Below, in pieces: positions 1 through 64,000 of a stretch of 64,000 nt of DNA. The stretch covers positions 3,782,001 to 3,846,000 of the forward strand of contig NZ_PHQX01000001.1 of assembly GCF_002803515.1 (NCBI RefSeq). Direction: 5' to 3'. Under the pieces are notes generated by a model. The model saw only the letters and a list, made by a program, of their open reading frames with translations. It was not told where the DNA came from and did not search any database. This DNA is from Stenotrophomonas lactitubi (GTDB taxonomy: Bacteria > Pseudomonadota > Gammaproteobacteria > Xanthomonadales > Xanthomonadaceae). The first letter of the stretch is position 1. Every line of letters begins with the position of its first letter. The position numbers and the translations under genes are program-made.

Positions 1-238
1 GGTGCTGCTGCCGGGCGTTGGCGTCGAAGCGGCCCGGCAGACCGGCGAGCGCCTGCGCCAGGCCATCGCCGACGAACCCTTCGCGCCGGTGGGCACGATC
101 ACCGTATCGCTGGGTGTCGCCCACTTCCCCAGTTTCCACACCGATCCGGAACAGGCACTGCGCTTGGCCGACAAGGCCCTGTACCTGGCCAAGGAACAGG
201 GCCGCAACCGGGTCGTGGTGTACCCGCACGCCGATTGA
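1..238 (+). CDS. GGDEF domain diguanylate cyclase, C-terminal fragment
   Basis: Only the last 78 residues are in the window; the gene starts upstream. The fragment carries the typical end of a GGDEF domain: VLLPG, which normally follows directly after the GGDEF/GGEEF signature, then TVSLGVA and finally ADKALYLAKEQGRNRV. Such domains make cyclic di-GMP from two GTP. The catalytic signature itself would lie just before base 1, so activity cannot be judged here. Any sensor or membrane segments are also outside the window. The gene ends at a TGA and is followed by a convergent minus-strand gene. Confidence 0.9.
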   Translation, partial: VLLPGVGVEAARQTGERLRQAIADEPFAPVGTITVSLGVAHFPSFHTDPEQALRLADKALYLAKEQGRNRVVVYPHAD

Positions 239-296
239 GCACATCGATTGAAGCGGGATGTGCCGGGACAGGCCCGGTGCATCCCGCAATGACGCA

Positions 297-1172
297 TCAG
301 CCCAACGGGGTGAGCAGGCGTGGGCCTTCCTGCGCGCGTCCGACCATGTACACACCGCCTTCGGGCAGCAGGTCGGTCCCGGCGACCAAGGCTTCCTCGC
401 CGGTCTTCCACGGCGCCCGCTGGCGCGGGCCTGGAATGTAGGCAGCCCAGCGACCGTAGCGCTCGCTCTGTTTGTCGAAGAAATAATTGACCGGTACGCG
501 CACGGTCCAGAAGTCCCGATCCTTGTCCTCGCCGGTCGTGGGCGGGTTGAAGGTCCAGTCGCGGGCGCTCCTGACGCTGGCCTTGGCCAGCACATCGCGC
601 AGTTGGTTCATCGTGCGCTCGGGGCCGACCACGGTCAGGTTGGTCTGCTCGGCGATCACGTCTGCGACCTTGCCATCCCGCCCGACCCTGACCAGCAGCA
701 GCACAGTGCCCTGGCCGCGGATCGATGCCGCCTGCGGTGGATAGGCCGGTGCGCGCATCTTCGCCCCGGTGACGTCATCGGTACTCGGCTGCCTGGAGTC
801 GCTGAGCTTGCCGAAACGGGCATCAGCCACCCGTACCTGCATGCTGTCGGCTTCCATGTTGCCGGCAATCAGCCGCAGGCGGACGGTGGTACGGGCCAGT
901 ACCGGCTTGCCGTCAACCAGCGTTGGCTCGAAACGCCAGCCCTGCACCGCCTTGTCGACAAAGCCCGCCACGCTGGCGTCGACCTTCTCGCGGTGATCGA
1001 GCTGGAACCCCTCAACCTGGCCTTCGCGGCCGATGTCGATGACGCCGCTGAGGGTCATGCTGGCCTCGGCCTGCTTGCGAACCTCGCGCGCGGTCTGCGC
1101 AGCGGCGGTATCGACCAGGGCGGCGCCACCACCCACGGCAAGGGTCAACGCCAGGAAAAGAGAAGAACGCAT
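297..1172 (-). CDS. Periplasmic TonB-like protein, copy 1
   Basis: A protein of about 291 residues with a cleavable signal peptide (MRSSLFLALTLAVGGG, ending near AAAQ). The C-terminal half (about residues 160-240) resembles a TonB C-terminal domain: a YPPQA motif, GQGTVLLLVRVGRDGKV, and a terminal W-x-F-x-P strand. There is no proline-rich spacer or N-terminal membrane anchor of a true TonB, so it is probably a secreted or periplasmic relative rather than an energy transducer. The ATG at 1172 is chosen over the adjacent GTG because a GGAG lies just upstream. The gene immediately downstream of 2155 is a paralogue in the same orientation, separated by about 90 nt. Function unknown. Confidence 0.75.
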   Translation of the reverse strand: MRSSLFLALTLAVGGGAALVDTAAAQTAREVRKQAEASMTLSGVIDIGREGQVEGFQLDHREKVDASVAGFVDKAVQGWRFEPTLVDGKPVLARTTVRLRLIAGNMEADSMQVRVADARFGKLSDSRQPSTDDVTGAKMRAPAYPPQAASIRGQGTVLLLVRVGRDGKVADVIAEQTNLTVVGPERTMNQLRDVLAKASVRSARDWTFNPPTTGEDKDRDFWTVRVPVNYFFDKQSERYGRWAAYIPGPRQRAPWKTGEEALVAGTDLLPEGGVYMVGRAQEGPRLLTPLG

Positions 1173-1264
1173 CACACCTGCTCCTTGTGTATGTACGAGT
1201 GGCCGACCCTAGCGCATCTCTGAAGACGGTTCACGCCAAGGCAGGCCATGCGTCATGGTCTGAT

Positions 1265-2158
1265 TCAGCCTTGCCCGAGCGGCGTCAACAGACGCAGGCC
1301 CCGGTGTGCAGCATCGACCATGTACACGCCGCCGGCGGGCAACAGGTCACTGCCGACCTGCGCGGCATCGTCGGTGGTGCGCCACGGCGCCTGCTGGCGC
1401 GGGCCGGGAATGTAGGCCTGCCAGCGCCCGTAGGGGCTGGGCGGTTGCCTGCTGCCCTTTTCGCTCAGCGCGAAGGTGACCGGCACGCGCACGGTCCAGA
1501 ACGCCAGGCCCTTGTCCTCACCGGAGGTCGGCGGGGTGAACGTCCACTTGCGGGCCTCGCTGATGCTGGCCTTGGCCAGCATGTCGCGCATCTTCTTCAT
1601 TGCGTGTTCGGGTGCGACCACGCCCATGTTCACCTGTTCGGCGACGACATCGGCAACCGCGCCGTCACGCTCGACCTTGACCAGCAGCATCACCTCGCCC
1701 TGTGCACCGACGCGGAAAGCCGCTTCCGGATAGCGCGGAGGCCGCATCTGCTCGGCAGTCACCGCGTCGGTGGCCTTGTCGTCGTACTCGCTGAAGTCCA
1801 CGCTGGTCATGCGCACTTCGGTGTTGCCGTCGGCCCCGGGCCGGCCCAGCAGACGCACGCGCAACGGTGCATGTTTCGCCACGGGCTTGCCGTCCACCAG
1901 GGTGGGCTCGAACTGCCACTTGCGGATCGTGCCGTCCACGAACGCAGCGATGGCAGGCGCTATCGACGCTCGCTGGTCGAGCACCAGGCCGGTGACCGCG
2001 CCATCTGCGGCGACATCGATGTTGCCGGTCAAGACCATGCTGGCTTCAGCGGTGGCCCGCACTGCGCGCGTACTCTGCGCTGCGGCATCGGTGCTGAGCA
2101 GGGAGCCAGCGGTGCCGATCGCCAGCGCGAAGGCGAGAAACAGCGGAGAACGCATCAT
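1265..2158 (-). CDS. Periplasmic TonB-like protein, copy 2
   Basis: A 297-residue paralogue of the gene at 297-1172, sharing the signal-peptide plan (MMRSPLFLAFALAIG), the FEPTLVDGKPV motif, the TonB_C-like block (RYPEAAFRVGAQGEV) and the C-terminal LLPAGGVYMV motif. The two genes sit head to tail with a short gap, so they arose by tandem duplication and may be co-transcribed. An AGGA about seven bases before the ATG supports this start. The product should be periplasmic. The shared blocks define an uncharacterised family; the TonB_C similarity is inferred from pattern and the function is unknown. Confidence 0.75.
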   Translation of the reverse strand: MMRSPLFLAFALAIGTAGSLLSTDAAAQSTRAVRATAEASMVLTGNIDVAADGAVTGLVLDQRASIAPAIAAFVDGTIRKWQFEPTLVDGKPVAKHAPLRVRLLGRPGADGNTEVRMTSVDFSEYDDKATDAVTAEQMRPPRYPEAAFRVGAQGEVMLLVKVERDGAVADVVAEQVNMGVVAPEHAMKKMRDMLAKASISEARKWTFTPPTSGEDKGLAFWTVRVPVTFALSEKGSRQPPSPYGRWQAYIPGPRQQAPWRTTDDAAQVGSDLLPAGGVYMVDAAHRGLRLLTPLGQG

Positions 2159-2221
2159 GACCCGATCCTTGGTGATGAAAGTACCGAGATTACCCCAGTT
2201 GCCCGCCGTCGGCGCAGCCGA

Positions 2222-3952
2222 TCACGCCAACCGCTGCACAGCCGAATACGGAGGTGTGTCCGGATAATCACCCGCCGCAAAGCGCGCCTGCAGCCCCTGC
2301 CACCAGGCGGGATCGAACAGATGCCGATAGTGCTCGCGCACCGCTGCCAGCTCCTGCGCCGGCAAGCCCATGAACGGCCCGAACCGCTCCGGGAACACAT
2401 CGCGCGGGCCGACATGGAACCAGGGCTCATCAGCCATCGCTTCTTCGGCGGAGCTTGGCTTGGGCCAGGCGCGGAATACGCAGTCGCTGACCAGGCACAA
2501 CTCGTCGTAGTCGTAGAACACGGCACGGCCGTGGCGCGACACGCCGAAGTTCTTCGGCAGCATGTCGCCGGGGAAGATGTTGTTGCGCGCCATGTCGGTG
2601 ATCGCCTGCGCATAGTCGAGTACGGCTGCACGCACGGCCTCGCCAGCCTGCTCGCGCAGGTAGAGGTTCAGTGGCCGGAAGCGACGCTGCACGTAGCACA
2701 ACGCGATCTCCACTTCGTCGCCATCCACGCGCACGCTCTGCGCGCACTGCTGCAGCAGCTCGTCCAGCAACGCCGGGGCAAAGCGTTCGCGCGGGAAACG
2801 CAGATGCCGGTAGGGCTGTGCATCGAGCAGGCGGCCAACACGATCGAGGTTGAACACCAGCGCGTACTTTTCCTCCACCTGCTGGCGCGACATCGCCTTG
2901 GGCCAGGCGAAGCGGTCGCGGATGAGCTTGAACACCAGCGGATAGCTGGGCAGGGTGAACACCGCCATGACCATGCCCGGCGTGCCTTCGGCATGCGCCA
3001 GGCGCTCGTTCGGGTGTTCATTGAAGTGGCGGAAGAACGTCCGGTAGCGCTCGGTCTTGCCCTGCTTGGCGCGTCCGAGAACGGTGTAGATCTCGTCGAT
3101 CGGCTTGCCCGGCAGCAGGCTGCGCAGGAACACCACGGCATCGCCAACGGTGCCCAGGTCGGCCTGGAAATAGCTGCGTGACACGCCGAACAGGTGGGCC
3201 ACATCGCGACGCCGGGTCAGCACGGCATCGGCACGCAGGCCCTGATCATCGTTGACCAGCGCGATCACGCACGGCGAGAAACGGTGTTCGCCGAACACGC
3301 GGCCGACCAGATAGGCGCGACGCTCGCGGTAGAACACGGTATCGAGCAGTTCGATGCTGCGTACTGGCGTGTCGCCCCAGTGCGCCAGATCGTCCTGCAG
3401 GCGCACGGCGATGGCGGCGGCACAGCGCAGCTGGTGCGCATAGGGAACATCAAAGCGGTAGTCGGCCAGCACCCGCTGCAGCGCCTCCACCGGCCGCGTC
3501 GGCGAAATGGCATAGGTATGCCGCGCCACCGGATGCGTGATTGCATCGGAGGGCTCGACATCGAAGGCGATGAATTCCACTTCCGGATCCACGCCACGGA
3601 TGGCGAACAGCCGCCGCGACAGGGTGTTGTAGAAGGTCTTGTACAGCTCTGCGTCGATCAGATCCTGCAGCAGGGCGCTGTAGTGCGCGTGCACCTGCAG
3701 CCACAGCGCGCGTTCGCTGATGGCGTCACCGGCCAGCCGTCGCAGCGCATCCATCTGCTCGGCGATGCACTGGTCGTAGAGGGCGATGCGCTCCACCGCA
3801 TCGTGGCGCGCCGCTGCCCAGTCGCGCTGCTGGAAACGCACGCGGGCACGCGCCGAGATCGCGGCGAATCGCGCGTGGTAGTCCTCAAAGCCATCACGGA
3901 TGGCCTCGGCGATGCGCGGTGCCAGTTCGGTTGCAGTGACAGGATCGGACAT
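2222..3952 (-). CDS. aceK: Isocitrate dehydrogenase kinase/phosphatase AceK
   Basis: A 576-residue protein, matching the usual length of AceK (about 578 in E. coli). The family phosphorylates and dephosphorylates isocitrate dehydrogenase to divert carbon into the glyoxylate bypass. Family signatures include the FEDYHARF start, the [24 protein letters not shown] segment, and the catalytic [13 protein letters not shown] followed by YDYDE at about residues 480-484, the DFG equivalent of this kinase. The start [10 protein letters not shown] at 3952 is preferred to an upstream GTG at 3985 because the extra 11 residues are not family-like. It stands apart from aceBA, which are not in the window; an icd of the monomeric class lies 3.6 kb away. 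Confidence 0.97.
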
Positions 3953-4007
3953 GCACGACGTATCCGGGGGAACCGACCTCACCATACGCTGGCGTGGGGT
4001 AGCTTGT

Positions 4008-4030
4008 GTAGAGCCGAGCCGCGCTCGGTT
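4008..4030 (+). repeat. SMAG-like REP palindrome
   Basis: GTAG followed by a palindrome with arms CCGAGC and GCTCGG. It is in the intergenic gap between aceK and the KilA-N gene. The sequence differs from the two dominant subtypes in this window, so assignment is moderate. Confidence 0.5.
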
Positions 4031-4130
4031 GCTTCTGCCTGGTAGAACCAGACAAACGCAACCATTCCTACAGACCCGGCGCCCCCCTGCTGCTTACCAT
4101 TTCAGGCCAAGTAACGGCAAAAGGTGACGC

Positions 4131-4877
4131 ATGCAGCAAATGACCCTGATCCCACGCATGGAGGAAGGCAATGTAATCCCGCAGCGCGCCCGCGACGGCT
4201 ACATCAGCGCGACAGCGCTCTGCCAGTCCGTCGGCAAGCGCTGGTCCGACTACCGCGCATTGAAATCGACCGGCGAGTTCATCGAGGAGCTGACCACGCA
4301 GACCGGGCTTGCGGAGGACCAGCTCATCCACGTGGTGTCCGGGGGCAATGCGGCGATGCAGGGCACCTGGATCCACCCCTACCTGGCCATCAATCTAGGC
4401 CAGTGGCTGTCGCGCAAGTTCGCGGTGAAGGTATCGCAGTGGGTGGTGGAGTGGCAGCAGGGCCGTGCGAACGCGGTCATGCCCGCCCACATCGAGCGCT
4501 ACATGCAGAACCGCTCGAAGGTGCCTTATACGCACTTCTCGATGTTGAACGAGCTGACCCTGAACCTGATCGCGCCGCTCGAACAGGCCGGCTACACCCT
4601 GCCGCAGGAGCTGGTGCCGGACATCTCCGAGGGCCGGTTGTTCTGCAGGTGGCTGCGCGATCACAAGGGCATCGAGCCCAACACCTTCGACACCTATGAG
4701 CACAGCTATCCAGACGGCCGCAACGTGCAGGCAAAGCTCTATCCGAACGAGCTCTACGAAGACTTCCGCCGGCACTTCAACGAAACCTGGCTTCCCCTGC
4801 ACGCGCCCAGATACTTTGCTGCGCGCGACAAGCAGGCGCTGACGTTCGTACGTACGCTCCTGCTGCCTTCGACGTGA
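4131..4877 (+). CDS. KilA-N domain protein
   Basis: A 248-residue protein whose N-terminal half (about residues 18-115) is a KilA-N domain: DGYISATALCQSVGKRW, then a region ending in GGNAAMQGTWIHPYLAINL and QWLSRKFAVKVSQWV. KilA-N domains are DNA-binding modules common in phage and large DNA viruses. The C-terminal half is not recognised. AAGGTGA sits at the right distance before the ATG. No integrase, structural phage gene or attachment site is visible next to it, so it is either a lone phage-derived gene or a domesticated regulator. It converges on the roadblock/GTPase operon. Confidence 0.85.
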   Translation: MQQMTLIPRMEEGNVIPQRARDGYISATALCQSVGKRWSDYRALKSTGEFIEELTTQTGLAEDQLIHVVSGGNAAMQGTWIHPYLAINLGQWLSRKFAVKVSQWVVEWQQGRANAVMPAHIERYMQNRSKVPYTHFSMLNELTLNLIAPLEQAGYTLPQELVPDISEGRLFCRWLRDHKGIEPNTFDTYEHSYPDGRNVQAKLYPNELYEDFRRHFNETWLPLHAPRYFAARDKQALTFVRTLLLPST

Positions 4878-4890
4878 CATCGCACCGGAA

Positions 4891-4925
4891 CGATCCCTGG
4901 CTTGCCGTGCAGCAGCCAGGGATCG
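4891..4925. terminator. Hairpin between convergent genes
   Basis: A perfect 12-bp stem (CGATCCCTGGCT with its complement) around an 11-nt loop lies between the converging KilA-N gene and roadblock operon. There is no clear T-run on either side, so it may be a weak bidirectional terminator or only a structural palindrome. Confidence 0.5.
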
Positions 4926-4941
4926 ACGCCATCGAGCCGGT

Positions 4942-5301
4942 TCAGATCGCCAGTTCGGCCTCCACGTCCTGCACCTTGCGCCGCGCCAGGGCGAGGTTGG
5001 ACTTGGTCCGGTCCAGCACGATGTAGAAGAACAGACCCTTCTTCTTCGCCACCGGGCGCATGATGTGGTACGCCTTTCCGAGCGAGATCAGGATGTCCTC
5101 GATGCCATCGTTGAGGTTGAGCGAGGCGGCGGTTTTCATCTTCGCGCGGATCACTTCGGTATTGCCGGCGGCAGCCACTTCCATGTCCATGCCCGAACCG
5201 GCCTCGCCCAGCAGCATGCCGCTCTCGTAGTCGACCAGCGCCACGGCCTGCGCGCCATCGATGCCCATCAGTGCAGTCAACGAATCATTCAATCCAGCCA
5301 C
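4942..5301 (-). CDS. Roadblock/LC7 domain protein 1
   Basis: A 119-residue single-domain protein of the roadblock/LC7 (MglB-like) fold: LTALMGIDGAQAVALVDYESG, then GIEDILISLGKAYHIMRP and FFYIVLDR in the last strands. Such proteins dimerise and act as GTPase-activating or scaffolding partners of small Ras-like GTPases. It is the last gene of a four-gene minus-strand operon that also holds a second roadblock protein, a small GTPase and a receiver-like protein. It is the only member separated by a gap (about 52 nt). Partnership with the GTPase is inferred from context. Confidence 0.85.
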   Translation of the reverse strand: MAGLNDSLTALMGIDGAQAVALVDYESGMLLGEAGSGMDMEVAAAGNTEVIRAKMKTAASLNLNDGIEDILISLGKAYHIMRPVAKKKGLFFYIVLDRTKSNLALARRKVQDVEAELAI

Positions 5302-5353
5302 GTTGCACCCCTCTCAATGTTGGTTCGAGCCCCTCGTTCCCCTGCGGCCGGGC

Positions 5354-5770
5354 TCACGATCCGCTGAGTTCGGCCAGGATCGCCTGGCCACATTCCCTGC
5401 TCTGCCACAGCACCTGGCCGATCACGCTGCGCTGGTCGCAGGCAGCCATCAGCAGCAGCGGTGCTCGACCTTCGGCCTGGATGGCAAGCATCAGCACCTT
5501 GCCGCCGGCAGCCTCCAGCATCAGCGTCTGCAGATCGCCCAGTGCCAGCTCGCGCCCCACCGCCGCAGCCAGGGCCAGCATTGCGCTGGTCATCGCCGCC
5601 AGTCGCTCGCCGCGCCCCTCCGCACCGGCGCTGACCAGGGCAAAGCCATCGACACTGGCCAGCACCACGGTCCGCACTCCTTCCACCCGCTGCTGCAGGT
5701 CCTGCAGCAACGGCTGCAGGCGCTCGCGCTGCTGCACGTCCGGCAACGGCGCGCCTTGTCCATCAGCCAT
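5354..5770 (-). CDS. Roadblock/LC7 domain protein 2
   Basis: A 138-residue protein with one roadblock/LC7 domain: VVLASVDGFALVSAG, then ERLAAMTSAMLALAAAVGREL and KVLMLAIQAEGRAPLLLMAA. The ATG at 5770 overlaps the 3' end of the upstream GTPase gene by eight bases, so translation is probably coupled and an upstream ATG at 5788 inside the GTPase gene is less likely. It differs enough from the first roadblock gene that the two could form distinct homodimers or a heterodimer. A role as GAP or co-regulator of the GTPase is inferred. Confidence 0.87.
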   Translation of the reverse strand: MADGQGAPLPDVQQRERLQPLLQDLQQRVEGVRTVVLASVDGFALVSAGAEGRGERLAAMTSAMLALAAAVGRELALGDLQTLMLEAAGGKVLMLAIQAEGRAPLLLMAACDQRSVIGQVLWQSRECGQAILAELSGS

Positions 5771-6311
5771 GTGCGGCCACCAGTGCATACGCTTCCATTT
5801 CGCTCATCAGTACGTCCATCAGCAGCAGTCCTTGTTCGCGATCACGGGCATCCACGGCCAGCAACGGCAGCGGCTGGCCATCGAGCCGGGCGCTATCGGC
5901 CCAGTCATCCAGTGCCGCTGCCGGCACCTGGTCAAGATGGGTCACCGCCACCACCAGGGCCAATGCCGGACCGAACGGGCGCAGCACCTGCAGGTAAGCG
6001 TCCAGCTCAGCGGCCACCCCGGCCCGACGCGCGTCGAGCAGCAGCACGGCACCGCGCGCGCCCTGCAGCAGGATCGGCCACAGGAAATCGAAGCGCTGCT
6101 GGCCAGGCGTGCCGTAGAGACGCAGGCGCTCGCCGTTGGGCAGGTCGATATCGGCGTAGTCCAGCGCCACCGTGGTCGACGCCTTGTCCGCACCCGCGCG
6201 GTCGCTGTTGGCTACATCGGTGTCGACCACCGCGCCGGCGGCGATGCTGCGTACCAAGGTCGATTTGCCGCTGCCCATGCCACCGAGCACCACCACCTTG
6301 TGCTCACGCAT
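5763..6311 (-). CDS. MglA/Arf-like small GTPase
   Basis: A 182-residue small GTPase. The P-loop is GGMGSGKST (residues 10-18), the switch II region is LYGTPGQQRF, and the G4 motif is THLDQ in place of the usual NKxD. The TPGQ motif is typical of bacterial MglA/Arf-type GTPases, which act as polarity switches in motility and type IV pilus control. The ATG at 6311 overlaps the end of the upstream gene by eight bases and the 3' end overlaps the roadblock gene by eight bases, so the three genes form one translationally coupled unit. Which surface or envelope process it controls here cannot be read from the sequence. Confidence 0.9.
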   Translation of the reverse strand: MREHKVVVLGGMGSGKSTLVRSIAAGAVVDTDVANSDRAGADKASTTVALDYADIDLPNGERLRLYGTPGQQRFDFLWPILLQGARGAVLLLDARRAGVAAELDAYLQVLRPFGPALALVVAVTHLDQVPAAALDDWADSARLDGQPLPLLAVDARDREQGLLLMDVLMSEMEAYALVAAHG

Positions 6312-7251
6312 CGCGATCACTCCCGCGCAGCGTCCGCCACAGGCGTGCGAGCAGGCCGGTGTCGGCAGTGCTGGCACGTGCGCCCGACAGCGGTGCGGCA
6401 GGCGCGACCTGCAGCTGTGCATAACCGCACAGGTAGGCGGCGTGGATGAAATCGCGCACGGCGGCGGCGGGAAGATCCAGCAGCATCGCGCATTCGTCCA
6501 CCGTGCAGGCACGCTTGAGCAGCAGCGAACACAGACGGAAGCCATCGTGATCGTGGCCGAGCACGCGGAAATCCGGCCAGCGCAGCAGCTTCACCGACGC
6601 CCCGCGCAGGCGCTCATCCAACGCCTGCCAATGGCGGCTGCGCTGCGCCCATTGCCACAGCAGCGGACGCAGCGGCAGGCGCGTGCGGTCACCCGCCAGT
6701 GCCTGCAGCTGCGCCGGCAGCAGCGCATCCAGATACAGATGCTCGAAGCCCTGTGCCAGCCGTTCCACCAGTACCGTGGCCGGTTCGTGCAGCAATACCG
6801 CCTGGTCCTGTTCCAGATCCAGCAGCAACAGCGGCTCTGCGCCCTCGCCCAACAGCGCCTGGCCCTGCCGCAAGGGCAGCCGCTCGCGCAATAGACGGGT
6901 GATCGCGTGCGCGCCGTCCGCCAGGCGGATCGGTGTCGCTGCGGCACCGGCCTGCATTCCGCGTAGTGCGCGTCCTATCGCGCCATCATCCAATACGTCC
7001 TGGCCACCATCGCCTTCGCGCAACTGGCCACCGAGGTCTTCGATCCAGCAGTGCAGCCGCGGGCGTTGCTGGCGCATGCGCAGTGCCGCGTTGCGCAGCG
7101 CTGGCGTATCGCGGATCACCAGCAGGTCGCAGTCGTCCAGGTCCTGGCTGCGGCGGATCTGCCCGTCGGGCAACGCCGAGGCCAGCCGCAGCCGTTGCAG
7201 CAGGGCCTGTTCGCCCTGGATATCGGTTCCCACTACGAGCACGCGTGCCAT
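6304..7251 (-). CDS. Receiver-like protein of the GTPase operon
   Basis: A 315-residue protein starting MARVLVVGTDIQGEQALLQR, which resembles the first strand and helix of a CheY-like or Rossmann-type domain, although the usual acidic pair and phospho-Asp motif are not evident. The C-terminal part (about residues 235-300) reads like a small helical or winged-helix module. It is the first gene of the operon and ends with an eight-base overlap into the GTPase gene. It may be an input or effector subunit of the GTPase switch. The family is not recognised with confidence and the function is inferred only from linkage. Confidence 0.65.
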   Translation of the reverse strand: MARVLVVGTDIQGEQALLQRLRLASALPDGQIRRSQDLDDCDLLVIRDTPALRNAALRMRQQRPRLHCWIEDLGGQLREGDGGQDVLDDGAIGRALRGMQAGAAATPIRLADGAHAITRLLRERLPLRQGQALLGEGAEPLLLLDLEQDQAVLLHEPATVLVERLAQGFEHLYLDALLPAQLQALAGDRTRLPLRPLLWQWAQRSRHWQALDERLRGASVKLLRWPDFRVLGHDHDGFRLCSLLLKRACTVDECAMLLDLPAAAVRDFIHAAYLCGYAQLQVAPAAPLSGARASTADTGLLARLWRTLRGSDRDA

Positions 7252-7456
7252 CCGTGTTCCCCGTGCGACCACCTCCCCGGCGGTCTCGCATCGCCAAGGC
7301 TAGGCCATGGCTTGCCGCCATCGTCGTGATCGACTGCTCATATTGGTGGCAGTAGTGAACACGCACGCGTCCGTTCTGCGACGGCCATCGCGGGCAAGTT
7401 TCATGCCGTGTTGACGGCATTCCGACAGCCGACGGATTTCACGGTTCTGGGCCCGA

Positions 7457-7479
7457 GTAGATCCACGCCATGCGTGGAT
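7457..7479 (+). repeat. SMAG REP palindrome
   Basis: GTAG followed by the palindrome ATCCACGCCATGCGTGGAT, the commonest REP subtype in this window. Confidence 0.85.
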
Positions 7480-7537
7480 GCGCGGCCTTTGGGCAGAGCC
7501 CTCTGCGGTGCAGAGGGATCCGACACCAGGCTCGCAG

Positions 7538-7567
7538 AAAAAAAAACCCGCGCCGAAGCGCGGGTTT
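7538..7567 (-). terminator. Rho-independent terminator of icd
   Basis: On the minus strand a 10-bp stem (AAACCCGCGC arms on the plus strand) with a CGAA/TTCG tetraloop is followed by a run of nine T. It lies just downstream of the icd stop codon. Confidence 0.95.
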
Positions 7568-7593
7568 CGAGGTCACAACCGGGCAGCGATGGA

Positions 7594-9948
<2,355 letters not shown>

Positions 9949-10012
9949 TCAGCCGCGCGGGGCAAAGCCGCGCCATACGCGGCGGTACTGCACCCCGGCA
10001 ACGCTGTGATCC

Positions 10013-10083
10013 ATCCACGCATGGCGTGGATCTACGGAAACACCGACGTGCCCAGCGCAGGTAGATCCACGCCATGCGTGGAT
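10013..10083. repeat. Inverted pair of SMAG REPs
   Basis: Two 23-nt REPs of the ATCCACGC subtype in opposite orientation (10013-10035 minus, 10061-10083 plus), 25 nt apart, with their GTAG ends facing each other. Together they can form one long cruciform or hairpin. Confidence 0.85.
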
Positions 10084-10110
10084 GGGGCCTTCCCGCAAAA
10101 GCCACAAACA

Positions 10111-10139
10111 AAAAAGGACGCAGCCTCGCGGCTGCGTCC
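10111..10139 (-). terminator. Rho-independent terminator of the lipoprotein gene
   Basis: A perfect 10-bp stem GGACGCAGCC/GGCTGCGTCC with a 4-nt loop, followed on the minus strand by TTTTTTG. It is 35 nt beyond the stop codon at 10174. Confidence 0.93.
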
Positions 10140-10173
10140 ATCGTGAGTCCAACCGGGAGAGAGTCGGCGGGAC

Positions 10174-10677
10174 TTACTTGACCTCGAACTCCTGCGGCGT
10201 TCCGGCCGCCTTACCATCGACAATGACTTCGGCGCGGTACTTGCCGGCCGGCCAGCCATTGGCATTCTTGAAGGTGATGTTGGTGGTCTCTGCACCGCTG
10301 GTGTTCAGGGTCGCGTTCTGCTCACCGGCCACCTGGCCATCCTGGTAGGTCAGCTTGGCGCCGACGGTGACATTGTTGGCCGCGCCATCGGTCTTCACCG
10401 AAACGATGACCTCGTCCTTCGGCGCGAACAGGGCGGCAGTGGTCACCGACTTGTCAGCAGCGGCAGACTTGCCGACGGTGACGGCCGACACCGCTACGGC
10501 CGATGCAGCCATCGGCGGCGGCGCGCCGGTCATCGGCGCGGGCGCTTCGGCCGGCGTGGTCGCTGCCGGAGCCGCGTTGTTGTCTGCGGTTTCTTCCTTC
10601 TTCTTGCAGCCCACCAGGGCGACACTGCCCAGCAGCGCGGCCAGCAGGGCATTCTGAAGCGGGGTCGTCTTGATCAT
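10174..10677 (-). CDS. Putative lipoprotein, function unknown
   Basis: A 167-residue protein beginning MIKTTPLQNALLAALLG with a lipobox ending VALVGC (Cys at about residue 24), followed by a KKKEE stretch and a long Ala/Pro-rich linker. The C-terminal half (about residues 85-167) looks like a beta-sandwich: AKLTYQDGQVAGEQNATLN and GWPAGKYRAEVIVDGKAAG. It should be anchored in the envelope. The start was placed at the lipoprotein-like Met rather than at upstream codons. The next gene upstream (a LysM protein) is 47 nt away in the same orientation, so both may be one transcript. Confidence 0.75.
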   Translation of the reverse strand: MIKTTPLQNALLAALLGSVALVGCKKKEETADNNAAPAATTPAEAPAPMTGAPPPMAASAVAVSAVTVGKSAAADKSVTTAALFAPKDEVIVSVKTDGAANNVTVGAKLTYQDGQVAGEQNATLNTSGAETTNITFKNANGWPAGKYRAEVIVDGKAAGTPQEFEVK

Positions 10678-10724
10678 TCGGGGTTCCTCACAGGGATTGT
10701 CGGACGGCGATTGGATCGCCGGCA

Positions 10725-11018
10725 TTACTTCGGCGGCAGTTTCAGGGTCTGGCCCGGGAAGATCTTGTCCGGGTCGTCGAGCACATCGCGGTTGGCTTCG
10801 AAGATCTTCTTCCAGGCGTTGGCATCGCCCAGGTGCTGCTTGGCGATCTTCGACAGCGAATCACCCTTCTGCACGGTGTAGGTGCCACCGCTGACCACCT
10901 CGGCGGTACTGTCCACCGAGGCACTGACGCCGGAGAAGTCCGCCTTGGGGACCTGCTGGGCGGTACTGTCGACGCTGCCACTGACGCCGGAGAAATCGGC
11001 TTTCTTCTCGGTACTCAT
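10725..11018 (-). CDS. LysM domain protein, Kbp/YgaU-like C-terminus
   Basis: A 97-residue protein. A LysM domain fills about residues 45-95 (YTVQKGDSLSKIAKQHLG, then IFEANRDVLDDPDKIFPGQ), very like the LysM of the K+-binding protein Kbp/YgaU. In place of the BON domain of Kbp, the N-terminus holds two copies of the motif KADFSGVSxSVDSTA (about residues 6-20 and 25-39). No signal peptide is seen, so it is probably cytoplasmic, as with Kbp. The ATG at 11018 gives a start typical of the family (MSTEKKADF). The role in K+ or osmotic response is inferred. Confidence 0.85.
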   Translation of the reverse strand: MSTEKKADFSGVSGSVDSTAQQVPKADFSGVSASVDSTAEVVSGGTYTVQKGDSLSKIAKQHLGDANAWKKIFEANRDVLDDPDKIFPGQTLKLPPK

Positions 11019-11096
11019 CCACACACTCCCGTCTGTATGACTACATGGCTGGCACGGTGTCATAGAGGTTGTTAAATGGGGATGGTGCCGATGTGA

Positions 11097-11262
11097 AGCC
11101 GCCCCCCGGGGCGGCTGAACAATCGAGGCGGAACGCCCCCGATGGGCTCGCCGGGCATGGCCCGGCGCTACCCGTCACAGGGCGGCCCGACGGTAGTGCC
11201 GGCCGCTGGCCGGCGGCTCTGGATCAGGCCGCTGCGCTCGCCGGGCATGGCCCGGCGCTACC
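11097..11262. repeat. Palindrome and cluster of three SMAG REPs
   Basis: This stretch holds a perfect GC palindrome (AGCCGCCCC/GGGGCGGCT, 11097-11116), a REP of the CGCCGGGCATGGCC subtype on the minus strand (11149-11172), a GTAGTGCCGGCCGCTGG-type REP on the plus strand (11193-11214) and a second minus-strand CGCCGGGC REP (11239-11262). The alternating orientation can fold as stacked hairpins. Confidence 0.8.
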
Positions 11263-11286
11263 AGTAACCGCCTGCGGCGGTTACTG
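11262..11286. terminator. Perfect palindrome over the queF stop codon
   Basis: CAGTAACCGCC-TGC-GGCGGTTACTG is an 11-bp perfect hairpin that includes the queF stop codon (TAA at 11281-11283). It has no T-run, so it may act as an mRNA 3'-end stabiliser rather than a classical terminator. It abuts the REP cluster. Confidence 0.55.
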
Positions 11287-12099
11287 GCGCAGTTCGCGGT
11301 AGGTCGCGGCCGGGGCGGCGATGCCGTGGCTGGCGCGCCACGGGTTGATGTCCAGGCCACCGCGGCGGGTATAGCGGGCCTCCACTTCCAGCCACTGCGG
11401 CCGGCAGCGCGCCGACACTTCGCTGAAGATGCGCTCGACGCACTGCTCGTGGAACTCGGCGTGTTCGCGGTAGCTGACCAGGTAGCGCAGCAGACCGGCA
11501 CGATCGATCTGCGGGCCGCGATAGCGCAGGCTGACGGTAGCCCAGTCCGGCTGACCGGTGACCGGGCAGTTGGACTTCAGCAGGGCGGAGACCAGGGTCT
11601 CCTCCACCAGCGCATCGGCGTTGGCCGACAGGTAATCCGCCTGCGGCGGGCCATAGCAGTCGATATCCACATCAAGGCCATCGATCAACTCGCCCAGCGG
11701 CGACTCGCGCAGCGCCGGCAGCCCGAACGTGACCTGGACCGGGGCACCGGCGCAGGCCGACAGGTCGGCGACGAGACGCTCACGCAGGGCTTCGACACTG
11801 TCCAGGCGGGTGCTGTTGAGCGAGTTCAGGTACAGCTTGAACGACTTCGACTCGATCAGCCGCGGCGAAGTGCACGGCACCTGCACGGTGGCGACGGCGA
11901 CCTGCGGTTTGCCACGCGGGTCGAGCCAGCTCAGCTCGAAGGCGTGCCAGCGGTCGTGGCCGACGAACGGCAGCGCGGCCTCGTCGAGACCGATCTCGGC
12001 GCGGGCGCCGACGCGGGGGATGGGAAACAGCAGGCCGGGATCGTACTGCGACGGGTAACTGACCTCGCGACCGAGGCTGGAATCCTGTGGGGTGTTCAT
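11281..12099 (-). CDS. queF: NADPH-dependent 7-cyano-7-deazaguanine reductase QueF
   Basis: A 272-residue long-form QueF, which reduces preQ0 to preQ1 in queuosine biosynthesis. The QueF motif [10 protein letters not shown] is at residues 84-93, the thioimide-forming Cys is C178 in [11 protein letters not shown], and FHEQC (216-220) holds the conserved substrate-contacting His/Glu. The start [10 protein letters not shown] at 12099 gives the usual length; longer forms would run into the composite repeat upstream. The 3' end overlaps a perfect palindrome. No other queuosine genes are adjacent. Confidence 0.97.
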
Positions 12100-12205
12100 G
12101 GTGCTTATTGTATCGCGCGCAGGGCGGGCCTTCGGCCGGGTCGGCCAACGGCGGAGCCCCTCCGTGGTGGGTGGGTTGGTCGCGTACAGCCGGGATTCTG
12201 GGTTT

Positions 12206-12309
12206 GGCCGGGCGGGGAGGCTGGGCAGGGGGCGCTGCAAGTACGTCCATGTAAGCTCGGTCGCCGCATCCATGCGGCTCACGCCCCTGCCCAGCCTCCC
12301 CGCCCGGCC
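12206..12309 (+). repeat. Inverted module A1
   Basis: Perfect 26-nt arms (left arm begins GGCCGGGCGGGGAGG, right arm ends CCCCGCCCGGCC) enclose 52 nt. The core holds CAAGTACGTCC and an inner palindrome CCGCATCCATGCGG. Folded, it would be a long stem with one or two inner hairpins. Confidence 0.85.
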
Positions 12310-12467
12310 TCTGACAGTTTCCTGCGCGCGGCCGCCACCACGGGAAAGATCAGGAAAATCAAAATCAAAAGCCGATGCTTCAGACGTTCATGACGTCCGC
12401 CGTGTCGACCAAGGTCGACACCTACCAAAGCAGGATGTCGTTCCGACAGCAGCAGGAAACTGTCGAA

Positions 12468-12569
12468 GGCGGGGGGGGTCCGGTGGCAGGGGCGTGAGCG
12501 CCATGGATGGCGCGACCGAGGCTACAGGGACGTACTTGCGCCGTCCCCTGCCACCGGACCCACCCCGCC
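12468..12569 (-). repeat. Inverted module A2 (reverse orientation)
   Basis: Arms of 25 nt with one mismatch (inner 16 perfect: GGTCCGGTGGCAGGGG) enclose a 52-nt core with the palindrome GCGCCATGGATGGCGC. On the minus strand the core contains CAAGTACGTCC and CTCGGTCG like module A1, while the arms differ in sequence yet still pair. Confidence 0.83.
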
Positions 12570-12655
12570 ATCCCACGGATAGCCAGCTTTTGCCGTTGCT
12601 CCGGCTGTTGCCGTTGCCTCGGCGGGTGCAGGGCTGCAAGCCCTGCCGGTAACCC

Positions 12656-13975
12656 TCAACCAGCCGGGGTGCCGCCGCCGTGCAGGTAATCCAGACTCAC
12701 CTGCAGCAACGCACGGAATCCGACATCCAGCGCTTTCTCATCCAGCAGGAACTTCGGCGAATGATTGGCCGGCGCCGTCGCCGGGTCGATGCCCACGCTG
12801 GTGGAGCCGACGAAGAAGAACATGCCCGGCACTTCCTTGGCGTACAGCGAGAAATCCTCCGCGCCCATCTGCAGCGGCGGCTCGTACACGTTGTCCTTGC
12901 CCACCACCGCCTGCAGGCTTGGCAGCATCTTCGCGGTCAACGCCGGGTCGTTCACCGTGGCCGGGTTGCCTTCCGATTCGTAGATGTCGGTCACCGCCTT
13001 GGCCCCGTGCGCGGCAGCCGTGTGATCGGCCACGTTGCGCAGGTCGGCGAAGATCTGCTGGCGCATGCCTTCGTCGAAGGTGCGGATGGTGCCGACCATC
13101 TCCACTTCATCGGGAATGATGTTGTAGCGGATGCCGCCGTTGATCGCGCCGAAGGTCAGCACCGCCGGCTGCTTGGAGAGGTTGGCGCGGCGGCTGACGA
13201 TGGTCTGTGCGGTGCCGATCAGATCGGCAGTGGCCACAATCGGGTCGACGCCGTTCCACGGTGCCGAGCCATGCGTCTGCCGGCCGATCACCTTGATGCC
13301 GAAACGATCGGACGCGGCCATCAGCGGGCCACCGCGCACCGCGATCTGCCCTGCCTGCACGCTGGAGAACACATGCAGGCCGAATACGGCTTCCGGCTTG
13401 AAGTCGGCAAACAGGCCTTCCTTCAGCATCAGCGCTGCACCGCCCTCTTCCGGCGGCGGCGCACCTTCCTCGGACGGCTGGAAGATCAGCATCACCTGGC
13501 CCGGCAGGTCCTTCTTCATCGCCACCAGCGCTTCGGCCACGCCCAGCAGGGTGGCGGTGTGCGCGTCATGGCCACAGGCGTGCATCACGCCTACGGTCTG
13601 CCCTCGGTACTGCGCGGTGGCCTTGGAGGCGAACGGCAGACCGGTCTGCTCAGTCACCGGCAGTGCGTCCATGTCCGCACGCAGGGCGATCTTCGGGCCG
13701 GGCTTGCCGCCTTCAATGATCGCCACCACGCCGTGGTGGGCGATGCCGGTCTTCGGCTTCAGGCCCATCGCACGCAGGCGCTTGGCGACCTCGGCGGAGG
13801 TGCGCTCCTCGCGGTTGGACAGTTCCGGGTGCTGATGGAAATCGCGTCGCCATTCAACCACTTTGGCCTGCAGGCGCTGCGCGGCGGCGGTCACTTCCGG
13901 GCGCTGGGCGTCCTCGGCATGGGCAAGGGCCGGCAGGGCCAGCAGCAGGGCGGACAGCAGCAACGAACGGCGCAT
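12656..13975 (-). CDS. M20 family amidohydrolase, exported
   Basis: A 439-residue metallo-hydrolase of the M20D type (hippurate/IAA-amino-acid hydrolase class), which cleaves N-acyl amino acids. The signal peptide is MRRSLLLSALLLALPALAHA (residues 1-20). Metal-site motifs are RADMDALP (99-106), HACGHDAH (132-139) and the QPSEEG segment. A lid domain follows and the C-terminus contains AEDFS and NHSPKF. The start at 13975 is chosen because it opens the signal peptide; an upstream in-frame start would add 22 non-signal residues. The stop codon lies against the composite repeat. The substrate cannot be read from the sequence. Confidence 0.92.
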   Translation of the reverse strand: MRRSLLLSALLLALPALAHAEDAQRPEVTAAAQRLQAKVVEWRRDFHQHPELSNREERTSAEVAKRLRAMGLKPKTGIAHHGVVAIIEGGKPGPKIALRADMDALPVTEQTGLPFASKATAQYRGQTVGVMHACGHDAHTATLLGVAEALVAMKKDLPGQVMLIFQPSEEGAPPPEEGGAALMLKEGLFADFKPEAVFGLHVFSSVQAGQIAVRGGPLMAASDRFGIKVIGRQTHGSAPWNGVDPIVATADLIGTAQTIVSRRANLSKQPAVLTFGAINGGIRYNIIPDEVEMVGTIRTFDEGMRQQIFADLRNVADHTAAAHGAKAVTDIYESEGNPATVNDPALTAKMLPSLQAVVGKDNVYEPPLQMGAEDFSLYAKEVPGMFFFVGSTSVGIDPATAPANHSPKFLLDEKALDVGFRALLQVSLDYLHGGGTPAG

Positions 13976-14161
13976 CTCGATCTCCACGGAAGGGGTCTGC
14001 ACCTGAATGTAGGGCAACCTCGCCGCTACGGGAACCTCCACCGTCGCCCACCGGTCTGAGCGCCCGTCCCATCCGTCATGCAGGAAACCCGGTGGGCCAC
14101 AGGTATGCTTTGCGCATTGCCACCCGGGGTGCCACCCCGTCCAGCCCTCTTGGAGTCTTGA

Positions 14162-15400
14162 ATGTCACGTGTTTGGAAGATCGTGCTGCTGGTCGTGGCG
14201 GTACTGGTGCTGGCCGTGGTCGGCCTGCGCGTACTCGGTGGCGGCAAGGACAAGGCCGCGGGGCAGGAAGCAGGCGCCCGTGAGGGTGGTGAAGATCCCG
14301 ATGCCGGCCCGGTGCCGGTAACCGTGGTCGATGCCGTACGCCAGGACGTGCCGGTGTATGCCAGCGCGCTGGGCACGGTAACCGCGATGAACACCGTGAC
14401 CGTCAGCCCGCAGGTGGGCGGCCAGCTGATGAGCCTCAATTTCCGCGAAGGCCAGGAAGTGAAGAAGGGCGACGTGCTGGCGGTGATCGACCCGCGCACC
14501 GCCCAGGCCAGCTATGACCAGGCCGTCGCTTCCAAGCGCCAGAACGAGGCCCTGCTGGCCACCGCGCGCTCGAACTACCAGCGCTCGAACGCGCCGGAGT
14601 ACCGCCAGTTCGTGGCCAAGACCGATCTGGATACACAACGAAACCAGGTGGCACAGTACGAAAGCGCGGTGGCCGCCAATGAAGCGAGCATGCGTTCGGC
14701 GCAGGTGCAACTGCAGTACACCCGGGTCACCGCACCGATCACCGGTATCGCCGGCATCCGCGCGGTCGACGCCGGCAATGTGGTCAACGCCGGCACCGCA
14801 CTGGTCACCCTGACCCAGATCCATCCGATCCACGTGCTGTTCAACCTGCCCGAGCGCCAGCTCGGCGACGTGCGCCAGGCGCAGGCTGCCGGCAGCGTGC
14901 CGGTCGCCGCGCTGGACCGCGCCGATTCGCACGTGCTCAGCGGCGACGGCAAGCTGGATGTGGTCGACAACCTGATCAGCGCCGACAGCGGTACTTTCAA
15001 GGCGCGCGCGGTGTTCGACAACACCGACAACGGCCTGTGGCCGGGCCAGTTCGTCAATGTGCGCATGCAGTTGCGCACCATCGGCGGCGGCGTGGTGATC
15101 CCGACCCAGGCGGTACTGCGTGGCCCGGACGGCGAGTACGTCTATGTCGTGCAGGGCGACAACACGGTGAAGATGCAGACCGTGCGCAGTGGCGTGGAAG
15201 TGGGCGACAGCCAGGTGCAGGTCGCCGAAGGCCTGAAAGGCGGCGAGCGCGTGGTCAGCGAAGGCCAGTTCCGCCTGAAGCCGGGCAGCAAGGTGACCGC
15301 GCTGAAGCCGGGCGAAACGCCGGCCGCACCGACCGAGGCCGAACTGAAGGCCGCCGAACAGAAGAGTGGCGGCGGCCGCCGCGGTGGTGGCCCGCGCTGA
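14162..15400 (+). CDS. smeI: RND efflux periplasmic adaptor, SmeI/MdtA type
   Basis: A 412-residue membrane-fusion protein with an N-terminal anchor (SRVWKIVLLVVAVLVLAVVG). It has the lipoyl half-motifs (VTVSPQVGGQLMSLNF and TAPITGIAGIRAVDAGN), an alpha-hairpin between them (DQAVASKRQNEALLATARSN) and the beta-barrel domain (DNGLWPGQFVNVRM). GGAG precedes the ATG. It is followed by two different RND pumps, the architecture of E. coli MdtABC and of S. maltophilia SmeIJK, a known multidrug efflux system. The symbol rests on this three-gene layout. The adaptor links the pumps to an outer-membrane channel that is not encoded here. Confidence 0.88.
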   Translation: MSRVWKIVLLVVAVLVLAVVGLRVLGGGKDKAAGQEAGAREGGEDPDAGPVPVTVVDAVRQDVPVYASALGTVTAMNTVTVSPQVGGQLMSLNFREGQEVKKGDVLAVIDPRTAQASYDQAVASKRQNEALLATARSNYQRSNAPEYRQFVAKTDLDTQRNQVAQYESAVAANEASMRSAQVQLQYTRVTAPITGIAGIRAVDAGNVVNAGTALVTLTQIHPIHVLFNLPERQLGDVRQAQAAGSVPVAALDRADSHVLSGDGKLDVVDNLISADSGTFKARAVFDNTDNGLWPGQFVNVRMQLRTIGGGVVIPTQAVLRGPDGEYVYVVQGDNTVKMQTVRSGVEVGDSQVQVAEGLKGGERVVSEGQFRLKPGSKVTALKPGETPAAPTEAELKAAEQKSGGGRRGGGPR

Positions 15401-15474
15401 GCGCAGGCCCCTGCTCTTCCCCGCGCCGGCGATCCCGCCGGCGCTGCCATTGATGTGCCAGCAAGGATCAGTCC

Positions 15475-18400
15475 GTGGGCTTTTCGACGATCTTCATCCG
15501 CCGCCCGATTGCCACCTCGCTGTTGATGGCGGGCTTGTTGCTCCTGGGCATCCTCGGTTACCGCAAGCTGCCGGTGTCGGCGCTGCCGGAAATCGATGCG
15601 CCCAGCCTGGTGGTGACCACCCAGTACCCCGGTGCCAACGCCACCACCATGGCCTCGCTGGTGACCACGCCGCTGGAGCGCCAGTTCGGGCAGATCTCCG
15701 GGCTGGAACTGATGACCTCCGATTCCTCGGCGGGGTTGTCCACGATCATCCTGCAGTTCTCGATGGACCGCGACATCGACATCGCCGCACAGGACGTGCA
15801 GGCGGCGATCCGCCAGGCCACCCTGCCCTCGTCGCTGCCGTACCAGCCGGTCTACAACCGGGTGAACCCGGCCGACGCGGCCATCGTCACCCTCAAGCTG
15901 ACCTCCGATACGCGGCCGCTGCGCGACGTCAACAACTACGCTGACTCGATCCTCGCCCAGCGCCTGTCGCAGGTGCAGGGCGTGGGCCTGGTGTCGATCG
16001 CCGGCAACGTGCGTCCGGCCGTGCGCATCCAGGTCAACCCGGCGCAGCTGTCCAACATGGGCCTGACCCTGGAAGAGCTGCGCAGCGCGCTCACCCAGGC
16101 CAACGTCAATGCGCCGAAGGGCTCGTTGAACGGCAAGACCCAGTCCTACAGCATCGGCACCAACGACCAGCTGGCCAGCGCCGCCGAGTACCGCGACACC
16201 ATCATCAGCTACAAGAACGGCCGCCCGGTGCGACTGTCCGACGTGGCCGAAGTGATCGATGGCGTGGAGAATGACCAGCTGGCCGCGTGGGCCGATGGCA
16301 AGCCGGCGGTGCTGCTGGAAGTGCGCCGCCAGCCCGGCGCCAACATCGTGCAGACCGTCGAGCGCATCCGCGCGCTGCTGCCGCAGCTGCAGGGCGTGCT
16401 GCCGGCCGACGTGCACCTGGAAGTGTTCTCCGACCGCACCGAAACCATCCGCGCGTCGGTGCATGAGGTGCAGTTCACCCTGATCCTGACCATCGGTCTG
16501 GTGGTGGCGGTGATCTTCGTGTTCCTGCGCCGGTTCTGGGCCACGATCATTCCCTCGGTGGCGGTGCCGTTGTCGCTGGCCGGCACCTTCGCGGTGATGG
16601 CCTTCACCGGCATGTCGCTGGACAACCTCTCGCTGATGGCGCTGGTGGTGGCCACCGGCTTCGTGGTCGACGATGCGATCGTGATGATCGAGAACATCGT
16701 GCGCTACATCGAACAAGGCAAGAGTGGCAAGGAAGCGGCCGAGATCGGTGCGCGCCAGATCGGCTTCACCGTGCTGTCGCTGACGGTTTCGCTGGTAGCG
16801 GTGTTCCTGCCGCTGCTGCTGATGCCCGGCGTCACCGGCCGCCTGTTCCACGAGTTCGCCTGGGTGCTGAGCATCGCGGTGGTGCTGTCGATGCTGATCT
16901 CGCTGACGCTCACCCCGATGATGTGTGCCTACCTGCTCAAGCCCGATGCGCTGCCCGAGGGCGAGGACGCGCACGAGCGTGCCGCCGCAGCCGGCAAGCA
17001 GAACCTGTGGACGCGCACCGTCGGCCTGTACGAGCGCAGCCTGGACTGGGTGCTGGAACACCAGCCCCTCACCCTGGCCGTGGCCGCTGCCGCGCTGGTA
17101 CTGACCGTGCTGCTGTACGTGCTGATCCCCAAGGGCCTGCTGCCCGAACAGGACACCGGCCTGATCACCGCCGTGGTCCAGGCCGACCAGAACATCGCGT
17201 TCCCGCAGATGGAGCAGCGCACCAAGCAGGTTGCCGAGGCGCTGCGCAAGGACGCGGACGTGACCGGCGTGTCAGCCTTCATCGGCGCCGGCAGCATGAA
17301 TCCCACGCTCAACCAGGGCCAGCTGTCGATCGTGCTGAAAGAGCGCGGCGAGCGCGATGGACTGGATGACATCCTGCCGCGCCTGCAGAAGTCCGTCGCC
17401 GGCATTCCCGGCGTGGCGCTGTACCTGAAGCCGGTACAGGACGTGACCCTGGATACCCGCGTGGCCGCCACCGAATACCAGTACTCGCTGTCGGACGTGG
17501 ACAGCGCCGAAGTTGCACTGCAGGCCAACCGCCTGACCCAGGCACTGCGCCAGCGCCCGGAACTGGCCGACGTCGACAACAACCTGTCCAACCAGGGCCG
17601 CGCACTGGAACTGAACATCGACCGCGACAAGGCCAGCGTGCTGGGCGTGCCGATGCAGACCATCGACGACACGCTCTACGATGCGTTCGGCCAGCGCCAG
17701 ATCTCGACCATCTTCACCGAGCTCAACCAGTACCGCGTGGTACTGGAAGTGGCACCGCAGTTCCGCACCAGCACCGCGCTGATGGAACAGCTCGCCGTTG
17801 CCTCCAATGGCGCCGGCGCACTGACCGGCACCAACGCCACCAGCTTCGGCCAGGTCACTTCGTCCAACTCGTCCACCGCCACCGGTATCGGTGCGCAGAA
17901 CACCGGCATCACCGTCGGTGCGGGCAGTATCATCCCGCTGTCGGCGCTGGCCGAGGCCAAGGTGTCCAGCGCGCCGCTGCTGGTCAGCCACCAGCAGCAG
18001 CTGCCTGCGGTGACGGTGTCGTTCAACGTCGCCCCGGGTTATTCGCTGTCCGATGCGGTCAAGGCCATCGAAGAGACCAAGGCCAGCCTGGACATGCCGG
18101 CGCACGTGCATGCGCAGTTCATCGGCAAGGCCGCCGAATTCACCGGCAGCCAGACCGACGTGGTGTGGCTGCTGCTGGCGTCGCTGGTGGTGATCTACAT
18201 CGTGCTGGGCGTGCTCTACGAGAGCTACATCCACCCGATCACGATCATCTCGACCCTGCCGCCGGCCGGCGTCGGTGCGCTGCTGGCACTGATGGTCTGT
18301 GGCCTGAGCCTGTCGGTGGACGGCATCGTCGGCATCGTGCTGCTGATCGGCATCGTCAAGAAGAACGGCATCATGATGGTCGACTTCGCCATCGAGGCGC

Positions 18401-18708
18401 GGCGCACCGGCGCCAACGCGCGCGAGGCCATCCGCCGCGCCTGCCTGCTGCGCTTCCGCCCGATCATGATGACCACCGCAGCGGCCATGCTCGGCGCGTT
18501 GCCGCTGGCGCTGGGCACCGGCATCGGCTCGGAACTGCGTCGCCCGCTGGGCATCGCCATCGTCGGCGGCCTGCTGTTGTCGCAGCTGGTGACGCTGTAC
18601 ACCACGCCGGTGATCTACCTGTACATGGAGCGCTTCTCGGAATGGCTTGCACGTCGCCGTGAACAGCGCGCGCTGCGCGATGGCACGGTGCAGGAGCCGC
18701 AGGCATGA
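15475..18708 (+). CDS. smeJ: RND efflux transporter, SmeJ/MdtB type
   Basis: A 1077-residue inner-membrane proton-driven exporter. It starts at a GTG with AAGGA eight bases upstream and opens with the RND signature FSTIFIRRPIATSLLMAG. Two repeats each carry a large periplasmic loop and TM bundle. TM4 holds the essential acidic pair in GFVVDDAIVMIENIVR, and the second half has LLIGIVKKNGIMMVDFAIEA. It lies 74 nt after the adaptor gene and 31 nt before the second pump gene, so the three form one operon. By analogy with MdtBC the two pumps probably form a mixed trimer; that is inference. Confidence 0.93.
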   Translation: MGFSTIFIRRPIATSLLMAGLLLLGILGYRKLPVSALPEIDAPSLVVTTQYPGANATTMASLVTTPLERQFGQISGLELMTSDSSAGLSTIILQFSMDRDIDIAAQDVQAAIRQATLPSSLPYQPVYNRVNPADAAIVTLKLTSDTRPLRDVNNYADSILAQRLSQVQGVGLVSIAGNVRPAVRIQVNPAQLSNMGLTLEELRSALTQANVNAPKGSLNGKTQSYSIGTNDQLASAAEYRDTIISYKNGRPVRLSDVAEVIDGVENDQLAAWADGKPAVLLEVRRQPGANIVQTVERIRALLPQLQGVLPADVHLEVFSDRTETIRASVHEVQFTLILTIGLVVAVIFVFLRRFWATIIPSVAVPLSLAGTFAVMAFTGMSLDNLSLMALVVATGFVVDDAIVMIENIVRYIEQGKSGKEAAEIGARQIGFTVLSLTVSLVAVFLPLLLMPGVTGRLFHEFAWVLSIAVVLSMLISLTLTPMMCAYLLKPDALPEGEDAHERAAAAGKQNLWTRTVGLYERSLDWVLEHQPLTLAVAAAALVLTVLLYVLIPKGLLPEQDTGLITAVVQADQNIAFPQMEQRTKQVAEALRKDADVTGVSAFIGAGSMNPTLNQGQLSIVLKERGERDGLDDILPRLQKSVAGIPGVALYLKPVQDVTLDTRVAATEYQYSLSDVDSAEVALQANRLTQALRQRPELADVDNNLSNQGRALELNIDRDKASVLGVPMQTIDDTLYDAFGQRQISTIFTELNQYRVVLEVAPQFRTSTALMEQLAVASNGAGALTGTNATSFGQVTSSNSSTATGIGAQNTGITVGAGSIIPLSALAEAKVSSAPLLVSHQQQLPAVTVSFNVAPGYSLSDAVKAIEETKASLDMPAHVHAQFIGKAAEFTGSQTDVVWLLLASLVVIYIVLGVLYESYIHPITIISTLPPAGVGALLALMVCGLSLSVDGIVGIVLLIGIVKKNGIMMVDFAIEARRTGANAREAIRRACLLRFRPIMMTTAAAMLGALPLALGTGIGSELRRPLGIAIVGGLLLSQLVTLYTTPVIYLYMERFSEWLARRREQRALRDGTVQEPQA

Positions 18709-18739
18709 CCCTGGCCCCGCACCTCCGGCGGGCCGCACG

Positions 18740-21700
18740 ATGAATCTGTCCGGCCCCTTCATCCGCCGTCCGATCGGCACTGCCCTGCTGGCCATCGGCT
18801 TGTTCATGGTCGGCGTGATCTGTTACCTGCGGCTCGGCGTGTCGGCGCTGCCGAACATCGAGATCCCGGTGATCTTCGTGCACGCCAGCCAGTCCGGCGC
18901 GGACGCGGCAACCATGGCCTCCACGGTGACCGCGCCGCTGGAGCGCCACCTCGGCCAGCTGCCGGGCATCGACCGCATGCGCTCGTCGAGTTCGGAAGGC
19001 AGCTCGCTGGTGTTCATGATCTTCCAGAGCGACCGCGACATCGATTCAGCCGCGCTGGACGTACAGACGGCGATCAATTCGGCGCAGGCCGACCTGCCCT
19101 CGGGCATGGGCTCGCCGATGTACCAGAAGGCGAACCCGAACGACGACCCGGTGATCGCCATCGCGCTGACGTCACAGACGCAGTCCGCCGATGAGCTGTA
19201 CAACGTCGCCGACTCGCTGCTGGCCCAGCGCATCCGCCAGATCGGCGGCGTCGCCTCGGTGGATATCGCCGGTGCCTCGACGCCGGCGGTGCGGGTGGAC
19301 GTCAACCTTCGCCTGATGAACGCGCTGGGACTGACCGCCGACGACCTGCGCAATGCCGTGCGTGCGGCCAACGTGACCTCGCCCACCGGCTTCCTCAGCG
19401 ATGGCAACACCACCACGGCGATCATCGCCAACGATTCGGTCGCACGCGCGGCCGACTTCGCCGATCTGGTGGTCAAGACCCAGGGCGATGGCCGGGTGAT
19501 CCGCCTTAAGGACATCGCCAACGTCTACGACGGCCAGCAGGATGCCTACCAGGCCGCGTGGTTCGACCACAAACCGGCCGTGGTGATGTATGTGTTCACC
19601 CGTGCCGGCGCCAACATCGTCGAGACCGTGGACCGGGTGAAAGCGCAGATTCCCGCCTTGCGCGATTACCTGCAGCCGGGCACCACGATGACGCCCTACT
19701 TCGACCGCACCCCGACCATCCGTTCGTCGCTGCATGAAGTGCAGATCACCCTGCTGATCAGCCTGGCGATGGTGGTGCTGACGATGGCGCTGTTCCTGCG
19801 CCGGTTGGCGCCGACGTTGATCGCTGCGGTCACCGTGCCGCTGTCACTGGCCGGTGCCGCGCTGGTGATGTACGTGATGGGTTTCACCCTGAACAACCTG
19901 AGCCTGCTGGCGCTGGTGATCGCGATCGGCTTCGTGGTCGACGATGCGATCGTGGTGATCGAGAACATCATGCGCCACCTCGACGAGGGCATGCCGCGGA
20001 TGCAGGCGGCCTTCGCCGGTGCGCGCGAAATCGGCTTCACCATCGTCTCGATCACCGCCTCGCTGGTGGCGGTGTTCATCCCGCTGCTGTTCGCCAGCGG
20101 CATGATGGGCGCGTTCTTCCGCGAGTTCACCGTGACCCTGGTGGCGGCGATCGTGGTTTCGATGGTCGTTTCGCTGACGCTGACCCCGGCGCTGTGCAGC
20201 CGCTTCCTCAGCGCACACGACCACAAGGCGGCACCATCGCGCTTCGGCCGCTGGCTTGATGCCGGTCACGAGCGGATGCTGCGCATCTACACCGTGTTCC
20301 TTGATTTCTCGCTGCGCCATGCGCTGCTGCTGTCGTTGACGCCGTTGATCCTGATCGGCGTCACCATCTTCCTGTTCGGTGCGGTGAAGAAGGGCGCGTT
20401 CCCGCCGCAGGACACCGGCCTGATCTGGGGCCGCGCCAACTCCAGTGCAACGGTGTCCTTCGAGGACATGGTCAGCCGCCAGCGGCGCATCACCGACATG
20501 CTGATGGCCGACCCGGCGGTGAAGACCGTGGGCGTACGCCTGGGCAGTGGCCGCCAGGGCTCCAGCGCACAGTTCAACGTCGAACTGAAGTCGCGCAAGG
20601 AAGGCCGCCGCGAAACCACCGCACACGCACTGGCACGGCTGAGTGCGAAGGCCGACCGTTACCCGGACCTGCAGCTGCGCCTGCGCGCGATCCAGGACCT
20701 GCCCAGCAATGATGGTGGTGGCAACAGCCAGGGCGCGCAGTACCGCGTCTCGCTGCAGGGAAACGACCTGGCCGCACTGCAGGAATGGCTGCCCAAGCTG
20801 CAGGCAGCGTTGAAGAAGAATCCGAAGCTGCGCGATGTCGGCACCGACGTCGACAACGCCGGGCTGCGCCAGAACATCGAGATCGACCGTGCCAAGGCCG
20901 CGCGCCTGGGCATCTCGGTCGGCGCCATCGACGGTGCGCTGTACGGCGCGTTCGGCCAGCGCCAGATTTCCACCATCTACTCGGACATCAACCAGTACAG
21001 CGTGGTGGTCAACGCGCTGCCGTCGCAGACTGCCACGCCCTCGGCGCTGGATGAAGTGCATGTGCGCGCACGCAACGGCGAGATGGTGCCGATCACCGCG
21101 GTGGCCAGACAGGCGCCGGGCCTGGCGCCCTCGCAGATCACCCATGAAAACCAGTACACGACGATGGACCTGAGCTACAACCTCGCCCCCGGCGTCAGCA
21201 TGGGCGAGGCCAAGGCCATCATCGACAGCACCGTGGCCGGCATGCGCATGCCCGGCGACATCCGCCTGGCCGATGACGCGGGCTTCGGCTTCAATTCCGA
21301 CCCCAGCGACATGCTGATCCTCGTGCTGGCGGCGATCCTCACCGTCTATCTGGTGCTGGGCATCCTGTACGAAAGCCTGATCCACCCGGTGACGATCCTG
21401 TCCACGCTGCCGGCAGCCGGCGTGGGTGCATTGCTGGCGTTGTTCGGCACCAACACCGAGCTGTCGGTGATCTCGATGATCGCGCTGGTGCTGCTGATCG
21501 GCATCGTCAAGAAGAACGCGATCATGATGATCGACTTCGCCCTGGTGGCGCAGCGCGAACATGGGCTGACCCCGCGCGAGGCGGCACGCGAAGCCAGCAT
21601 CGTGCGTTTCCGCCCGATCATGATGACCACGATGGTGGCGATCCTGGCGGCGGTGCCGCTGGCGATCGGCCTGGGTGAAGGTTCGGAACTGCGTCGCCCG

Positions 21701-21862
21701 CTGGGCATCGCGATGATCGGCGGTCTGCTGTTCTCGCAGAGCCTGACCCTGCTCAGCACGCCGGCGCTGTACGTGATCTTCTCGTGCCTGGCCGAGCGCT
21801 GGAAGGCGCGGCGTGCGCGCAGGCGTGAGGCAAAGCTGCTGAGGCGTGCGCAGCGGGCGTAG
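18740..21862 (+). CDS. smeK: RND efflux transporter, SmeK/MdtC type
   Basis: A 1040-residue second RND pump, starting MNLSGPFIRRPIGTALLAIG. It has the acidic TM4 motif GFVVDDAIVVIENIM and LLIGIVKKNAIMMIDFALVA in the second half. It resembles the preceding gene throughout but is clearly distinct, as MdtB and MdtC are. The ATG at 18740 was chosen because it begins the RND signature; upstream in-frame codons lie inside the previous gene. No TolC-like outer-membrane gene follows: the next gene is an iron-type TonB receptor after a REP-containing gap, so the outer channel must be encoded elsewhere. Confidence 0.93.
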   Translation: MNLSGPFIRRPIGTALLAIGLFMVGVICYLRLGVSALPNIEIPVIFVHASQSGADAATMASTVTAPLERHLGQLPGIDRMRSSSSEGSSLVFMIFQSDRDIDSAALDVQTAINSAQADLPSGMGSPMYQKANPNDDPVIAIALTSQTQSADELYNVADSLLAQRIRQIGGVASVDIAGASTPAVRVDVNLRLMNALGLTADDLRNAVRAANVTSPTGFLSDGNTTTAIIANDSVARAADFADLVVKTQGDGRVIRLKDIANVYDGQQDAYQAAWFDHKPAVVMYVFTRAGANIVETVDRVKAQIPALRDYLQPGTTMTPYFDRTPTIRSSLHEVQITLLISLAMVVLTMALFLRRLAPTLIAAVTVPLSLAGAALVMYVMGFTLNNLSLLALVIAIGFVVDDAIVVIENIMRHLDEGMPRMQAAFAGAREIGFTIVSITASLVAVFIPLLFASGMMGAFFREFTVTLVAAIVVSMVVSLTLTPALCSRFLSAHDHKAAPSRFGRWLDAGHERMLRIYTVFLDFSLRHALLLSLTPLILIGVTIFLFGAVKKGAFPPQDTGLIWGRANSSATVSFEDMVSRQRRITDMLMADPAVKTVGVRLGSGRQGSSAQFNVELKSRKEGRRETTAHALARLSAKADRYPDLQLRLRAIQDLPSNDGGGNSQGAQYRVSLQGNDLAALQEWLPKLQAALKKNPKLRDVGTDVDNAGLRQNIEIDRAKAARLGISVGAIDGALYGAFGQRQISTIYSDINQYSVVVNALPSQTATPSALDEVHVRARNGEMVPITAVARQAPGLAPSQITHENQYTTMDLSYNLAPGVSMGEAKAIIDSTVAGMRMPGDIRLADDAGFGFNSDPSDMLILVLAAILTVYLVLGILYESLIHPVTILSTLPAAGVGALLALFGTNTELSVISMIALVLLIGIVKKNAIMMIDFALVAQREHGLTPREAAREASIVRFRPIMMTTMVAILAAVPLAIGLGEGSELRRPLGIAMIGGLLFSQSLTLLSTPALYVIFSCLAERWKARRARRREAKLLRRAQRA

Positions 21863-21870
21863 CAAGACCC

Positions 21871-21936
21871 ATCCACGCATGGCGTGGATCTACTGCAACA
21901 CCTGCCTCTGGTGGGTGCGGACCGTTGGTCCGCACC
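21871..21936. repeat. Two REP palindromes after smeK
   Basis: A minus-strand ATCCACGC-type SMAG REP at 21871-21893, and at 21914-21936 the palindrome GGTGCGGACCGTTGGTCCGC with its closing ACC. They lie between the pump operon and the receptor promoter and may insulate or terminate the pump mRNA. Confidence 0.8.
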
Positions 21937-21965
21937 CCGATGGCATTTGACGCGCTGTAACGAAA

Positions 21966-21980
21966 AGAGAACAATTCTCA
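21966..21980 (+). promoter_or_regulatory. Probable Fur box of the TonB receptor
   Basis: AGAGAACAATTCTCA fits the 7-1-7 inverted Fur site (TGATAATnATTATCA) at 11 of 14 positions, including the GA-AA and TT-TC core. It lies 132 nt before the receptor start, in an AT-richer stretch, as expected for an iron-repressed promoter. Confidence 0.7.
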
Positions 21981-22111
21981 TCCAGCCATGGTCCTGCGCC
22001 CCCTTGCGGCGCCCCGCTGCCGTTGCCGGCACGCCTGTGTGATCCCAGCCACCGACCTTTCCCCCCTGCATGGGCGGATGGCCCGTGGCCGCCCGCCGAG
22101 GATCTCCATCG

Positions 22112-24169
22112 ATGTTGCCCATCCGCTCCCCCCGCCTGGCCGTGCTGGCCGTAGCGCTGTCCGCCGCCTGCACTGCACACGCCGAAGCCCCCGCCGACGC
22201 CCGTAGTGCCACCGATCTGGACGCGGTCAAGGTCATCGCCGAACGTACCCACACCGAGGCCGGCGCCCTGGGCGACCGCGCCCTGCGTGATACCCCGTTT
22301 GCGATCACCGCCGTCGGCCGTGAGCAGATCGAACAGCGCCAGGCCGTGTCGCTGGGCGAAGCCTTCCTGCTCGACCCCTCGGTCACCACGCAGGTAAGCG
22401 CCTATGCCAGCGGCTGGAGCTCTCCGATCCGCAACCGCGGCATCGACCTGAATTTCGACAGCTACCGGGTCAACGGCCTGCAGGTCTCGTCCTGGGGCAC
22501 CGAATGGCCGCTGGAAGTGATGGAACAGGTCGACCTGCTGAAGGGCCCCGGCGGGTTCCTGTACGGCTTCGGCGCACCGGGCGGCATCGTCAACTACATC
22601 ACCAAGAAGCCGACCGACGTACCGACCTTCTCCGCCCAGCTCGGCTGGCGCGAGCAGGGCATCGTCAGCGGCGGCATCGACGTCGGTGGCCGCTTCGGCA
22701 ACGAGCAGATGTTCGGCTACCGCTTCAACGCGTACCAGGAGAAGGGCGAAACCTTCAACGGCGGCCATGTCGATCGCAAGGTCGGCGCGTTGTCGCTGGA
22801 CGCGCGCCTGAGCGATGCGCTCACCTGGACCTTCGACGGCGTATTCCAGTCGCGCGACCTGCGCGAGGAATCACCGCAGTACTACTTCCGTGGCCTGACG
22901 TCGCTGCCGCGACCGATCGCCGGCGATGTCGACAACAGTGTGCCTGGCACCTACTACGACACCCGTTCCAGCCTGCTGTCCACCGCACTGAACTGGCAGA
23001 TCAACAGCGACTGGAAGGCCAGCCTGAGCTATGGCGTCACCACCTCATGGAACGACGTCAACAAGATCTTTGCCTACATCGATGACCTCAACGGCGACTA
23101 CGACGTCAACGTCTACGAGCTCGGCGGCAAGAGCGAGTGGAAGCTGGCGCAGGCACTGGTGCAGGGCAGCTTCGGCACCGGTCCGCTGCAGCACCAGCTG
23201 GTGGCCGGTGTCAGCCACCAGACCGGGCTGGGCTGGGACCGTCCTTACGAGTTCAACCTGATCGGCCGTGCCAACCTGTACCAGCGCCATGACATCCGCC
23301 ACGATGCAGTCGGTTCGCGGGTGATGAGCCGTGGCAGCGAAACCGTGCAGAAGGCCGTGTTCGTCAGCGATACCGTCGACCTCGGCCATGGCTGGTCGGT
23401 GCTGGCCGGTTGGCGCTACAACGATTTCGAGACCAAGGGCGCGTACCACACCTATCCGGTCACCCCGACCTATGCGGTGATGTTCAAGCCCAGCGAGGCC
23501 GTCACCCTGTATGCCAGCTACATCGAGTCGCTGGAAGCCGGCGGCCGCGTCGGCAACAGCTACGTCAATGCCGGCGATGTGCTCGCCCCCACCATCAGCA
23601 AGCAGTACGAGATCGGCGCCAAGGTTGAAGCGGATCGCTGGAACGCGAACGTCGCTGCCTTCCGCCTGGAGCGCGGCGCCAACATCGATCAGCTGACCGA
23701 TGCAGGCAAGCGCCTGGTGCAGGATGGCATCACCCTGTACGAAGGCATCGAAGCCAGCGCCGACCTGCACCTGACCGATGCGCTGACCGTCGGCGGTGGC
23801 GTGACCTGGCTGGACCCGACCTACGACAAGCTGTCCCCGGGCAGCGCGGCGCAGGAAGGCAACCGCACCGTCGGTGCAGCACGCTGGAGCGGCGTGCTGC
23901 ATGCCACCTACCAGCTGCCGTGGGTGGAAGGGCTGGAGACCTATGCCGCCGTGCGCTACTACGGCGATGTCTGGTATGACGCCGACAACACCCTGAAGCT
24001 GCCCGACTACACGCTCGTCAATGCCGGCATCGGCTACCGCCTGCTGGCCTCCGGCCACCCGGTGACCCTGCGTGCCAGCGTGGAGAACCTGGCCAACCGC
24101 AGGTACTGGTCCAATGCGGGCGTCGGCCTGCCGCGCACCTTCGCGCTGAGCGTGCGGTTCGACATGTAA
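22112..24169 (+). CDS. TonB-dependent siderophore receptor
   Basis: A 685-residue outer-membrane receptor. The signal peptide is MLPIRSPRLAVLAVALSAAC... ending at AHA. The plug domain contains RDTPFAITAVGREQIEQR, then RNRGIDLNFDSYRVNGL, VDLLKGPGGFLYGFGAPGG and IVNYITKKP, typical of ferrisiderophore receptors. The beta-barrel ends in TFALSVRFDM. AGGA just before the ATG and the signal peptide support the start at 22112; a longer in-frame start lacks both. A Fur-box-like site upstream implies iron repression. The ligand is unknown, and no siderophore or sigma-factor genes are adjacent. Confidence 0.92.
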   Translation: MLPIRSPRLAVLAVALSAACTAHAEAPADARSATDLDAVKVIAERTHTEAGALGDRALRDTPFAITAVGREQIEQRQAVSLGEAFLLDPSVTTQVSAYASGWSSPIRNRGIDLNFDSYRVNGLQVSSWGTEWPLEVMEQVDLLKGPGGFLYGFGAPGGIVNYITKKPTDVPTFSAQLGWREQGIVSGGIDVGGRFGNEQMFGYRFNAYQEKGETFNGGHVDRKVGALSLDARLSDALTWTFDGVFQSRDLREESPQYYFRGLTSLPRPIAGDVDNSVPGTYYDTRSSLLSTALNWQINSDWKASLSYGVTTSWNDVNKIFAYIDDLNGDYDVNVYELGGKSEWKLAQALVQGSFGTGPLQHQLVAGVSHQTGLGWDRPYEFNLIGRANLYQRHDIRHDAVGSRVMSRGSETVQKAVFVSDTVDLGHGWSVLAGWRYNDFETKGAYHTYPVTPTYAVMFKPSEAVTLYASYIESLEAGGRVGNSYVNAGDVLAPTISKQYEIGAKVEADRWNANVAAFRLERGANIDQLTDAGKRLVQDGITLYEGIEASADLHLTDALTVGGGVTWLDPTYDKLSPGSAAQEGNRTVGAARWSGVLHATYQLPWVEGLETYAAVRYYGDVWYDADNTLKLPDYTLVNAGIGYRLLASGHPVTLRASVENLANRRYWSNAGVGLPRTFALSVRFDM

Positions 24170-24183
24170 GCAACCGGCAAACG

Positions 24184-24253
24184 GTAGTGCCGGCCGCTGG
24201 CCGGCACTACCGGGTATCGAGCGGAAAATCATCCACGCATGGCGTGGATCTAC
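24184..24253. repeat. Two SMAG REPs after the receptor gene
   Basis: 24184-24210 is a GTAGTGCCGGCCGCTGG-type palindrome with GTAG at both ends; 24231-24253 is an ATCCACGC-type REP on the minus strand. They occupy the gap before the FUSC gene and may end the receptor transcript. Confidence 0.83.
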
Positions 24254-24305
24254 CATTTCACGCGCGGCCCGCAATAATGGAGGTCGATCCTTCCGCCGAG
24301 CCTGC

Positions 24306-26483
24306 ATGTCCGCACGCGAATCCCGCCTCAGCCGCCTGTGGGCCCACGAGAAGGCCAGCTATGGCCTGCGGGTGTTCATTGCCCTGACAGCGGCCCTGGC
24401 CGTGTGCTGGCACCTGGATGCGCTGACCGCGCTGCCCGGCGTGTTCCTGGGCATCATCGCCAGCGCGATTGCCGAGACCGATGACAACTGGTGGGGCCGG
24501 ACCAAGGCCGTGCTGCTGTCGCTGCTGTGCTTCTGCCTGGCGGCGGCCTCGGTGATCTGGCTGTTCCCCTGGCCGTGGATCTTCATCACGGCCCTGGCGC
24601 TGTCCACGTTCGGCCTGACACTGCTCGGCGCACTCGGCGAGCGCTACGCGTCCATCGCCCAGGCCACCGTCACCCTGGCCATCTACACCATGATCGGCCT
24701 GGAACAGCATGGTGCCCATGACCTGCACAGCGCGCTGGACGCGGTCAGCCACCTGCTGGCGGGTGCGGTCTGGTACGGGCTGCTGTCGATTCTGTGGACC
24801 ACGCTGTTCGCCAACCGGCCGGTGCGCGAGCGCGTGGCACGCCTGTACGTGGAGCTGGGCCGTTACCTGCAGCTCAAGGCCGCTCTGTTCGAACCCGTGC
24901 GTGAGGCGGACCTGCAGCGCCGCCAGCTCGACCTGGCCGAACAGAACCGCCGCGTAGTCGGTGCGCTGAACGAGGCGAAGACGGCGATCCTGGCGCGCTT
25001 TGGCCGCTCCGGCCGGCCCGGCGTCAACTCCGGCCTGTACCTTCGCCTGTACTACATGGCACAGGATTTCCATGAGCGCGCCAGCTCCTCCCACTATCCG
25101 TACGGCGCGCTGGTCGATGCGTTCTTCCACAGCGACGTGCTGTACCGCTGCCAGCGCCTGCTCGACCTGCAGGGCCAGGCCTGTGCACGGCTGGGCGAAG
25201 CGATCCGGCTGCGCCGCCCGTTCGTCTACGGCGAGAGCAACCAGCAGGCCGGGCGCGACCTGGCCGATGCGCTGACCTACCTGCGCGACCAGCAACGTCC
25301 GCAGTGGCAGCGTCTGCTCGGCTCGCTGGACCTGCTGGTGCACAACCTGCGCAGCATCGAGCGCCGCCTGCTCGATGCCGAACGTTCCGAAGCCAGCCTG
25401 GACAACGTCGACACCCGCCTGCGCGACAGCAACCCGCACACCCTGCGCGAAATGGGCGTGCGCCTGCGCCAGCAGCTCACCCCGGGCTCGGTGCTGTTCC
25501 GCCATGGCCTGCGCATGGCGCTGGCACTGATCGCCGGTTTCGTTGCCATCCGCCTGTTCAATGCCCAGAACGGCTCGTGGGTGCTGCTGACCATCGTGTT
25601 CGTGTGCCGGCCCAGTTTCGGCGCCACCCGCCAGCGCCTGGCCCAGCGCATCGTCGGTACGCTGGCCGGCCTGGTGCTGACCTGGGCGCTGCTGCAGCTG
25701 TTCCCCCGGCTGGAGATCCAGCTGCTGATCGCGCTGCTGTCAGCACTGCTGTTCTTCTTCACCCGTTCCGACCGCTATCTGGTCGCCTCGGCCGCCATCA
25801 CGGTGATGGCGCTGACCTGCTTCAACCTGATCGGCGACGGCTTCGTACTGATCGTGCCGCGCATGGTCGATACGATCCTCGGCTGCGCGATCGCAGCCGC
25901 CGCCGCGTTCCTGATCCTGCCGGACTGGCAGGGCCGACAGTTGCACCGCGTGCTGGCGCGGGTGCTGGATACCGCCGCCCGTTATCTGGAATCGGTGCTG
26001 GGTCAGTACCGCAGCGGCATGCGCGACGATCTGGCCTACCGCATCGCCCGCCGCGACATGCACAACGCCGATGCCGCACTGTCCACCGCTTTGTCGAACA
26101 TGCTGCGCGAACCGGGCCATGTGCGTCGCAACCTCGATTCGGGTTTCCACTTCCTGGCGTTGTCCAACACCCTGCTTGGGCACCTGTCGGCGCTGGGTGC
26201 GCACCGCGACCAGGTCGACAGCTATGCGGGTGATCCACTGGCGCTGGCCGCTGGCGAGCGGGTGCGCAAAGCGCTGCAGCAGCTGGCGGCGGCATTGACT
26301 GCGCAGCAACCGGTGTCGGAGGAGGACAACGACGCCGATCGTGCGGTGGCTGCGGAACTGGAACAGCTCGATGAGACGATGCCGCCGAAACTGCAGCTGA
26401 TCCGCACGCAGATGGCGCTGGTGCTGCGGATGCTGCCGAAGGTGAGAGCGGCGGCGAATGGCGCGGTGCGTGGTTTGAGCTGA
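24306..26483 (+). CDS. YccS/FUSC family inner-membrane protein
   Basis: A 725-residue protein of the FUSC (fusaric acid resistance-like) family, closest in layout to YccS/YhfK. It has an N-terminal block of about six membrane segments (YGLRVFIALTAALAVCWHLD, then WPWIFITALALSTFGLTLLG), a soluble middle region of about 250 residues, and a second membrane block (RMALALIAGFVAIRLF, GSWVLLTIVFVCRPSFGATR, then IQLLIALLSALLFFF). The motif CRPSFGATRQRLAQRIVGT is characteristic. It ends with a cytoplasmic helical tail. Members are putative efflux or aryl-compound transporters; no direct substrate evidence is present. It stands alone between REPs. Confidence 0.88.
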   Translation: MSARESRLSRLWAHEKASYGLRVFIALTAALAVCWHLDALTALPGVFLGIIASAIAETDDNWWGRTKAVLLSLLCFCLAAASVIWLFPWPWIFITALALSTFGLTLLGALGERYASIAQATVTLAIYTMIGLEQHGAHDLHSALDAVSHLLAGAVWYGLLSILWTTLFANRPVRERVARLYVELGRYLQLKAALFEPVREADLQRRQLDLAEQNRRVVGALNEAKTAILARFGRSGRPGVNSGLYLRLYYMAQDFHERASSSHYPYGALVDAFFHSDVLYRCQRLLDLQGQACARLGEAIRLRRPFVYGESNQQAGRDLADALTYLRDQQRPQWQRLLGSLDLLVHNLRSIERRLLDAERSEASLDNVDTRLRDSNPHTLREMGVRLRQQLTPGSVLFRHGLRMALALIAGFVAIRLFNAQNGSWVLLTIVFVCRPSFGATRQRLAQRIVGTLAGLVLTWALLQLFPRLEIQLLIALLSALLFFFTRSDRYLVASAAITVMALTCFNLIGDGFVLIVPRMVDTILGCAIAAAAAFLILPDWQGRQLHRVLARVLDTAARYLESVLGQYRSGMRDDLAYRIARRDMHNADAALSTALSNMLREPGHVRRNLDSGFHFLALSNTLLGHLSALGAHRDQVDSYAGDPLALAAGERVRKALQQLAAALTAQQPVSEEDNDADRAVAAELEQLDETMPPKLQLIRTQMALVLRMLPKVRAAANGAVRGLS

Positions 26484-26487
26484 CGGC

Positions 26488-26510
26488 ATCCACGCATGGC
26501 GTGGATCTAC
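26488..26510 (-). repeat. SMAG REP palindrome
   Basis: ATCCACGCATGGCGTGGAT followed by CTAC (GTAG on the minus strand), five bases after the stop codon of the FUSC gene. Confidence 0.85.
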
Positions 26511-26612
26511 GGGTGCGGCTGACGGCCGTGCAACATCGTGTTGCGTCCACGAGGGCATTCCGATCACGCCCCGGCGCCGATACTGCCGTGTCGCCCACGC
26601 AGGATCTCCCCC

Positions 26613-27410
26613 ATGAAGATCGAACTCAACGACCGCACCGCGCTGGTCACCGCCTCCACCGCTGGCATCGGCCACGCCATCGCACAGGGGCTCGCCGCCG
26701 CCGGCGCGCAGGTCATCCTCAACGGCCGCAGCGCCGACAGCGTGGAACGCGCGCGCCAGCGCCTGCTGGCTGCCCTTCCCAAGGCCAACGTGCTGGGCGT
26801 GGCCGCCGACCTGTCCGACGCCAGCGGTGTCGACACCCTGCTGGCCGGCCTGCCGGGGAAGGTCGACATCCTGGTCAACAATGCCGGCATCTTCGGCCCG
26901 CAGGACTTCTTCGAGACCGACGATGCCACCTGGGAGCAGTACTGGCAGACCAACGTCATGTCCGGCGTGCGCCTGTCGCGCGCCCTGCTGCCGGCGATGG
27001 TCGACGCCGGCTGGGGCCGCGTACTGTTCATCTCCTCCGAATCAGCACGCAACATTCCGGCCGACATGATCCATTACGGCGTCAGCAAGACCGCGCAGCT
27101 GTCGCTGTCACGCGGCCTGGCCAAGCGCGTGGCCGGCAGCGGCGTCACCGTCAATGCGGTGCTGCCCGGCCCGACGTTGTCGGACGGCTTCGCAACGATG
27201 TTCGAAGAAGAACGCGCGCGTACCGGCAAGCCGCTGGAACAGATCGGCCGTGAGTTCGTGATGGCCCATCGTCCTGCGTCGGTGATACAGCGCGCGGCCA
27301 CGGTCGAAGAAGTGGCCAACATGGTGGTCTACCTCGCCTCGCCGCAGGCGTCGGCCACCTCCGGCGCAGCGTTGCGGGTCGACGGCGGCGTGGTCGACGA
27401 TATCGTCTGA
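26613..27410 (+). CDS. SDR family oxidoreductase
   Basis: A 265-residue classical short-chain dehydrogenase/reductase. The nucleotide-binding motif reads TASTAGIGHAIA (residues 13-24, a variant of TGxxxGIG), followed by NNAGIFGP, the catalytic Ser in FISSESA, and YGVSKTAQ with the catalytic Tyr and Lys. The C-terminus has LRVDGGVVDDIV. The start MKIELNDRTALV at 26613 is the standard SDR opening and follows AGGATC. It is flanked by REPs and has no operon partner, so the substrate is unknown. Confidence 0.9.
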   Translation: MKIELNDRTALVTASTAGIGHAIAQGLAAAGAQVILNGRSADSVERARQRLLAALPKANVLGVAADLSDASGVDTLLAGLPGKVDILVNNAGIFGPQDFFETDDATWEQYWQTNVMSGVRLSRALLPAMVDAGWGRVLFISSESARNIPADMIHYGVSKTAQLSLSRGLAKRVAGSGVTVNAVLPGPTLSDGFATMFEEERARTGKPLEQIGREFVMAHRPASVIQRAATVEEVANMVVYLASPQASATSGAALRVDGGVVDDIV

Positions 27411-27421
27411 GGTTCTCAGAT

Positions 27422-27491
27422 GTGCGGACCAACGGTCCGCACCCACCGTCCGTACCCAGGGGGTCTGAGTAGATCCACGCCATGCGTGGAT
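27422..27491 (+). repeat. Two REP palindromes after the SDR gene
   Basis: GTGCGGACCAACGGTCCGCA and its closing CC at 27422-27443, then an ATCCACGC-type SMAG REP with GTAG at 27469-27491. Confidence 0.82.
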
Positions 27492-27555
27492 GCATGCCGC
27501 CACGGTCCCGACAGATGGGCAGGAATGCTAGGCTGCGCCGGTCCAAGGAGGTTCC

Positions 27556-29445
27556 ATGTCCGGTCACAACCAGTTCGCCCTGCTGCGCCAGCGCCGTTTC
27601 CTGCCGTTCTTCATCGTGCAGGGGTTGGGTGCCTTCAACGACAACGTGTACCGGCAGGCGATCATCGGCCTGCTGTTCTACCTCGGCGTTGCCGAGAGCG
27701 AGCGCACGCTCTACACCAACCTGGCGCCGGCGCTGTTCATCCTGCCCTACTTCCTGTTCTCCGCCCTGGCCGGGCAGATCGCGGAAAAGCTGGAGAAATC
27801 GCGACTGATCGTGATCACCACCACCATGGAGATCGTGATCATGACGCTGGCCGCGGTGGGCTTTCTCACCGAGAGCCTGCCGGTGCTGCTGGTGGCCCTG
27901 TTCTGCACGGGCCTGCAATCCACCCTGTTCGGTCCGGTGAAGTACTCGGTGCTGCCCTCGGTACTGCGGCCGGAAGAACTGACCGGTGGCAATGGCCTGG
28001 TCGAGATGGGCACGTCGATGTCGATCCTGACCGGCATGATCGTCGGCGGCCTGGTGTTCACCCTGGCCGGCACCCATGGCCCGATCGTAGCCGCCACGGC
28101 GGTCATCGCGCTGGCGATCTGCGGCAACCTGGCCGCGCGCATGATCCCCAAGGTCGATGCCGGCGCCCCTGACCTGAAGATCAACTGGAACCCGATCCCC
28201 GAATCGCTGGCCGTGCTGCGCATGGCCAGGAAACAGAAATCGGTACGCAACGCCATCCTCGGCGTGTCCTGGTTCTGGTTCGTCGGCACCATCCTCACCG
28301 CGCAGCTGCCGTCCTATGCGGTCACCAACCTCGGTGGCGAGCCCACCCTGTACATCTTCGCGCTGGCGCTGTTTTCAGTAGGCACCGGCGTCGGTTCGCT
28401 GCTGTGCGAAAAGCTGTCGGCGCGCACCGTGGAGATCGGCCTGGTGCCACTGGGCGCGTTCGGCATGACCGCGTTTCTGCTGGACCTGTACTTCGCACGC
28501 GCCGGTGAAGCCACCGCGCAGGGCCTGTCGGTCACCCAGTTCGTGCACCAGGCCGGCAGCATCCGCATCATCGTCGACCTGCTCGGCATCGGCCTGTTCA
28601 CCGGCTTCTTCGTGGTGCCGCTGTTTGCATTGATCCAGAGCCGCACGCCGAAATCGGAGATGTCGCGCGTGTTCGCCGCGCTGAACATCCAGAACTCCGG
28701 CTTCATCGTCGCTGCGGCGGTACTTGGCCTGCTCACCCAGCGCCTGCTCGGCTGGACCATCCCGCAGCTGTTCCTGGCATTGGCCATCGCCAACGCCGTG
28801 GTGGCGATCTACATCTTCACCATCGTCCCCGAATTCCTGATGCGTTTCCTCAGCTGGGTGATGGTGCGCACGCTGTATCGCCTGCGCCCGCATGGCATCG
28901 AGGGCAATGTGCCCGATGAAGGCGCCGCACTGCTGGTCTGCAACCACGTCAGCTACATGGACGCACTGATCCTGTCGGCGACGATTCCGCGCCCGGTGCG
29001 ATTCGTCATGTACTACAAGATCTTCAACATCCCGGTGATGCGCTGGATTTTCCGCACCGCCAAGGCGATTCCTATCGCCGGTGCGCGCGAAGATCCTGCG
29101 CTGATGCAGCGTGCGTTCGATGAAGTCGATGCCGCACTCGCCGAGGGCGAGCTGGTGTGCATCTTCCCGGAAGGCGCATTGACCCGCGACGGTACGATGG
29201 CACCGTTCAAATCCGGCGTGGAGAAGATCCTCGAACGCCGCCCGGTACCGGTGGTACCGATGGCCCTGCGCGGCATGTGGTCGAGCATGTGGAGCCGCCG
29301 CGATACCCGGCTGGGCCGCATGCGCGTGCCGCGCCGGTTCCGGGCGACCGTAGAGGTGGTCGCGGCACCGGCAGTGGATGGCCATTCGACCGATGCCGCC
29401 GCCCTGGAAGCCCAGGTCCGCACCCTGCGCGGCGACCTCGCCTGA
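27556..29445 (+). CDS. MFS transporter-acyltransferase fusion (LplT-PlsC type)
   Basis: A 629-residue fusion. Residues about 1-425 form a 12-TM major-facilitator domain of the lysophospholipid-transporter (LplT) type, beginning RFLPFFIVQGLGAFNDNVYR. Residues about 435-629 are a PlsC-type glycerophospholipid acyltransferase with the HX4D box NHVSYMD (463-469) and FPEG (537-540). This suggests import or flipping of lysophospholipid coupled to re-acylation, as E. coli does with separate LplT and Aas; here no acyl-ACP synthetase domain is attached. AAGGAGG precedes the ATG and a strong terminator follows. Coupled function is inferred from the fusion. Confidence 0.92.
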   Translation: MSGHNQFALLRQRRFLPFFIVQGLGAFNDNVYRQAIIGLLFYLGVAESERTLYTNLAPALFILPYFLFSALAGQIAEKLEKSRLIVITTTMEIVIMTLAAVGFLTESLPVLLVALFCTGLQSTLFGPVKYSVLPSVLRPEELTGGNGLVEMGTSMSILTGMIVGGLVFTLAGTHGPIVAATAVIALAICGNLAARMIPKVDAGAPDLKINWNPIPESLAVLRMARKQKSVRNAILGVSWFWFVGTILTAQLPSYAVTNLGGEPTLYIFALALFSVGTGVGSLLCEKLSARTVEIGLVPLGAFGMTAFLLDLYFARAGEATAQGLSVTQFVHQAGSIRIIVDLLGIGLFTGFFVVPLFALIQSRTPKSEMSRVFAALNIQNSGFIVAAAVLGLLTQRLLGWTIPQLFLALAIANAVVAIYIFTIVPEFLMRFLSWVMVRTLYRLRPHGIEGNVPDEGAALLVCNHVSYMDALILSATIPRPVRFVMYYKIFNIPVMRWIFRTAKAIPIAGAREDPALMQRAFDEVDAALAEGELVCIFPEGALTRDGTMAPFKSGVEKILERRPVPVVPMALRGMWSSMWSRRDTRLGRMRVPRRFRATVEVVAAPAVDGHSTDAAALEAQVRTLRGDLA

Positions 29446-29475
29446 GGGGGGCCGATCGCGCCGCAGCGTGCTCTG

Positions 29476-29502
29476 AAAGCCGGCGCCAAGCGCCGGCTTT
29501 TT
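29476..29502 (+). terminator. Rho-independent terminator of the MFS-PlsC gene
   Basis: Stem AAGCCGGCG/CGCCGGCTT with a 5-nt loop followed by TTTTC on the plus strand, 30 nt after the stop codon. Confidence 0.92.
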
Positions 29503-29641
29503 CTTGTCCCGTCAAGCGCCGAAGGCGTCGGGATCTGGCTGTAACCGCATACATGCGTCGCAGGTTGCGGTAGATTACGCACCCACAGGGGGGAGGTTCG
29601 GCCCGTTCACACGGCCGGCCACCAAGGAATGGAGTCTTGCT

Positions 29642-29929
29642 TTGAATCAACCGCCACCGCTCAGCCGTCCGGTCTACATCCCCAACCATCTGGTCTGGGC
29701 GATCCTGACGACGCTGTTCTGCTGCCTGCCGTTGGGCGTGGTGTCGATCGTGTATGCCGCCCAGGTCGATGGTCGCCGCGCGGCCGGTGACCTGCCGGGG
29801 GCCTACAGCGCGTCGCGCAAGGCGGGCTGGTGGGCGGTGGCTTCGGCCGTTGCCCTGCCGGTCCTGTTGCTGTTGTGGTTCGGGCTGTTCGGCGGCTTGG
29901 CCGTGCTGGGCGCTCTATCCGACCTTTGA
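29642..29929 (+). CDS. CD225/dispanin family membrane protein 1
   Basis: A 95-residue protein starting at a TTG seven bases after GGAG. The domain NHLVWAILTTLFCCLPLGVVS followed by IVYAAQVDGRRAAGD is the CD225 (interferon-induced transmembrane/dispanin) signature: a hydrophobic segment with a Cys pair, a short loop, then a second TM (ALPVLLLLWFGLF). It lies 33 nt before a paralogue with the same plan. Bacterial members are small inner-membrane proteins of unknown role. The TTG start is inferred from the ribosome-binding site and from alignment with the neighbouring copy. Confidence 0.85.
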   Translation: MNQPPPLSRPVYIPNHLVWAILTTLFCCLPLGVVSIVYAAQVDGRRAAGDLPGAYSASRKAGWWAVASAVALPVLLLLWFGLFGGLAVLGALSDL

Positions 29930-29962
29930 TTCACCACCACCACCCATCGAGGAGCTTGAACC

Positions 29963-30247
29963 ATGAACACCAGTACCCCGCAGGTCCCCAACAATCTGGT
30001 CTGGGCCATCCTGTCCACCCTGTTCTGCTGCCTGCCGGCCGGCATCGTGTCGATCGTCTACGCCGCCCAGGTCAACGGCAAGCTGGCTGCTGGCGACGTC
30101 GCCGGTGCCCGTGATTCGGCCGACAAGGCCAAGAAGTGGGCCATGTGGTCGGCCATCGCCGCCGTCGTCGTCATGGTGCTGTACTTCATCGTGATCATGG
30201 CCGTTGGCGGCCTGGGCGCCCTGAGCGGCGGCAACGGCAGCTACTGA
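29963..30247 (+). CDS. CD225/dispanin family membrane protein 2
   Basis: A 94-residue paralogue of the preceding gene: NNLVWAILSTLFCCLPAGIVS, then IVYAAQVNGKLAAGD and a C-terminal TM (WSAIAAVVVMVLYFIVIM). GGAG lies about eight bases before the ATG. It probably shares a transcript with copy 1 and with the DUF2752 gene 43 nt downstream. The second TM is better conserved in hydrophobicity than the loop. Function unknown. Confidence 0.88.
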   Translation: MNTSTPQVPNNLVWAILSTLFCCLPAGIVSIVYAAQVNGKLAAGDVAGARDSADKAKKWAMWSAIAAVVVMVLYFIVIMAVGGLGALSGGNGSY

Positions 30248-30290
30248 TGCCCGCGACGGGGTCCGGCCACGCGCCGGATCCCGCTCCTGC

Positions 30291-30716
30291 ATGTCCGCAC
30301 TTCCCGCTCGTTCCCGCCTGGCCCGCTGGGCCCCGCTGCTGGCCGCTTCCGGTCTGGCTGCGGGTGCCGCCGTGGTCCTGCGCCACGTCAATCCGTATGT
30401 CTCCGGCAATCCGCTGCCGGGCTGCCCGCTGTATGCACTGACCGGCTTCTACTGCCCCGGCTGCGGCAGCACGCGCTGCCTGTATTCACTGGTCCACTTC
30501 GACCTGCCCGGCGCGATGGCGATGAACCCGTTGCTGGTCATCAGCCTGCCCTTCCTGTTCCTGATGCTGCTCAACATGGCTGGCGTGCGCCCGCGCGTGC
30601 TCGATCCGCTGATGCGGGTACTGGCCAGTCCCACGTTCTGGCTGTGGCTGCTGCCGGGCTATGCCGTGCTGCGCAACCTGCCGTGGGCGCCTTTTACCGC
30701 GCTGGCTCCGGTGTAG
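30291..30716 (+). CDS. DUF2752 membrane protein
   Basis: A 141-residue protein with three membrane segments. The DUF2752 core is CPLYALTGFYCPGCGSTRCLYSLV in abbreviated form: the Cys-rich CPGCGSTR lies just before a TM, followed by AMAMNPLL. The first segment (WAPLLAASGLAAGAAVVL) anchors the N-terminus. It ends the CD225-CD225-DUF2752 cluster, a pairing that suggests a shared membrane role. The conserved cysteines might bind metal or form disulfides; this is not established. The composite repeat begins a few bases after the stop. Confidence 0.87.
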   Translation: MSALPARSRLARWAPLLAASGLAAGAAVVLRHVNPYVSGNPLPGCPLYALTGFYCPGCGSTRCLYSLVHFDLPGAMAMNPLLVISLPFLFLMLLNMAGVRPRVLDPLMRVLASPTFWLWLLPGYAVLRNLPWAPFTALAPV

Positions 30717-30775
30717 TTTCCAGCCAACGGCGCAGCCCCTCGTGGTGGTCGTTGAAGGCAGAAGCCGTTGGGGTT

Positions 30776-30879
30776 GGCCGGGCGGGTGGGCTGCGCAGGG
30801 GGCGCCGTAAACCCATCCATGGGGGCTCGGGCGCGCCATCCATGGCGCTTACGCCCCTGCGCAACCCACCCGCCCGGCC
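30776..30879 (+). repeat. Inverted module B1
   Basis: Arms of 26 nt (left begins GGCCGGGCGGGTGGG; one G-to-A change in the right arm leaves a wobble pair) enclose 52 nt with two inner palindromes, CCCATCCATGGG and GCGCCATCCATGGCGC. Confidence 0.85.
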
Positions 30880-31027
30880 ACGGACAATTTCCGTGCGCGT
30901 CCACCACGGAAAAGAAAGAAAAGATCAAAAGCGGAAGCGGATCGCTTCGCTCTGCATCCACGCATGGCGTGGATCTACCGTGTCGACCAAGGTCGACACC
31001 TACCAACAGCCGCCGGAACCTGTCGGG

Positions 31028-31131
31028 GGTGGGGCGGTGTGGGGCTGCAGGACCGTTGGCGCCATGGATGGCGCCATCGAGCCCCCATGGATGGGTTCAC
31101 GGCGTGTACTGCAGCCCCACACCGCCCCGCC
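31028..31131 (-). repeat. Inverted module B2 (reverse orientation)
   Basis: Arms of about 23 nt (inner 20 perfect: GGGGCGGTGTGGGGCTGCAG) enclose 58 nt. Read on the minus strand the core again has GAACCCATCCATGGGGGCTC and GCGCCATCCATGGCGC, matching module B1 while the arms differ. Confidence 0.83.
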
Positions 31132-31153
31132 AGACCCTCAGCAACCCAGAGCC

Positions 31154-31195
31154 GCTTTGGCTTTGGCTTTGGCTTTGGCTTTGGCTTTGGCTTTG
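31154..31195. repeat. (GCTTTG)7 tandem hexanucleotide repeat
   Basis: Seven perfect head-to-tail copies of GCTTTG (42 nt) between module B2 and the terminal palindrome. It is intergenic, so slippage would change spacing, not a reading frame. Copy A has only degenerate TTGCCG-like hexamers at the same place. Confidence 0.97.
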
Positions 31196-31233
31196 GCCTC
31201 TGCAGGTGCAGGGCTGCAAGCCCTGCAAAGCAA

Positions 31234-32121
31234 CTAGGTCACCCAGCCCGCGATTACCAGCACGGCAAGCGCCGCCAGCCACAGCAGCAGCATCCGCCAC
31301 ACCAGGCTCATCGCATCACGCAGCTCGGGTAGCCGCTGCCACACCGGCAGCAGGCCGGCTTCGGTGTAATCGTGTGCATCTTCGCGCAGTTCGGCATTGA
31401 CGCTGGCACGCGCCACCGCGCCCAGGAAACCAATGTCGCCGGCCAAGCGCTCACCATGCGCCTGGCGCCATGCCTTCCAGGCCGTGTCGAAGTTGCCGAC
31501 CAGGGCCATCGAGAGCGCCATCAGCTGGGCCACCGGCCACTCGATCCAGCCCAGCAGCCGCTGCGCCAGCGCCAGCGGTTCCACCGGCACGCGCGCACGC
31601 ATCGGGCTTTCCGCCATCAATGCCAGCAGGCGATAACCGAGCGCACCCACCGGGCCCAGCAGCAGGAACCAGAACAGCACCGCGAACCAGCGCCGCAGTG
31701 CGTTGAGCACGGTCGCCTCGACCAGTGAAGGAACATCCTCGCGCAGGCTGCCACCAGCCGACTGCAGGTTGCGTACCGCCGCCTGCCGGGTCGGCGCGTC
31801 GTCGGCATCGATGATTGCTTCGATGTCGCGGTCCAGATCCCGCGGGCCCCAGCACCAGGCCAGCACGGCCACGCCCAGCAGCAGCGCCGGCAGGCCGAAC
31901 AGCACCCCGCGCAGCAGCCAGGCGACCAGTGCCATCAGCAGCAGTGGCGGTACGATCGCCAGCGCCACGCCGGCGGCCCCCTGCCAGGCCCGACCACCGT
32001 GCGCGTCCAGCCAGCCCAGCCAGCGCCGGAAGCCGTCGAAACGGCGCAGCGACGCGGCAGCGGCCGGGGCGACATGGCCAAGGGCCAGTGCCACCAACAC
32101 GGCGACCAGGGTGGTGAACAT
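31234..32121 (-). CDS. ampE: AmpE-like inner-membrane protein
   Basis: A 295-residue membrane protein with four or five hydrophobic segments: the N-terminal FTTLVAVLVALALGHV, the pair VALAIVPPLLLMALVAWLL and LPALLLGVAVLAWCWG, a central LFWFLLLGPVGALGYRLLAL, and a C-terminal RMLLLWLAALAVLVIAG. The LGPxGAxxYR block and the overall plan match AmpE, the sensor-like partner of AmpD in beta-lactamase induction. No ampD gene is adjacent; the upstream neighbour is nudC, 95 nt away. The start MFTTLVAVL at 32121 is favoured by the AmpE pattern. The link to beta-lactamase control is inferred from family membership. Confidence 0.75.
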   Translation of the reverse strand: MFTTLVAVLVALALGHVAPAAAASLRRFDGFRRWLGWLDAHGGRAWQGAAGVALAIVPPLLLMALVAWLLRGVLFGLPALLLGVAVLAWCWGPRDLDRDIEAIIDADDAPTRQAAVRNLQSAGGSLREDVPSLVEATVLNALRRWFAVLFWFLLLGPVGALGYRLLALMAESPMRARVPVEPLALAQRLLGWIEWPVAQLMALSMALVGNFDTAWKAWRQAHGERLAGDIGFLGAVARASVNAELREDAHDYTEAGLLPVWQRLPELRDAMSLVWRMLLLWLAALAVLVIAGWVT

Positions 32122-32215
32122 GGCAGGTCTCCCTACGAGCAAGCGTTCGGCGTCGCTACCTTACCTGTCGCAGCGCCGCCGTCAGCGGTGAACCGTACTG
32201 TAACCGGCAGCGTGT

Positions 32216-33148
32216 TCAGGTGGCGGCAATGCTGGCGCCGCCGGACGCCGGTTGCTGGCGGTACCAATGCTCGATCAGGCCCCGCGAAATGGAGATCGGC
32301 GGCGACAGACGGATGCCTTCACCATCGTCCTCGACGTCACGTGCGAGGGCAGCTCCCACCTCTTCGGCGCTGAACCAGCGCGCGTCTTCCAGCTCGCCAT
32401 CCACGGTCGGCACGTCGTCCTGTGCCTGCGCCCGGAAACCGACCATCAATGCACCGGGGAACGGCCAGGGCTGCGAGCCCAGGTACTGGCAGGCGGTCAC
32501 CCGCACCTTGCTCTCTTCGTGCACTTCGCGCGCTACGGTCTGTTCGAAGGTCTCGCCCGGCTCGACAAAGCCGGCCAACACCGAATAGCGGCGCGGCGCC
32601 CAGTTGGACTGGCGGCCCAGCAGCAGCCGTCCCTGGTTCTCCACCGCGACGATCACTGCCGGATCAACGCGCGGATAGTGCTCGGTCGCGCACTGCGGGC
32701 AGCGGCCGACGAAGCCGCCACGGGCGAACGTCACGGCCGTGCCGCAGACGCCGCAGAAGCGGGTGCGCGACTGCCAGTAGGACATGCCGCGGGCATAGCT
32801 GAAGGCGGTCGCATCGGCTACGGTCCACAGCAGTGCGGCCTGGCGCAGATCGAGCCGGCGTGGCGCGGTGACCGTCACGCTGGCAGCTTCCACCGAGAAC
32901 CACGCCTGCTCGCCACGCAGGCCGAGGAAGATCGCGACACCGGGCCCGCCACCGACATCAGCGCCGGTCAGCGCCAACGGCTGGTCGTCATCACCGGTGA
33001 AGGCGGTGCCGTCCTGGTCCAGGACAAGAATGCGCGCATCGGGCCACAGGCGCGCCAGAGCATCGGCATCTTCGCGCATGGCATCGGCGCGCTCCAACGG
33101 TTCACCCACGAAGGCAAAACCGGAAAGCGGCGAAGGAGAAGTGAGCAT
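32216..33148 (-). CDS. nudC: NADH pyrophosphatase / NAD-cap hydrolase NudC
   Basis: A 310-residue NudC, which cleaves NADH to NMNH and AMP and can remove NAD caps from RNA. The zinc ribbon is FCGVCG...CPQC, the Nudix box is GFVEPGETFEQTVAREVHEE, and the family signature SQPWPFPGALM follows it. The start MLTSPSPLSGF at 33148 fits the usual N-terminus; a longer frame would read through a REP at 33229-33251, which makes it unlikely. It stands between the ampE-like and erpA genes and is in the same orientation as both. Confidence 0.95.
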   Translation of the reverse strand: MLTSPSPLSGFAFVGEPLERADAMREDADALARLWPDARILVLDQDGTAFTGDDDQPLALTGADVGGGPGVAIFLGLRGEQAWFSVEAASVTVTAPRRLDLRQAALLWTVADATAFSYARGMSYWQSRTRFCGVCGTAVTFARGGFVGRCPQCATEHYPRVDPAVIVAVENQGRLLLGRQSNWAPRRYSVLAGFVEPGETFEQTVAREVHEESKVRVTACQYLGSQPWPFPGALMVGFRAQAQDDVPTVDGELEDARWFSAEEVGAALARDVEDDGEGIRLSPPISISRGLIEHWYRQQPASGGASIAAT

Positions 33149-33228
33149 CCAGCTAGCCTGCCGCCAATCGATGCGGGTGGCAAGGTCGGCACTGTGCGCA
33201 ATCTGCTGTTGTGGTTGCAGGACAGGCC

Positions 33229-33251
33229 ATCCACGCATGGCGTGGATCTAC
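33229..33251 (-). repeat. SMAG REP palindrome
   Basis: ATCCACGCATGGCGTGGAT followed by CTAC, between erpA and nudC. It ends the erpA operon side and bounds the nudC promoter region. Confidence 0.85.
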
Positions 33252-33290
33252 CGAAGGCACCGCGCGGGGCGCATGCCCCACGCCCTGCAA

Positions 33291-33683
33291 TTACATGCTG
33301 AAACTGCTGCCGCAGCCGCAGGTGGTCTTGGCGTTCGGATTGCGGATCACGAACTGCGCACCGGTCAGGCTCTCGGTGTAATCCACCTCGGCGCCCATCA
33401 GGTACTGCAGGCTGAGCGGATCGACCAGCAGGGTGACCCCGCTGGTCTGCACCGCCAGGTCATCGCCGGCACGGTTCTCGTCGAACTCGAACCCGTACTG
33501 GAAGCCCGAACAGCCGCCACCCTCGATGTACACGCGCAACGACAGGTCGGGGTTGCCCTCGTCCTGGATCAGTTCCTTGACCTTGGCCGCAGCGGCCTCG
33601 GTGAAGTTCAGCGGCCGATCCAGCGACTGGTAGTCGGGCGCGGCGGCCGGCGTGGCGCCGGGGAGGGAGACGAGCGTGTTCAT
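33291..33683 (-). CDS. erpA: Iron-sulfur cluster insertion protein ErpA
   Basis: A 130-residue A-type Fe-S carrier. The three cluster-ligating cysteines are C58 ([11 protein letters not shown]), C122 and C124 (CGCGSSF). It delivers Fe-S clusters to targets such as IspG/Isp[10 protein letters not shown] at 33683 gives the family length plus a short N-terminal extension. It lies 31 nt after the bactofilin gene and is probably the last gene of a three-gene operon with it and the coiled-coil protein, an arrangement seen in xanthomonads. Confidence 0.96.
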
Positions 33684-33714
33684 GGGCTCAGCATGGGGGC
33701 GCAGGCGGTGGCTT

Positions 33715-34179
33715 TCAAGCCATCGCCTCGGCCAGCTTGCGGCGCGCGGCGGTGTCGCCCTTGCCGTCACCGGCGTCCTGGCTCTCCGGCGCTGGCAGGG
33801 CCTGCATCGGGGCGCTGGCATGGATCAGCCGGCCGTTCAGCTGGGCGCCCGCATTCATTTCCACTACCTGGTAATGAACGTTGCCGTTGACCCGGGCACT
33901 CGGGGTCAGTTCGACCTTCTCGGTGGCATGCACGTCACCGTCCAGGCGGCCACTGATGACCACCACCTGGGCGCGGATCTCACCCTCGATGACGCCATGC
34001 TCGGCGAGGGTCAGGGTCGCCGCGCTGGCGCCCTCCTGGGCAATCACCTTGCCGTGGATGCGACCTTCCACGTACAGGCCACCACTGAATTCCACATCGC
34101 CACGGATCACCACCTGGTTGCCGATCAGGGCATCCACCACCAGTTGGCCATCACGGCTGGATTTGCTGCTTCCGAACAT
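33715..34179 (-). CDS. Bactofilin
   Basis: A 154-residue bactofilin (polymer-forming cytoskeletal protein). The core (about residues 12-115) is a right-handed beta-helix of short repeats: [19 protein letters not shown], then [18 protein letters not shown] and [20 protein letters not shown]. The tail is flexible and ends [11 protein letters not shown]. Bactofilins assemble into non-polar filaments that organise envelope growth or shape factors. It starts four bases after the stop of the upstream coiled-coil gene, so the two are coupled. The membrane partner is probably that upstream protein. Confidence 0.93.
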
Positions 34180-34183
34180 CTGC

Positions 34184-34927
34184 CTACTCCCCTTTGCTGG
34201 CCGGTGCGCCGGCCTGTTTCCAGTCGAATACCTGCGTGGTGCCCCCCGCACCACTCCCCAATGTCACCTTCACCCGTTGCGGGGTGAAGTCAGCCGGCAG
34301 CATCACGCTGCCGGTGAGCTGCTGGAAGTACCGGAACGAGTAATCCTGTCCCGGCACCTTGCTGCGCTGGTGCAGCTCGTCCCAGCTGATGGTGGCCAGC
34401 TTGCCGTTCTTCACGCCTTCCACCGTGAAACGCATCTGCCCCTGGCTGATCGCCCCGCGGTTGAGGTTCTGGGTCAGCACCACGCTGTACTGCCAGGTGC
34501 CGGCCGATTCCGGGCTGAATTCAATCGAATGGGTGTTCAGGCCCTTGCGCTGGCTGGTCGAACCCACCAGGCGTTCGTAGAAGGCGACGTCAGCGCGCAG
34601 GCCGGCGATCTCTTCATCGCGCTCGGCCAGCGAAGACTGCACTTCGTTGTTGGCGGCGCGGCTGATGCGGTCCGACGCTTCCAGCGTGGCCTGCTTCTGC
34701 TGCAGCTCGGTCAGCTGGGTCTGCAGGGTATCGGCGCGCTTCTCGGCAACCTGCACGCGCTGGCCCTGTTCACCGCGCGGCGCACCCAGCCAGCAGCCAC
34801 CCAGCACCGCAAGCACCAGGCTCAGCAGCCAGATGCCCGCGATCACCAGCAGGCGACGGCGGTCGGCAGGTGGTTGCGGGGCACCGGGAAGGCGGACCTG
34901 CACACGCATGGGAGGGCGGTTGTTCAT
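34184..34927 (-). CDS. Membrane-anchored coiled-coil protein (DUF6776-like)
   Basis: A 247-residue protein with a short proline-rich cytoplasmic N-terminus, one TM (RLLVIAGIWLLSLVLAVLGG), and a coiled coil of about 60 residues (QRVQVAEKRADTLQTQLTEL onward). A C-terminal beta-domain contains SIEFSPESAGTWQYSVVLTQ. It is a type II inner-membrane protein. It is translationally linked to the bactofilin gene (gap of four bases), which suggests it anchors bactofilin filaments or is organised by them. The DUF assignment is from pattern and is tentative. Confidence 0.75.
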   Translation of the reverse strand: MNNRPPMRVQVRLPGAPQPPADRRRLLVIAGIWLLSLVLAVLGGCWLGAPRGEQGQRVQVAEKRADTLQTQLTELQQKQATLEASDRISRAANNEVQSSLAERDEEIAGLRADVAFYERLVGSTSQRKGLNTHSIEFSPESAGTWQYSVVLTQNLNRGAISQGQMRFTVEGVKNGKLATISWDELHQRSKVPGQDYSFRYFQQLTGSVMLPADFTPQRVKVTLGSGAGGTTQVFDWKQAGAPASKGE

Positions 34928-35105
34928 GGGTAGTCTCCGTGGCATCGCAGTGGCGACGCCAGTACGGCCCCTGGGGCAAACGACGGGCTAGTGTATGACA
35001 GGAACGGCAGGTTTCCCCCGTGCCGGCCGGCACCGGGCGGTGGCATTCAGCCACTCCATCGTCGATAGTGTGGCACCCCGCACAGTTCCGCCGCCGGAGC
35101 CCGCC

Positions 35106-35723
35106 ATGACCGAAGCCCACCTGTTCGTGATCGGCATCCTGCTGGCCTGGCTGGCCGGCATCCGCGTCTACCTCACCGTATTCGGCGTCGGCATCGCCGG
35201 CCTGCTCGGCTGGGTCGACCTGCCACCGGCACTGCAGGCCACCGAATCGTGGTGGGTGCTGGGCACGTCGGCGGTGCTGGCCATCGCCGAATTCTTCGCG
35301 GACAAGATTCCCGGCGTCGATTCAGCCTGGGACCTGGTGCAGACCCTGGCGCGCGTACCCGCCGGTGCCTTCCTCGCAGCAGCGACATTGTCACCCGATG
35401 GCGACCTGGGCACCGGTGCACTGGTGGCCGGCGCGGGCGTTGCGCTGGCCAGCCACGGCCTGAAGGCCGGCACCCGCGCCCTGCTCAACACATCGCCGGA
35501 GCCGGCCAGCAACTGGGTCGCCTCGGCGGCCGAAGATACCGTGGTGATCGGCGGGCTGGCGCTCGCGCTGGCGCATCCATGGATCGCGCTGGTGGTGGTG
35601 CTGGCCTGCAGCCTGGCCGGTGCATTGCTGGTCTGGCTGGTCTGGCGCACCCTGTGGAAAAGCGTGCGCTGGTTGGCACGTGGCGGCAGCGACGACGGAC
35701 AACGGCAACCCGGTACCGGCTGA
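35106..35723 (+). CDS. DUF4126 membrane protein
   Basis: A 205-residue inner-membrane protein: IGILLAWLAGIRVYLTVFG, then GTSAVLAIAEFFADKIPGVD, LVAGAGVALASHGLKAGTR and a C-terminal segment IALVVVLACSLAGALLVWLV. The FADKIPGVDSAWD motif and G-rich helices are those of DUF4126. The ATG at 35106 follows a GGAG. It is divergent from the coiled-coil/bactofilin/erpA operon and 44 nt before the REC-GGDEF-EAL gene. Function unknown. Confidence 0.85.
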   Translation: MTEAHLFVIGILLAWLAGIRVYLTVFGVGIAGLLGWVDLPPALQATESWWVLGTSAVLAIAEFFADKIPGVDSAWDLVQTLARVPAGAFLAAATLSPDGDLGTGALVAGAGVALASHGLKAGTRALLNTSPEPASNWVASAAEDTVVIGGLALALAHPWIALVVVLACSLAGALLVWLVWRTLWKSVRWLARGGSDDGQRQPGTG

Positions 35724-35767
35724 TCGGCGGGCTTGTCGCATAATGGCCGCGAACACCAGGAGCATCG

Positions 35768-37666
35768 ATGGCCGCAAACGAATCCGCCGCGGGCCCCCGC
35801 CCGGGACGCGCTGAAACCCCTCCGGCCGATCATTGGCAACGTTGGGCCGCCCCCTTGGCTGCGGCCACGCCTGCCGAGGCACCGCCGTCAGCGACCGTGC
35901 AGATGCCGGCCTCGTCAGCACCCAGCGACGGTACCCGACTGACTGCTCCGCCGCCGCTGCCCTCCGCCGCCGCACTGCCAGAGGCGGGCAACAATGACGT
36001 GGCGCCTGTCGACGCCGACTCGCCCTACCGCGTGCTGATCGTCGAAGACGACCGTGCCCAGGCGCTGTTCGCGCAGAGCGTGCTGCATGGCGCTGGCATG
36101 CAGGCGATCGTGCTCGGCGACGCCGATGGCGTGCAGCAGGCCATCCGCGAGCAACGCCCGGACCTGATCCTGATGGATCTGCACCTGCCCGGGCTGGATG
36201 GCATGCGGCTGACCGCGATGATCCGCCAGCAGCCCGGCATGCAGCTGCTGCCGATCGTATTCCTCAGCGGCGACCCGGACCCGGAGCGCCAGTTCGAAGT
36301 GCTCGACTGCGGTGCCGACGATTACCTGAGCAAGCCGATCCGGCCACGCCACCTGATCGCTGCGGTGGCCAACCGTATCCGCCGCGCACGCGCGCAGGCC
36401 GCGACCCTGCCGGGTGCCAACGGCGCACCGGCGACCAGCAACCCGGAAACCGGGCTGCCCACGCGCCACCACGTGCTGCAGCAGCTCAACGCAACGCTTG
36501 CCCAGCACGAACGCGGTGGCGTGTTCTTCGTGGAAATCTCCAGCGCGCTGGGCCTGCGCGAGCGCTACGGCTACGCGGCCTTCGAGCGGCTGATGGTGCA
36601 GGCCGGGCAACGCCTTGCCGAAGCTGGCCATCCGCACCTGTTGGCGCGCCTGAACGACAACAGCTTCCTGCTGCTGGCACGCAACACCGATGAGGAGAGC
36701 CTGGAAGCGATTGCCGGCACCCTGCGCGAGCAGCTGTCCGCGCGCGCCTTCGTGATCCGCGACGACGAATCGGTGCACCTGCGTGGTGTGGTCGGCTACG
36801 CGCCGCTGTCGCCGGGTTTCGACGATGCCAGCAGCGCCCTGGAAGCGGTCGAACGCACCACCCTGCAGGCACGCCTGCTCAGCGCCGGCGTGGCGGGCCA
36901 CGTGCACCGCCAGGTGACCACCGAGCAGGAGCATCTGGCGTTGCTGGAAGGCCAGCTGGAGCTCGCTTACCAGCCGATCGTCGCCGTCGCCGGCGGCAGC
37001 AGCGCGCAGTACCAGCTGCTGCTGCGCCTGCGCCGGGCCGATGGCAGCGTGCTGACCGCCGGCCAGGTGATTCCGGCGGCCGAAGCTGCCGGCCGCATCG
37101 CCGACCTCGACCAGCAGGTGCTGGAGCATGCGATGGGCCTGCTCGACCTGTATCGCCACGCCACCCAGCCGCTGAACCTGTTCGTCTCGCAGTCGCTGCG
37201 TACCCTGCAGCGCGATGCGTTCGCTGACTGGCTGCTGGAATCGCTGCAGCAACGTCGCCTGCCCGGCAGCGCGCTGGTGATCGACGTGCGCCTGCCCGAT
37301 GCGCTGATCCACACCGTGCCGTTGCAGCAGTTCTGCCAGCGCATGGCCAGCGTCGGCGTGCGCTTCTGCCTGAGCCAGTTCGAACCGGGCAGCGAAGCCC
37401 TTGCCCTGCTCACCCAGCTGCCGCTGTCGTTCGTGCGCATGGCCGCACGCTTTTCCAGCAGCCACTCCAACCCGGATACGCGCGAAGAACTGCGCCGATC
37501 GATCGAGCAGGCGCATGCAGCCGGCCTGCAGATCATCGGCCAGCAGATCGAGGATCCGCAGGCAGCGGCCGCGATGTGGGTCGGCGGTGTCGATTACATC
37601 CAGGGCAACATGGTGCAGTCGGCCGGCAGCGACCTGAACTTCGACTTCCACAACGCGGTGCTCTGA
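35768..37666 (+). CDS. REC-GGDEF-EAL protein with degenerate catalytic motifs (FimX-like)
   Basis: A 632-residue protein. After a proline-rich leader of about 80 residues comes a receiver domain with a plausible phospho-Asp (D137 in LILMDLHLPGLDG). A GGDEF domain follows whose signature is replaced by RLNDNSF (about residue 295), then an EAL domain in which the EAL motif is QLLLRL (416-420) although YQPI (401-404) is kept. Both enzyme sites appear inactive, so it is probably a c-di-GMP receptor of the FimX/Filp class that governs type IV pili. The ending DYIQGNMVQ...NFDF also resembles FimX. It is translationally coupled to the kinase gene (TGAGTG junction). Confidence 0.88.
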   Translation: MAANESAAGPRPGRAETPPADHWQRWAAPLAAATPAEAPPSATVQMPASSAPSDGTRLTAPPPLPSAAALPEAGNNDVAPVDADSPYRVLIVEDDRAQALFAQSVLHGAGMQAIVLGDADGVQQAIREQRPDLILMDLHLPGLDGMRLTAMIRQQPGMQLLPIVFLSGDPDPERQFEVLDCGADDYLSKPIRPRHLIAAVANRIRRARAQAATLPGANGAPATSNPETGLPTRHHVLQQLNATLAQHERGGVFFVEISSALGLRERYGYAAFERLMVQAGQRLAEAGHPHLLARLNDNSFLLLARNTDEESLEAIAGTLREQLSARAFVIRDDESVHLRGVVGYAPLSPGFDDASSALEAVERTTLQARLLSAGVAGHVHRQVTTEQEHLALLEGQLELAYQPIVAVAGGSSAQYQLLLRLRRADGSVLTAGQVIPAAEAAGRIADLDQQVLEHAMGLLDLYRHATQPLNLFVSQSLRTLQRDAFADWLLESLQQRRLPGSALVIDVRLPDALIHTVPLQQFCQRMASVGVRFCLSQFEPGSEALALLTQLPLSFVRMAARFSSSHSNPDTREELRRSIEQAHAAGLQIIGQQIEDPQAAAAMWVGGVDYIQGNMVQSAGSDLNFDFHNAVL

Positions 37667-39871
37667 GTGTCATCGACGGTCGCGCTGCTGGCGGTGCTGG
37701 CCCTGGCCATCATCGCCCTGCTGGTACTGGGCCTGCGATTGCGTTCGCGCAGTCACGCGCTGGCGGCACTGCAGCGCGACCGCATCACCCTGATCAGCGA
37801 GCGCGACCAGCTGCGGCGCACCACCGAGCGCCAGGGCCAGCTGGAACATCAGCTGCTGCAGGCCAAGCAGGCGGCCGAAGCGGCGGTGCTGGCCAAGGGC
37901 GAGTTCCTGGCCACCATGAGCCATGAGATCCGCACGCCGCTCAACGGCATCCTGCCGATGCTGGAGCTGATCGCCCGTGGTCCGCTCGGCGAGGACCAGC
38001 GGCAGATGCTGGCCACTGCCTCGGCCAGCTCGCAGCAGCTGCTGCGCATCGTCGATGACATCCTCGATTACTCGCGACTGGAAGCGCAGGCACTGGAACT
38101 GGAGATCACCAGCTTCAACCTGCGCGAACTGCTCGACGGCGTGGTGCAGCTGCTGCAGCGCGCCGCCGAAGCCAAGGGCCTGACGCTGAGCCTGCAACTG
38201 GATCCGGCCGTGCGCCTGCCGGTACGCGGCGACCCGGTGCGCCTGCGCCAGGTACTGGGCAACCTGCTGGCCAATGCCATCAAGTTCACCGCACGCGGCC
38301 AGGTGCAGCTGCGCGTGCAGCGGCTGGGCGAAGGCCCCGCCCAGCACCAGCTGCGTTTCGAAGTGGTCGACACCGGCATCGGCATCGATGAGGCCCAGCA
38401 GGCGCGGCTGTTCCAGTCCTTCAGCCAGGCCGACGCGTCCACCACACGCATCTACGGTGGCACCGGCCTGGGCCTGGCCATCTGCAAGCGCATCACCGAC
38501 CTGATGCATGGCGACATCGGCGTGCGGTCCACCCCGGGACAGGGGGCAACCTTCTGGTTCGAAATACCGCTGCTGAAGGTCCCCGGCGATCTGCCGGCGC
38601 TGGCACGCTCGCCGGCAGCGCTGCTGCTGTACACCGCCGATACGCAGCTGCAGCTACGCGTCGAACGCATCGCCGCGCACCACGGCCTGCAGGTGCAGCT
38701 GCTGGCCAGCATCGATGAGGCGATGGAACGCCTGCGTGCAGCGCCACGTCCGGGCCAGAGCACACCGGCATGGCTGCTGATCGACGCGCGCCAACGCCGC
38801 AACGGCGAGGCGGCCCTGCAGCGGGCCCTGGCCGAGCGCGGTGCCGACGACACGCTGCAGGTGCTGTGGCTGCAGGACGATCCGGTCACGCTGCGGCCGC
38901 GCCAGCAGCAGCTGCACAGCACATTCAACGATGCCGCCCTGCACGCGCTGCTGGCGCAGCCAACCGCCACCGCGCGTCCGGCAGCGCTGCTGGCCAACGC
39001 CGAAGATGCACAGCCGGCCGCTACGCTGCCGTCATTGGATCTGCGTGTCCTGCTGGTCGAGGACAATACGGTCAACCGGATGGTGGCCGAGCACCTGCTG
39101 CGGGTCTTCCAGTGCCAGGTGCGCAACGCCGCCGACGGCGAGCAGGCCCTCGCACTGTTGCGCGAAGGTGGAATCGACGTCGTGCTGATGGACTGCCAGA
39201 TGCCGGTGCTCGACGGCTACAGCGCAACACAGCACTGGCGCAGGGAAGAAGCCGATGCGGGGCGCACGCGGTTGCCGATCATCGCGATGACTGCGAATGC
39301 CATGGCGGGTGATCGCGAACGCTGCCTGCAGGCAGGCATGGACGACTATCTGTCCAAGCCGATCGCACGGGAGGCGCTGCATGCGTTGCTGCAACGTTGG
39401 GGCCGGGCATCCGCGGATCGCGCACATGCAGCGCTGCCGGAACCCGTGCAATTGCCCGCAGCGCCGAGCGCGCCCGACGGTGAAGGCCCGCGCGATGAAC
39501 GAGCACGCTCGATCCCGATTCCACAGCCGGTGCTTGATCGCAGCGTGCTGGATGAACTGCATGCGGTGATCGGCGATGCCGCTGCGCAGATCGTGACGGT
39601 ATTCCTGGAAGACGCACCGCAGCTGGTGCAGCAGTTGCAGCAGGCCGCGCAGGGCAACGACATCGAACGCCTGCAGGCGCTGTCGCACAGCCTGAAATCC
39701 TCCAGCGCCAACGTTGGTGCGCTGTCGCTGTCAGCAGTGGCGCGGCGGATCGAACACGAAGCCCGCAGTGGCAGCCTGCAGCGCCCTGCCGTGGCAGTGG
39801 CGCTGCTGGTGGCGGAGTTCGCCCGCGCACGCGTGGCGCTGACCGGCTATCTCGCCGGCCAGGCCCGCTGA
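37667..39871 (+). CDS. Hybrid sensor histidine kinase with HPt domain
   Basis: A 734-residue kinase starting at a GTG directly after the upstream stop codon. It has one N-terminal TM (VALLAVLALAIIALLVLGL), a coiled-coil linker and HisKA with H86 (MSHEIRTPLNG). The ATPase follows with N-box LGNLLANAIKFT, DTGIGID and GGTGLGLAICK. Then come a degenerate receiver (about 300-400), an active receiver with D509 (VVLMDCQMPVLDG) and the KP motif, and a C-terminal HPt domain with H674 (HSLKSSSANVGA). This is a full phosphorelay, similar in layout to RpfC. No sensory domain is visible, so input may come from the coupled REC-GGDEF-EAL protein; that is inference. Confidence 0.93.
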   Translation: MSSTVALLAVLALAIIALLVLGLRLRSRSHALAALQRDRITLISERDQLRRTTERQGQLEHQLLQAKQAAEAAVLAKGEFLATMSHEIRTPLNGILPMLELIARGPLGEDQRQMLATASASSQQLLRIVDDILDYSRLEAQALELEITSFNLRELLDGVVQLLQRAAEAKGLTLSLQLDPAVRLPVRGDPVRLRQVLGNLLANAIKFTARGQVQLRVQRLGEGPAQHQLRFEVVDTGIGIDEAQQARLFQSFSQADASTTRIYGGTGLGLAICKRITDLMHGDIGVRSTPGQGATFWFEIPLLKVPGDLPALARSPAALLLYTADTQLQLRVERIAAHHGLQVQLLASIDEAMERLRAAPRPGQSTPAWLLIDARQRRNGEAALQRALAERGADDTLQVLWLQDDPVTLRPRQQQLHSTFNDAALHALLAQPTATARPAALLANAEDAQPAATLPSLDLRVLLVEDNTVNRMVAEHLLRVFQCQVRNAADGEQALALLREGGIDVVLMDCQMPVLDGYSATQHWRREEADAGRTRLPIIAMTANAMAGDRERCLQAGMDDYLSKPIAREALHALLQRWGRASADRAHAALPEPVQLPAAPSAPDGEGPRDERARSIPIPQPVLDRSVLDELHAVIGDAAAQIVTVFLEDAPQLVQQLQQAAQGNDIERLQALSHSLKSSSANVGALSLSAVARRIEHEARSGSLQRPAVAVALLVAEFARARVALTGYLAGQAR

Positions 39872-39872
39872 A

Positions 39873-40343
39873 TCACTCTTCGAGCTTGCTCAGCAGGTAC
39901 TTGGGCTCACCGATGCGCTCGATCAGCTCCAGCTGGGTTTCCAGCCAGTCGATGTGCTCTTCCTCGGAGTCGAGGATCTTCACGAACAGCTGGCGGCTGA
40001 CGTAGTCGCCGACCGAATCGGCGTAGGCCACGGCCTCGCGCAGGGTGACCACGCCATCGCGTTCCAGCGACAGATCGCACTGCAGGATCTCGGTAGGGTT
40101 CTCACCGATGCGCAGCTTGCCCAGCGCCTGGAAGTTCGGCAGGCCTTCGAGGAACAGGATGCGATCGGCGAGCATGTCGGCATGCTTCATTTCCTCGATC
40201 GATTCCTTGTACTCGTGTTCGGCCAGCTCCTTGATACCCCAGTTCTTCAGCATCTTGGCGTGCAGGAAGTACTGGTTGATCGCGGTCAGCTCGTTGTAGA
40301 GGACCTTGTTGAGGAATTCGATGACCTTGGTGTCGCCCTTCAT
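39873..40343 (-). CDS. bfr: Bacterioferritin
   Basis: A 156-residue bacterioferritin. The ferroxidase ligands E18, E51, H54, E94, E127 and H130 all match the E. coli numbering, and M52, the haem ligand, is present (EEMKHADM). It stores iron in a 24-subunit cage. GGAG precedes the ATG at 40343. Its stop codon lies one base beyond the converging kinase gene. bfd, the reductase partner that releases iron, is 140 nt upstream in the same orientation, so the two may be separately controlled. Confidence 0.97.
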
Positions 40344-40483
40344 GGGGATGCTCCTGCACGCTGAAATCGCGGGCACTGTAACGCCTTGCGCGCGCACGTG
40401 AAGGAACGCGAATCGTGCGCATTGGCCAGTGCGGCCCGCAATGAAGATCAGGAGAACGCAGCGTCAACGCGCTGCGAGACGAC

Positions 40484-40693
40484 TCAGGCGACCTGCGCCA
40501 GGCCCAGTACCGGCAACGGCAGATCGTGGGTGGCACGTGCCTTGGCCAGCAGATCACCGGCCATGTCCAGGCAGGAACCGCAGGTAGCGCCGCATCCGGT
40601 ACGCATGGTCAGCTCGGCCACCGACGTGACGCCATGGCTGGCGGCTTCGCGGATCTGATGGTCGGTAACACCGTTGCAGATGCAGACGTACAC
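40484..40693 (-). CDS. bfd: Bacterioferritin-associated ferredoxin
   Basis: A 69-residue [2Fe-2S] protein that reduces bacterioferritin to mobilise iron. The ligands are C4, C6, C38 and C41 (MYVCICNGVT and CGATCGSCL). A GTG start at 40693 gives the usual MYVC start; a TTG 18 bases upstream would add a non-family PWFPP segment. The intergenic region before it holds an inverted CGAGAATGGTT repeat that resembles Fur half-sites, in line with iron-starvation induction seen for bfd elsewhere. Confidence 0.9.
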   Translation of the reverse strand: MYVCICNGVTDHQIREAASHGVTSVAELTMRTGCGATCGSCLDMAGDLLAKARATHDLPLPVLGLAQVA

Positions 40694-40748
40694 GGGCGGG
40701 AACCAGGGCAACAGGCCAGTAGCGGCCTGGTCGCTATTCCAATGGAAA

Positions 40749-40786
40749 CGAGAATGGTTGTCAATCAGAGACCTGAACCATTCTCG
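40749..40786. promoter_or_regulatory. Fur-like inverted repeat upstream of bfd
   Basis: CGAGAATGGTT at 40749-40759 and its exact complement AACCATTCTCG at 40776-40786, 16 nt apart. The left part extends to CGAGAATGGTTGTCA, matching a 7-1-7 Fur site at 10 of 14 positions. It sits between the end of rppH and bfd. An alternative is a terminator of rppH, but no T-run follows. Confidence 0.6.
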
Positions 40787-40801
40787 ATACCGTTCAGCCC
40801 G

Positions 40802-41422
40802 TCAGGTGACCGGCCCCTCGCCCTGCGCCTTCTTCGGCCAGTACCCGTGGCTGCGGGGCCGCTTTCGCGGCCGGTCATGGCCAGCGGCATGGCCTGGCAT
40901 CCAGGCCTCGGCAGCGCTCTTGGGCATGGCACTGATGCCCTGCCCCGCCACCCCCTGGGCCAACGGCGCCAGATGTCGCAGGGCGCGCGCATAGACACCG
41001 CGCTTGAACACCACCACATGCTCCACCGGGTACCAGAAGTCGACCCAGCGCCAATGATCGAACTCGGGCGAGTCGGTATGGTCCAGGCTGACGTGGGCCT
41101 CGTCACCGGTCAGGCGCAGCAGGAACCAGACCTGCTTCTGGCCGATGCAGACCTGGCGTTCATTGCGGCGGATGGCACGCGCCGGCAGCTTGTAGCGCAG
41201 CCAGCCCGGTGTCGCCCCGAGCACTTCAACGTGCTCCGGCAACAGCCCGGTCTCTTCCTGCAGTTCACGATACATGGCCTCGACAGGCGTCTCGTCGGTG
41301 TTCATGCCACCCTGCGGGAACTGCCAGCCATCCCGGCGCACACGTCGTGCCCAGAACACCTGCCCGTCCTGCCGCATCAGCACGATGCCGACGTTCGGTC
41401 GATAGCCGTCCGGATCGATCAC
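40802..41422 (-). CDS. rppH: RNA pyrophosphohydrolase RppH
   Basis: A 206-residue Nudix hydrolase that removes pyrophosphate from 5'-triphosphate RNA and so starts mRNA decay. The N-terminus [17 protein letters not shown] and the WQFPQGG motif are diagnostic. The Nudix box runs G38-x5-E44-x7-R52-E53-L54-x-E56-E57. It starts at a GTG. The last 40 or so residues are basic and variable ([18 protein letters not shown]), longer than in E. coli and possibly RNA-contacting. It is upstream of bfd with a regulatory-looking gap between. Confidence 0.96.
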
Positions 41423-41500
41423 GATGCGGACTCCTAAGAAAATCTACTGGTTGGGACTATCCCATGCCGTCTGTCGGGCCACAAGCTCGATACAAAGGTG

Positions 41501-41529
41501 TTGACAGTCCTTGTACACATCAGCAGAAT
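41501..41529 (+). promoter_or_regulatory. Promoter of the tRNA-Met/tRNA-Gln unit
   Basis: A perfect -35 TTGACA at 41501-41506 is followed after 17 nt by CAGAAT (41524-41529), a four-of-six -10. Transcription would begin about 7-8 nt before the tRNA-Met. Confidence 0.75.
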
Positions 41530-41543
41530 AGCGGGCTCACCAA

Positions 41544-41620
41544 GGCTATGTAGCTCAGCCGGTTAGAGCACAGCACTCATAATGCTGGGGTCGGTGGTTC
41601 GAGTCCACCCATAGCCACCA
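41544..41620 (+). tRNA. tRNA-Met (CAT), elongator type
   Basis: A 77-nt cloverleaf: acceptor GGCTATG paired with CATAGCC, D-arm GCTC..GAGC, anticodon loop CTCATAA with CAT anticodon, T-arm GGTGGTTCGAGTCCACC, and encoded CCA. The strong first G-C pair and the lack of the three G-C pairs of initiator tRNA in the anticodon stem indicate the elongator form. Confidence 0.96.
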
Positions 41621-41678
41621 CACTGAAAATCAAGTTGTTTTTCAGCGTGAAGAGTGAGAAAATAGTTACACGTTACAT

Positions 41679-41752
41679 TGCCCCTTAGCCAAGCGGTAAG
41701 GCACCTGACTCTGACTCAGGCATCGGTGGTTCGAATCCATCAGGGGCAGCCA
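41679..41752 (+). tRNA. tRNA-Gln (CTG)
   Basis: A 74-nt cloverleaf: acceptor TGCCCCT/AGGGGCA, anticodon stem CCTGA/TCAGG with loop CTCTGAC (anticodon CTG), T-loop TTCGAAT, discriminator G and encoded CCA. It is 58 nt after tRNA-Met and shares its terminator. Confidence 0.96.
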
Positions 41753-41753
41753 A

Positions 41754-41801
41754 ATTAAACGCAAAAGGCCAGATCGAAAGATCTGGCCTTTTGCGTTTAA
41801 T
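41754..41801. terminator. Very long perfect terminator after tRNA-Gln
   Basis: A 22-bp perfect stem (GCAAAAGGCCAGATC in the left arm) with a GAAA loop, containing TTTT on the descending arm. It ends the tRNA transcript and, by symmetry, could also stop transcription from the minus strand. Confidence 0.92.
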
Positions 41802-41852
41802 CTGGTCACGCATTCCACGCCCCACCTTCGCCCGCCGCGCGCACCTGGAACA

Positions 41853-41877
41853 GGGAGTGCCAGCCGCTGGCCGGCAA
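41853..41877 (+). repeat. Degenerate SMAG REP
   Basis: GGAGTGCCAGCCGCTGGCCG and following bases match the GTAGTGCCGGCC subtype with changes in the GTAG tag and one arm. Confidence 0.55.
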
Positions 41878-41904
41878 CCTCGAAATGCACACCCCCAGAA
41901 CGAC

Positions 41905-41930
41905 AAAAGCCCGGCCGAAGCCGGGCTTTT
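41905..41930 (-). terminator. Rho-independent terminator of rplM-rpsI
   Basis: Stem AAAAGCCCGGC/GCCGGGCTTTT with a CGAA (TTCG on the minus strand) loop, followed on the minus strand by TTTTGTCG, 50 nt after the rpsI stop. Confidence 0.93.
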
Positions 41931-41979
41931 GCTTTTCCAACCAGCGGGCTCCCGAAGGAGCCCAGCCAGGCGCGGTAAA

Positions 41980-42372
41980 TCAGCGCTTGGAGAACTGGGT
42001 GGCGCGGCGGGCCTTGTGCAGACCGACCTTCTTACGTTCGACTTCGCGGGCATCGCGGGTCATGAAGCCGGCCTTGCGCAGCTCGGACTTCAGGGTTTCG
42101 TCGTACTCGACCAGAGCACGGGCGATGCCCAGACGGATCGCACCGGCCTGGCCGGTGGTGCCGCCGCCAGCGGCGGTGACCAGGATGTCGAAGCTCTCGG
42201 TGTTCTTGGTCAGCTCGAGCGGCTGGCGCACGATCATGCGAGCGGTCTCACGGCCGAAGAACTCGTCCAGCGGACGGCCATTGACGGTGATGTTGCCCGA
42301 ACCCTTGCGCAGGAACACGCGAGCGGTGGAGGACTTGCGGCGGCCAGTGCCGTAGTTTTGAGTGATAGCCAT
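41980..42372 (-). CDS. rpsI: 30S ribosomal protein S9
   Basis: A 130-residue S9: [20 protein letters not shown] at the start, [19 protein letters not shown] in the middle and the invariant basic tail ending QFSKR, which reaches the ribosomal P-site tRNA. It begins two bases after the rplM stop codon, so the pair is co-transcribed as in most bacteria. Confidence 0.99.
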
Positions 42373-42374
42373 GA

Positions 42375-42803
42375 TTAGATATCCAGAACCTGCGGCTGCT
42401 GTGCGGCGTGCGGATGCTCAGTGCCGGCGTAGACCTTGAGCTTGCGGTACATCTGGCGACCCAGCGTGCCCTTCGGCAGCATGCCCTTGACGGCGGTCTC
42501 GATCACGCGCTCCGGGTGGCGCTCAAGCGCCTGGGCGAGGGATTCGGTCTTCAGGTTGCCGATGTAACCGGTGAAACGGTGATACATCTTGTCCTGCAGC
42601 TTCTTGCCGGTGACGACAATCTTTTCTGCATTGATGACGACCAGGTAGTCGCCGGTATCAACGTGCGGGGTGTAGACCGGCTTGTGCTTGCCACGCAGAC
42701 GGCGGGCCAGCTCGGTGCAGAGACGGCCCAGGGTCTTGCCCTCGGCGTCGACGAGGTACCAGTCGCGCTGGACGGTCTCGTTCTTGGCAGTGAAAGTGCT
42801 CAT
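42375..42803 (-). CDS. rplM: 50S ribosomal protein L13
   Basis: A 142-residue L13: [53 protein letters not shown] and the [19 protein letters not shown] segment. It is the first gene of rplM-rpsI, divergent from coq7 across about 196 nt that must hold both promoters. Confidence 0.99.
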
Positions 42804-42999
42804 GAAGAACTCTTGGTTAGGTCGGGCTCATTGCGGCGAAGGACTCGCCGGAACTCTGCCACGCGTTGTGAAAGGTGGAGCGTAAGGGGCGGCATTGTAC
42901 GCAGCTTGGCTGGCGGGTGCAACCCGGCTTCCGCCTCGGGTTGGCAGGGGGCCGGGGCCGGGCGAGAATCGGGCCTCCCCCGCTCCACGCCGTGCCGCC

Positions 43000-43644
43000 A
43001 TGACCGTGCTTCGCCAGACCACTCCGCTGGACCACCTACTGACCGAGGCGCAGCGCGCCCTGGACACGGTGTTCGGCAACCCACCGGCCAGCCGCCCCTA
43101 CCCGGCCACGGACACCGGCGAACCCGGCATGGACAGCGCGCAGCGTCGCCACGCGGCCGGGCTGATGCGCATCAACCATGTCGGCGAGGTCTGCGCCCAG
43201 GGCCTGTACTTCGGCCAGGCCGCGGTGGCGCGCGATCCGGCGACCCGCGAGCATCTGCTGGAAGCGGCCCAGGAAGAGACCGATCACCTGGCGTGGTGCG
43301 CCACCCGCCTGGGCGAGCTGGACAGCCGCCCGAGCCTGTTCAATCCGCTCTGGTACGCCGGCAGCTACACCATCGGCACCCTGGCCGGGCTGCGTGGCGA
43401 TGGCTGGAACCTGGGTTTCGTGGTCGAGACCGAGCGCCAGGTGGAAGCCCATCTGGACGAACACCTGGTCGACCTGCCGGCCGGCGACCTGCGCAGCCGC
43501 GCGGTCATCCGGGTGATGAAGGAAGACGAGGCCCGGCATGCCGAGCACGCCGAGCAGGCCGGCGCCCGCCGCCTGCCGTTCCCGATTCCCGGCGCGATGG
43601 CGCTGGCCTCCAAGGTGATGAAGACCATTGCCTACCGCATTTGA
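43000..43644 (+). CDS. coq7: 2-polyprenyl-3-methyl-6-methoxy-1,4-benzoquinone monooxygenase Coq7
   Basis: A 214-residue di-iron hydroxylase for the last ring hydroxylation of ubiquinone. Iron ligands lie in repeated E-x2-H motifs: [29 protein letters not shown] and [11 protein letters not shown]. The start [11 protein letters not shown] at 43000 gives the family length; codons further upstream belong to the divergent promoter region. The protein is probably membrane-associated through its amphipathic helices. Confidence 0.96.
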
Positions 43645-43650
43645 GGGGGA

Positions 43651-43711
43651 GCCCCCACCAACGGTGGGGGCCTACCAAACCACACGGTGGGGCCCGACCG
43701 TTGGTCGGGCC
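43651..43711. repeat. Two REP palindromes after coq7
   Basis: GCCCCCACCAACGGTGGGGG plus CCTAC (43651-43675) and GGCCCGACC-GTT-GGTCGGGCC (43691-43711), between the convergent coq7 and SMR genes. They may act as a joint transcription end. Confidence 0.75.
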
Positions 43712-43716
43712 ACCTT

Positions 43717-44037
43717 TCAGTTGGGCGACACCAGCTTCAGGCCGATCACACCGGCCACGATCAGGCCCACGCAGGCCAGGCGTGCCGGCGAGGCGCTGTC
43801 GTTGAACAGATAGATGCCCAGCACCGTCACGCCCATGGCGCCGATGCCGGTCCAGATCGCATAAGCCGTGCCCACTGGAATGTTCTTCATCGCCTGGCTC
43901 ATCAGGTACAGGCTGATCAGGGCCGACACCACCGTCAGGGCGGTCGGCACGGGCTTGCTGAAACCTTCGGAGTACTTCATTCCAAGGGCGAATCCGATCT
44001 CGAACAGACCGGCCAGCAGCAGATAGATCCAGGGCAT
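43717..44037 (-). CDS. sugE: SMR family exporter, SugE/Gdx type
   Basis: A 106-residue four-TM small multidrug resistance protein. The essential membrane Glu is in LLLAGLFEIGFALGMKYSEG, and the SugE-type motif TAYAIWTGIGAMG follows in TM3. The protein ends in IGLKLVSPN. SugE/Gdx members are dual-topology guanidinium exporters. The ATG follows GGAG. Upstream, on the same strand, a strong terminator hairpin (44064-44100) and a folded segment (44116-44154) lie between speD and this gene, which suggests attenuation or a riboswitch. Confidence 0.9.
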   Translation of the reverse strand: MPWIYLLLAGLFEIGFALGMKYSEGFSKPVPTALTVVSALISLYLMSQAMKNIPVGTAYAIWTGIGAMGVTVLGIYLFNDSASPARLACVGLIVAGVIGLKLVSPN

Positions 44038-44063
44038 GGGTGGGGGCTCCTTACCTTTTTTGA

Positions 44064-44100
44064 GAAAAACGAAACGGCCCGGTGTTTTCACACCGGGCCG
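44064..44100 (-). terminator. Terminator between speD and the SMR gene
   Basis: An 11-bp stem CGGCCCGGTGT/ACACCGGGCCG with a GAAA loop on the minus strand, followed by TTTCGTTTTTCTC. It ends about 25 nt before the ribosome-binding site of the SMR gene, so it is either the end of speD or the expression platform of a leader. Confidence 0.88.
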
Positions 44101-44115
44101 TAGGTCGGTACATCG

Positions 44116-44154
44116 CCGTGGAACTGAAGATTGCGCCAAGCGCAGGCTCCACGG
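44116..44154 (-). promoter_or_regulatory. Structured leader segment upstream of the SMR gene
   Basis: On the minus strand a 7-bp stem CCGTGGA/TCCACGG encloses an inner 5-bp hairpin TGCGC/GCGCA; nearby GGCGGG/CCCGCC and GCGATGCC/GGCATCGC hairpins (44160-44200) also fold. It directly precedes a terminator and an exporter gene. It does not match any guanidine riboswitch consensus recognised by eye. Confidence 0.4.
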
Positions 44155-44203
44155 GGCGGGGCGTCCCGCCTGGGTGGCGATGCCTGACGGCATCGCGCAT
44201 GGG

Positions 44204-44998
44204 TCACTCAGCCAGGTTGCGGCCGTGGAACAGCTCTTCGATCTCACGACGCAGCAGCGCCTCGATCTTCATGCGTTCCTTGAACGAGATGTTCTTGGCC
44301 TTCTCCTCGAACAGGTACTGGTCCAGGTCGAAGTCCTTCAGGTGCATCTTCGTGTGGAAGATGTTTTCCTGGTAGACGTTGACGTCGAACATCTCGTAAC
44401 GCGACTTGATGTTCTTGGCCAGGAAGTTCTGGATCGAGTTGATCTTGTGATCGATGTAGTGCTTCTTGCCCTTCACATCACGCGTGAAGCCACGGACACG
44501 GTAGTCCATGATCACGATGTCCGATTCCAGGCTCTCGATCAGGTAGTTCAGTGCCTTCAACGGCGAAATGACGCCGCAGGTAGCCACGTCGATATCGGCG
44601 CGGAAGGTGGCAATGCCTTCCTGCGGGTGCGTTTCCGGATAGGTGTGCACGGTGATGTGCGACTTGTCCATGTGCGCGACCACGGCATCGGAAATCAACT
44701 CCTTGCCGGCCTGCTTCTTGTCGATCACCGGCTCTTCGGAGATCAGGATCGTCACCGAGGCACCCTGCGGATCGTAATCCTGGCGCGCCACGTTGAGGAT
44801 GTTGGCGCCGATGATCTCAGCGACATCGGTCAAGATTTGAGTAAGCCTGTCGGCGTTGTACTCTTCATCGATGTATTCAATGTAACGCTGACGCTCCTCT
44901 TCGGTGCGCGCGTAACACACGTCATAGATGTTGAAGCTCAGCGCCTTGGTGAGGTTGTTGAAACCCTGCAACCTCAGGCGAGGCAACGGCTTGACCAC
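44204..44998 (-). CDS. speD: S-adenosylmethionine decarboxylase proenzyme
   Basis: A 264-residue AdoMet decarboxylase of the E. coli type, which supplies the aminopropyl group for spermidine. Self-cleavage at the Ser of [12 protein letters not shown] (S113) would create the pyruvoyl group and split off the beta chain. Other conserved blocks are [10 protein letters not shown] and the Cys in [15 protein letters not shown]. It starts at a GTG and is divergent from clp, with about 150 nt between. No speE is adjacent. Confidence 0.97.
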
Positions 44999-45082
44999 GG
45001 CGGTCGATTCCTGTGTAAGAAGGGAAAGGGTGAATTATGCGGCATAAGTGTCTCCAGGGGGAACGTGAAGACGCTCAGCTTC

Positions 45083-45097
45083 TGGCACACTGTTTGC
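45083..45097 (+). promoter_or_regulatory. Candidate sigma-54 promoter of clp
   Basis: TGGCAC-ACTGT-TTGC matches the -24/-12 consensus (TGGCAC-N5-TTGC) at every defined base. It lies 51 nt before the proposed clp start, leaving a 5' leader of about 40 nt. No enhancer-binding protein site has been identified. Confidence 0.6.
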
Positions 45098-45148
45098 CCT
45101 TAACAATTGCGCTGGTTAAGCTCCGCTATCGACCCCGTGAATCCGTTC

Positions 45149-45838
45149 ATGCGCAGAGGGAGCGCCCCTATCGTGTCAACCGTGCGCCTAGCTAGCAGCC
45201 CATTGGCCTTGGACATCGCAACAATCGACCGCTTTCTGGCCCACAGCCACAGGCGGCGCTATCCCACCCGTACCGACGTCTTCCGACCCGGTGACCCGGC
45301 TGGCACCCTGTATTACGTCATCAGCGGCTCGGTTTCGATCATGGCCGAGGAGGAGGAGGACCGTGAGCTGGTACTGGGCTATTTCGGCGCCGGCGAGTTC
45401 GTCGGCGAGATGGGCCTGTTCGTGGAGTCGGACCGCCGCGAGGTGATCCTGCGCACCCGCACAGCCTGTGAGCTGGCCGAAATCAGCTACGAGCGCCTGC
45501 ATCAGCTGTTCCTCGGCCCGCTGTCGGCCGATGCCCCGCGCCTGCTGTACGCGCTGGGCCAGCAGATCTCCAAGCGCCTGCTGGACACCAGCCGCAAGGC
45601 CAGCCGTCTGGCATTCCTGGATGTCACCGACCGTATCGTGCGCACCCTGCACGATCTGGCGCAGGAGCCGGAGTCGATGACTCACCCGCAGGGCAGCCAG
45701 CTGCGCGTCTCACGCCAGGAACTGGCCCGTCTGGTCGGCTGCTCGCGCGAAATGGCCGGCCGGGTGTTGAAGAAGCTGCAGACCGACGGCCTGCTGCACG
45801 CCCGCGGCAAGACCGTGGTGCTGTACGGCACCCGTTGA
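45149..45838 (+). CDS. clp: CRP-like regulator Clp
   Basis: A 229-residue CRP/FNR-family regulator nearly superimposable on xanthomonad Clp. The nucleotide-binding domain (about residues 20-140) contains FRPGDPAGTLYYVISGSVSI and GEMGLF; a dimer helix follows, then a helix-turn-helix (VSRQELARLVGCSREMAGRV) with an invariant-looking C-terminus ending VVLYGTR. In xanthomonads Clp activates virulence and exoenzyme genes and is inactivated by c-di-GMP rather than activated by cAMP. The start at 45149 is chosen to match the roughly 230-residue family; a GTG at 45173 is an alternative. Confidence 0.92.
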   Translation: MRRGSAPIVSTVRLASSPLALDIATIDRFLAHSHRRRYPTRTDVFRPGDPAGTLYYVISGSVSIMAEEEEDRELVLGYFGAGEFVGEMGLFVESDRREVILRTRTACELAEISYERLHQLFLGPLSADAPRLLYALGQQISKRLLDTSRKASRLAFLDVTDRIVRTLHDLAQEPESMTHPQGSQLRVSRQELARLVGCSREMAGRVLKKLQTDGLLHARGKTVVLYGTR

Positions 45839-45850
45839 TCGACAGATGTC

Positions 45851-45915
45851 CGCCGGGCATGGCCCGGCGCTACCCCAAGGTCTCCACCACGGTAGCGCCG
45901 GGTCATGCCCGGCGG
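45851..45915. repeat. Inverted pair of SMAG REPs
   Basis: A minus-strand CGCCGGGCATGGCCCGGCG REP with CTAC (45851-45873) and a plus-strand GTAGCGCCGGGTCATGCCCG REP (45892-45915), 18 nt apart. Placed just after clp, they can form one long hairpin at the mRNA end. Confidence 0.85.
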
Positions 45916-45977
45916 ATTGTCGTAGGTGCGACACGCCATCGCATGTCGCGCACACCCGCATCCGCTAGGCTCGATCC

Positions 45978-46739
45978 ATGGAGCTGAGCAGCGAATTCTG
46001 GTGGTTCATCCTCATCGGCCTTGGCGCACAGCTGGTTGATGGCGCGCTGGGCATGGCATTCGGGCTGGTTTCTTCATCAGTGCTGCTCAGCATGGGGCTG
46101 CCTCCCGCACAGGTCAGCGCCAGCGTGCATACCGCTGAAGTGTTCACCACCGGAGCCTCCGGTGTGTCGCATCTGGTCGCCGGCAATGTCGACAAACGCC
46201 TGTTCTTCCGCCTCGCCCTGCCCGGCGCACTGGGCGGTGCACTCGGCGCGTACGTGCTGACACAGGTCCCTGGCGACCTGATCCGCCCGCTGATCTACCT
46301 GTACCTGCTGGTGCTGGCCATCATCATCCTGGCCCGCGCGGCCGGCCGCTGGATGCCCAAGGGCGAGATCCGCCGGGTGCCGGTGCTGGGTTTCTTCGCC
46401 GGCCTGCTCGATGCCAGCGGCGGCGGCGGCTGGGGCCCGGTGGCCACCTCCACCCTGCTCGCCCGCGGCGGTCAGGCCAGGACCACGATCGGCACCGTCA
46501 ACGCAGCCGAGTTCGTGGTCACCTTGACCATTTCGGCCACGTTCCTGCTGTCGATGGGCGTGCAGCACCTGCAGATCGTCGCCGGCCTGCTGATCGGCGG
46601 CATGATGGCCGCGCCGGTGGCGGCGGTGCTGGTGAAGCGGGTGAAGGAACGCTGGGTACTGGTCGCAGTGGGCGTGCTGGTGCTGGGCATCAGCCTGTTC
46701 CAGGTGGGCCATGCGCTGTTCGGGTATCTGTACCGCTGA
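45978..46739 (+). CDS. TSUP family (TauE/SafE) membrane permease
   Basis: A 253-residue inner-membrane protein with about eight TM segments. The family motifs are GLGAQLVDGALGMAFG and, in the second half, GFFAGLLDASGGGGWGPV, a repeat of the same type. The remainder has LVAVGVLVLGISLFQVG. TSUP members export or import sulfur-containing organic anions such as sulfite or sulfoacetate. The gene stands alone between REP clusters, so the substrate cannot be inferred. Confidence 0.9.
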   Translation: MELSSEFWWFILIGLGAQLVDGALGMAFGLVSSSVLLSMGLPPAQVSASVHTAEVFTTGASGVSHLVAGNVDKRLFFRLALPGALGGALGAYVLTQVPGDLIRPLIYLYLLVLAIIILARAAGRWMPKGEIRRVPVLGFFAGLLDASGGGGWGPVATSTLLARGGQARTTIGTVNAAEFVVTLTISATFLLSMGVQHLQIVAGLLIGGMMAAPVAAVLVKRVKERWVLVAVGVLVLGISLFQVGHALFGYLYR

Positions 46740-46744
46740 CCGCT

Positions 46745-46858
46745 CGCCGGGCATGGCCCGGCGCTACCCGGGTGGGATCCGGTGGTGCCGGCCGCTGGCC
46801 GGCAACTTCATGGCCTGCGGAAACCCGTGCACGGTTGCCGGCCAGCGGCCGGCACTAC
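46745..46858. repeat. Cluster of three REP palindromes
   Basis: A minus-strand CGCCGGGCATGG REP (46745-46767), a plus-strand GTGGTGCCGGCCGCTGGCCG REP (46782-46806) and its inverted partner GTTGCCGGCCAGCGGCCGGC (46834-46858, tagged CTAC). The last two form a large inverted repeat with a 27-nt loop between the convergent permease and HAD genes. Confidence 0.83.
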
Positions 46859-46897
46859 CGGGTCCTTGCCCCACGCCCGGCGGGCAGGCGGGATCGA

Positions 46898-47614
46898 TTA
46901 CGCCTTGTCGCCGCCCCGGTCCACACAGCCCCAGTTGAGGATGCGGGTGCCGGCCGGCAGCACGCGGCGGAAGAATTCCACCTTGGCAGGCTTTGGGTTG
47001 ACCACCACCGGCGCTTTCGCCGCAAGCAGCAGCGGCAGGTCGGCGGTGCTGTCGGAGTAGGCGATATCGATGTCGCCGTAGCCGCGCTCGCGCAGCATGC
47101 GCATCTTCTCTTCGTTGTGGCAGTGACGGGTCGGCCCTACCCCGCCCAGCCGCGGCCCCACTTCGGTGCCGATCACCGGCACGTCCTGGTGGGCGACGAA
47201 GGCCAGGATCGCGCGGGCCAGCTCCGGCGGTGCGCCGGTGGCCACCACCACGCGATCGCCCTTGGCACGGTGCGCGGCGAATACGTCCAGCGCCTGTGGC
47301 AACAGCTTGGCGCGCATCTGCGCTTCATTGCGCAGCACGTAGGCATCGATCACCTTGTTGAACTCGCGCGCGCGGTGCAGGCCGAAGCTGCCGATCCAGA
47401 CGTAGACCGAAATGCCGGCACGGCGGGTCGGCAGCATCGCCACCATCGGTCCGGCAATCGGGGTGACCAGCAGCGCCGCCAGCATCCGCAGCGGGTTGCG
47501 CTTGATCAGCGAGGCGAACAGGTGGGTACCCGAATCGCCGTCATACAGGGTGTGGTCGAAGTCGAAGACCACCAGCGGCGCATCCTCGCGCGGCGTTGGA
47601 TAGTACGTTTTCAT
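46898..47614 (-). CDS. HAD-IB family phosphatase
   Basis: A 238-residue HAD hydrolase of subclass IB. Motif I is [13 protein letters not shown] (nucleophile D18, D20), motif II lies in [11 protein letters not shown], and motifs III/IV are the [11 protein letters not shown] helix and [13 protein letters not shown] membrane-like stretch ([20 protein letters not shown]) in the cap resembles that of PgpC, the phosphatidylglycerophosphatase, but the substrate is not certain. Its ATG overlaps the trpC stop codon (ATGA), so it is the last gene of the trp operon, an unusual partner. Confidence 0.85.
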
Positions 47615-48405
47615 GCTGCGAAGAATAGCTGACGCAGACCCTCGCCCGGCTCTTCCACGCGCATGAAGGCCTCGCCGACCAGGAACGAGTGGATGCCGGC
47701 ATCGCGCATCAGCGCCACATCCTGCGGGCCGAGAATGCCACTCTCGGTGACCAGCAGGCGGTCGCGCGGCACGGCCAGGCGCATGTCCAGGGTGGTCTGC
47801 AGCGACACCTCGAAGGTGCGCAGGTTGCGGTTGTTGATGCCGATCATCGGCGCCGGCACCTGCAGTGCACGCTCCAGCTCGTCGATGTCGTGCACTTCCA
47901 CCAGCACGTCCATGCCCAGCGACATCGCCAGTTCGGACAGCGTGGCCAGCTGCGTATCGTCCAGCGCGGCGACGATCAGCAGGATGCAGTCGGCGCCGAG
48001 CACGCGCGCCTCGACCACCTGGTAGGCGTCGATCACGAAGTCCTTGCGCAGCACCGGCAGCGTGCAGGCTTCGCGCGCCTGCTGCAGGTAGGCATCGGCA
48101 CCCTGGAAGAAATCGACATCGGTCAGCACCGACAGGCAGCTGGCGCCACCGAACTCGTAGCTGACCGCGATGTCGGCCGGGCGGAAGTCGGGGCGGATGA
48201 CGCCCTTGGACGGGCTGGCCTTCTTCACTTCGGCAATCACCGCTGGATCGCCATTGGCGACGGCGGCCTGCAACGCGCGCACGAAGCCGCGCACCGGTGG
48301 CGCATCGGCCAGCGCCGCCTGCAGCTCCTCAAGCGGTCGCTGGGCGCGGCGCTGGGCTACTTCTTCGGCCTTGCGGGCCAGGATCGTCTGCAGGATATCG
48401 CTCAT
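47611..48405 (-). CDS. trpC: Indole-3-glycerol phosphate synthase
   Basis: A 264-residue TrpC, which closes the indole ring of tryptophan. Key residues sit in [58 protein letters not shown] and [12 protein letters not shown]. The start MSDILQTIL at 48405 is standard. There is no fused phosphoribosylanthranilate isomerase, so trpF is encoded elsewhere. It overlaps the downstream HAD gene by four bases and follows trpD by 74 nt. Confidence 0.97.
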
Positions 48406-48479
48406 CGTCGTCGGGTCGGTGCTGGGGCGGTGAGGACGACCATTATCGGCCATCGGGTGGGTCAGGCTGAACCGCGCGC

Positions 48480-49511
48480 TCAGGCAACCAGCGCGCGGGT
48501 GGTATCGACATACTGCTGCAGGCGGGCACGGGCGCTGCCATCGGCGATGACCGCGCGGGCGCGGGCCAGGCCGTCGCCGATATCGCTGGCCACGCCGGCC
48601 ACGTACAACGCCGCGCCCGCATTCAGGGCAACGATGTCCAGCGCCGGACCCGGCTCGTTGTCGAGCACCGCGCACAGCATGGCGATGGACTGCTCAGGGC
48701 CATCCACGCGCAGGTTGCGGCTGGCCGACATGGCGATGCCGAAGTCTTCCGGATGGATCTCGTACTCGCGCACCTTGCCGTCGCGCAGCTCACCCACCAG
48801 GGTACCGGCGCCCAGCGAGATCTCGTCCATGTTGTCGCGGCCCCACACCACCATCGCGCGCTCGGCGCCCAGTTCGCGCAGCACGCGCGCCTGGATGCCC
48901 ACCAGATCGGGATGGAACACGCCCATCAGCACCGACGGCGCATTGGCCGGGTTGGTCAGCGGACCGAGGATGTTGAAGATGGTGCGCACCCCCATCTCGC
49001 GACGCACCGGCGCCACCACCTTCATCGACGGGTGGTGGATCGGCGCGAACATGAAGCCGATGCCGGTCCGTTCGATGGCCGCGGCCACCTGCGCAGGCTG
49101 CAGCTCGATCGCCGCGCCCAGTGCTTCGACCGCATCGGCACTGCCGGATTTGGACGACACGCTGCGGTTGCCATGCTTGGCCACGCGCGCGCCGGCGGCA
49201 GCGGCAACGAACATCGCGCAGGTGGAGATGTTGAAGGTATGCGAGCCATCGCCACCGGTGCCGACGATGTCGACCAGGTGGGTGGTATCGGCGACCGGCA
49301 CGGCCAGCGCGAATTCGCGCATCACCGTTGCGGCGGCGGCGATCTCGTCGATGGTTTCCTTCTTCACGCGCAGGCCGGTGAGGATGGCGGCGGTCATCAT
49401 CGGCGAGACGTCGCCGCGCATGATCTGCCGCATCAGGTCGACCATTTCGTCGAAGAAGATCTCGCGATGCTCGATGGTGCGTTGCAGGGCTTCCTGGGGG
49501 GAGAAGCTCAT
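48480..49511 (-). CDS. trpD: Anthranilate phosphoribosyltransferase
   Basis: A 343-residue TrpD that joins anthranilate to PRPP. The PRPP-binding motif is [38 protein letters not shown] and the metal-binding GRDNMDEIS are also present. The start [10 protein letters not shown] at 49511 follows AAGGAG; earlier in-frame codons fall within the trpG end. It is a separate protein, not fused to the TrpG amidotransferase. Confidence 0.97.
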
Positions 49512-49527
49512 CGGAATACTCCTTGGA

Positions 49528-50115
49528 TCAGGCAGCCGGGCGCTGCAGGAAATTGCGCAGCAGCGCGTGACCATGCTCGGTGAGGATCGATTCGGGGTGG
49601 AACTGCACGCCTTCGACCGGGAACTGGCGGTGGCGCAGGCCCATGATCTCTTCGATCGAGCCATCCTCGTTCTCGGTCCACGCGGTCACTTCCAGCGCGT
49701 CGGGCAGGCTGGTCTTGTCCACCACCAGCGAGTGGTAGCGGGTGGCCTGGTAACCGTCCGGCAGGCCAGCGAATACGCCCTTGCCTTCGTGCCGGATCGG
49801 CGAGGTCTTGCCGTGCATGATGTTGCCAGCACGGATGACCGTACCGCCGTAGACCTGGCCGATACCCTGGTGGCCCAGGCACACGCCGAGGATCGGCGTG
49901 GTCGGCCCCAGGCGCTGGATCAGCTCCAGCGACACACCCGCTTCGTTGGGTGTGCACGGGCCGGGCGAGATGACGATGCGCTCGGGTTTCTGCGCGGCGA
50001 TCTCGTCCACGCTCATCGCATCGTTGCGCACCACCTTCACCTCGGCACCCAGCGTCTGCAGGTACTGCACGAGGTTGTAGGTGAAGCTGTCGTAGTTGTC
50101 GATCATCCACAACAT
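49528..50115 (-). CDS. trpG: Anthranilate synthase glutamine amidotransferase
   Basis: A 195-residue class I amidotransferase. The nucleophile is C79 ([10 protein letters not shown]), with the His and Glu in [19 protein letters not shown] and [11 protein letters not shown] are diagnostic of TrpG/PabA. Its place in the trp cluster makes it the TrpE partner, though it may also serve PabB. It begins three bases after the stop of a SIMPL-domain gene that separates it from trpE. Confidence 0.96.
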
Positions 50116-50117
50116 GG

Positions 50118-50894
50118 TCAGGTTCCGTCGCTTATCAGGAAAATGGCGTACACGTTTTCGGTGTAGGTGATGGGGCCGGCTTCGATCGATTCGCGCGCGC
50201 GCGAGCCGGTTGTCTCGATGCTGGTCGGTGCCGGAGCCGGCGGGCTGGGCGGCGTGACCATGTCACCGCTGCGGGGCCAGTTGCCTGCCTGCACGCCGTA
50301 GGCGAAGTTCGGGGCCACGTCGGAGATGCTGTAGAGGCCGGTGATGCGCGCGCCATAGGCCGTGGCAAGGTGCTTGGCGGAGGCACGTGTCTGCGTTGCC
50401 GCTTCGGCCTTGAGTTCGCCACGCAGTGCGGCTTCCTTCGAGTAGCCAGGCCGCATGCTGCTGATCTGCAGGTCATCGCTGGCATCGACCGCGCGCAGGA
50501 AGGCCTGCAGGTCGCCGGTGGTGCCGAAGCTGCCTTTCAGGCGCCGGCTCACCCGCGTCCCCAGGTATTCCTGCTTGCCCTGCACGCTGTAGCGGTAGTC
50601 CGGCTGGATGGTCAGGTTGTCTGCCACCACGCTTGCCGGCAGTGCATGGTTGCGCTTGAACGCACCCAGCACCGCATCGACATTGCCCTGCACGCGCGAG
50701 CGCGCTGCATCCGGCTGAAGGTCGGTGGACTTGACCAGCAGTTCGACGGTGAACCGGTCCGGCATCACCGTTCGCGCGCCCTCGCCCTTCACCAGCAGAT
50801 GCGGCTGCGAGGGAATGGTGTTGGCCTGTGCCCACGCATCCGGGGCCATCGTGGCCAGCAGCGACGACCACAGCAGAACGCTCAGCAGCTTCAT
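50118..50894 (-). CDS. SIMPL (DUF541) domain protein inside the trp operon
   Basis: A 258-residue exported protein. The signal peptide [20 protein letters not shown] ends near AWAQA. The SIMPL domain (about residues 30-205) has [20 protein letters not shown], the helix [26 protein letters not shown] and [17 protein letters not shown] proteins are periplasmic or outer-membrane-associated oligomers of poorly known function. The tail is proline-rich. It lies 67 nt after trpE and two bases before trpG on the same strand, so it is probably co-expressed with the tryptophan genes. No metabolic link is evident. Confidence 0.9.
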
Positions 50895-50961
50895 GCGGTA
50901 CTCCTTGTCTTGAATGGAAACAGCGAAGGGTGCTGCGGCTCAGGCCACAGCACAGGGAAAC

Positions 50962-52437
50962 TCACAGGCCCTTGGCGGCCTGGGCGACGGCGCGGAACAG
51001 CGCACGGCCCTTGTTCATCGTCTCGTCCCATTCCTTGTCCGGGTCAGAGTCGTAGACGATGCCGGCGCCAGCCTGCACATACAGGCGACCGTCCTTGATC
51101 ACCGCGGTGCGGATCGCGATCGCAGTATCGGCATCGCCGTGCCAGCCGATGTAGCCGATGCTGCCGGCGTAGACATTGCGCTTGATCGGTTCCAGCTCGC
51201 GGATCACTTCCAGCGCGCGGATCTTCGGCGCACCGCTGACCGTACCCGCCGGGAAGGTGGCGCGCAGCACGTCGGCATAGCTCAGGCCCGGCTGCAGCTG
51301 CCCGGTCACTTCGCTGACGATGTGCATGACGTGGCTGTAGCGTTCGATCACGAACTGCTCGCCCACTTCGACGGTGCCGGCCTTGGACACGCGGCCGGCG
51401 TCATTGCGGCCCAGGTCGATCAGCATCAGGTGCTCGGCGCGTTCCTTTGGATCGGCCAGCAGCTCGACCTCCAGCGCCTGGTCCAGCTCCGGCGTGGCGC
51501 CGCGCGGGCGGGTGCCGGCGATCGGGCGCACGGTCACTTCACCGTCCTGCAGACGCACCAGGATTTCCGGCGAGGAGCCGACCACCTGCAGGTCGCCGAC
51601 ATCGAGGAAATACATGTACGGCGACGGGTTCAGTGCACGCAGCGCGCGATACACATCCACCGGGCGCGCCTTGAACGGCACGCTCAGGCGCTGGCTGAGC
51701 ACCACTTGGAAGATGTCGCCAGCACGGATGTACTCCTTGCTGCGCTGGACCGCGTCGACGAAGCCTTCGCGGGTGAAACCGGAAACGAAATCGGACTCGT
51801 CCAGCACGTCGCTGGTCAGCGGCGCCGGATAGCCAGCACCCGGCGCGCGCAGCTTGGCGGTCAGCGCATCCAGGCGGGCCTGGGCCTGCTCGAAGGCGCC
51901 TTCGACACGCGGGTCGGCATGCACGATCAGGTACAGCCGGCCCTTCAGGTTGTCGAACACTGCCAGCTCATCGGAGTGCAGCAGCAGGATGTCCGGCGTA
52001 CCCAGTTCGTCACGGCCGGCCGGCGAGGCCAGGCGCGGCTCGATGTAGCCGATGCATTCGAAGCCGAACCAGCCGACCAGGCCACCGGTGAAGCCCGGCA
52101 GGCCTTCCAGCTTGGGCACCGAGTGGGCGCTGCGCAGTGCCTCGACCTCGGCGAACGGGTCGGCCACCTCACGGGTTTCCACCACATCGCCGTGCTCGCG
52201 TACGGTCAGGGTGTGGCCGTGGAAGGCGTACACGCGGCGTGCCGGCAGGCCGATGATCGAGTAACGACCAAAGCGCTCGCCGCCTTCGACGGATTCAAAC
52301 AGGTAGGTATTGGGGGCGTCGGCGAGCTTCAGATAGACCGAAAGCGGCGTGTCCAGGTCGGACAGCACTTCGCGGACAACGGGAATATGGGTGTGGCCTT
52401 CAGCGGCCTGCTGCTGAAACTGAGCGTGCGAGATCAA
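50962..52437 (-). CDS. trpE: Anthranilate synthase component I
   Basis: A 491-residue TrpE that makes anthranilate from chorismate with TrpG. It has the N-terminal feedback-type region (TPLSVYLKLADAPNTYLFES, with the Leu-Glu-Ser element for tryptophan inhibition) and the chorismate-binding core (RPIAGTRPRG, DLGRNDAGRV, FPAGTVSGAPKIRA, GAGIVYDSDP). The TTG at 52437 is chosen because GGAAGGAAAG sits six to seven bases upstream. No leader peptide with Trp codons or attenuator was found in the 177 nt before it. Confidence 0.95.
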   Translation of the reverse strand: MISHAQFQQQAAEGHTHIPVVREVLSDLDTPLSVYLKLADAPNTYLFESVEGGERFGRYSIIGLPARRVYAFHGHTLTVREHGDVVETREVADPFAEVEALRSAHSVPKLEGLPGFTGGLVGWFGFECIGYIEPRLASPAGRDELGTPDILLLHSDELAVFDNLKGRLYLIVHADPRVEGAFEQAQARLDALTAKLRAPGAGYPAPLTSDVLDESDFVSGFTREGFVDAVQRSKEYIRAGDIFQVVLSQRLSVPFKARPVDVYRALRALNPSPYMYFLDVGDLQVVGSSPEILVRLQDGEVTVRPIAGTRPRGATPELDQALEVELLADPKERAEHLMLIDLGRNDAGRVSKAGTVEVGEQFVIERYSHVMHIVSEVTGQLQPGLSYADVLRATFPAGTVSGAPKIRALEVIRELEPIKRNVYAGSIGYIGWHGDADTAIAIRTAVIKDGRLYVQAGAGIVYDSDPDKEWDETMNKGRALFRAVAQAAKGL

Positions 52438-52614
52438 GACGACTTTCCTTCCGGGACACAGCGTTATGGGGACGGACGACGGCAACAGGCCACCATCGCC
52501 ACCAACGGCGTGCGGAAGAAAGGGTATGCGGGGTCGTCAGGCTGGACACCCAATGACTGTATCGCAGCTTTGGCCGCAGGGAAACCCTTTGGCGACGGGC
52601 GGTTTGTCTTTGCC

Positions 52615-54996
52615 CTAGCCCATCCGCCGCGCCTGTTCCTGGGTCTCCTGCACCTGCTGCTGGGCCAGCGACACCCCCTGCACCTGCTCGCGACTGGCAT
52701 TGATCGCGTCGATCTGGGTGGTGCTCGCGCTCAGCGGCTGGGCCATGCCCGCCGCCACATCAACGTGGGCATGGCGGCGGTGCGCGGCGTTCAGATCGGG
52801 CGTATCCACCGCGAAGGCGCGGCTGTGATCGTCGCTGAGCACCACGTGGGAAATGGACTCCAGCCCCTCGCGTTTGGCCTGCACGGCCAGTGCACCGGCG
52901 AGCTGGTCGCTCTGCAGGTTCGGCACACGGTTGTGTGCGGCATCCAGGGCGTGCACGCCGGTCTGTGCGCCATTGAACAACCGGTAATCGGCGTGGCCAG
53001 GGTCATTGATGCCGGGCCCGCGCGCAGCGGGCTCTGCTGCCACGCCGGCGCGGCGGCCATCCTCCGGATGCTGTATGCGCTGGTGCTGCTCGACCAGCTT
53101 GCGGGCGGCGGCTTCCTGCTTGATCAGTTCCGAATCCAGGCTGGGGATGACGGTCGGATCCATGCCATGGCGGGCAGTCGCCTCGCTGAAGGCCGGCATC
53201 ATGCCGCGGATGACACGTTCGGACTTGTCGAGGTTGTGCAGCTTCATTGCGTCCAACGGCAGGTTGCCGGTCGGCAGGTGGGTGGCGGCGGCAGCCCCGA
53301 TGCCCACCGCGGCACCACCCAGCGTGGACAGGGTGATCGGCGCCTTGGCGGTGATGCCCTTCACTTGCGACGCCACCAGGTCATAGCCACGATCGACATG
53401 GGCGCCGGCGGTGGCGAACCCGTTCTGCAGCTTGCCGGCCACCCATTGGCCGTCGTGGCTGATGGCAGCGGCCACGCGTTCACCCGCCGCGCGTGTGCCT
53501 GCGGCGTCGGCGACGGCCTGTTTCGTCGCGTGCTGCGCATGCTGCTCACCGTGGTCACGGGCAGCTTCGGCCTGCTTGGCAAGCCGGCCGGCGACGTTGT
53601 CCGCGCCCACCCGGTCAGCCACCCACGACAGGGCGGACAGGCCATGGGAGCGGGTCTGCGATTCGACGCGGTGCAGGGTGGCTTCGATGCTGCCGGTCAG
53701 TTCACGCCCCGAAGCAATCACCGTACTGGTCGCCCGGGTGCTCACCTGCAGGCTGGTGGACCCCATGTTCACCACCTGGCCGATGACCATGCCTTCGGTC
53801 TTCAGTACGCGCTCGACACCATCGCCCACCTTGTCCAGCGCATGGGCAGTGGCGGCGCCGGCCCGTTCAACCTGCTCGCCGGCCAGGCGACCGCCGCGCA
53901 TGCCGTACGCCGTGGCGTGCAGCACGGAGGACAGCGGGCCCGCCAGCTCCGCCACCTGGCTGGGCGGCGCCACATGCGGGCGATCGACGAGTGCCCCGTG
54001 CGCGTCGCGGGTCTTGGGCTCAAGCAACAATTCGAGGCGCCCTGCCGCGAGCGGAATATCGCGCAGCGCCTGCTGACCCGGCTGGCTCGCCAGTTGTTCG
54101 ATGAACTGTGCAGCGGAGGTCTGCGCGCCCGGAGGCAGCATCTCGCGCAGCTTTTCGCCGACGACCTTCTGCATGGCCGGATCCTTCAGCACCATGCCCA
54201 GTTCGTTGGCAAGTACACCGTAGCCACGACGCTGATGCTCGCTCAGGCGGTGCATGCCGTTCTGCACATCGTTCAGCACCTCACCGGTGGTCTGGTAGGT
54301 GTGCACGGACTGCTGCGTGTCGAAGGTCGGCAGGCCGTTGTCCTTGGCATAACGCGCCGGGGTTGCCGGATGCAGGCCGGCGGCGTTGAACGTGGTGGCA
54401 CGTGCGCCGGTGACTGCGGACGCGGCGGAAGCCATGCCTCCACCGAGGGAGTGACCGGCGATTTCGAAGCCGCCCGGGCGTTCCTGATTGACGATCGAGG
54501 CAAGACGCATGGCGCGATCGTAGTAATCGCTGCGCATGCCGATGCCCTGCTGGCCGTTGTTGAGGAAATCCTCGCCGCCGGATTCTCGTTTTCCATTGGG
54601 CGCCAGCGGGTCAAGAATCTCACCCGTGGACCCTTTGTAGACCACGACAGGTTTCGCATCCTCACCAAAGACGCGCTTGTCGGGGATGTAGATTTCGGCG
54701 CGGAATCCCGATTCAGGCGGCTGTAACAAGTCGCGCACGGTTGCGTCCGACAGTTCGAAGCCCGCCGCACGCAACGCGGCAGGATCAGTGCTTGCGCGAG
54801 TCCAGCCCGCCGGCGGCTCGCCAGCATGCTTCGCTGACTGATACACATCGGAGGCGAGTCCAGACATCTCACGTGCGTGGTATGTCTCCTGCAAGCGCTC
54901 TGCATCTTCGGTGTGGCCGCTTGCGCGCAACTGCTCCACAAGCTCGCGCTGCTCCTGGACTGCGCGTGCCCGCGCGTCAATGTCGTGATCCGTCAT
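52615..54996 (-). CDS. Lipase-type T4SS effector with XVIPCD tail
   Basis: A 793-residue protein. The N-terminal half is an alpha/beta-hydrolase of the lipase class 3 type, with nucleophile S183 in GHSLGGGMAS and a substrate-entry region KPVVVYKGSTGE. The middle is helical with a glycine-rich hydrophobic stretch (LSTLGGAAVGIGAAAATHL). Residues about 668-793 match the XVIPCD signal of Xanthomonadales T4SS effectors: DYRLFNGAQTGVHALD, LAGALAVQAKREGL and ISHVVLSDDHSRAFAVDT. Such effectors are injected into rival bacteria; a lipase-type effector named TfcA has been reported in S. maltophilia. GGAG sets the start at 54996. The divergent ankyrin lipoproteins are the likely immunity genes. Confidence 0.88.
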   Translation of the reverse strand: MTDHDIDARARAVQEQRELVEQLRASGHTEDAERLQETYHAREMSGLASDVYQSAKHAGEPPAGWTRASTDPAALRAAGFELSDATVRDLLQPPESGFRAEIYIPDKRVFGEDAKPVVVYKGSTGEILDPLAPNGKRESGGEDFLNNGQQGIGMRSDYYDRAMRLASIVNQERPGGFEIAGHSLGGGMASAASAVTGARATTFNAAGLHPATPARYAKDNGLPTFDTQQSVHTYQTTGEVLNDVQNGMHRLSEHQRRGYGVLANELGMVLKDPAMQKVVGEKLREMLPPGAQTSAAQFIEQLASQPGQQALRDIPLAAGRLELLLEPKTRDAHGALVDRPHVAPPSQVAELAGPLSSVLHATAYGMRGGRLAGEQVERAGAATAHALDKVGDGVERVLKTEGMVIGQVVNMGSTSLQVSTRATSTVIASGRELTGSIEATLHRVESQTRSHGLSALSWVADRVGADNVAGRLAKQAEAARDHGEQHAQHATKQAVADAAGTRAAGERVAAAISHDGQWVAGKLQNGFATAGAHVDRGYDLVASQVKGITAKAPITLSTLGGAAVGIGAAAATHLPTGNLPLDAMKLHNLDKSERVIRGMMPAFSEATARHGMDPTVIPSLDSELIKQEAAARKLVEQHQRIQHPEDGRRAGVAAEPAARGPGINDPGHADYRLFNGAQTGVHALDAAHNRVPNLQSDQLAGALAVQAKREGLESISHVVLSDDHSRAFAVDTPDLNAAHRRHAHVDVAAGMAQPLSASTTQIDAINASREQVQGVSLAQQQVQETQEQARRMG

Positions 54997-55097
54997 GGCA
55001 AGCTCCATTCACCTTGAGGGGACATGCCCCCGCGACACATATCGATTATCAGATCCGTTTGCTAATGTCACGTCTCGAGCACCGTTGCGGAATCAAC

Positions 55098-55961
55098 ATG
55101 CCCATTCATGTTTTTGAAAGTGTGAAACGGATGTTCCCGATAGTGGTCTGCGCCATCTTTCTGATGGTAAGCGGATGCGCCCTTTCGTCGAGCCATGGCG
55201 CCGAACAGTACTTCGACGGAAAAAACCTTGAGCTTGCGATAGCAACCGAGCATGGCGATTCGGACACCGTTCGGCACCTGATAAAGGACGAAGGAGTCGA
55301 TCCCGACAAGGTCTTCGCTCGTGACGCTGGAATCCCCCTGGTGGCGTGGCCTCTTCGGGCGAAGAATCTTGATGGATTACGCGCTCTCCTGGACAACGGC
55401 GCAGATCCGAATGCACGCGCATACAAGACGGTGGATGGACGCAGGCTTGGTTACAACAATGCGATGGTCTACGCGGCAAAGATGGACGACCCTCGCTTCC
55501 TTGAGCTGCTGCTGAAGCACGGCGGAGACCCCAACACCCGCAACTCGGCCAACGAGACTCTACTGCTGCAGGCATTCCTCAGCGGAAATCAGTGGAAGAA
55601 CATCCAGGTCCTGATTACGAACGGGGCCAACATCAATGAATCAAGCCTGGACCTGGGCGACGACACGGTCCTGAGCTGGTACACCACGCGAGGCGGCTTC
55701 GATTACGCATACTGGCTGCTGGAACATGGTGCTGATCCCGCGATTGCAAAGCCGGAAGGGTCAAGCCAGCCTGGCCGGCAGAAGATGGTCGAAGACATCT
55801 ACTGGGAAATCACCACGCCGGACAACCTGCCGTGGCAGAAAAAGTGCCAGCAATGGTTGGCTGAGCGCAACATCCCCCGCCCGCCGATGCCCGAACACAT
55901 CCGCAGGAAGCGCGAGGCCTTCAAATTCCCGAGCAAGGAAGAAGACATTCCGCTGCTGTAA
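55098..55961 (+). CDS. Ankyrin-repeat lipoprotein 1, putative effector immunity
   Basis: A 287-residue lipoprotein with a signal peptide ending in the lipobox FLMVSGC and a following SSS. Four to five ankyrin repeats follow: LELAIATEHGDSDTVRHLI, GLRALLDNGADPNARAYK, FLELLLKHGGDPNTRN, IQVLITNGANINES and AYWLLEHGADP. It is a periplasm-facing protein, divergent from the lipase effector 100 nt away. Ankyrin lipoproteins commonly neutralise phospholipase effectors of antibacterial secretion systems, so an immunity role is likely but unproven. The leader and first part look AT-richer than the window. The ATG at 55131 is an alternative start. Confidence 0.88.
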   Translation: MPIHVFESVKRMFPIVVCAIFLMVSGCALSSSHGAEQYFDGKNLELAIATEHGDSDTVRHLIKDEGVDPDKVFARDAGIPLVAWPLRAKNLDGLRALLDNGADPNARAYKTVDGRRLGYNNAMVYAAKMDDPRFLELLLKHGGDPNTRNSANETLLLQAFLSGNQWKNIQVLITNGANINESSLDLGDDTVLSWYTTRGGFDYAYWLLEHGADPAIAKPEGSSQPGRQKMVEDIYWEITTPDNLPWQKKCQQWLAERNIPRPPMPEHIRRKREAFKFPSKEEDIPLL

Positions 55962-55972
55962 GGAGATCAGAC

Positions 55973-56827
55973 ATGGACGTTCACCTCCGACGCTTCTTTG
56001 TGCATTACGCCCTTCTGGCAGCAGCGCTGCTCCTGCTTTCGGGCTGCACGCCACAGTCAACGCATGGTGCCAGCGATTACTTCAAGGGAAGGGCACTTGA
56101 GCTGGCCGTTGCCAGCGAGCAAGGGGATGCCGAGACGATCACGCACCTGATAAAGGACGAAGGAGTCGATCCGGACAAGGTCTTCGCTCGTGATGCTGGA
56201 ATCCCCCTGGTGGCGTGGCCTCTTCGGGCGAAGAATCTTGATGGGCTACGCGCCCTCCTGGACAACGGCGCAGATCCAAATGCCCGCGCCTACAAGGTCG
56301 TGGATGGCCGCAGACTTGGCTACAACAACGCCATGGTCTATGCCGCAAAGCTGGACGACCCGCGATACCTGCAATTGCTGCTTCAGCACGGTGGAGACCC
56401 CAACACGCGGAACTCAGCGGGCGAAACGTTGCTGTTTCAAGCCTTCATTGCGGGCAATCAGTGGGAAAACGTGAAACTGCTGATTGAGAATGGAGCGAAC
56501 ATCAATGAATCCAATCGCGGCACCGCCGACACAGTACTGAGCTGGTACACCACCCGGGGTGGATTCGAGCATGCCTATTGGCTGCTGGAACACGGGGCAG
56601 ACCCTACGGTACTGCTGAAATCCTCCGTCGGCGCCCCCGACAGAATGCTGATCGCCGAGCACATCTTCTGGGGCATCACTACACCCGATCTTCTACCATG
56701 GCAGAGGAAGTGCCAGCAGTGGCTCGTCACACGCGACATCCCTCGTCCCCCGATGCCGAAAGGCATCCGCGACAAACGTGAAGCCTTCGGCTTCCCCACG
56801 AAGGAAGAAGACATTCCCCTGCTCTGA
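55973..56827 (+). CDS. Ankyrin-repeat lipoprotein 2, putative effector immunity
   Basis: A 284-residue paralogue of the preceding gene, 11 nt downstream, with AAGGAG before its ATG. The signal peptide ends in LLLLSGC, then come the same ankyrin repeats (GLRALLDNGADPNARAYK, YLQLLLQHGGDPNTRN, VKLLIENGANINES, AYWLLEHGADP) and the shared C-terminus KEEDIPLL. The two genes are almost identical over about 100 nt in the middle but diverge in the signal peptide and elsewhere. Two immunity-like genes for one effector are common in duplicated antibacterial loci. Confidence 0.88.
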   Translation: MDVHLRRFFVHYALLAAALLLLSGCTPQSTHGASDYFKGRALELAVASEQGDAETITHLIKDEGVDPDKVFARDAGIPLVAWPLRAKNLDGLRALLDNGADPNARAYKVVDGRRLGYNNAMVYAAKLDDPRYLQLLLQHGGDPNTRNSAGETLLFQAFIAGNQWENVKLLIENGANINESNRGTADTVLSWYTTRGGFEHAYWLLEHGADPTVLLKSSVGAPDRMLIAEHIFWGITTPDLLPWQRKCQQWLVTRDIPRPPMPKGIRDKREAFGFPTKEEDIPLL

Positions 56828-56835
56828 TTCCTGTA

Positions 56836-57768
56836 TCAGCGGCCGGAAAGCAGCACACAATCCTCCGGCAGGTGCATCCGCACCCTGCCCGCCACGCATT
56901 CGATGCGGAAGCTGCGTGCCTGCACCGGTTCGCCGTCCAGGTTCAATGTCAGCGGCTTCGGGGCGTCGATCTGCAACCACGGCAGCTGCGCGCGCGTGGC
57001 GACACGTTCAAGCGCCGCCTCCTTGCCGCCGGTCAGCATCTGTCCAAGGGTAGCGGCGACTTCACCGTCCAGTTCCGGCACCACGGTGACGTCCAGCAGG
57101 CCATCATCGATCAGCGCCTGCGGGCACAGCTGCTGACCACCACCGGCCTGGCGGCCGTTGCCGATACCCAGCGCGATGAACCCACCCTCCCACTGGAAAT
57201 CCGGCCCGCTCAGGCGCGCGGTGATCGGTTCGATGCGACCGAGCTTGGCGATGCCGGTGATGACATAGGCCAGGCCGCCGAGCATCTTCTTCAAGCCCGC
57301 ATCGGTTTCCACCGTGACCTGGGTACCGAAGCCGCCGCTGGCGAGGTTGGCGCACCACCATGGCTTGCCGTCGGCATCAACGCGCAGCAGGTCCATCGGA
57401 CGCGGCGTGCCGCCGGCAATCAGTGCGAAGGCCTCCTGCGGCTCCACCGGAATGCCCGCAGCGGTTGCGAAATCGTTGGCGGTGCCCATCGGCACCAGCG
57501 CCAGCGACGGCAGCGCATCAGCCGGCTCGTCACGATGCGCCAGCGTCTCGGCCACCGCGCTGAGCGTGCCGTCGCCACCAGCCGCCACGATCACGTCCAC
57601 ACCATGGTCGATGGCCTCGGCCACGTAGCGCTCGGCGTCACCGTCTTCCCAGGTCACCCGCACTTCCAGCTGCACGCCACGGTCACGCCAGTGGCCCACG
57701 GCATCGCGCAGATCGTCGTTGCCTGCGGACTTGCCGTTGAGGATCAGGCGCCAGCGCGGTGTACTCAT
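56836..57768 (-). CDS. Diacylglycerol/lipid kinase, YegS family
   Basis: A 310-residue lipid kinase. The nucleotide-binding motif is [16 protein letters not shown] (GGDGT at 64-68), followed by [19 protein letters not shown] second domain carries [16 protein letters not shown] and [12 protein letters not shown]. YegS-type enzymes phosphorylate lipids such as phosphatidylglycerol or diacylglycerol at the membrane. The start [13 protein letters not shown] at 57768 gives the family's conserved first strand. It converges closely (about 8 nt) with the ankyrin gene. Confidence 0.92.
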
Positions 57769-57839
57769 GCAGTTCTTCCAGGGAAAGGCGGCACAGGCTA
57801 GCAATCGGGCGTTCGTGGCCAGTGAAAGACGCTGGCAAC

Positions 57840-57999
57840 CGTTCAGGTCAGATGGTTGGGCTCGCCAATGCAGGATGTCATGCAGATGTCATCGCCGGCC
57901 CGGAGAATGGAAGGCCATAGCAGGGACGACGGATGGAGGCAGGATCAGCCTCCCACGCATGCAGCAAGGCCACGCCAGTATTTGGCGTGGCTTTTTTTT
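57840..57999 (+). ncRNA. Candidate CsrA/RsmA-sequestering sRNA
   Basis: The 258-nt gap between two minus-strand genes ends in a plus-strand terminator with no plus-strand gene before it. Upstream of it seven GGA motifs occur within 57872-57944. The clearest hairpin (57935-57953) has stem GGAGGC/GCCTCC and loop AGGATCA with a central AGGA. Another loop (57901-57912, closed by GGCC/GGCC) holds two GGAs, and a TGCA/TGCA stem displays GGATG. This pattern is that of CsrB/RsmY-type RNAs that titrate CsrA/RsmA. The 5' end is not fixed: no clear promoter or GacA box was found. This is a prediction only. Confidence 0.5.
57969..57999 (+). terminator. Orphan plus-strand terminator
   Basis: A perfect 9-bp stem GCCACGCCA/TGGCGTGGC with a 5-nt loop, followed by eight T (57992-57999). 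Both neighbours are on the minus strand, so it ends an unannotated plus-strand transcript. Confidence 0.9.
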
Positions 58000-58026
58000 G
58001 CCTGCCATGCGTGGATGCATTCCGCC

Positions 58027-58518
58027 TCAACCGTTGGCGAAATCGTGCAGCGCCTCACCTTCCAGCCGGTACACCGTCCACTCGTCCTGCGGCTTGGCGC
58101 CGGCTGCGGTGTAGAAGTCGATGGCCGGCGTGTTCCAGTCCAGCACCGACCACTCGAAGCGGCCGCAACCTTCAGCCACCGCCTGGCGGGCGATGTACTT
58201 CAGCAGCGCCTTGCCCGCACCGGAGCCGCGCTTTTCCGGGCTCACGTACAGGTCTTCGAGGTAGATGCCCTTGCGGCCCAGCCAGGTGGAATAGTTGTAG
58301 AAATACACCGCGTAGCCGATGGCGTCGCCGTTCGCCTCGCAGATCAGCGCGCGGGCGGTGGCGTCAGCGCCGAACAGGCTTTCGGCGATGCCGATTTCAT
58401 CGGTCTGCACCGAATGCTCGGCCTTCTCGTAGATCGCCAGTTCACGGATGAAGCGCAGGATCAGGCCAGCGTCGGCGACGGTGGCCGGGCGGATGTTCAA
58501 CACGGCCACCGTGCTCAT
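58027..58518 (-). CDS. GNAT acetyltransferase, SSAT-like
   Basis: A 163-residue GNAT enzyme. The acetyl-CoA site is LYVSPEKRGSGAGKALLKYI (motif A, R-G-x-G-x-G/A), preceded by YFYNYSTWLGRKGIYLED and followed by WSVLDWNTPAIDFYTAAGA. This pattern is that of the diamine/spermidine N1-acetyltransferase-like (SSAT) group. Substrate preference is not fixed by sequence. It lies three bases downstream of rpe on the same strand, so it is probably co-transcribed with it. Confidence 0.9.
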   Translation of the reverse strand: MSTVAVLNIRPATVADAGLILRFIRELAIYEKAEHSVQTDEIGIAESLFGADATARALICEANGDAIGYAVYFYNYSTWLGRKGIYLEDLYVSPEKRGSGAGKALLKYIARQAVAEGCGRFEWSVLDWNTPAIDFYTAAGAKPQDEWTVYRLEGEALHDFANG

Positions 58519-58521
58519 GGC

Positions 58522-59199
58522 TCAGCCCCGTGCCGCGGCGACGTTGGCGCGCATCTGCGCGATCACGTCCTGGTAGCTGGTCTTGGCGTTGAAGATGGCC
58601 GAGCCGGCGACAAAGGTATCGGCACCAGCGGCGGCGATCTCACCGATGTTGTCGGCCTTCACGCCACCGTCGATCTCCAGGCGGATGTCACGGCCGCTGG
58701 CATCGATCTTCTGCCGCACCACGCGCAGCTTGTCCAAGGCCGAAGGAATGAACGCCTGGCCACCGAAGCCCGGGTTGACCGACATCAGCAGCACCAGATC
58801 GAGGTCGTCCAGCACCCAGTCGAGGATGTCCACCGGGGTGGCCGGGTTCAGCACGATGCCCGGCTTGCAGCCCAGCGAGCGGATCAGCTGGATGGTGCGG
58901 TGCACGTGGCGGCTGGCCTCCGGGTGGAAGCTGATGTAGGTGGCACCGGCCTCCGCGAAGTCCGGGATGATGCGGTCCACCGGCTCGACCATCAGGTGCA
59001 CGTCGATCGGTGCGGTGACGCCGTGCTTGCGCAGCGCCTGGCAGACCATCGGGCCGATGGTCAGGTTGGGCACGTAGTGGTTGTCCATCACGTCGAAATG
59101 GACCCAATCGGCGCCAGCGGCCAGGACGTTGTCGACTTCTTCGCCCAGGCGGGCGAAGTTGGCCGAGAGGATGGAAGGAGCGATGAGGCAGTTGGACAT
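58522..59199 (-). CDS. rpe: Ribulose-phosphate 3-epimerase
   Basis: A 225-residue TIM-barrel epimerase of the pentose phosphate pathway that interconverts ribulose-5-P and xylulose-5-P. Signatures are [63 protein letters not shown] and [12 protein letters not shown], with the catalytic Asp pair and metal-binding His residues in place. The gene is followed three bases later by the acetyltransferase and preceded by the J-domain gene. Confidence 0.97.
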
Positions 59200-59256
59200 G
59201 GCCGGGGCCTTCGGAACGGGGAAAGGGGTCTCCCGCCCGCAGGCGGGATTGTGGGG

Positions 59257-59586
59257 TCAGCGCTTGCGCAGAGTCTTGATGCGGTCGTAGGCGGCGTTGA
59301 TGCGCCGCGACTTCTGCTCGGCCTGCTGCTGCAGCTCGGGGGCGGCGCCGCCCAGCTTGTCGGGGTGGTACTGGGAGATCAGCTTGCGGTAGGCGCGCTC
59401 GACCTCGGCATCGGTGGCCTCGGAGGTCAGTCCCAGCTCCCGGTACGGGTTTTCCTTGTTCAGGCGGAACCAGTCGCTGTCAAAGGCATGCCCCAGCAAC
59501 AGGCCGACCACCGCGCCGAACAGCGGATTGGGCCGGAACAGCAGGGCCCCGGCGATGAATCCGAGCAGTTTTCCGTACCAGCGCAT
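59257..59586 (-). CDS. Membrane-anchored J-domain protein
   Basis: A 109-residue protein with an N-terminal glycine-rich hydrophobic hairpin (YGKLLGFIAGALLFRPNPLF and GAVVGLLLGHAFD), then a J domain (about residues 45-109: NPYRELGLTSEATDAEVERA, YRKLISQYHPDKLGG). The HPD triad that activates DnaK is intact. It resembles a DjlA without the central TerB-like domain. GGAG before 59586 favours this start over an ATG 36 bases upstream. It probably recruits DnaK to the inner membrane. Confidence 0.87.
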   Translation of the reverse strand: MRWYGKLLGFIAGALLFRPNPLFGAVVGLLLGHAFDSDWFRLNKENPYRELGLTSEATDAEVERAYRKLISQYHPDKLGGAAPELQQQAEQKSRRINAAYDRIKTLRKR

Positions 59587-59627
59587 GGCGCTCCGGGGTC
59601 GGCCGACGAAATGGACGCTCATTTTAC

Positions 59628-59656
59628 GTCACAGCGGGCCCGGACCGCTTTACACT
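59628..59656 (+). promoter_or_regulatory. Possible purC promoter
   Basis: GTCACA (59628-59633) and TACACT (59651-59656) are 17 nt apart and match four of six bases at each box. A small hairpin CCCGCTG/CAGCGGG follows at about 59664. No riboswitch is recognised. Confidence 0.4.
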
Positions 59657-59727
59657 AGGCCGCCCGCTGGTCAGCGGGCCCGCCGGGTCCGTTGGGCAGC
59701 CGTATCGACGAAGCCCCAGGAGTGCCC

Positions 59728-60654
59728 GTGCCAACCACGCTGTTGCAATCCGATCTCCCCGGCCTGCCCTTGCGCCACCGCGGCAAGGTGCGTGATGTGT
59801 TCGATATCCCGCGCGAGCGGCTGCCGGCCGGTACCCCGCCGGGGGACTACCTTTTGATGGTCGCCACCGATCGCCTGTCGGCGTTCGACGTGGTCCTGCC
59901 CGACCCGATCCCGGGCAAGGGCGAGATGCTCTGCCAGGTGTCCAACTTCTGGTTCGCCAAGACCGCGCACCTGATGCCCAATCACCTGACCGGCATCGAC
60001 GTGGCCAGCGTGCTGCCCGAGGGCGTGGACGCGGCCCTGTACGCCAAGCGCGCGGTGGTCACGCGCAAGCTGAAGCCGGTACCGGTGGAAGCGATCGCCC
60101 GTGGCTACCTGATCGGCAGCGGCTGGAAGGACTACCAGCGCACCGGCAAGGTCAGCGGCATCGACCTGCCCGACGGCCTGCGCCAGGCCGAGCAGCTGCC
60201 CGAGCCGATCTTCACTCCCTCGACCAAGGCCGCCGTGGGCGACCATGACGAGAACATCGACTTCGACGCGATGGTGAAGACGGTCGGTGCGGAGATGGCC
60301 GAGCGCGTGCGCGACGCCACGCTGCGCATCTACAAGTTCGCGGCCGATTACGCGCGCGAGCGCGGCATCATCCTGGCCGACACCAAGTTCGAGTTCGGTA
60401 CCGACGCCGATGGCCGCCTGTACATCATGGACGAGATGCTGACGCCGGATTCCTCACGCTACTGGCCTGCCGACGAGTACGAAGTGGGCACCAGCCCGCC
60501 GAGCTACGACAAGCAGTTCGTGCGCGACTACCTGGAGACGCTGGACTGGGGCAAGACCGCCCCGGGCCCGACCATCCCGGCCGAGATCATCGAGCGCACC
60601 CGCGCCAAGTACGCCGAGGCGCTGCAGCGCCTGGCCGGAATCAGCGTCGACTGA
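59728..60654 (+). CDS. purC: Phosphoribosylaminoimidazole-succinocarboxamide synthase
   Basis: A 308-residue SAICAR synthase of the long type, which adds aspartate in purine synthesis. Signatures are [73 protein letters not shown] and [17 protein letters not shown]. The GTG at 59728 is chosen because AGGAG lies five bases upstream; an in-frame codon further up lacks one. It is monocistronic, followed by REPs. Confidence 0.96.
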
Positions 60655-60707
60655 TTCCCCTGCGCCCCCGGCCGGTCTGGCTGGGGGCGTTTCCTGCGCC
60701 CCCCGGC

Positions 60708-60807
60708 AGCCAGGCATGGCCTGGCTCTACTGTCGGTTTCCCGGGGTAGTGCCGGCCGCTGGCCGGCAACCTCGGCCAACCTGCCGCCAGGCAGGGCCTG
60801 GCTCTAC
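60708..60807. repeat. Cluster of three SMAG REPs
   Basis: Minus-strand AGCCAGGCATGGCCTGGCT REP with CTAC (60708-60730), plus-strand GTAGTGCCGGCCGCTGG REP (60746-60770), and a minus-strand GCCAGGCAGGGCCTGGC REP with CTAC (60786-60807), in the gap between purC and the DUF962 gene. Confidence 0.82.
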
Positions 60808-60837
60808 TGGCGGCCCCGGCCGGGGTATGCTGGCCGC

Positions 60838-61323
60838 ATGCAGACCACCACCCAGCTTGCGCGTCCGATCGACCGCTATTTCGCCAGCTACTCCGACGAC
60901 CACCGCAATGTGGTCAACCAGCGCATCCACGTGGTCGCGGTGCCGGCGATCCTGTGGTCGGTGGTGGCCCTGCTGTGGTGCGTGCCGCCGCTGATCACCT
61001 GGTTCCAGTACGGCATCTGGTCGGCGTTCGCGATGTTCAGCGCCTGGTGCTTCTACAACAAACTGTCGCGCCCGCTGGGCATCGGCATGCTCATCCAGTT
61101 CTTCGTGTTCGGCTGCCTGTGCCGGCTGCTGGAAGCGGAAATCGGCCTGCACAATCTGCGCTCGCTGGCCATCGGCGTCTTCGTCGTCGCCTGGATCGCG
61201 CAGTTCATCGGCCACAAGTTCGAAGGCCGCAAGCCCAGCTTCCTGACCGACCTGACCTACCTGCTGATCGGCCCGGCCTGGGTGATGGCCAAGGCCTATC
61301 GCAAGCTCGACTGGCGCTACTGA
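60838..61323 (+). CDS. Mpo1-like/DUF962 membrane protein
   Basis: A 161-residue protein with four hydrophobic segments: IHVVAVPAILWSVVALLW, WFQYGIWSAFAMFSAW, GMLIQFFVFGCLCRLL and SLAIGVFVVAWIAQFIG. Conserved His residues occur in NQRIHVV and in FIGHKFEGRKPSFL. The family (YGL010w/Mpo1-like) includes the yeast Fe2+-dependent dioxygenase that shortens 2-hydroxy fatty acids; the bacterial role is uncertain. The ATG at 60838 falls just after a REP cluster. Confidence 0.88.
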   Translation: MQTTTQLARPIDRYFASYSDDHRNVVNQRIHVVAVPAILWSVVALLWCVPPLITWFQYGIWSAFAMFSAWCFYNKLSRPLGIGMLIQFFVFGCLCRLLEAEIGLHNLRSLAIGVFVVAWIAQFIGHKFEGRKPSFLTDLTYLLIGPAWVMAKAYRKLDWRY

Positions 61324-61655
61324 CCAGCGTCGCCGCATCGACGCGTTCGTTTCCTGAACGGGCAGATGCCATCACCCACGCTGCACGGCGCGCCTGCCAG
61401 CCTGCCGCGGTGACCTCCTCTCCTCGCCCCACCCGACGGCGGCGGTCCCTGTGCGACAGGGGCTGCGGTCTCCCTGCGTGGGCGTAGGGTGGACCCGTCA
61501 GCCAGGTCCTGACGGGTCATCCACGCGGCATGCTGCATCGCAGAAAAAATGAATCAGCGCACGTTACATGCAATTGATCGCTGTTCAATGGGTTTCGGCG
61601 ACATTTGGCAGCCTGTTATGCTCCCTGACCTGCTCGTGAATCATGGATTCCCTGC
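61324..61655. other. Intergenic stretch upstream of the Mrp operon
   Basis: A 332-nt gap. It holds a large inverted repeat at 61483-61523 (GTAG tag, arms GACCCGTCAG and CTGACGGGTC with a 7-nt loop) that may be a variant REP or a terminator of the previous gene. The 100 nt before the Mrp start are AT-richer and should hold the promoter; a TATGCT at 61617 is a weak -10 candidate. Confidence 0.6.
61483..61523. repeat. Large GTAG-tagged inverted repeat
   Basis: GTAG, then GTGGACCCGTCAG, a 7-nt loop and CTGACGGGTCATCCAC. The arms pair over 10 bp perfectly and extend with a bulge to GTGGA/TCCAC. It resembles a SMAG element with a longer stem. Confidence 0.6.
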
Positions 61656-64000
61656 ATGCTCCCCAGCCTGCCCCTGCTGCTGGCCCTGCCGTTCCTCATG
61701 GCAGTGGCTGTCGCAGCCTTCCCCCGTAGTTCGCGCTCGACTGCTGCCTGGCTGGCGGCGCTGGCGCCGTTGGGCGGGCTGGCGATCCTCGCCTGGCTGA
61801 CCCCATCGGTCATCGATGGCCAGGTGGTGCGCACGATGGTGCCGTGGCTGCCGCAGATCGGCCTGGACTTCACCCTGCGCCTGGATGGCCTGGCCTGGAT
61901 GTTCGCGGGGCTGGTACTGGGCATCGGCGCACTGGTGGTGCTGTATGCGCGCTACTACCTGAGCTCGCAGGACAGCGCGCACCGCTTCTACACCTACCTG
62001 TTGCTGTTCATGGGCGCCATGCTGGGCATGGTGCTGTCGGGCAACCTGTTGCTGCTGATGATCTTCTGGGAAATGACCAGCATCAGCTCGTTCCTGCTGA
62101 TCGGTTTCTGGTCGCATCGCCAGGACGCCCGCGAGGGCGCGCGGATGGCGCTGGTGATCACCGGCGGCGGCGGCCTGGCCCTGCTGGCCGGCGTGCTGCT
62201 GATCGGCCGCATCGTCGGCAGCTTCGATCTGGACGTGGTGCTGGCTGCCGGCGAGCAGATCCGCGCCAGCGCGCTGTACCCCTACGCGTTGTTCCTGATA
62301 CTGGCGGGCATCTTCACCAAGAGCGCGCAGTTCCCGTTCCACTTCTGGCTGCCGCACGCGATGGCCGCGCCCACCCCGGTGTCGGCCTATCTGCACTCTG
62401 CCACCATGGTGAAGGCCGGCGTATTCCTGCTGGCGCGCCTGCATCCGGCGTTGGCCGGCAGCGATCTGTTCTTCTACACGGTCAGCGGCATTGGTGCGAT
62501 CACCCTGCTGATCGGCGCCTGGAACGCGATCTTCCAGCATGACCTGAAGGGCCTGCTGGCCTATTCGACGATCTCGCACCTGGGCCTGATCACCCTGCTG
62601 TTCGGCCTGTCCACGCCGATGGCGGTGGTCGCCGGCGTGTTCCACATCCTCAACCACGCCACCTTCAAGGCCTCGCTGTTCATGGCCGCCGGCATCATCG
62701 ACCACGAGACCGGCACCCGTGACATGCGCAAGCTGGGTGGCCTGCGCAGGCTGATGCCGTTCACCAGCGCGCTGGCGATCATCGCCTCGCTGGCGATGGC
62801 CGGCATCCCGCTGCTCAACGGCTTCCTGTCCAAGGAAATGCTGTTCGCCGAAGCGCTCTCGGCCGGCGGCACCGACACCATGCGCACGGCGGTGTCGATC
62901 GCTGCGCTGCTGGCGGGTGTGTTCGGCGTGGCCTACAGCCTGCGCTTCGTGCACGACACCTTCTTCGGCAAGGGCCCGCATGGCCTCGACCGCGTGCCGC
63001 ATGAGCCACCGCGCTGGATGAAGGTGCCGGTGGAGATCCTGGTGGTGATCTGCGTGGCGGTGGGTATCGCCCCGGCACTGACGGTGGCGCCGGTACTGCA
63101 CGCGGCAGCTGCCTCGATCCTCGGCAGCGCGATGCCCGAGTACAACCTGTCGATCTGGCATGGCTTCAACCTGCCGCTGGCGATGAGCGCCGCGGGCGTG
63201 GTCGGTGGCGTGGCCCTCTACTTCGGCCTGCGCAAGCTGATCGACCTGCATGGGGTGACCAACACCACGCCGGGGCGCAACGTCTTCCACCACCAACTGG
63301 ACCTGCTGTCGGCCGGTGCGCAGCGGTTGACTGCCGGCATCGCCAACGGCAGCCTGCAGCGCATGCTGCTGGGCCTGGTGCTGGTGGCGATCGTGGTTGC
63401 CGCCGCGCCCTACATCGCCAACCCGGCCTCGCCGAACTGGACCAAGCCGCAGCCGATACCGCTGCTGGGCTGGGCACTGTGGCTGGTGATGATGTCCTGC
63501 GCGGTGGCGACGCTGCGCATGTACAAGCAGCGCCTGCTGGCGGTGCTGCTGGTCGGCGGCGTCGGCCTGATGGTGGCGCTGACCTTCGTGTTCCTGTCCG
63601 CACCAGACCTGGCACTGACCCAGTTGCTGGTGGAGATGGTGACCTTGGTGCTGATGCTGCTGGGCATGAACTACCTGCCCGCACAATCGGGTCCGGAGCG
63701 GCCGCGCTGGCGCAAGCGCCGTGATGCGCTGATCGCGATCGTGGCCGGTGCCGGCCTCGGCGCGCTGGCCTACAGCGCGATGACGCTGCCGCCGAACACC
63801 ATGGCCGGCGAACTGCTTGCCCGCGCACTGCCCGAGGCGTACGGCCAGAACGTGGTCAACGTGATCCTGGTCGACTTCCGAGGTTTCGATACCTTCGGCG
63901 AGATCACCGTGTTCGGCATCGCCGCACTGGTCGTGCATGCGCTGCTGCGCCGTACGCGGATGGCGCCGGAGCAGATCATGCCCGGCCCGCCGATCAAGCT
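61656..64000 (+). CDS. mrpA: Monovalent cation/H+ antiporter subunit A (MrpA/PhaA type), partial
   Basis: An open frame of 781 codons from an ATG at 61656 runs off the end of the window. It encodes a large multi-TM protein of the proton-pumping NADH dehydrogenase-like antiporter family: FTLRLDGLAWMFAGLVLGIG, FWEMTSISSFLLIGFWSH, KSAQFPFHFWLPHAMAAPTP, HSATMVKAGVFLLARL and LSKEMLFAEAL. The last visible part, NVILVDFRGFDTFGEITV, is the MrpA C-terminal domain, often fused to an MrpB-like region. It exports Na+ or K+ for alkaline-pH and salt tolerance with the products of genes that should follow downstream. Confidence 0.95.
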   Translation, partial: MLPSLPLLLALPFLMAVAVAAFPRSSRSTAAWLAALAPLGGLAILAWLTPSVIDGQVVRTMVPWLPQIGLDFTLRLDGLAWMFAGLVLGIGALVVLYARYYLSSQDSAHRFYTYLLLFMGAMLGMVLSGNLLLLMIFWEMTSISSFLLIGFWSHRQDAREGARMALVITGGGGLALLAGVLLIGRIVGSFDLDVVLAAGEQIRASALYPYALFLILAGIFTKSAQFPFHFWLPHAMAAPTPVSAYLHSATMVKAGVFLLARLHPALAGSDLFFYTVSGIGAITLLIGAWNAIFQHDLKGLLAYSTISHLGLITLLFGLSTPMAVVAGVFHILNHATFKASLFMAAGIIDHETGTRDMRKLGGLRRLMPFTSALAIIASLAMAGIPLLNGFLSKEMLFAEALSAGGTDTMRTAVSIAALLAGVFGVAYSLRFVHDTFFGKGPHGLDRVPHEPPRWMKVPVEILVVICVAVGIAPALTVAPVLHAAAASILGSAMPEYNLSIWHGFNLPLAMSAAGVVGGVALYFGLRKLIDLHGVTNTTPGRNVFHHQLDLLSAGAQRLTAGIANGSLQRMLLGLVLVAIVVAAAPYIANPASPNWTKPQPIPLLGWALWLVMMSCAVATLRMYKQRLLAVLLVGGVGLMVALTFVFLSAPDLALTQLLVEMVTLVLMLLGMNYLPAQSGPERPRWRKRRDALIAIVAGAGLGALAYSAMTLPPNTMAGELLARALPEAYGQNVVNVILVDFRGFDTFGEITVFGIAALVVHALLRRTRMAPEQIMPGPPIK

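Follow-up and report, generated by a model that had tools for sequence, protein, structure and literature searches.

The window, a 64,000-nt stretch of the Stenotrophomonas lactitubi genome, contains two copies of an intergenic element assembled from modules of about 102 nt, in each of which a stem of 25-27 bp closes a junction with two small hairpins. This structured repeat is real and widespread. On one strand both hairpin loops have the form CANGGAY and are approximately 23 nt apart, with A-N-G-G-A-Y set between C and G. As the best reading of the sequence data, we propose that the modules are dispersed, exchange-prone repeats similar to the TwoAYGGAY motif that may act as decoys for CsrA/RsmA; we estimate the probability of this reading at about one half.

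Elements in the window

Copy 1 (12145..12646) is a full inverted-pair element located between queF (11281-12099, minus strand; the protein is 91-93% identical to S. maltophilia-complex records) and an amidohydrolase gene (12656-14041, minus strand). Copy 2 (30724..31226), also a full inverted pair, is flanked by a plus-strand ORF ending at 30716 and by an AmpE/CobD-like ORF (31234-32142, minus strand; the similarity is below curated cut-offs). The preliminary description listed a series of parts common to both copies in the same order. Alignment of 12045-12746 with 30624-31326 confirmed this series: the left flank GCCAACGGCG.AGCCCCTC, the forward module and, after it, GACA.TTTCC, an A-rich tract, GTGTCGACCAAGGTCGACAC, an inverted module, hexamers and GCAGGGCTGCAAGCCCTGC. 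The resemblance might have been confined to the REPs and GC-rich stems; this was tested and is not the case.

In copy 1, the type A end tag CGGCCAACGGCGGAGCCCCTCCGTGG (12142..12167, plus strand), which is also found beside type-A modules elsewhere, is followed by module A1 (12206..12309), whose GGA-loop strand is the minus strand. A1 matches the R1 covariance model and has a perfect 26-bp stem; its hairpin loops on the minus strand are CATGGATG (12267..12274) and CATGGACG (12244..12251). The spacer (12310..12467) is locus-specific and holds the A-rich tract and the SMAG-type REP core GTGTCGACCAAGGTCGACAC (12402..12421, plus strand). Module B1 (12468..12569), recognised by its stem, R1 model match and folding, carries the GGA loops on the plus strand: CATGGATG at 12502..12509 and CAGGGACG at 12525..12532. 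Then follow degenerate hexanucleotide repeats (12586..12618, plus strand) and the type B end palindrome (12628..12646).

Copy 2 begins with the type A end tag GCCAACGGCGCAGCCCCTCGTGG (30723..30745, plus strand). Its modules A2 (30776..30879, GGA loops on the minus strand) and B2 (31028..31131, GGA loops on the plus strand) were recognised by the same three features, and all four loops are CATGGATG (30814..30821 and 30837..30844 on the minus strand, 31063..31070 and 31086..31093 on the plus strand). The SMAG-type REP core is at 30980..30999 (plus strand), GCTTTG hexanucleotide repeats are at 31154..31197 (plus strand), and the type B end palindrome is at 31208..31226.

The terminal palindrome is indeed identical in the two copies, with exact 19-mers on the plus strand at 12628 and 31208; a search of both strands with at most 3 mismatches yielded 5 matches versus 0.07 expected by shuffling. 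The REP inside both copies was upheld as well (cores at 12402 and 30980; 4 matches versus 0.02 expected), and so was the position of the right ends next to minus-strand stop codons: the ORFs end at 12656 and 31234, at distances of 9 and 7 bases. Two other regions of the window, 10010-10086 and 46774-46866, contain inverted REP-like pairs without modules. At full threshold, no Rfam family was found at the window elements, and two tRNAs were found elsewhere.

Structure of the module

A stem search in 30 loci and the window revealed stems of 25-27 bp enclosing an apex that is mostly 52 nt long. We denote the long stem P1 and the two hairpins P2 and P3. In the window, 26/26 and 26/28 positions of the stems are paired in copy 1, and 26/27 and 24/26 in copy 2, which is more than chance would give. 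The fold of A1 has an energy of -84.6 kcal/mol (z -8.7). When the GGA strand is folded, both GGA loops are open in three of the four window modules; the apex of B1 (12468-12569) is rearranged in the minimum-energy fold.

Each composite of about 500 bp is real, as had been described, but the unit is not the composite itself: it is a pair of oppositely oriented half-elements. As read among the matches listed, the type A half-element has the tag CCAACGGC..AGCCCCTCG and P1 beginning with GGCCGGGCGGG, and the type B half-element has the palindrome GCAGGGC..GCCCTGC, hexamers and P1 beginning with GGCGGGG.

For the analysis of covariation, 50 modules of the same genome were aligned (47 distinct rows), and pairs were counted for a hand-drawn structure, which was itself read from these sequences. 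In the 47 distinct modules, 98.1% of the cells are paired, 25 out of 40 pairs have changed on both sides, and the covariation score is 0.441 versus 0.124 for shuffled data. If the partners are slid by 1-3 columns, only 38-46% of the cells are paired and the score falls to 0.02-0.06. For 32 modules from three bacterial families, the corresponding values are 94.5% paired cells, 31 of 37 pairs, and a score of 0.736 versus 0.165 shuffled. The stems contain very few G.U pairs. At the level of sequence, the earlier suggestion of a structured RNA is thus well supported by the compensatory changes in the module stems.

Some modules have an enlarged P2 or P3, with up to approximately 100 nt of extra hairpins: L133 and L136 at the queF site, and the partner modules at C2:142164 and C1:224771 of the S. 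lactitubi genome. Several of the enlarged hairpins again carry AGGAC or GTCCT apices.

Copy number and genomic context

The preliminary description reported an element present twice. This holds for the window alone, which shows two of at least 99 places in the genome (G000; 4.87 Mb, six contigs). BLAST with copy 1 produced at least 123 matching pieces in this genome (40 of 213 candidates scored). The R1 covariance model of the module produced at least 149 matches (149 of the 150 candidates scored) at no fewer than 99 places, and this count is a floor because only 150 candidates were scored. In all 50 of the covariance-model places with two modules, the relative orientation is the same. A script requiring a stem and loops, whose pattern itself demanded TCC and T, identified 156 modules without overlapping hits (167 raw) in 354 kb including the window. 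By the script, 57 places are inverted pairs, again all 57 in one orientation, and 42 of the 99 places have a single module; the latter number is an upper bound, as at least two of the singles (C1:224771 and C2:142164) have an enlarged partner missed by the script. A search with five patterns, each with up to one mismatch, placed a REP core between the modules in 42 of the 57 pairs.

According to our own codon-score gene finder, the predicted neighbours of the 99 places are convergent in 40 cases, co-directional in 49 and divergent in 10. On the side of the end tag, the module starts 35-147 bp past the stop codon of the facing gene in 98 cases out of 100. For the 42 single modules, the neighbour points to the module in 29 cases on each side; therefore both strands are equally often in the 3'-UTR sense, and there is no preference for the GGA strand.

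Distribution in other genomes

Matches to the R1 covariance model were observed in 23 of 41 genomes: 20 of the 25 genomes of the genus, among them the one considered here, and three genomes of two other families. The five remaining genomes of the genus have no module matches by this model. In the genomes of the two other families (G030, G040, G038), the stems differ and the apex is identical (30 of 87 matches). A second model was built on the other strand from A3, an alignment of 32 modules of three families. With no more than 16 candidates scored in each genome, it matched 67 of 250 genomes and 21 of 77 genera in the order; in the class, with a limit of 10 candidates per genome, it matched 75 of the 369 genomes sampled and 67 of 271 genera. 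The two samples have a few genomes in common. Among the best-scoring matches, all 31 distant modules have two CANGGA loops spaced by 23 nt (30 modules) or 24 nt (one module). The same 31 modules, the best rather than average matches, have differing stems with 23-24 of the 24 pairs formed.

Short tandem repeats, among them CACCGTCT and GCGTCAC, lie downstream of several modules in family f7 (L243, L247, L248, L251, L258); these repeats resemble the flanking hexamers in Stenotrophomonas. The distant modules in L301, L302, L310, L311, L314, L316 and L319 were seen by eye to lie between longer inverted repeats, e.g. GTTCCGAAT..ATTCGGAAC, as if other mobile elements carried them.

Phage or plasmid origin was rejected: searches of 50,697 phage and 72,556 plasmid records gave no DNA match, and a narrow apex pattern had no match in viral contigs.

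Exchange of modules at orthologous sites

Out of 80 named queF loci, 46 have the amidohydrolase gene upstream of queF. Intergenic regions shorter than 1,100 bp were compared where the amidohydrolase gene had more than 86% identity. The element, whole or altered, was present in all 15 loci of the S. maltophilia complex; in S. rhizophila-type relatives the region differs, is short in most cases and lacks the element. Thus close relatives retain the same element, and unrelated sequences at orthologous loci, the other outcome that could have overturned the initial description, were not observed there. In L139 and L140 a deletion at a 9-bp repeat extends from inside the first module through the first codons of queF, and hence these loci were rejected as short queF sites; the deletion is either a real loss or a sequencing artefact at the hairpins. 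A Stenotrophomonas-type queF region (79% identity) also occurs in L148, a record titled Bacillus subtilis SK7B5, which looks mislabelled or contaminated.

At ampE, most close relatives with both modules have a gap of about 470-550 bp between the neighbouring ends. In the more distant loci L221-L231, the gap is 10-78 bp in seven cases out of 11 and 154-873 bp in four. One module at this site, in L214, combines arms from two variants, which meet at the loop.

Each module was compared with its positional counterpart in S. lactitubi and with all the remaining modules of that genome. A paralogue was closer by at least 0.05 identity in 12/13 cases for queF module A, 13/14 for queF module B, 8/10 for ampE module A and 0/7 for ampE module B. 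The choice among approximately 156 paralogues inflates the best paralogue, yet gaps such as 0.66 versus 0.98 are still large. The spacers behave differently. At queF, spacer identity is 0.80-0.92 across 97% or more of the length in 10 of 14 loci, exceeding the best of 55 paralogous S. lactitubi spacers (identity x coverage 0.72); the other four give poorer or incomplete matches. Of 18 ampE loci, 10 have values of 0.79-0.87 (identity x coverage), with 0.79 for the best paralogous spacer, and eight are lower or have no element. Hence the modules were exchanged more than their surroundings, clearly at queF and more weakly at ampE.

GGA loops and CsrA

In A3, 31 of 32 rows contain two CANGGAYG sequences 23-25 nt apart; the second loop of L234 is CAGGGAAG. 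Between families, the stems vary and the GGA loops are nearly invariant, with the N position free. The SELEX consensus of CsrA is given as RUACARGGAUGU, and a hexaloop ANGGAN with variable N is described; a CsrA dimer bridges two sites 10-63 nt apart, the optimum being above 18 nt (all according to PMC7652899). The modules contain such a GGA in ANGGAN-type loops at two sites within this range, and can be placed by sequence among candidate CsrA/RsmA-binding RNAs. The exact SELEX 12-mer occurs 10 times in G030 and seven times in G040, and 16 of these 17 occurrences are inside modules by coordinates; it is present in seven of the 31 distant modules (best-scoring matches). The S. lactitubi genome lacks it, and seven further genomes searched have two. 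The reversed pattern had no match in all ten genomes. In S. lactitubi, GGA is followed by C instead of U in 89 out of 150 first loops (overlapping hits included).

Among P1 mismatches, distinct G.U events are commoner on the GGA strand than on the other one, by 67:21 (68:22 before removal of overlaps), although the scoring of the script favoured the other strand. This corresponds to p of about 1e-6 if the events are independent; they were deduplicated by local sequence, yet are not fully independent. The ratio shows a clear excess in S. lactitubi (49:12) and in f7/f4 (10:2); it is 16:8 in other Stenotrophomonas loci (p 0.15, not significant). The count of 8:0 in the distant modules was left out, because the model used there favours the GGA strand. 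A bias of the same sign would come from mutational bias caused by transcription of the GGA strand.

CsrA was found in 39 of 41 genomes: 37 have one copy, two have two or three, and two have none. It is also present in genomes without modules. With one copy in 37 of 41 genomes, its copy number was rejected as the cause of presence or absence of modules. The CsrA/RsmA protein of S. lactitubi has R44.

Mobility and origin

That the element may be non-autonomous and mobile, as initially suggested, is plausible on indirect grounds (the copy number, patchy presence, a module within a gene and module replacement), but no transposase could be assigned to it. The half-elements have end tags. Target duplications, which might have been expected, were not seen on visual inspection of queF, ampE and the dnaE2-like site considered below, and no clean empty sites with target duplications were found for the two window copies, since the outgroup intergenic regions are too different to be read.

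A gene of G040 which, judging from its translation, we take to be dnaE2-like contains a module in frame. The same gene has no module in the six genomes aligned (G030, G073, G216, G065, G085, G133), and it was also matched in G113; because the linker is variable, exact ends and any duplication are unreadable. In G133 (L334), the linker that holds the module in G040 contains another palindromic stretch.

Modules were absent from all nine Y1-transposase loci considered (five from S. lactitubi, four from three other genomes), and in these nine loci no copies flank the RAYT/Y1 gene in the manner of REPtrons or TIRYTs. As Y1 genes do not track the modules cleanly and the nine loci lack them, a RAYT/Y1 transposase was rejected as the driver.

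Possible function

RNA of one strand of a module would form a long stem, a junction and two hairpins with CANGGAY loops 23-25 nt apart, which a CsrA/RsmA dimer could bridge. Paired modules face each other, and therefore a transcript from either direction would carry one module with GGA loops. By binding RsmA, module RNAs derived from read-through or 3'-UTRs might titrate (or tether) it. The modules themselves would spread and homogenise as repeats; they lie scattered between genes, often together with REPs, and are replaced at individual sites by other family members. Such decoys are consistent with the covariation, the loops and their spacing, the SELEX matches, the strand bias of G.U pairs, the presence of CsrA with R44, the alignment with the TwoAYGGAY family (see below) and the module replacement. 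On the other hand, there is no preference in gene orientation, a simple scan found no promoter-like sites in either window copy, the apex of B1 is rearranged in the minimum-energy fold, and the SELEX 12-mer is missing from the genome itself, where most first loops have C after GGA, and CsrA occurs in genomes without modules too. The similarity of the opposite, TCC strand to the sRNA Ysr224 also argues against decoys, as that strand may be transcribed somewhere. Finally, the length and perfection of the stems go far beyond the needs of CsrA hairpins, and a DNA-level process may maintain such stems. A more ambitious form of the decoy reading, which the sequences make conceivable and which we regard as doubtful, is that CsrA/RsmA decoys, dispersed and exchangeable, occur throughout Gammaproteobacteria as one family, and that in a genome like this one more than 150 modules (more than 300 GGA hairpins) would serve as a distributed sponge replacing an sRNA of the CsrB/RsmZ type, the inverted pairs acting on read-through from either flanking gene.

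One alternative is a selfish palindromic repeat, whose junction and loops are recognised by an enzyme of single-stranded DNA mobility (cf. RAYT/HUH on REPs); the likeness to CsrA sites would then be incidental, and the RNA would have no cellular role. The high copy number and the module inside a gene fit this, as does the patchy distribution in the genus, where two of the five genomes without modules (G016, G018) also have no Y1 match. So do the REP cores between most paired modules and the resemblance of inverted pairs to REP dimers as described in PMC3733652. The Y1 data point in the opposite direction: apart from the nine loci without modules, G004, G007 and G024 have two Y1 genes each and no modules by the R1 model. 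Moreover, recognition of single-stranded DNA need not favour G.U pairs on one strand, and the second loop position is free exactly where CsrA accepts any base. We consider this explanation unlikely, although it has to be taken seriously. The stability of the folds agrees also with a two-way device resembling BIMEs/REPs, in which hairpins past stop codons terminate transcription or shield 3' ends of mRNA from exonucleases on either strand. The excess of convergent over divergent predicted neighbours (40 versus 10 of 99) and the start of the module 35-147 bp past the facing stop codon on the end-tag side (98 of 100 cases) are in its favour. It leaves unexplained the conserved CANGGAY loops at 23-nt spacing in stems of free sequence, and the 10 places between divergent genes; further, no terminator-like sites were found in copy 1, and none of the three in copy 2 (0.7 expected) is at a module stem. 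This makes it an improbable account of the modules.

It might even be that the feature exists only at the DNA level: gene conversion and template-switch repair would copy one arm to the other, and the covariation would reflect mutation rather than selection on RNA. The exchange of modules between loci, the L214 module with its arms of two variants and the scarcity of G.U pairs are all compatible with that. Arm copying, however, should not distinguish between bases, yet across families GGA is conserved and N is free; nor does this explanation predict the strand bias of G.U pairs. We find it very improbable.

Comparison with known systems

The decoy sRNAs CsrB/CsrC and RsmX/Y/Z contain several GGA hairpins per RNA. 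The modules resemble them in having GGA hairpins spaced for bridging by a dimer, following the spacing rule in PMC7652899. In contrast, these sRNAs are genes at one or few loci, whereas the modules are scattered over about 100 places and have two hairpins each, or more in some cases. PMC7694677 states that these sRNAs have no homologue in Xanthomonas.

Like the SMAG/GTAG REPs and REP dimers described in PMC2613905 and PMC3733652, the modules are palindromes scattered between genes, and inverted pairs are frequent in both. For Stenotrophomonas REPs, loci where one repeat has taken the place of another have been reported (PMC2613905). However, a module of about 102 nt with a three-way structure, no GTAG tag and unrelated sequence is not a GTAG-tagged palindrome of 20-40 bp; the REPs inside the copies are of the SMAG type. 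YPAL of Yersinia, as presented in PMC2267715, was also considered as a likeness.

Assignment to a known Rfam family at full threshold was rejected, and TwoAYGGAY was matched by modules from other genomes and by the best S. lactitubi module. A lax search with copy 1 yielded mostly miRNA-like hairpin noise and weak matches to Ysr224 and other sRNAs. The apex of the Yersinia sRNA Ysr224 (RF02770) aligns to the TCC strand of a module over the whole model; the matches in L001, L002, L247, L300, L315 and L343 score 17.5-41.2 bits, below the cut-off of 70. Given these alignments, Ysr224 and TwoAYGGAY may be two strands of one element.

TwoAYGGAY (RF01731) is listed for human gut, gamma-Proteobacteria and Clostridiales (Weinberg et al. 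2010, PMC2864571), and PMC4333381 proposed that it binds CsrA, validation being described there as in progress; hence both the RNA motif and the CsrA idea are already known. Like the module, it has a closing stem and two adjacent hairpins with A-N-GGA-Y loops. RF01731 aligns at full length to the GGA strand, with its two AYGGAY loops on both module hairpins, scoring 44.0 bits in L312 (cut-off 43), 40.6 in L315 and 34.7 in L247. The S. lactitubi genome has 13 matches at E<=1, the best, a module, with 40.4 bits; being below the curated gathering score of 43, its modules are not filed as members of RF01731, although they do have the hairpins within a closing stem. In the genome search, G040 has five matches above the cut-off, G030 three and G332 one, which may be the modules there; 14 control genomes have none. 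This search is incompletely sensitive and does not fit the list of modules cleanly, because G626 has no match though its L312 passes in cmscan, and G004 and G018, both without modules by our models, have weak ones (37-39 bits at best). The second loop position is Y in 65 of 147 distinct S. lactitubi modules in the first loop and in 145 of 147 in the second; the first loop has G or A in place of the Y of TwoAYGGAY in 82 of 147. Two strict CAYGGAY loops are present in six of the 31 distant modules. We think that the S. lactitubi modules may work like TwoAYGGAY. In the open-licence literature searched, we found no report of a TwoAYGGAY-like motif as a high-copy inverted-pair repeat, and none of the titles and beginnings of abstracts listed there connects Stenotrophomonas repeats with TwoAYGGAY or CsrA. 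In the passages of PMC2864571 and PMC4333381 devoted to it, TwoAYGGAY is a candidate RNA and not a repeat, whereas the module described here is a repeat present in high copy number and in inverted pairs.
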